A stretch of 20,927 bases of DNA from Bacillota bacterium (GTDB lineage Bacteria; Bacillota; Clostridia; Lachnospirales; Lachnospiraceae): positions 1 through 20,927 of the forward strand of contig JAEWPN010000060.1 of NCBI GenBank assembly GCA_023399455.1. The letters run 5' to 3'. The notes beneath the pieces are model-generated. The model saw only the letters and a program-made list of their open reading frames with translations, had not been told where the DNA came from and made no database searches. Positions 1-20,927 of this stretch are shown here, piece by piece; the stretch's first letter is position 1; each line of letters starts with the position of its first letter. The position numbers and the translations under genes were made by a program.

Positions 1-375
1 GAGGATAAAGCGACAAGAAGAAGTACTTGTAATCGTTTCATGTATAATCCTCACTTTCATAAATAAAATGGGGCTTAGAATCGGAAAATAATGCGTACGA
101 ATCCCGCTAAAAGCACCACAAGGCAAATTATAGCATATTATATCGGCGGAGTCACTAGGGAGAAATGAAAAATATATACAAAAATCTTAAGAATTTATTA
201 CAAGAATGTAACATATACTTACTATTCACCGTTTTGCTGTTTATAATAAGAATATATGCCTATATCACCCCTGGATGAAGAAACTTTACTTGCATATTCT
301 AAGTGCGGGTTGTATTATGATAATAGTCCGGACTAGCGCAAAGCCACCGGATTTGAAAGGAGAATTGTTCCATAC
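1..375. other. Window edge and upstream region, no secure gene
   Basis: No confident gene lies here. One frame is open from base 2 to a stop at 89-91 and encodes a short hydrophobic stretch, which could be the last ~29 residues of an upstream membrane protein cut by the window edge; so short an open frame could also be chance. A 37-codon frame at 165-278 is hydrophobic but its GGGAG lies only 2 nt from the ATG. Another frame at 256-333 is open without a clear ribosome site. A TATAAT at 242-247 has only a poor -35 partner (TTACTA, 219-224). I see no terminator. The rfbD ribosome site AAAGGAG lies at 356-362. Confidence 0.3.
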
Positions 376-1230
376 ATGAAAAAAATAATAGTTACCGGCT
401 GCAACGGACAATTAGGAATTGCCATCAATAAGCAATATGAAGGAAATACGGAAATAGAACTTATCAATACGGACGTTGCACAGCTCGATATAACGAATAT
501 AGATGAAGTGATGAAACTGGTAAAAGAGGTCAAACCTTATGCGATTATCAACTGTGCGGCGTATACTAACGTAAATTCCTGTGAGACAGACGCAGATAAC
601 GCGTATCGCATTAATGCTATCGGTCCCCGCAACCTGAGCGTTGCAGCGACGGAAGCAGGAGCGAAGCTTGTTCAGGTATCCACGGATTATGTTTTCTCAG
701 GAAAAGCAGACAAGCCCTACACTGAGTTCGACCTTACGGGACCACAAGGAGTGTACGGTGCTTCTAAGCTGGCAGGAGAGAATTTTGTAAAGGAATTCGC
801 AAAGGATTACTTCATCATCCGTACTGCGTGGCTATATGGAGAAGGTAAGAATTTCGTGAAGACCATGCTGCAATTATCGGAGAAGACCGATAAGGTTACG
901 GTAGTAGGCGATCAGTTCGGTACTCCCACAAGCGCGGAGGAATTGGCAAAAGCGATTTGTTATCTGGTTCCCAGCGAAAATTACGGGCTGTTCCACGGAA
1001 CCTGTGAGGGTTATTGCCATTGGGCTGATTTCGCAAAAGAAATATTCAGGCTTGCGGGCAAGAAAACTGTAGTGGAGGAAATTACAACAGGGGAATATCA
1101 GACGGCGAATCCGACCTCTGCACCGAGGCCGGCTTATTCCATTCTGGAAAATTATATGCTCAGGCTTACGTCTGATTTTCAGTTTGCGGACTGGCATGAT
1201 GCGATTGGAAGGTATTTGAAAAGCCTTTAA
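376..1230 (+). CDS. rfbD: dTDP-4-dehydrorhamnose reductase (RmlD/RfbD)
   Basis: A 284-residue short-chain dehydrogenase of the RmlD family. It performs the last step of dTDP-L-rhamnose synthesis, the NAD(P)H-dependent reduction of dTDP-4-keto-L-rhamnose, in the cytoplasm. The sequence shows the N-terminal Rossmann motif GCNGQLG (8-14), the NCAAYTNVNSCE segment (59-70), STDYVF (102-107), the catalytic YxxxK as Y127 and K131, RTAWLYG (149-155), GDQFGTPT (178-185) and RPAYS (251-255), all in family order and at normal length. The start is the ATG 13 nt after AAAGGAG, a rather long spacing, but the Rossmann fold begins at residue 4 so no later start fits. The partner genes rmlA, rmlB and rmlC are not in the window and may lie upstream. 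The following 72 bp contain two overlapping hairpins rather than a clear terminator. Confidence 0.93.
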   Translation: MKKIIVTGCNGQLGIAINKQYEGNTEIELINTDVAQLDITNIDEVMKLVKEVKPYAIINCAAYTNVNSCETDADNAYRINAIGPRNLSVAATEAGAKLVQVSTDYVFSGKADKPYTEFDLTGPQGVYGASKLAGENFVKEFAKDYFIIRTAWLYGEGKNFVKTMLQLSEKTDKVTVVGDQFGTPTSAEELAKAICYLVPSENYGLFHGTCEGYCHWADFAKEIFRLAGKKTVVEEITTGEYQTANPTSAPRPAYSILENYMLRLTSDFQFADWHDAIGRYLKSL

Positions 1231-1249
1231 ATAAAAATTTCGGTCGAAG

Positions 1250-1280
1250 CTTCGGGCCTGTGCCCGAAGTCTTTGGACTT
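1250..1280 (+). promoter_or_regulatory. Two overlapping hairpins before the PAP2 gene
   Basis: CTTCGGGC (1250-1257) pairs with GCCCGAAG (1262-1269) around a CTGT loop. AAGTC (1267-1271) pairs with GACTT (1276-1280), sharing the AAG. The two stems are therefore mutually exclusive at their junction. There is no T-run, so this is not a standard terminator. A similar pair of hairpins precedes the GT4 gene at 15225. Role unknown. Confidence 0.4.
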
Positions 1281-1302
1281 TGAAAGGATTATGGTTATAA
1301 AA

Positions 1303-1755
1303 ATGGAATTTTTAAAAGATTTATTTTATAACCGCATTTTTATGGCATCGGTAACCGGCTGGCTGGTGGCGCAAGTGCTGAAAACGGTCATACATATGTG
1401 GTTTAATCGTAAGTTCGTGGCAGAACGCCTGATAGGAAGCGGCGGCATGCCCAGTTCCCATTCTGCGACGGTGTGCGCCCTCGTAACGGCATCGGGTTTC
1501 GAATATGGGGGAGGAAGCTTTCAGTTCGCTATTGCCGCAATCTTTGCTATCATTGTCATGTACGACGCCATGGGTGTCAGAAGAGAAACCGGTATACAGG
1601 CCAAGGTACTTAACGAAATGATGGAAATGTTCGTACATATGGGAAAAGAAATGAGTGTGGAGGACAAGCTCAAGGAGTTCGTGGGCCATACTCCCTTACA
1701 GGTATTAATGGGAGCGCTGCTTGGCATAGGAATTGCCGTATTGATGTATTTATAA
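1303..1755 (+). CDS. Divergent PAP2 family membrane protein (YuiD/DUF212-like)
   Basis: A 150-residue membrane protein of the divergent PAP2 (acid phosphatase-related) family, like B. subtilis YuiD. Visible family marks are GGMPSSHS (47-54), which corresponds to the phosphatase SxxxH region, DAMGVRRETG (88-97) and the C-terminal GHTPLQV (128-134) before a last hydrophobic helix. About four hydrophobic segments are present. The substrate is not known; a lipid phosphate such as a polyprenyl phosphate is a family-based guess. Starts at TTG 1273, ATG 1291 and ATG 1303 are in frame. I chose 1303 because MEFLKDLF matches the usual N-terminus; GAAAGG at 1282-1287 is 15 nt away from it and only 3 nt from 1291, so 1291 remains possible. 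The gene ends just before a terminator shared with the convergent regulator. Confidence 0.85.
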   Translation: MEFLKDLFYNRIFMASVTGWLVAQVLKTVIHMWFNRKFVAERLIGSGGMPSSHSATVCALVTASGFEYGGGSFQFAIAAIFAIIVMYDAMGVRRETGIQAKVLNEMMEMFVHMGKEMSVEDKLKEFVGHTPLQVLMGALLGIGIAVLMYL

Positions 1756-1763
1756 GGAAGAAT

Positions 1764-1805
1764 AATGGTAATCGCCGAGGACTCTTTGGCAGATTACCAT
1801 TTTTT
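1764..1805. terminator. Bidirectional terminator between PAP2 and AraC genes
   Basis: AATGGTAATC (1764-1773) pairs perfectly with GATTACCATT (1792-1801), followed by a run of T on the plus strand. A smaller GCC/GGC stem lies inside. The hairpin overlaps the stop codon of the minus-strand regulator (1794-1796), so it can serve both convergent genes. Confidence 0.8.
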
Positions 1806-2630
1806 ACGGTACTCCAGCGGCGTCATGTTTTCTGATTGACGGAATACCTTTATAAAATACCCGGCGTCCTGAAAGCCGGTGGCTGCGGCAATGGATTCTA
1901 CGGAATCTTCGCTGAAGCGCAGCATGGATTTCGCATGGGATATCCGCTTGGCGGTGAGGTCATGGAACAGTGTGATTCCGTATGTTTTTTTATACTCTCT
2001 GGAGAGATGGAATTTACTGATAAAAAAATGCTCGGATAGTTTTTCCAAGGTGATTTTTTCGTTATAATGCTGTTCCAAATAGGAATGTATCTGCATGAGT
2101 TTTTCAGGAATGGAATATTCGCCTTCGTGCTCCTGTCTGCTTTCCGTAAAGCAGAGAGTGATAATGTCGGTAAGGTATTTGTTGGAAATGAGCTCCATAA
2201 ACACGGACTTTGTCTGCTGCGTGCGATAAAGCAGTGTGAGAGCGTCGGTAAATGCCACGAGGTTTCTGGGACGAAACAAAAAGGAATTGCTATGACGGAT
2301 GAAATTGTCGTAATGAGCTCTCGCCTCTGCGCCGTTAAAATGTACCCACATCAGGCTCCAAGGGTCGTTAGCGCTGCTTTCGTGTGAATAGGGACGGGTG
2401 CAGTCGATCCAGACGCAGTTGCCGGCAGAAATAGGGTGCTTTTTATTTTCATAAAAGACCTCCCCGCTTCCATCCAACACTACAAAGAACAGGTAGGAAT
2501 TAAGGTTCTGTCTCTTGCTGATATGAGGCTCCAGACTTTGCAGTGTGCCCACCTCCTGCACGTGAAGATAATGCTCTTTGGCGTAAGAAGTCGGGGTTGA
2601 AATGATGCGGTTGGAAGTAGATTTTGCCAT
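1794..2630 (-). CDS. AraC-family transcriptional regulator
   Basis: A 278-residue AraC/XylS-type regulator. The first ~150 residues resemble the cupin-like effector domain (SAGNCVWIDCTRPY and WSLMWVHFNG are typical turns). The last ~100 residues hold two helix-turn-helix units: LEKLSEHFFISKFHLSREYK, then VESIAAATGFQDAGYFIKVF, ending with the family signature MTPLEYRKKW. The frame is open back to 2765, but the ATG at 2630 has GAAAGG (2641-2646) 10 nt upstream and starts at normal length, so I use it. It is transcribed away from the membrane protein at 2847, with a 14-bp palindrome and a strong divergent promoter between them. It probably controls that promoter or its own; the effector, perhaps a sugar, is unknown. 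Confidence 0.9.
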   Translation of the reverse strand: MAKSTSNRIISTPTSYAKEHYLHVQEVGTLQSLEPHISKRQNLNSYLFFVVLDGSGEVFYENKKHPISAGNCVWIDCTRPYSHESSANDPWSLMWVHFNGAEARAHYDNFIRHSNSFLFRPRNLVAFTDALTLLYRTQQTKSVFMELISNKYLTDIITLCFTESRQEHEGEYSIPEKLMQIHSYLEQHYNEKITLEKLSEHFFISKFHLSREYKKTYGITLFHDLTAKRISHAKSMLRFSEDSVESIAAATGFQDAGYFIKVFRQSENMTPLEYRKKW

Positions 2631-2675
2631 AAGTTGCTTTCCTTTCTTAATTTTGGATGTTTCACAAGGCTTAGA

Positions 2676-2689
2676 TGATGGTACCATCA
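2676..2689. promoter_or_regulatory. Perfect 14-bp palindrome, candidate operator
   Basis: TGATGGTACCATCA reads identically on both strands. It lies 46 bp upstream of the AraC start and directly before a TTGACA hexamer (2691-2696), in the divergent intergenic region. Position suggests a protein-binding site for autoregulation or for control of the divergent gene. AraC proteins more often use direct repeats, so a different regulator could bind it. Confidence 0.4.
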
Positions 2690-2774
2690 ATTGACAAGGT
2701 TTTATACGTCCTGTATGGATGAGTTTTGAACATAGAGACAGCAATATTTTACCATTATGACGCAATATTGTAGG

Positions 2775-2803
2775 TTGCCACTTGCATTATACAATAGTAT
2801 ACT
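2775..2803 (+). promoter_or_regulatory. Sigma-A type promoter for the membrane protein at 2847
   Basis: TTGCCA (2775-2780), a 17-bp spacer and TATACT (2798-2803) match the vegetative consensus at five of six bases in each hexamer. Transcription would begin near 2810, giving a ~37-nt leader before the ATG at 2847, with TGAGG (2833-2837) as ribosome site. A second TTGACA at 2691 has only a weak -10 (TATGGA). Confidence 0.65.
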
Positions 2804-2846
2804 CGCTAATGGAATAGCAAAATAACACAATGTGAGGTATTGATAT

Positions 2847-4538
2847 ATGCTTTCGGTTTGTCTGATTTTCTTGTATGTACTTCTGACAGCGTATTTGACG
2901 GGTTTTTTGGTACTGAAGGGTATCGGGCGGTTCTGTACGGGCAGAAATAGAAAGGAAGTGCCGGAGACAACCTGGCATACTCTGAAAATTGACAGCTATT
3001 GCATGGCAGGACTTGTGGCCCTTACGGTGTACGCGCAGTTTTTCAGCTTGTTTCACAAGGTGGGATTTGCAGCGAATATCCTTATTCTCTTTTTGTGTAC
3101 CGTTATTATCGCAGTTTTTCGAAGGGATCTTTTTAAAGAGCTTCTTAAGGTTAAGGAGACCGTCACGTGGAAAAAGGCGGCAGGCTGTCTGTTTTTGTTT
3201 CTGCTGTTCTCCTATGGGACCTCGAGAGGTATTATCCATTATGATACGGGGCTTTACCATGCCCAGAGCATTCGGTGGATAGAGGAATACGGTATAGTAA
3301 AGGGTTTGGGGAATCTTCACTGCAGGCTGGCTTATAACAGCTCGGCGTTCAGCCTCTCTGCACTTTTTAGCTTTTCTTTTTTGGGGATGCAATCCTACCA
3401 CTGTATGGCAGGATTTTTTGGACTTATATTAGCAAAGGTATGCGGTGAAATCGCAGAAGCCTTCCGGCGAAAACGGCTGATTCTTTCTGATTTTGCGCGG
3501 ATAGCTTGTATTTATTATCTGCTCATTATCTTCGATGAAATGGTATCTCCGGCCTCAGATTATTTCATGGTGCTTACCATTTTCTATATTGTCATCCGCT
3601 TTTTGGATTTAGCAGAGAAAAAAGAGGAATCATGGATCCCATATGGACTTTTGAGTCTTGTGGCGGTATATGCCATGAGCCTGAAGCTTTCTGCGGCACT
3701 CATTTTGCTGCTTGTGGTAAAGCCTGCGGCAATGCTCATAAAAAGCAGAAATCTTCGGGGCATCTTTTCCTTTATAGGACTTGGAACCGTTGTCATCGCG
3801 CCTTATCTGATTCGGAATGTAATAATATCAGGCTGGCTTATATATCCTTTTACCGCAGTGGATTTATTCTCTGTCGATTGGAAGATACCGAAGGGAATTG
3901 CTGATTATGACGCGAAAGAAATACAAGCGTGGGGACGTGGGATTTATGATGCGGCCAGATACGGAGCACCGATAACTTCATGGTTTCCGGAGTGGCTAAG
4001 GGGGCTTGGAGCAGTGGATAAACTGTCGGTTCTCGGGGCTGCGTTCTCGGTTCCTGTTTCGGTGGCAGCAGCACTTGTCATATGGATAAAAAGAAAAAAA
4101 GAAATGTACGACTTCCTGCTTGCGGCAGCTACGGTGAATCTATCCTTTTTGTTCTGGCTCTTTTCTGCGCCCCTCATTCGCTATGGGTGTGTCTATGTAT
4201 GGCTTGCTTCTGCTCTGACTCTTGGCGGGTTGATGCTGTATGTTGTAAAGGGAAAATACGCTTGGAGGGCGATTTATATAGCTTTGGGGCTTTTTGCGTG
4301 CTATAAGGTGTATGCCTTTGGCAGAGAGGGTGCCTCGGTCTGTGACGGCAATTATATGATAAATCAGAAGGATTATGAAAATTTTGAAATGAACGTTTAT
4401 GAAATAGACGGATTGACCTTTTTCTATCCGATTACGGGCGACAGGGCAGGCTATGCGGCGTTCCCTTCCTCCCCGGCGGAGGCTGAGATGACATTACGGG
4501 GAACAAATATAAGAGAAGGCTTTCGTTATAAAAAATAA
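2847..4538 (+). CDS. LIC_10190-like polytopic membrane protein, GT-C-like
   Basis: A 563-residue integral membrane protein with about ten or more hydrophobic helices. The loop after the first helices carries DTGLYHAQSIRWIEEYG (133-149) and GLGNLHCRLAYNSS (153-166), which I recall as the hallmark of the LIC_10190 family of uncharacterised membrane proteins found in sugar-polymer loci. An acidic residue followed by YH near the first outer loop resembles the catalytic region of GT-C glycosyltransferases that use lipid-linked donors, so a membrane glycosyltransferase role is plausible but not shown. The hydrophilic C-terminal ~80 residues may lie outside. It starts at ATG 2847 with TGAGG 9 nt upstream. 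It is divergent from the AraC regulator and is followed by the first foldback element, which separates it from fcl. Confidence 0.75.
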   Translation: MLSVCLIFLYVLLTAYLTGFLVLKGIGRFCTGRNRKEVPETTWHTLKIDSYCMAGLVALTVYAQFFSLFHKVGFAANILILFLCTVIIAVFRRDLFKELLKVKETVTWKKAAGCLFLFLLFSYGTSRGIIHYDTGLYHAQSIRWIEEYGIVKGLGNLHCRLAYNSSAFSLSALFSFSFLGMQSYHCMAGFFGLILAKVCGEIAEAFRRKRLILSDFARIACIYYLLIIFDEMVSPASDYFMVLTIFYIVIRFLDLAEKKEESWIPYGLLSLVAVYAMSLKLSAALILLLVVKPAAMLIKSRNLRGIFSFIGLGTVVIAPYLIRNVIISGWLIYPFTAVDLFSVDWKIPKGIADYDAKEIQAWGRGIYDAARYGAPITSWFPEWLRGLGAVDKLSVLGAAFSVPVSVAAALVIWIKRKKEMYDFLLAAATVNLSFLFWLFSAPLIRYGCVYVWLASALTLGGLMLYVVKGKYAWRAIYIALGLFACYKVYAFGREGASVCDGNYMINQKDYENFEMNVYEIDGLTFFYPITGDRAGYAAFPSSPAEAEMTLRGTNIREGFRYKK

Positions 4539-4565
4539 ACGATTGATAATAATTTAATAATTAAT

Positions 4566-4867
4566 AGTATAGGATTAGGGTGTCAAAAGATCCTTTTGCG
4601 AACGGCTCTAGAAAATATGCCCAAAACAAAAAGACTTCTGCGCCGAATTCAAATATATAAGAAGTTCTAGTTCTCAGTCTATCCCCGCCAAACACAACAG
4701 AAAACAAAAAACTCGCTGCGCTCAAACAGTTTTGCTTTCTGTTGTGGCACAAATATCCAGAGAAAGAACTTCTAAATATTTTCATAGGTGCAGTCGTTCT
4801 TTTTGTTTTGAGCATATTGACTCGAATATTATTAAAAAGGACTTTTTGACACTCTAATCAGTATAGG
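4566..4867 (+). mobile_element. Foldback element copy 1 with 7-8-bp flanking direct repeat
   Basis: A 287-bp imperfect palindrome (4573-4859). The outer arms GATTAGGGTGTCAAAA and its partner GACACTCTAATC close it. A second arm, 4615-4633, pairs with 4799-4817 (one mismatch). The apical stem pairs ACAACAG (4694-4700) with CTGTTGT (4739-4745) after an AAAC bulge. Blocks at 4645-4669, 4711-4734 and 4762-4800 are nearly identical in the copies at 14859 and 20470. AGTATAG(G) occurs directly on both sides (4566-4573 and 4860-4867), which looks like a target-site duplication. The lower part of its apical arm pairs poorly, so this copy is partly decayed. It encodes no transposase; a non-autonomous MITE-like element or a mobile structured-RNA gene are both possible. 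Confidence 0.8.
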
Positions 4868-4873
4868 AAAGAA

Positions 4874-5836
4874 ATGGAGAAAACAATGAATAAGACGGAC
4901 AAAATTTATGTGGCAGGACATAGAGGGCTGGTAGGCAGCGCAATCGTAAGGAACCTGCAATCCAAGGGCTATACGAATATCGTAGGAAGAACGCATAAGG
5001 AGCTGGATTTGACGGTTCAGGCGGATGTAATCGCTTTTTTTGAAGAGGAAAGACCGGACGTAGTCGTACTGGCGGCGGCCAAGGTAGGAGGAATCAATGC
5101 CAACAACACGAAGCCCGCGGAATTCGCATATGAGAATATGCAGGTGCAGTGCAACGTCATCAAATGCTGTCATGACTATAATGTAAAGAAGCTGTTGTTT
5201 TTGGGAAGCACTTGTATTTACCCCCGGCTGGCGCCTCAGCCCATACCGGAAGACGCACTTTTGACCGGACTCCTTGAGGAGACAAATGAAGCATATGCGA
5301 TTGCAAAGATAGCAGGATTGGAGATGTGCAAGTATTTTAAAATCCAGTACGGAGATGATTTTATCAGCTGCATGCCGACAAACCTTTATGGTCCGCATGA
5401 CAATTATGATTTGAAGAACTCCCATGTATTGCCGGCCATGATCCGCAAGTTCCATGAGGCTAAGGTAAATGGCACGTCTATCGTGGAACTGTGGGGAACG
5501 GGAAGTCCGCTGAGAGAGTTCTTATATGTGGACGATATGGCGGATGCTTGTGTATTTTTATTAGAAAATTACAGCGGCGAGCAGCATGTGAATATAGGAA
5601 CAGGAAAGGAAGTCAGCATCAGGGAGCTGGCGGAAACCGTTTGCCGTACGGTAGGCTTCGAAGGCGATATCGTGTGGAACAAGGACATGCCGGACGGCAC
5701 ACCAAGAAAGCTCACTAACGTGGATAAACTCCATGCTATGGGCTGGAAGCACAAAGTGGACCTGGAAGAAGGCGTAGGGCTGGCTTACGAATGGTTTAAG
5801 GAAAATATAGACAGCGCGAGAATGGATGGAAGGTAA
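4874..5836 (+). CDS. fcl: GDP-L-fucose synthase
   Basis: A 320-residue NADPH-dependent epimerase/reductase that converts GDP-4-keto-6-deoxy-D-mannose to GDP-L-fucose in the cytoplasm. It shows the Rossmann motif GHRGLVG (15-21). The catalytic set, by alignment with the E. coli enzyme at an offset of five, is S112, C114 (GSTCIYP), Y141 and K145 (YxxxK) and H184 (SHVLPAM). EFLYVDD (215-221) and a full-length C-terminus are present. Two starts fit: ATG 4874 with AGGAAAG 2 nt away, and ATG 4886 with GGAG (4876-4879) 6 nt upstream. The second gives the more usual [12 protein letters not shown]-terminus. The ribosome region for 4874 lies in the right flank of the foldback element. manC follows with no gap. 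The preceding enzyme Gmd is not in the window. Confidence 0.95.
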
Positions 5837-6964
5837 ATGACGGAAGGAAACGGCAAAATGGAAAGATACGGCATAATTATGGCGGGCGGAGGCGGAACGA
5901 GATTCTGGCCCTTGAGTCGCAGGGAAGTACCGAAGCAATTGTTGAATCTCACGGGCAGGGATACGATGGTGAATGAGACCATCGACAGAATCAAAAAAAG
6001 CGTTCGGGGAGAGAATATCTATATCGTTACGAACGCTGTGCAGGCGGAACTGATGGAGAAGGTAACGGAAGGAAGGCTCGAGGCAAAGCATATTCTGTCC
6101 GAGCCTGCTGCAAGAAATACGGCGGCGTGCATCGGCTATGCCGCGGTGGAAATCCGTAAAAAGTACGGAGACGGCGTAATGTGTGTGCTGGCATCGGACC
6201 ATTACATCAAAAACGGCGCCGCATATGCGGAGGTAATGGACTATGCGATGGAGCTGGCTGAAAAGACGGACAGGCTGGTGACGATAGGAATCAAACCCAC
6301 GAATCCGGCTACCGGCTACGGCTATATTAAGTACAACAAAAAAGTGAAAGAAGTAGGTCATACGATAAGCAAGGAGAGCGGAAAGCGCATTGCCGCGTAT
6401 CCGGTAGCCGATTTCGTGGAGAAACCCAGCCTTTCTACGGCCAAGTCCTATGTGGAGCAGGGCTGTTATCTCTGGAACAGCGGAATGTTCGTATGGAAAA
6501 CCTCCGTTATATTAAAATATTTCGAAGAGCTTCTGCCGGACGTATATGAGTGTCTTTTAGAAATCGAAGAAGCCATCGGTACGGATAAGGAGAAGGAGAC
6601 CATCGAAAGAGTATACCCGACCATTCCGAAGATTTCGGTGGATTATGGAATTATGGAGAGGGCGGATAACGTAATTATGCTGGAAGGCGATTTCGGCTGG
6701 AGCGACGTTGGAAGCTGGGATGCGCTCGATACGCTGTATGATGCGGACGGAAATAATAACGTAACCTACGGAGAACAGATTCATATCGGTTCTAAAAATT
6801 GCATTGCCTATGGCAAAAATAAGTTAATTGCTACTATCGGACTGGATAATGTCATCATTGTGGAGACAGAGGATGCGATATTGGTCTGCGACAAAAACAA
6901 GGCGCAGGATGTTAAAAAAATCGTAGAGATCTTGGAAGAGCAGGGCAAGACTGAATACTTGTAA
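5837..6964 (+). CDS. manC: Mannose-1-phosphate guanylyltransferase
   Basis: A cytoplasmic nucleotidyltransferase that makes GDP-mannose from mannose-1-phosphate and GTP, the precursor for GDP-fucose. It shows the pyrophosphorylase signature GGGGTRFWPLSR with PKQ (17-34), LSEPAARNTA (88-97), DHYI (121-124), FVEKP (193-197), WNSGMF (213-218), DYGIMERA (269-276) and GDFGWSDVGSWDAL (284-297). At 375 residues it is the single-domain form without the fused phosphomannose isomerase part. ATG 5837 directly abuts the fcl stop. ATG 5858, with GAAGGA 9 nt upstream, gives the family-like MERYGIIMAGG and may be the real start. It is translationally coupled to fcl. Confidence 0.95.
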   Translation: MTEGNGKMERYGIIMAGGGGTRFWPLSRREVPKQLLNLTGRDTMVNETIDRIKKSVRGENIYIVTNAVQAELMEKVTEGRLEAKHILSEPAARNTAACIGYAAVEIRKKYGDGVMCVLASDHYIKNGAAYAEVMDYAMELAEKTDRLVTIGIKPTNPATGYGYIKYNKKVKEVGHTISKESGKRIAAYPVADFVEKPSLSTAKSYVEQGCYLWNSGMFVWKTSVILKYFEELLPDVYECLLEIEEAIGTDKEKETIERVYPTIPKISVDYGIMERADNVIMLEGDFGWSDVGSWDALDTLYDADGNNNVTYGEQIHIGSKNCIAYGKNKLIATIGLDNVIIVETEDAILVCDKNKAQDVKKIVEILEEQGKTEYL

Positions 6965-7011
6965 ACAGAGCGGTGCAGAGTACTCTTCACCATCCGCGCG
7001 ACGCTTTAAGG

Positions 7012-7062
7012 TTTACAGAAAAACCGGCATATGGTATGATGAATTTTGCAGTAAAATGCCGG
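7012..7062 (+). promoter_or_regulatory. Promoter with overlapping inverted repeat before the Spo0A-like gene
   Basis: TTTACA (7012-7017), a 17-bp spacer and TATGAT (7035-7040) match the sigma-A consensus at five of six bases each. CCGGCAT (7024-7030) and ATGCCGG (7056-7062) form a perfect 7-bp inverted repeat that brackets the -10 hexamer. A protein binding both arms would cover the start site, or the DNA could form a hairpin. I see no Spo0A box (TGTCGAA) here. Confidence 0.6.
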
Positions 7063-7123
7063 AATAAGCGGGCTTCGGTAACAATATAAGAAATTGTATA
7101 TACAATATGTGGGGAATTTTATC

Positions 7124-7507
7124 GTGGATATTGACGGATTAAGAGATGCGGAATTGATAAAACACGTAACTAAAATAATGCTCGATATGGGAGTGCCTGC
7201 ACATTTAAAGGGATACCATTACCTGCGTGCGGCAATCATCATAGCGAAAAAGGATATGGAAGTGGTCGGAAGCGTAACGAAACTTTTATATCCTGAGATT
7301 GCAAAGCAGTTCAAGACGACGGACCAGAAGGTGGAACGGGCTATTCGCAATGCAATTGAGGTATCCTGGATGAGGGGAAATCCCGAAACCTTTGAAGAAT
7401 TATTCGGTTATTCCATACTGACAGGTCAGACAAGACCTACCAACAGCGAATACATTGCGCAGATTGCAGATAAAATAAATTTGGATATGGAAAATGGTAA
7501 AATATAA
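7124..7507 (+). CDS. Stand-alone Spo0A C-terminal DNA-binding domain protein
   Basis: A 127-residue protein that is almost entirely the Spo0A C-terminal (sporulation initiation factor) DNA-binding domain. It shows GVPAHLKGYHYLR (23-35), LYPEIAKQF (55-63), the recognition-helix region VERAIRNAIEVSW (70-82) and RPTNSEYIA (104-112), all close to the Spo0A pattern. The phosphoacceptor receiver domain of full Spo0A is absent. The start is uncertain: GTG 7124 has GGGGAA (7111-7116) 7 nt upstream, while TTG 7094 would add ten residues without a good ribosome site. It has its own promoter and terminator and therefore looks monocistronic inside the polysaccharide locus. It may be a constitutive or competing DNA-binding protein at Spo0A-like sites; targets are unknown. 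Confidence 0.9.
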   Translation: MDIDGLRDAELIKHVTKIMLDMGVPAHLKGYHYLRAAIIIAKKDMEVVGSVTKLLYPEIAKQFKTTDQKVERAIRNAIEVSWMRGNPETFEELFGYSILTGQTRPTNSEYIAQIADKINLDMENGKI

Positions 7508-7517
7508 AACAAAAAGC

Positions 7518-7543
7518 AAAAGGATGGCCTCGGTCATCCTTTT
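7518..7543 (+). terminator. Rho-independent terminator after the Spo0A-like gene
   Basis: AAAAGGATG (7518-7526) pairs perfectly with CATCCTTTT (7535-7543) around an 8-nt loop, 10 nt after the stop codon. The A-rich left arm allows function in both directions. It isolates the gene from the EPS run that follows. Confidence 0.8.
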
Positions 7544-7575
7544 AGTAATAGGAAAGCATACTTTTGTTCACTTTG

Positions 7576-7604
7576 TTGTGATTTTTGGAAATATATGATA
7601 AGAT
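7576..7604 (+). promoter_or_regulatory. Possible promoter of the EPS assembly run
   Basis: TTGTGA (7576-7581), 17 bp, then TAAGAT (7599-7604) is the best sigma-A match between the terminator and the gene at 7655. Each hexamer matches four of six consensus bases. The region is very A/T-rich, so other hexamers are possible. It would drive the long plus-strand run starting at 7655. Confidence 0.4.
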
Positions 7605-7654
7605 ATTATAACATGTGAGCAGCATGAAAAAACGCGGACAAAAAGAGGTATGAA

Positions 7655-8584
7655 ATGGAGTTGCTTAGCGTAATTGTTCCCTGTTATAACGAAGAGGAAA
7701 ATATTTTTGATTTTTATAACGAATTGATGAAAAATGAGCAGTTTTTTGAGAAGAGAGGTCTGGAGATAGAGATTCTCTATATTGACGACGGCTCTAAGGA
7801 TAAGACGGCGGATAAGGTAAAGGAGTTAAACGCCAGGGATCCGCGGGCACACCTTTTGTCCTTTTCCAGAAATTTCGGAAAGGAAGCGGCTATTTACGCC
7901 GGCCTTAAGACGGCGAAGGGAGCATATGCTGTGATGATGGATGCGGATTTGCAGGATCCGCCTTCACTTTTGCCGGAGATGTTTCAATATATCGATGAAG
8001 GCTATGATTCGGTGGCAACACGGAGGGTGACAAGAAAAGGCGAGCCCGTCATCCGCTCTTGGTTTGCCAGATTATTCTATAAAATAATGAACCGCATATC
8101 CCGTACGGAGATTGTGGACGGAGCCAGGGATTATCGCCTGATGAAAAGAAATGTAGTAGACGCCATTCTTTCCATTACGGAGTATAACCGCTTTACGAAA
8201 GGTATCTTCGGCTGGGTAGGCTATGAGACGAAGTGGCTGGAATATGAAAATATCGAACGCAAAAAGGGCGAGACGAAGTGGTCGTTCTGGAAGCTGTTTC
8301 TATATTCCCTTGATGGAGTTACTGCTTTTTCCACGGTACCTCTTGCTATCGCTTCGATCATGGGAGTGTTGTTCTGTGGCTTCGCTTTTTTATTTATCAT
8401 TGTGATCATTGTGCGTAAGCTGATATTTGGTGACCCAACCTCAGGCTGGCCCTCCTTGGTATGTATCATATCACTGGTGAGCGGTGTGCAGCTTTTTTGC
8501 CTTGGGATCGTCGGACAGTATTTGGCCAAGACTTACATGGAAGTCAAAAAAAGACCGATTTATCTTATTAAGGAAGAAATATAG
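7655..8584 (+). CDS. GtrB-like polyprenyl-phosphate glycosyltransferase (GT2)
   Basis: A 309-residue membrane-anchored GT2 enzyme of the dolichyl/undecaprenyl-phosphate sugar synthase type (GtrB/DPM1-like). It would transfer glucose or a similar sugar from a nucleotide donor to undecaprenyl phosphate on the cytoplasmic face. The N-terminal catalytic domain shows DDGS (44-47), DADLQDP (96-102) and the acceptor-site motif RKKGETKWS (202-210). Two long hydrophobic helices (~225-255 and ~265-290) follow, as in GtrB. The ATG has AGAGG 6 nt upstream. No GtrA-type flippase lies next to it. The GT-C protein at 18739 is a candidate user of its lipid-linked product. A 9-codon frame (7624-7653) ends just before its start. 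Confidence 0.88.
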   Translation: MELLSVIVPCYNEEENIFDFYNELMKNEQFFEKRGLEIEILYIDDGSKDKTADKVKELNARDPRAHLLSFSRNFGKEAAIYAGLKTAKGAYAVMMDADLQDPPSLLPEMFQYIDEGYDSVATRRVTRKGEPVIRSWFARLFYKIMNRISRTEIVDGARDYRLMKRNVVDAILSITEYNRFTKGIFGWVGYETKWLEYENIERKKGETKWSFWKLFLYSLDGVTAFSTVPLAIASIMGVLFCGFAFLFIIVIIVRKLIFGDPTSGWPSLVCIISLVSGVQLFCLGIVGQYLAKTYMEVKKRPIYLIKEEI

Positions 8585-8620
8585 GTAACAGCCGAAGGCT
8601 GAACTGAAACTAACATAGCA

Positions 8621-8769
8621 ATTATTTTGTTACTGTTCACATAGCAGCTTGACACTTGCTGTTAAGCTGCGTAAGAACGTGATTCAAGAGATGATTTCTG
8701 CTTCGCGAAGCGAATTCAAATGCAGAGATCATGTGTTACTGTGAATGGAATGAACAGTAACATTATTTT
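8621..8769 (+). mobile_element. GTTACTGTTCAC-ended mini-element with 8-bp target duplication
   Basis: A 133-bp element (8629-8761) with 11-bp perfect terminal inverted repeats, GTTACTGTTCA and TGAACAGTAAC. ATTATTTT flanks it directly on both sides (8621-8628 and 8762-8769), a perfect 8-bp duplication. Inside are a GCAGCTT/AAGCTGC stem, a TGATTTCTGC/GCAGAGATCA stem (8692-8730) whose loop carries GAATTCAAAT (also the start of the conserved block of the foldback elements), and a right-end sub-hairpin GTTACTGT/ACAGTAAC (8735-8761). It codes for nothing. It lies between the GtrB-like and TuaG-like genes, ending 14 bp before the latter's start. The right repeat abuts the ribosome site AGAGGG. A CAGCC/GGCTG hairpin sits just upstream near 8590. 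Confidence 0.85.
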
Positions 8770-8783
8770 AGAGGGAAGTCTGG

Positions 8784-9536
8784 ATGGACAAGCTGGTCAG
8801 TATTATTGTGCCGGTATATAATGCCGGAACGTATATAGAAAATACGATTGAAATGGTATGCCGTCAGACGTACGCACAGTGGGAGCTTTTGCTGGTGGAC
8901 GACTGCTCTGCGGACGATGGCAGGAAGAAAATAGAGGCTTTCTGCCGCAGGGATGAGAGGATTCGCCTGATTGCGAAAGATAAAAACGAAGGGGCCGCGA
9001 AGGCGCGCAACACGGGGATTTTGAGTGCAAAGGGAAGATTTATCGCCTTTTTGGATGCCGACGATGTGTGGCTACCTGCGAAGCTGGAGAAGGAACTTCA
9101 GTTTATGGAGGAGAAGGAGGCGGCCTTCGTTTTTACCGGATATGAATTCGGAAATGAGCAGGCGGAAGGAACCGGAAAGGTAGTGACGGTGCCGGAAGCT
9201 CTTACCTATAAGCAGGCTCTTCCGAGAACCGTCATCTTTACTTCCACGGTGCTGTTCGATACGGAAAAAATCGATAAGTCGCTGATAGAAATGCCTGATG
9301 TGAAGAGCGAGGATACGGCCACTTGGTGGAAAATCCTAAGAAATGGATATACTGCTTATGGGCTTAACGAGGTGCTCGTAATCTACAGAAGGCCGGGGAA
9401 ATCCCTTTCCTCTAACAAGCTTGTGGCAATAAAGAGAATCTGGAACCTGTACAGAAGGGAAGAGAAGCTTTCTTTACCCTATAGCATATATAATTTCGTC
9501 TTATGGGCATTTGGAGCGGTATTGAGGCGGATATAA
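8784..9536 (+). CDS. GT2 glycosyltransferase, TuaG-like
   Basis: A 250-residue soluble family-2 glycosyltransferase (GT-A fold). It shows VDDCSADD (38-45) for nucleotide binding, the metal-binding DADDVWLP (91-98) and a SEDTATW segment near residue 175 that fits the catalytic base region. The overall pattern, including YRRPGKSLSSNK near the C-terminus, resembles TuaG of teichuronic acid synthesis and related capsule enzymes. Donor and acceptor cannot be assigned. AGAGGGAAG directly after the mini-element repeat supplies the ribosome site. The priming transferase follows after 22 bp. Confidence 0.88.
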   Translation: MDKLVSIIVPVYNAGTYIENTIEMVCRQTYAQWELLLVDDCSADDGRKKIEAFCRRDERIRLIAKDKNEGAAKARNTGILSAKGRFIAFLDADDVWLPAKLEKELQFMEEKEAAFVFTGYEFGNEQAEGTGKVVTVPEALTYKQALPRTVIFTSTVLFDTEKIDKSLIEMPDVKSEDTATWWKILRNGYTAYGLNEVLVIYRRPGKSLSSNKLVAIKRIWNLYRREEKLSLPYSIYNFVLWAFGAVLRRI

Positions 9537-9558
9537 ACATAAGGGACGAGGTGCATTT

Positions 9559-10938
9559 GTGAAACGTTTGGAATCTATGAAAAGAATTATCATATTACAG
9601 CTTTCGCTGCTGGGACTTTGCCTGCAAACGGCTGTTTATGCTTATTTTTGGTTTGAAAGCTATTATCCTCTCGTATTGTTGAAGCTGAAATTTTATATTA
9701 ACGGACATATTTTGATTATCGGTATTTATTTCGTTCTTTTGTTCTTTTTCACCAATACTTACGGAGGATTGAAAATCGGCTATTTGAAGCCTTCCGAGGT
9801 GTTCTTCTCACAGATATTTTCTTTTCTGGCCGTAAACGTGATATCTTATTTTCAAATTTCCCTCATGAGAAACTGGCTGGCCCCGATTGGGCCGATGCTG
9901 CAGGTGACAGCCATACAGTTCGTTATATCCGGCATTTGGACCTATTTCTGTAATTCTTTTTATCGAAGCATATTTCCGCCGCGGGAAATGCTGTTAGTAT
10001 ACGGAGAGCGGTCCATTGACGATATCATGAACAAGTTTGCCACTAGAAAAGATAAATTCAATATTGTGAAATGTATGAATATCGGCGAAGGAGTAACGGC
10101 CATAGAAGAAGAGGCGGTGAAGCGCTATGATGCAGTCGTTCTTTGGGATATTTCCACGCAGGAAAGGAATAAGCTGCTTAAATTTTTCTATGGAAAATCC
10201 ATTCGTGTATATATGATGCCTAAGATTACGGATGTGCTGATTCAAGGTTCCGACCAGCTCCATTTCTTCGATACGCCTATTTTCCTCACAAGGGAATATT
10301 CCTTAACGGTAGAGCAGAGGGCAATAAAGAGGCTGATTGATATTGTCTGTTCTTTGCTTTTGATTGCGATTACCTCTCCGATTATGATTGTCACTGCATT
10401 CATCATAAGGCTGTATGACAATGGTCCCGTTTTGTACAAGCAGGTACGCTGTACGAGGGATCAGGAGCAATTTTATATCATGAAGTTCAGGAGCATGCGG
10501 GTGGATGCGGAAAAGGACGGCGTGGCCAGGCTGGCGGCAAAGAATGATTCGAGGATAACGCCCGTAGGAAAGTTTATCAGGGCGGTACGCATTGACGAGC
10601 TTCCGCAATTGTTCAATATTTTAAAGGGTGAGATGTCCTTCATAGGTCCGAGACCGGAACGTCCTGAAATCATCGCCCAGTATGTTGAGGAAATGCCGGA
10701 ATTCGTTTACCGGATGAAAGTTAAAGCCGGACTGGCGGGTTATGCACAGGTTTACGGCAAATACAACACGACACCCTACGATAAGCTGAAGCTGGATCTG
10801 GCTTATATCGAAAATTATACCGTATGGCTGGATATCAAACTGATGCTGTTAACTTTGAAGATACTGTTTCGGGCAGAAAGCACAGAAGGTGTGGACAGCA
10901 AGCAGATAACGGCGCTTAGGCAGGAAGAGGATAAATAA
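9559..10938 (+). CDS. Polyprenyl glycosylphosphotransferase (EPS priming enzyme)
   Basis: A 459-residue membrane enzyme of the bacterial sugar transferase family. It moves a sugar-1-phosphate from a nucleotide sugar to undecaprenyl phosphate and so starts each repeat unit. The N-terminal part has about four hydrophobic helices and a linker domain. The catalytic part begins near residue 257 (KRLIDIVCS), then a re-entrant helix, KFRSMRVDAE, DELPQL (346-351), SFIGPRPERPE (360-370) and KAGLAGYAQVYGKYN, the full set for this family. The start is GTG 9559 with GAGG just upstream; ATG 9577 is an alternative. The co-polymerase gene follows after 9 bp, an order usual for EPS operons. Sugar specificity is not readable. 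Confidence 0.93.
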   Translation: MKRLESMKRIIILQLSLLGLCLQTAVYAYFWFESYYPLVLLKLKFYINGHILIIGIYFVLLFFFTNTYGGLKIGYLKPSEVFFSQIFSFLAVNVISYFQISLMRNWLAPIGPMLQVTAIQFVISGIWTYFCNSFYRSIFPPREMLLVYGERSIDDIMNKFATRKDKFNIVKCMNIGEGVTAIEEEAVKRYDAVVLWDISTQERNKLLKFFYGKSIRVYMMPKITDVLIQGSDQLHFFDTPIFLTREYSLTVEQRAIKRLIDIVCSLLLIAITSPIMIVTAFIIRLYDNGPVLYKQVRCTRDQEQFYIMKFRSMRVDAEKDGVARLAAKNDSRITPVGKFIRAVRIDELPQLFNILKGEMSFIGPRPERPEIIAQYVEEMPEFVYRMKVKAGLAGYAQVYGKYNTTPYDKLKLDLAYIENYTVWLDIKLMLLTLKILFRAESTEGVDSKQITALRQEEDK

Positions 10939-10947
10939 GAAGGGAAT

Positions 10948-12045
10948 ATGATTTGTAGGATGGAAAATGAAAGGTATATGCGGGCAGGGATAGATCTGAA
11001 AAGAGTATTTCTGCAGTTTATGAATAAGCTATGGCTGGCTGTGGCTGCGATCGTCCTGGGAGCTGTCTTGGGAATAGGAATTTATCTTGCCGCGCACTTC
11101 ATATTTGCGTCAGAGAAGGAATACCAGTCGGTGTCTAAGATATACTTGAATTTCAACTGTGAGCCGGAGGATTTTAACGAGCTTTCCTATAACGGTTATA
11201 CTTGGAACGACTTGTTGGATACGGACCCCATTTTAGACTATGCGATGGCGGAGCTGCCGGCACAGATAAGCAGAGAAGAAGTGACGGCCGCGACCAAAGC
11301 GGAGATTCTTTCCGATATTCGACTGCTAACGGTAACGGTCACTACAAGACAGCCGGAGCTTACGGCTCAGATCATGGAGGCTATTCAGGTTTCCTTAGTA
11401 CATCTTGGAGAAACGGACGAGCTGTTTCAAAGTATAGAAATTTACAGCACGGGAGAGCCGGAGCAAATCGTATGGGACGACCGCACCATAAATGCAGCTG
11501 TGACGGGAGCTGTGGTTATGCTCGTTATCGTTTTGCTGTGCATGGTCCTGTATTATATATTGGATGATTCCATTTATGTGGAAGCGGACGCTGAGAAACA
11601 GTTCGCAGTACCGGCAGTCGGAATCTTTACGGCCGATGAATCAGGGACCTTCCAAAGTTACGGAAGCGAGTTTTTGGCCAATTACAGTTATTTGTGCAAG
11701 AATTTAAGGAAGGTCTCACTTATGAGTGCGGACAACAGCGAGGATGCCAAGAATGCGGTGCTTACTATAGAGAAGATCCTTAGCACTAAGAAGCAGGAGG
11801 AAAGTTGTGAGATTATTCCGGTAGGGCTTGCGGAGGATTCGCCGGAGGTGTATGAAGTAATAAGAAATACGGACGGAGTTCTTCTGACGGTACGCTACGG
11901 CAGAGGAAACGGGAAGTTGGTAGAACGTGCCTTGAATAATCTGGAAAAACAGGATTGCAGGGTTATCGGAATATTGATTGTTGAAGCGGACGTTCGCTTT
12001 TTGAAAAAGTACTATATGTGCAAGTGGCATAAGTGTGAAAAGTAA
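10948..12045 (+). CDS. Wzz/YveK-like co-polymerase with degenerate kinase-like C-domain
   Basis: A 365-residue polysaccharide co-polymerase that should control chain length. Helices at ~28-51 and ~183-205 flank an extracellular segment, as in Wzz/CapA proteins. Beyond the second helix lies a cytoplasmic domain (~238-355) with the look of a BY-kinase: NYSYLCKNLR (245-254) where kinases have a FRxLRTNL segment, and NTDGVLLTVRYG (308-319 region) where they have DADGVLLVVR. The Walker A loop, expected at about 259-270, instead reads SADNSEDAKN with no GKS/T. The domain therefore should not bind ATP normally. No separate CpsD-type kinase or CpsB-type phosphatase is in the window. The start has AAGGGAA upstream; ATG 10978 is a possible shorter start. 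Confidence 0.8.
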   Translation: MICRMENERYMRAGIDLKRVFLQFMNKLWLAVAAIVLGAVLGIGIYLAAHFIFASEKEYQSVSKIYLNFNCEPEDFNELSYNGYTWNDLLDTDPILDYAMAELPAQISREEVTAATKAEILSDIRLLTVTVTTRQPELTAQIMEAIQVSLVHLGETDELFQSIEIYSTGEPEQIVWDDRTINAAVTGAVVMLVIVLLCMVLYYILDDSIYVEADAEKQFAVPAVGIFTADESGTFQSYGSEFLANYSYLCKNLRKVSLMSADNSEDAKNAVLTIEKILSTKKQEESCEIIPVGLAEDSPEVYEVIRNTDGVLLTVRYGRGNGKLVERALNNLEKQDCRVIGILIVEADVRFLKKYYMCKWHKCEK

Positions 12046-12053
12046 GAAATAGA

Positions 12054-12839
12054 ATGGAGCCGGAGATGGAATTGCAGATGTTGGTTTCCGCAGTGAATCA
12101 GGATGTCCTGACGCTGGCAGAGAAAATGAATATAGAGACGGAGGCTATCGTCGTCAATCAGTGCGAAAGCTTCTCCTATAACGAATATCGGCATAAGGAA
12201 CACCGGGTGCGCTGTTACAGCCTGAAGGAAAGAGGGGTAGGGCTTAGCAGAAACACGGCCCTTATGCGCGCCGATGGAGATATCTGTATTTTTGCGGATG
12301 AAGATATTGCATATGATACAGGATATGCAAAAAAAATAGAAGAAGAATTCTTGAAGAAAAAGGACGCGGATATTATTTTGTTCAATGTAAAGGTTGCTCC
12401 GTCGAGGAGGACCTATTGGAATGAAAGGTCAAAAAGGATCCGTTGGTATAATTACGGAAGATATCCGGCATACAGCATTGCGGCGAAGCGCTCATCGCTC
12501 CATAGCGCGAATGTCAGTTTTTCTCTCCTCTTTGGAGGGGGAGCTGTATACAGCAACGGCGAAGACAGCCTTTTTCTCAGGGATTGCCTAAGAGCCGGAC
12601 TTCGTATCTATGCGTCTCCCGTGGCGATAGGAGAGGAGACAGAGAGAGAGTCTACGTGGTTTCACGGTTATAACGAGAAGTTTTTCAAGGACAGGGGCGT
12701 GTTGTACCGCTATTTATACGGGAGGATGGCAATTCCTTTTTCCCTGCGATTTCTTATGGCACATAAAAAGGAAATGTGCAGGGAAATCGGCTGGATGCAG
12801 GCGTATAGGTGGATGCGGGAAGGGGTTCGCGGATTATGA
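12054..12839 (+). CDS. GT2-like glycosyltransferase
   Basis: A 261-residue family-2-like glycosyltransferase. It shows RGVGLSRNTALMRA (60-73) and the metal-binding ADEDI (81-85), then a hydrophobic FSLLFGGGAVYSNGEDSLF stretch with the catalytic-type ED, and ESTWFHGYNEKFF near the C-terminus. I recognise this arrangement from EPS loci of Lachnospiraceae, where it tends to follow the co-polymerase gene; sugar and linkage are unknown. The N-terminal DDGS-type motif is replaced by VVNQCES (34-40), which is usual for this subgroup. The ribosome site is weak (AAGAAA). The stop codon overlaps the start of the EpsG-like gene by ATGA. Confidence 0.82.
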   Translation: MEPEMELQMLVSAVNQDVLTLAEKMNIETEAIVVNQCESFSYNEYRHKEHRVRCYSLKERGVGLSRNTALMRADGDICIFADEDIAYDTGYAKKIEEEFLKKKDADIILFNVKVAPSRRTYWNERSKRIRWYNYGRYPAYSIAAKRSSLHSANVSFSLLFGGGAVYSNGEDSLFLRDCLRAGLRIYASPVAIGEETERESTWFHGYNEKFFKDRGVLYRYLYGRMAIPFSLRFLMAHKKEMCREIGWMQAYRWMREGVRGL

Positions 12840-13984
12840 TTTTATATATAACGATTGCGGTGGTGACCATATTGCTCGCGGCAGAGGTACGTGTCATGCC
12901 AAATGGCATAAATCATCGTTTGGGAGGTTCGCTTTATAATTTTCCAGGCAACAAATGGAGCAGGCAGCAGGCTTTAAACGGGCTGTGCCTGTTTTCTATT
13001 TTTATCATCTTATTTGGATTATCCGCATGCAGGCTGAATGTAGGTAATGATTATGCCAAGTATGTGGAATTCATGCACCTGATTGCAGTAGGAGCATATG
13101 ATTATGTTCCTACGGAGGCAGGCTTTAACGCGTTGGTAACGGTGCTGTACGCTGTCTCGGGCTATGAGAATTTCCTGTTGGTATTTGCCGTATTCGCATT
13201 TTTCACGCTCCTATTCTTTTTGAAGGCTATGTACGAGCAAAGTGACAGCTTTGGCTTCAGCTTTTTTTTATTCATGGCATTCGGTTTTTATTTTCACACG
13301 TTTAATACGGTACGCTATTATTTTGCGCTGGCGCTGGCTTTGTATTCCATAAAGTATGTGCTGCAAAAAGAATGGGGGAAATTTATCCTTCTGGTGCTTT
13401 TAGGTGCTGCGTTTCATAAATCGATGCTGGTGATCATACCCTTATATTTCCTCGCTACACTTCCTTGGAAAAAATGGCAGCTTGCGTTAATGGCGGTACT
13501 TTGCAGTACTTTTTTCTTTCTGCAGGATTTTTATTTAAAGGTGGTAGTATTTCTCTATCCTTCTTACGAGGATACGGAATATTTGGAAGGCGGCGTCAGC
13601 TGGTTCAATATATTGCGCTGCGCAGGTGTGCTCGCATTATCTTTGCTGTATTATAAGGACGCGGTAAAGGACAGCAAAAGGAACCGCTTTTATTTTTATT
13701 GTAATCTGGGCGCATTGGTTTTGTATGTCTGCTGCTCCTTCCTGCCTATTATAACGAGAATCGGCTATTACCTGAACATCACACAGATTCTCTTCCTCCC
13801 GGCAATCGTAAGCAGGATACCGGATAAAAGGCAGAAACGATTTTTCACCGTGGCAATAGCGCTGGCAGCGGTGGGATATTTTGTGATGTATTTGATGAGA
13901 GCGGGGAATGACGGCATCCGAGTGCTGCCATACCAGACGTTTATGTTCCACGACATGGTGCCGATTTTATCGGATATGAATTAA
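12836..13984 (+). CDS. EpsG-family (Wzy-like) polysaccharide polymerase
   Basis: A 382-residue integral membrane protein with about ten hydrophobic helices. It matches the EpsG family: RLNVGNDYAKY (66-76) near the first outer loop, NTVRYYFALALALYSI in mid-protein followed by the charged short loop and AAFHKSMLVIIPLYF. EpsG proteins are taken to polymerise repeat units outside the membrane. I set the start at ATG 12836, which overlaps the previous stop as ATGA, rather than the in-frame ATG 12809 lying inside the upstream gene; GAAGGGG is ~12 nt upstream. Coupled translation with the GT2 gene is likely. The 3' end touches a 33-bp mini-element. Confidence 0.88.
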   Translation: MILYITIAVVTILLAAEVRVMPNGINHRLGGSLYNFPGNKWSRQQALNGLCLFSIFIILFGLSACRLNVGNDYAKYVEFMHLIAVGAYDYVPTEAGFNALVTVLYAVSGYENFLLVFAVFAFFTLLFFLKAMYEQSDSFGFSFFLFMAFGFYFHTFNTVRYYFALALALYSIKYVLQKEWGKFILLVLLGAAFHKSMLVIIPLYFLATLPWKKWQLALMAVLCSTFFFLQDFYLKVVVFLYPSYEDTEYLEGGVSWFNILRCAGVLALSLLYYKDAVKDSKRNRFYFYCNLGALVLYVCCSFLPIITRIGYYLNITQILFLPAIVSRIPDKRQKRFFTVAIALAAVGYFVMYLMRAGNDGIRVLPYQTFMFHDMVPILSDMN

Positions 13985-14028
13985 AGGGTTACTGTTCACA
14001 GCAAAGTTGTGAATAGTAACATTAAAGG
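13980..14028 (+). mobile_element. 33-bp GTTACTGTTCACA hairpin with 8-bp target duplication
   Basis: GTTACTGTTCACA (13988-14000) pairs with TGTGAATAGTAAC (14008-14020) with one mismatch and a 7-nt loop. ATTAAAGG flanks it on both sides (13980-13987 and 14021-14028), a perfect 8-bp direct repeat. The left repeat contains the stop codon of the EpsG-like gene; the right one is part of AAAGGAG, the ribosome site of the next gene. It looks like a minimal or internally deleted relative of the element at 8629. Confidence 0.85.
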
Positions 14029-14035
14029 AGAGTTT

Positions 14036-14845
14036 ATGGGACGGATAATGTTCAGCATTGTAGTAGTCTGCCTTAATGAGGGAGAAAGGCTGAAAGCGGT
14101 GATTGAAAATATTCGGCGTCAGACATACGCTGACTATGAAATAATCGTAAAGGACGGGCTTTCTAAGGATGGTTCGATAGAGGAGCTTCCTGCGGATGAA
14201 AGGATAAAGGTGTACCGTCTGGAGGATACGGGTATATATGATGCGATGAATCAGGCAGTGAAAGAGATAAAGGGAGACTATGTTTATTTTTTAAACTGCG
14301 GAGATGCCTTTTACCGGGAGGACGTTCTTCAAAGAGTTGCTAAGCAAATAAAAGAATATCCGAGGCGGAGAGAAAATGTCGTTTTTTATGGCGATATCCT
14401 GGAAAAGATAACGGGAGAAAGGGTAAGTTCCAATCCCCATATGGACGCTTTCGGGTGCTATAGAAATGTGCCCTGCCATCAGGCTTGCTTTTATTCGGCA
14501 GAGCTTATGAGACGCAAGGGATTCGATTTGAAATATCATGTAAGGGCGGATTACGAGCATTTCCTCTGGTGTTTTTTTGAAGGGGAAGCGGATACGGTAT
14601 ATATGCCGTTTCTGATTGCTGACTATGAGGGCGGCGGCTTTTCCGAGACGAAGGAGAACAGAAAGCGGTCCGAGGCGGAACATAAGGAAATTGTAAAGAA
14701 GTATATGTCAAGCGGACAGGTACTAAAATACCGCGCTCTCATGATTCTGTCGCTTGCCCCGCTAAGAACGTGTATTTCCCGAAATAAGGTGACGGCTCAT
14801 ATTTACAATAAGCTGAAAGCGCTTGTATATAAGCGGCAGGAGTAA
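14036..14845 (+). CDS. GT2 glycosyltransferase
   Basis: A 269-residue family-2 glycosyltransferase. It shows KDGLSKDG (39-46) in the nucleotide-binding position, EDTGIYDAMNQA (63-74) and FLNCGDAF (85-92), where NCGD replaces the common DxD metal site, as in the WcaA/WcaE-like subgroup of colanic-acid-type enzymes. The start is ATG 14036 with AAAGGAG 5 nt upstream; an in-frame GTG at 14009 lies inside the mini-element hairpin and is unlikely. The C-terminal ~50 residues are basic and may touch the membrane. Its sugar is unknown. The second foldback element begins 13 bp after the stop. Confidence 0.86.
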   Translation: MGRIMFSIVVVCLNEGERLKAVIENIRRQTYADYEIIVKDGLSKDGSIEELPADERIKVYRLEDTGIYDAMNQAVKEIKGDYVYFLNCGDAFYREDVLQRVAKQIKEYPRRRENVVFYGDILEKITGERVSSNPHMDAFGCYRNVPCHQACFYSAELMRRKGFDLKYHVRADYEHFLWCFFEGEADTVYMPFLIADYEGGGFSETKENRKRSEAEHKEIVKKYMSSGQVLKYRALMILSLAPLRTCISRNKVTAHIYNKLKALVYKRQE

Positions 14846-14858
14846 CTGATATGATATA

Positions 14859-15152
14859 TTAGGATTAGAACATCAAAAGTCCTATTTTAATGTGTAGGAG
14901 TCAATAGACCCAAAATAAAAAGACTCCCGCGCCGAATTCAAATATATAAGAAGTTCTAATTCTCAGTAAATTTGAGCCAAGCATATCAGAAAACAAAGAA
15001 CTCGCTGCGCTCAAACAGTTTTGTTTTCTGATATGGCTCAAGTATACAGAGAAAGAACTCCTAAATATTTTCATAGGTGCAGTCGTTCTTTTTATTTTGG
15101 GTCTATTGCCTGATAAAGTTAGCAAAAAGGACTTTTGAAGTTCTAATTCTAA
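14859..15152 (+). mobile_element. Foldback element copy 2
   Basis: A ~294-bp palindrome. The outer arm TTAGGATTAGAAC (14859-14871) pairs with 15140-15152 with one G-U-type pair. A perfect 21-bp arm pairs 14902-14922 with 15088-15108. The apical stem pairs TTGAGCC (14972-14978) with GGCTCAA (15035-15041) and ATATCAG with CTGATAT after an AAGC bulge. The conserved blocks lie at 14934-14958, 15000-15023 and 15051-15089, with spacing identical to copy 1 although the arm sequences differ. I see no flanking direct repeat. It separates the GT2 gene from the GT4 pair, in the same orientation as copy 1. Confidence 0.8.
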
Positions 15153-15179
15153 GAGAATATCACGAAGCAGCGGCATAAG

Positions 15180-15216
15180 GTGTGCTTGCACACCTGCACA
15201 AAGTCTCCGGACTTTG
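15180..15216 (+). promoter_or_regulatory. Leader hairpins before the first GT4 gene
   Basis: GTGTGC (15180-15185) pairs with GCACAC (15188-15193), and CAAAGTC (15199-15205) pairs with GACTTTG (15210-15216) around TCCG. The ribosome site GGAAAG starts at the end of the second hairpin. The second stem and its flank resemble those at 1267-1290 before the PAP2 gene. No T-run follows. Confidence 0.4.
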
Positions 15217-15224
15217 GAAAGAAC

Positions 15225-16520
15225 ATGGGTATAAATATGAGAATATTGTGGTTATGTAATATAATGCTTCCAGCTATTGCAGAAAGTCTTGGACTTCCCT
15301 ACAGCAATAGGGAAGGTTGGCTGACGGGTATCTATGAACGCATGGGTAAGGATGACAGGAGGCAGATGGAATTGGGAATCTGCTTTCCTGTGGAAAGTCT
15401 GGACGGAAAGCTTAAAGAGTTAAACGGGCGGTGGATGCTTGGAAATACGGCGTGCTATGCCTTCCAGGAGACCCTTAACTCGCCGGAAAAATATGATGCG
15501 AGTATGGAAAGGCGTTTTTCGGAAATCCTGAAAGACTTTAATCCCGATGTTGTGCATATTTTCGGAACGGAGTTTCCGCATACGCTGGCTATGACGAGAG
15601 CATCCGGCCGGCCGGAGAGAATCCTGATAGGGATACAGGGGCTTTGTTTTGCCTGCGCTGAGGCTTATATGGCAGATCTTCCGGAATACGTACAGAAGAG
15701 AAGGACCTTCCGGGATATAATAAAAAGAGACGGAATAAGGCAGCAGCAGGAGAAGTTCAGACTGCGGGGAGAGCATGAGAAAGAGGCTCTGAAAAACGCC
15801 GGAAATATTACGGGAAGAACCGGTTTCGACAGAGAAGAAACGAAAAAGATCAATGGCAATGCAAAATATTACCATATGAATGAAACCATGCGCTTTAATT
15901 TCTATAACGGAAAATGGAAACAGGAAAAGTGCGTGCCTCACAGCATTTTTCTAAGTCAGGGGGACTATCCTCTAAAGGGCTTTCATTATGTGCTTTTGGC
16001 TATGCCGAGGATTCTTTCGGAATATCCGGATGCAGTCGTCTATGTGGCGGGAAATAGTATTATCGATGATCGGTCGATGAAAGACCGGATAAAGATATCC
16101 TCCTATGGAAAGTATTTGAGGAAGCTGATACGCGAATACGGTCTGGGGGATAAGGTGAAGATACTTGGCAAGCTTTCAGCGGAGGAGATGAAGCAGCAGT
16201 TTTTAAAAAGCAGCGTATTCGTATGCCCGTCTTCCTTGGAAAATTCCCCTAATTCTATGGGAGAGGCCATGCTTTTAGGCGTGCCTGCAGTGGCGGCGCG
16301 AACGGGAGGCATTCCCAGTATGCTCGAAGATGAAGCAGAGGGACTTCTTTACGATGCGGGGAATGTGGATAAATTAGGGGATGCGGTACTTAGGGTGTGG
16401 ATGGACCCGGAGGAGACACTAAAAAGAGCGGAAGCGGCAAGAAGAAGGGCATATAAGACCCATAATGGAGATGCTAATTACGAAAGGCTTTTGGAAATAT
16501 ATAAGGAGATTTGCGAATGA
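15225..16520 (+). CDS. GT4 glycosyltransferase
   Basis: A 431-residue GT-B-fold glycosyltransferase. The N-terminus (MRILWLCN after four residues) and NREGWLTG match a known EPS subgroup. The C-terminal nucleotide-sugar domain holds GFHYVLLAMPRIL, VKILGKLS and the GT4 signature ENSPNSMGEA (339-348) with the catalytic-type second Glu, followed by LLGVPAVAARTGGI. The middle (~190-230) is a charged, possibly mobile insert. The frame opens at GTG 15180 inside the leader hairpins, but ATG 15225 with GGAAAG 3 nt upstream, or ATG 15237, is more likely. Its stop overlaps the next start (ATGA). Sugar unknown. Confidence 0.87.
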   Translation: MGINMRILWLCNIMLPAIAESLGLPYSNREGWLTGIYERMGKDDRRQMELGICFPVESLDGKLKELNGRWMLGNTACYAFQETLNSPEKYDASMERRFSEILKDFNPDVVHIFGTEFPHTLAMTRASGRPERILIGIQGLCFACAEAYMADLPEYVQKRRTFRDIIKRDGIRQQQEKFRLRGEHEKEALKNAGNITGRTGFDREETKKINGNAKYYHMNETMRFNFYNGKWKQEKCVPHSIFLSQGDYPLKGFHYVLLAMPRILSEYPDAVVYVAGNSIIDDRSMKDRIKISSYGKYLRKLIREYGLGDKVKILGKLSAEEMKQQFLKSSVFVCPSSLENSPNSMGEAMLLGVPAVAARTGGIPSMLEDEAEGLLYDAGNVDKLGDAVLRVWMDPEETLKRAEAARRRAYKTHNGDANYERLLEIYKEICE

Positions 16521-17701
16521 CGGTTACCTTTGTATCCAATTATATCAATCATCATCAGATTCCTTTTTCGGACGCATGCTATAAGGCGCTGGGAGAAGAC
16601 TATCATTTTATACAGACCGAGCCCATGGAAGAGCAGCGGATTGCCATGGGATGGAGCGTGGCGCTTCATAAGCTGTCCTATGTGCTCTGCCTGTATGAGC
16701 AGGAGGAGCAATGCCGCAACCTGATTATGGAGAGCGATATCGTTATTTTCGGCTGGACCGGGAGAGAGGATATTGTGGCTAAGCGCCTGCGCGGGGGAAA
16801 GCCGGTCATTCGGGTGAGCGAAAGGCTGTATCGGGAAGGCCAGTGGAAAGCTGTATCACCGAGGGGGCTGGTGAGGAAATATAAGGAGCATACGAGATAT
16901 CGGAAGGCACCGGTATACCTTTTGTGTGCGGGAGCATATGTGGCTTCGGACTTTCATATTGTAAGAGCTTATCCGGACAAAATGTTCCGGTTCGGTTATT
17001 TTCCTGAGACTGTTCTATATGCGGAAGGAGAGCTTGAGAGCCTGAAGGGAGGCCTTGACAGAATCGATATGGTATGGGCCGGGCGGTTTATACCGTTAAA
17101 ACATCCCGAATTTGCAGTAAGGCTTGCTAAGGAATTGCGGGAAGCAAAGTCGGATTTCCATATTCATATGGTGGGAAGCGGTGAATTGGAGGAGGAACTG
17201 AAGCGTACAGTAAGGGCGGACGAGCTGGAAGAATACTTCACCTTTTACGGGTATACGGAACCGAAGGAAGTTAGAAAAATAATGGAAAAATGCCGGATCC
17301 ATTTGTTCACCAGCAATTATCTGGAGGGCTGGGGAGCGGTTGTCAACGAAGCCATGAACAGCGGCTGTGCCGTGGTAGCCAATGTGGAAGCGGGAGCGGT
17401 TCCTTTCCTGATAAAGCATGGAGAAAATGGATTGGTGTATAAAAACGGCTCCTATGAGGACTTTTCCATGCAGGTCAGAAAGCTGGTAAAAGAGCCGGAG
17501 CTTGCCATGCGGCTTGGAAAAGAAGCTTACCGTACGATTACCGGAAAGTGGAATGCGGAATATGCAGCAGGGGAGCTGCTTCGTTTTTGCGGGGATTTAA
17601 AGGATGGAAAGGTGATTCCGGCAAAGGATGGACCGTTTAGCCCGGCACCGGTTATTGCGCCGGGGAGGATGTACGAGATGGTAGCGGAGCACCGGGTATA
17701 G
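16517..17701 (+). CDS. GT4 glycosyltransferase
   Basis: A 394-residue GT-B glycosyltransferase. MTVTFVSNYINHHQIPFSDA at the start is a recognisable opening of this EPS subgroup. The C-terminal half has MVWAGRFIPLKHPEF, HMVGSGELEEEL and the GT4 signature EGWGAVVNEAMNSG (270-283). ATG 16517 overlaps the previous stop as ATGA and has AAGGAG 8 nt upstream, so the two GT4 genes are coupled. The last ~35 residues are rich in proline and glycine and look disordered. It probably adds one sugar of the repeat unit; donor and linkage are unknown. Confidence 0.88.
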   Translation: MTVTFVSNYINHHQIPFSDACYKALGEDYHFIQTEPMEEQRIAMGWSVALHKLSYVLCLYEQEEQCRNLIMESDIVIFGWTGREDIVAKRLRGGKPVIRVSERLYREGQWKAVSPRGLVRKYKEHTRYRKAPVYLLCAGAYVASDFHIVRAYPDKMFRFGYFPETVLYAEGELESLKGGLDRIDMVWAGRFIPLKHPEFAVRLAKELREAKSDFHIHMVGSGELEEELKRTVRADELEEYFTFYGYTEPKEVRKIMEKCRIHLFTSNYLEGWGAVVNEAMNSGCAVVANVEAGAVPFLIKHGENGLVYKNGSYEDFSMQVRKLVKEPELAMRLGKEAYRTITGKWNAEYAAGELLRFCGDLKDGKVIPAKDGPFSPAPVIAPGRMYEMVAEHRV

Positions 17702-17718
17702 GAAGCAGGGATAAGAAC

Positions 17719-18726
17719 ATGAGGAATGAAATGGAAAAAACAGGGAAAGAATTGATCAGCGTTATCGTTCCTGTTTATAATATTATAGATTATTTACCGC
17801 GGTGCGTGGACTCTATATGCAGACAGACGTATTCCAATCTGGAAATCATATTGGTGGATGACGGGTCAAATGATGGGACGGAACGGCTGGTGGATGAGCT
17901 TGCAAAGAAGGATGAAAGAATCAGAGTGTTCCATAAGAAAAACGGAGGCTCGTCTTCCGCCCGGAACCTGGGGATTAGTGAGGCGAGAGGAAGTTGGCTT
18001 GGGTTTGTGGACAGCGATGATTTCATCGATAGCGGCATGTATGAGAGGCTGATGGAATGTGTGGACAAATATGGGGTTCGCATGGCTCAGGTTTCCAGAG
18101 ATGAAATTGACGAGAACGGACAGAAGCTTCCCGATGTATGCAAACCGCCTGAGAAGGCACATGTATGTGAACCGGAAAGGTTTCTTCGGGAGCTGTTGCT
18201 GCATAAGGGAGACAGCTCTTTTTGCACGAAGCTGACGGATAAGAGGCTGTTCGAAGGCCGCCTCTTTCCCGAAGGAGTATTGAATGAGGATTTTCACCTT
18301 CTTGTAAATATATTGGAGGAGGCGGGGAGTATCGCAGTGATTCCGCAGCAGTGTTATCATGTGTTTTACCGTATCGGAAGCAATACGAGAAAGAAAACGA
18401 AGGATGAATTCTCAAGAGTTTTTATCGATATTGTGATCAATGCGGATATGGTTGAAGCGCTGGTGAAAGAAAAATATCCGATGTTAAAAAGGGAAGCGGT
18501 TCGATTTGCGTTATATCAAAGATTGGATTACCTGCTACATATTCCGGTTTCCAGGATGGTGGATGAGGATGAATTCTACCGCTCGGTAAAGAAATATTTA
18601 CGGAGGCATGTTCCGGATACTGTGAGGAACCCTTATCTTACGGCAAAGAATAAGCTCTATCTGATGCTTCTTACAGGGGCCCCAAAGACGGTGCGGAGGC
18701 TGCATAGTCTTAAAATGAGAAGATGA
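17719..18726 (+). CDS. GT2 glycosyltransferase, EpsJ-like
   Basis: A 335-residue family-2 glycosyltransferase. It shows VDDGSNDGT (46-54), GGSSSARN (76-83) and FVDSDD (96-101), then a region with LNEDFHLLVNIL that carries the ED of the catalytic base. The C-terminal ~100 residues are basic and helical, as in EpsJ/WfgS-like capsule enzymes that lie on the membrane. The gene starts 17 bp after the GT4 stop and ends 12 bp before the GT-C gene, so it belongs to the same transcript. Sugar unknown. Confidence 0.88.
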   Translation: MRNEMEKTGKELISVIVPVYNIIDYLPRCVDSICRQTYSNLEIILVDDGSNDGTERLVDELAKKDERIRVFHKKNGGSSSARNLGISEARGSWLGFVDSDDFIDSGMYERLMECVDKYGVRMAQVSRDEIDENGQKLPDVCKPPEKAHVCEPERFLRELLLHKGDSSFCTKLTDKRLFEGRLFPEGVLNEDFHLLVNILEEAGSIAVIPQQCYHVFYRIGSNTRKKTKDEFSRVFIDIVINADMVEALVKEKYPMLKREAVRFALYQRLDYLLHIPVSRMVDEDEFYRSVKKYLRRHVPDTVRNPYLTAKNKLYLMLLTGAPKTVRRLHSLKMRR

Positions 18727-18738
18727 GGCGATACGGAA

Positions 18739-20421
18739 ATGAAAGATACGGCGGAAAGCTATATGAAGGAAAAGAAGTGGAATCATAGTAAAAAAAAGAA
18801 TATCGGGGATTATGCGTGGCAGGCCGGCATGCTGGCTTTGCTTTGCCTGCAAGTACTTCTGGTTCTTTATTATGGCGGTAAAAAGGCAGGTTTTCATGAG
18901 GATGAATATTATTCCTATTATTCTTCCAACCGAACGGCGGGGCTGTTCGAGCCGGATAGGGAATGGGCAGCCCGGGATACGTACCGCAATGAGTTCGTCG
19001 TGCTGGAGGGTGAAGGGTTTAACTATAGCTTGGTAGCCACCGTGCAGTCCTGGGACGTGCATCCTCCCTTTTTTTATTTTCTCCTGCATACTGCATGCTC
19101 GCTGTTTCCGGGGATATTCAGCAAGTGGTTGGGCATCGGAGTGAATTTATTCGCATATATCATTAACTTTTTCCTGCTGGCATGGCTGGCCTATATGATA
19201 ACGGACAGAAATAAAACGCTTACCTTTCTTGTCAGCGCAGCTCACGGTTTTAATGCGGTTATTATTTCCGGAGTTCTTTTTATAAGAATGTACGAATGGC
19301 TGACTCTTTTTGTGCTGCTGCTCTCCTGCCTGCATGTGCGGTTAATGAGTAAAGAACACTCAAGGAGTAAAAGAGGTGATCTTCGTTTCAGCAGTTTCCT
19401 TTTGCCCCTTATGTTTGTAAATTATTTGGGATTTCTGACACAATATTATTATATTATTTTTTTGTTTTTTATGGCGGCAGGTTTTTGTCTGTGGCTTCTA
19501 TGGAGGGACAAAAATTTGTGGAACTGCTTCCGATACGGCCTTAGCTGCGCCTTCTCCATAGGGATGGCGGTTATAAGCTATCCTGCTTCTCTGTCGCATA
19601 TTTTCAGAGGATATCGGGGAACCGGAGCGGCGGCAGAATTTTTAGACGGGGCGAATACTGCGGATAGACTTGGTTTTTTCGGCAGACTGATGGATGAATA
19701 TGTTTTTGACGGACATTTTTTGCTGCTTCTTGCGGCGATTATTGTTATGGCAATCGTACTGTTTATCCGAAAGAAGAACAATTCCGGGACGGAAGCGTTT
19801 GTGATAGGCGGGGATTATAAGGCATATTTTCTTCTTTTATTTGCGGTCTGCGGGTATTTTTTTACGGTTTCCAAGACGGCGCTTTTGCTTTACGAGACTT
19901 CTAACCGCTATGAGCTTCCTGTATATGGGATATGGATGCTGTTAATCATTGTAGCGTTATATACGTTATCCGGCAGAATTTTCCGTGCGCTGTTCATTAA
20001 CGAGAGACTTAGGAGGGCCGGCATTGCACTTATTTTTCTTTTGTTTTTGGCACAGGATGTTCATGAACTCATAACAGGCAAAGTGCTGTTCCTCTATGAA
20101 GAAGATGGGGACAGGGTGGAATACGCCAAGGGAAATGCCGATGTTCCGGTAGTGATTTTATATAATGCTGCGACTCCTTATCATGTCTGGTGGTGCTCCA
20201 ATGAACTGATGGAATATGAAAGGGCATATTTCATGAGTGAGAATAATCAGGAAGAGCTTACCGACGATATTGTATGCGGCAGCCATAAGCTGATCGTATA
20301 TGCGGCGGACGGAGAGACTAAGGAGGAAAGCCTTGATTTGATTCTTCGAAGCAATCCGGAGCTTGAGGGCTATCGGATGGTAGGTCGGAAATCTCTTTGG
20401 AGCGTGTATGAATTCGAGTAA
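18739..20421 (+). CDS. GT-C membrane glycosyltransferase (GT39/ArnT-like)
   Basis: A 560-residue polytopic membrane protein with about ten helices after a cytoplasmic, lysine-rich N-terminus. The first outer loop carries HEDE (53-56) in GFHEDEYYSYY and a second motif DVHPPFFY (106-113). This acidic pair plus HPP is typical of GT-C enzymes of the GT39/PMT/ArnT type that use polyprenyl-phosphate sugars outside the membrane. The C-terminal ~110 residues are hydrophilic. Its donor could be the product of the GtrB-like enzyme at 7655 (inference). It is the last gene of the run. Its stop codon lies inside a 22-bp direct repeat that flanks the third foldback element. Confidence 0.82.
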   Translation: MKDTAESYMKEKKWNHSKKKNIGDYAWQAGMLALLCLQVLLVLYYGGKKAGFHEDEYYSYYSSNRTAGLFEPDREWAARDTYRNEFVVLEGEGFNYSLVATVQSWDVHPPFFYFLLHTACSLFPGIFSKWLGIGVNLFAYIINFFLLAWLAYMITDRNKTLTFLVSAAHGFNAVIISGVLFIRMYEWLTLFVLLLSCLHVRLMSKEHSRSKRGDLRFSSFLLPLMFVNYLGFLTQYYYIIFLFFMAAGFCLWLLWRDKNLWNCFRYGLSCAFSIGMAVISYPASLSHIFRGYRGTGAAAEFLDGANTADRLGFFGRLMDEYVFDGHFLLLLAAIIVMAIVLFIRKKNNSGTEAFVIGGDYKAYFLLLFAVCGYFFTVSKTALLLYETSNRYELPVYGIWMLLIIVALYTLSGRIFRALFINERLRRAGIALIFLLFLAQDVHELITGKVLFLYEEDGDRVEYAKGNADVPVVILYNAATPYHVWWCSNELMEYERAYFMSENNQEELTDDIVCGSHKLIVYAADGETKEESLDLILRSNPELEGYRMVGRKSLWSVYEFE

Positions 20422-20788
20422 TACGTAGCATTTATAGTTACTGTTCACTCCTCACAGCAACGGGCCTACAAATGGACTTTTTTCAGATATCGAAGGCAAT
20501 GGAAGTCGAATCAAAAGACTCCTGCTTCGAATTCAAATATATAAGAAGTTCTAATTCTCTGAATCGTCAAGCCAAACATAACAGAAAACAAAAAACTCGC
20601 TGCGCTCAAACAGTTTTGTTTTTTGTTATGGCTTGGCGATTCAAAGAAAGAACTTCTAAATATTTTCATAGGCACAGTCGTTCTTTTGATTCGGCTTCGA
20701 TTGCCCGTAAAAGTTTGTAAAAAGTCCATTTGCCGGACATTCCTGAGAACGGAGTGAACAGTAACACGAGTAATACGCAGCATTTATA
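20415..20788 (+). mobile_element. Composite element: foldback copy 3 inside GTTACTGTTCAC ends
   Basis: Three layers are visible. The outermost are 22-bp direct repeats (20415-20436 and 20767-20788, one mismatch) beginning CGAGTAATACG and ending GCATTTATA. Inside lie 15-bp perfect inverted repeats GTTACTGTTCACTCC (20437-20451) and its complement (20751-20765). Inside these is foldback copy 3. Its outer arm AAATGGACTTTTT pairs with AAAAAGTCCATTT; 20495-20518 pairs with 20682-20705; the apical stem 20561-20573 pairs with 20630-20642 with one G-U-type pair and an AAAC bulge. Conserved blocks lie at 20529-20553, 20595-20618 and 20646-20684 at the same spacing as in copies 1 and 2. No transposase is encoded. 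It follows the last EPS gene. Confidence 0.8.
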
Positions 20789-20927
20789 AATTGGAGTATT
20801 ATCTTGAGTTTCCGTAAAATGTAATTTTTAAAAAATATAACTTCTCCTAAAGTACCAATCTGTCTTTTTTTTGAAAAATAAAAGGACAATACTTCGAATA
20901 GAGTCACCGAAACAAGCCCCGTGGGAA
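20789..20927. other. Window end, nothing recognised
   Basis: An A/T-rich stretch without a convincing gene, terminator or repeat. A minus-strand frame crossing it runs into the foldback element and lacks a ribosome site, so I leave it out. Confidence 0.5.

Follow-up and report, generated by a model that had tools for sequence, protein, structure and literature searches.

Prokaryotic MITEs, as reviewed in PMC10969869, are short and intergenic, with terminal inverted repeats and target duplications, and they include deleted or truncated copies with the potential to form stem-loops. The foldback element described here is alike in all of these respects. It differs in being palindromic almost end to end, in having a conserved core of loops and bulges under unrelated ends, in having a tip that recurs across phyla, and in that no parent insertion sequence was found for it. 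Haloarchaeal PATEs (palindrome-associated transposable elements), as PMC3119063 describes them, are likewise palindromic and transposase-free but lack terminal inverted repeats and target duplications. The family described here has both, which sets it apart from PATEs and IS605-derived elements.

In integron attC sites, according to PMC2727003, the structure of a DNA hairpin rather than the sequence of its stem appears to be kept, as seems to be the case here. The likeness is one of resemblance only, and unlike attC the element combines a fixed apical loop with free stems. Intrastrand triplex motifs and BoxC repeats (PMC4666352) are also widespread intergenic palindromic DNA. In several other phyla, a purine-rich foldback that precedes the hairpin resembles, by eye, the triplex motifs, whereas no such motif was noticed in the element of the window, and the part of that paper available to us does not mention the tip.

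Three foldback elements in the window

The window is the whole stretch of DNA that was analysed, 20,927 nt from a Lachnospiraceae genome. Repeat finding recovered a single family with three members of 264 nt, the outer two 78% identical to the middle copy, and alignment located the same three foldbacks that the first-pass annotation had reported. Its limits for the first copy hold, and those for the second and third were moved to 14863-15148 and 20437-20765. The features, all on the plus strand, are as follows.

4566..4572, plus strand, copy 1, left 7-bp target duplication AGTATAG
4573..4859, plus strand, copy 1, foldback element with type-A ends, GATTAG...CTAATC
4629..4803, plus strand, copy 1, conserved hairpin core (covariance model R1, 201 bits)
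4710..4728, plus strand, copy 1, apical loop AACTCGCTGCGCTCAAACA
4860..4866, plus strand, copy 1, right 7-bp target duplication AGTATAG
14863..15148, plus strand, copy 2, GATTAG...CTAATT, no clear target duplication (flanks ATATTAG / CTAAGAG)
14918..15092, plus strand, copy 2, conserved hairpin core (covariance model, 204.8 bits)
14999..15017, plus strand, copy 2, apical loop AACTCGCTGCGCTCAAACA
20415..20436, plus strand, copy 3, 22-bp direct repeat CGAGTAATACGTAGCATTTATA at the left edge
20437..20765, plus strand, copy 3, core as in copies 1 and 2 with type-B ends, GTTACTGTTCACTCC...GGAGTGAACAGTAAC
20513..20687, plus strand, copy 3, conserved hairpin core (covariance model, 204.4 bits)
20594..20612, plus strand, copy 3, apical loop AACTCGCTGCGCTCAAACA
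20767..20788, plus strand, copy 3, 22-bp direct repeat beside the right edge, one letter changed

The 19-nt apical loop is identical in all three copies. The 156-nt core previously described as free of indels is gap-free in the window, but its length is not absolute beyond it, as the ortholog of copy 1 in the nearest genome is 2 nt shorter and another copy (L082) is 1 nt longer. Copy 2 folds at -121.3 kcal/mol, against a mean of -53.3 for shuffled sequences (z -14.8; reached by 0 of 200 shuffles). Arms that differ and still pair had also been proposed, and an alignment of 14 copies bears this out: 12 of 54 pairs, in a structure taken from that very alignment, have changed on both sides (shuffled mean of 3.6; 12 reached in 0 of 500 shuffles). 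The copies are overlapped by mechanically called ORFs of 82-96 aa, and copy 1 also has 28 nt in common with a minus-strand ORF of 207 aa. A 563-aa ORF (2847-4538) that ends shortly before copy 1 has no Pfam match at E up to 0.001. Farther along, between polysaccharide-type genes, the sole Pfam match of an ORF at 7094-7507 is the Spo0A C-terminal domain (PF08769, E 9.7e-40).

Insertion at many places in the nearest genome

The nearest genome compared (G001; one contig of 4.72 Mb) has 90% of sampled words in common with the window and, by identity and flanks, has orthologs of all three copies. BLAST returned 74 matches and the covariance model 62, in both cases with both strands counted because the element is a palindrome. 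Full-length copies are ∼290 nt, and 26 were aligned. At least 10 others are shortened, down to 37 nt, and several of these retain both ends.

The element has GATTAGGGTGTCAAAAG ends in inverted orientation. Among type-A copies of G001, 16 of 24 are flanked by exact 7-bp target duplications and four more by duplications with one mismatch, whereas shuffling flanks among copies gave 2.3 exact duplications on average; L082, whose ends were set a few letters short, was scored as a miss. In the window, copy 1 has a target duplication of this fixed length, copy 2 does not, and copy 3 has repeats of 22 bp instead. A frequent target is the short palindrome CTTATAGGA...TCCTATAAG or a variant of it, with 23 pattern matches in G001. 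Ten of these 23 were read, of which five adjoin an element and five have no insert. The terminal inverted repeats and short target duplications indicate insertion at many places and, together with palindromic targets found with and without an insert, identify the element as mobile, MITE-like DNA. This concerns past mobility rather than present activity. That the three repeats of the window are mobile insertions was absent from the first-pass annotation.

Between nearest copies in G001, uncompensated changes outnumber compensated ones by 60 to 12. Individual copies therefore do decay, which is the expected fate of an insertion. The earlier proposal of a selected structure rather than a decaying repeat is supported in that loops and bulges recur with compensated stems, but single copies do not escape decay. 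The orientation of copies tracks chromosome position: between 2.57 and 4.19 Mb of G001, 16 of 16 copies scored for gene orientation are on the minus strand, and one shortened copy within that stretch, at 3.21 Mb, is on the plus strand.

Ends and core

Type-B ends beginning GTTACTGTTCAC flank the core in copy 3 and in three copies related to it (L086, L088, and L089). Relatives in two other genomes (G062 and G376) have, by eye, related ends with 8-bp duplications (ATCCTTTT, GCTCCGCT, and CCCGTCAG). Type-A ends, at no more than two mismatches, are present in 11 of the 16 same-genus genomes (counting G001), whereas a reversed-end control gave 0-3 matches per genome in the same 16. The core model, by comparison, matches only G001 and G007 within the genus. 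Twelve type-A stretches in other species were read: seven are foldbacks with other interiors (L380-L385 and L388) and five are single ends. Because one core occurs under two end types, and type-A ends surround other interiors, core and ends look like separable modules. The outer arms of L062 and L079 are, by eye, swapped relative to the core, as an inversion between arms would do.

Among the same-genus type-A elements, L380-L383 (L383 at G005:C45:11890-12095) have different interiors enclosed by long near-perfect palindromes, among which is a hairpin of 126 nt. The window itself has a second palindromic repeat, at 13987-14021 (35 nt) and 8630-8764 (∼135 nt), in the same gene cluster, with GTTACTGTTCAC ends that resemble those of copy 3.

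Relatives in the Lachnospiraceae

A single copy in G007 is 74% identical, with arms altered on both sides. More widely, a 175-position covariance model, the search that had been proposed as a check, found matches in 27 of 397 genomes of the family, G001 included (E up to 0.001). Many of the foldbacks retain the apical loop AACTCGCTKCGCTCARACA as well as internal loops, such as CTAA on both arms or GGTTTCGG facing CTGCAAAGTC. The stems between these loops differ in sequence yet are nearly complementary, and in some cases the same holds for an outer arm of more than 100 bp. Conserved loops and bulges with compensated stems extend to other genera and phyla, where chance covariation or loops confined to one genome would have spoken against a selected structure.

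Since reverse strands of the palindromes themselves score 45-69 bits, a model score of 50 is weak evidence alone, and relatedness of these foldbacks is judged by the loop and bulges they have in common (by eye). The loop is within four substitutions in 39 of 40 loci scanned. This constancy is partly built in, as the loop is part of the model or pattern, whereas stem covariation is not. When occurrences were grouped manually, the first bulge (CTAA on the left, AACGC on the right) was present in 12 of 50 model hits from Lachnospiraceae, in 7 of 38 occurrences in Bacteroidota, and in 1 of 10, 3 of 27, and 0 of 25 in other groups, against 0-2 single hits in control windows. It is found in none of 24 copies of G001, which have other letters there. 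Exact arm patterns had no match in the genome and viral contigs searched.

A 20-nt tip on free stems across phyla

The exact 20-mer AACTCGCTTCGCTCAAACAG, one letter off the tip of the window copies and exact in one copy of G001 (L072), occurs in at least 119 stretches of a species-level genome collection, mostly from other phyla; the chance expectation for an equal amount of random DNA is ∼0.5. These tip occurrences, hereafter the genome-contig set, are not purely from other phyla. Carriers, known from record titles and placed in phyla by us, include Variovorax, other Burkholderiales, Bacteroidales, Flavobacteriaceae, Lachnospiraceae, other Clostridia, Desulfobacterales, Nitrospirales, Patescibacteria, Thermoanaerobaculia, and others. 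In a phylum sample, the tip with at most one mismatch gave 137 matches in 17 of 398 genomes, and the backward pattern gave 12 matches in eight.

The tip is on a ∼10-bp stem of free sequence. Runs of at least six pairs are near the loop in 67 of 87 occurrences (forms with T or G and A or G; L261-L340, 80 of the at least 119 loci) but at 2.9% of 1740 positions picked at random. In 106 distinct arm pairs, which have 88 distinct 8-nt arms beside the tip, 602 of the 848 cells formed by the first eight stem positions are matched (mean of 245 and maximum of 288 when shuffled). In an alignment of 75 of these pairs, hand-thinned for relatedness, the tip-stem covariation score is 0.834 versus 0.226 when shuffled (reached in 0 of 500), and slid controls score at most 0.339. 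Two of five covariation measures did not exceed shuffles: double-change pairs (reached by 486 of 500) and further pair types (134 of 500).

The tip is also present in 66 viral contigs, of which 65 were scored and 10 have a 6-bp run near the loop. The others are mostly one prophage lineage without the stem, possibly chance matches, and were not counted as family members. Among the viral contigs L196-L259, a 19-nt tip without a stem is located between early genes in one prophage lineage, and a filamentous-phage-like lineage also has the 19-nt tip. Plasmid searches found two records, one from Variovorax, in which the match is unannotated, and a weaker one from Comamonas. Other plasmid and E. coli searches with four queries found no match.

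Several lineages have a longer cassette, TGCGG plus tip plus TCCTC, under a further free stem (L263, L275, L276, L340, L344, L361, and others). In other phyla (L264, L292, L316, and L318), a purine-rich foldback and, after it, a third stretch of purines are, by eye, upstream of the hairpin.

RNA or DNA

Selection on stems at the level of RNA would be expected to tolerate G-U but not A-C. Isolated G-T and A-C mismatches, with three paired neighbors on each side, number 80 and 67 over three sets: 53:32 in other Lachnospiraceae (p 0.03), 16:20 in G001, and 11:15 in the genome-contig set (L261-L340, 80 of at least 119 loci). Requiring two paired neighbors gave 114:108 and requiring four gave 53:44. 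Under the first counting rule, the ratio was 79:53 for copies outside G001 (p 0.03) and 23:27 for those of G001. In the tip stem of the genome-contig set, G-T exceeds A-C by 51 to 37 at positions 1-8 and by 114 to 80 over 12 positions, with the excess at positions 4 and 11. By comparison, the stems of 11 tRNAs at the same loci have 22 G-U in 229 pairs; their lack of A-C is weak evidence, as ARAGORN may not draw such pairs.

Gene orientation was determined for 78 of 88 occurrences of the genome-contig set with both neighbors called, and the hairpin is co-directional with flanking genes in 23 and anti-directional in 23, so no strand is favored. Of the 88, 18 are within an ORF of at least 150 aa from a crude caller, and such ORFs may be spurious in palindromes. 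Orientation is biased in G001 (++ 18, -- 5, -+ 5, +- 1; n = 29), and 49 other Lachnospiraceae loci are distributed as ++ 16, -- 9, +- 8, -+ 6, and 10 undecided. Rfam, also proposed as a check, has no match in the window; among 30 relatives, its only matches are a T-box and an FMN riboswitch, both away from the hairpins.

The first-pass annotation had leaned toward a plus-strand structured RNA, which as a regulatory or processed UTR hairpin would have been spread by transposition. Strong structure and compensated pairs fit this reading, as does gene context: plus-strand genes precede all three window copies and also follow copies 1 and 2 (the window has no gene downstream of copy 3), and co-directional copies make up 18 of 23 in tandem contexts of G001 and 16 of 25 among other model hits. 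Some subsets lean to G-T as well. Nevertheless, without a clear overall excess of G-T, a favored strand in the genome-contig set, or an Rfam match, the lean toward RNA is not sustained, and we consider this explanation improbable. Recognition at the level of DNA, which had been offered as the alternative in the form of single-stranded DNA read by a protein, is more likely than RNA.

How the arms stay complementary

When nearest copies in G062 and G376 are compared, both partners have changed at 187 stem positions that still pair (75 transitions and 112 transversions), and 69 changed positions are unpaired in one copy. The corresponding numbers of compensated and unpaired changes are 42 and 13 in G379 and 12 and 8 in G130; copy pairs overlap, so none of these counts are independent. 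Double transversions bypass G-U, so that stepwise compensation in RNA explains them awkwardly. One conserved internal loop of L163 now has, on its left side, the complement of its right side, a state that the sibling copies of L163 do not have. A similar case in L193 brings such rewriting, by eye, to 2 of 53 copies scanned. Template switching at quasipalindromes is known in E. coli (PMC7202029), and rewriting of the kind in L163 and L193 is what it produces.

These observations also bear on whether the family is a neutral foldback MITE, whose arms would owe their complementarity solely to template switching or to recombination between arms, and whose loops would be inherited without function. 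Such an origin is compatible with the rewritten arms, the swapped outer arms of L062 and L079, the mostly uncompensated changes in G001, and the occurrence, within the genus, of foldbacks that combine these ends with other cores. But template switching should remove bulges, and these recur across genera; their persistence suggests that selection maintains them. In addition, the tip is unchanged while the adjoining stems, with the many distinct arms counted above, have widely diverged. Neutrality throughout therefore appears unlikely, to about the same degree as the RNA.

We consider it very unlikely that the hairpin is a bidirectional transcription terminator or an mRNA-stabilizing hairpin at operon junctions. 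The window copies are intergenic, and in the genome-contig set convergent contexts are more common than divergent ones (+- 22, -+ 10), but gapped pairs of neighboring genes at these loci already have a ratio of 48:39, G001 has one convergent and five divergent contexts, and a terminator does not need a fixed 20-nt loop.

Search for a parent element and associated genes

No autonomous transposon with these ends was found in G001 or in the other genomes, which were searched in part. A search of G001 with the end sequence gave 59 matches and no gene-sized pair, and the unpaired matches that were read are remnants; across the genus, two weaker matches were left unread. IS256-type transposase loci of G001, considered as a parent, do not have the short end motif. 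At 29 Lachnospiraceae loci, the neighboring ORFs shared most widely, by four loci, are the hairpin itself in translation, and all others link just two loci. Among the 25 largest clusters of neighboring proteins (80 of at least 119 genome-contig loci, plus viral loci), none spans more than four loci of the genome-contig set, and the large ones consist of phage lineages. The literature searched had no published description of the element, and four sequence strings had no match there.

The least probable explanation is a REP-like element served by an HUH/Y1 (RAYT or IS200-type) transposase: the element is palindromic, between genes, and multicopy, with some occurrences in head-to-head pairs (L264, L292, and L339), but its inverted ends and its target duplications are in keeping with a DDE-type process, and Y1 transposase was rejected as a partner because Y1_Tnp (PF01797) is not associated with the element (16 of 23 carriers, from 28 known carrier genomes, versus 14 of 20 others).

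Proposed explanation and implications

We suggest that the family is probably a MITE-like foldback element moved by a transposase supplied in trans, and that its conserved hairpin core is likely recognized as folded single-stranded DNA, not as RNA. Replication through the hairpin would copy one arm from the other by quasipalindrome template switching, which would account in part for the lasting complementarity of the stems, whereas selection would preserve the loop and bulges that arm copying would erase. The loop and bulges may then be recognition marks for a predicted protein reader. Set against this account are the failure to find a gene-bearing element with these ends, the lack of a clear duplication at copy 2, the unusual 22-bp repeats at copy 3, the orientation bias in G001, the excess of G-T over A-C in some subsets, the two covariation measures that did not exceed shuffles, and the absence of the first-bulge motif from G001 copies.

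A more far-reaching possibility, which we put forward tentatively and regard as rather doubtful, is that one widely shared enzyme reads folded single-stranded DNA by its fixed loop of 20 nt and by the spacing of its bulges. Any arms that keep these marks, and that template switching keeps complementary, could then be carried, and unrelated transposon ends would have repeatedly taken up the hairpin in many phyla.

If true, these explanations would describe a family of DNA hairpins across many bacterial phyla in which stems drift while a tip of 20 letters remains fixed, pointing to a shared recognition machinery without a name. The family would offer natural material for how palindromes survive and get corrected in bacterial chromosomes. 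It would also be a warning that compensatory base changes, which are commonly read as proving that an RNA is functional, can come about in the DNA.
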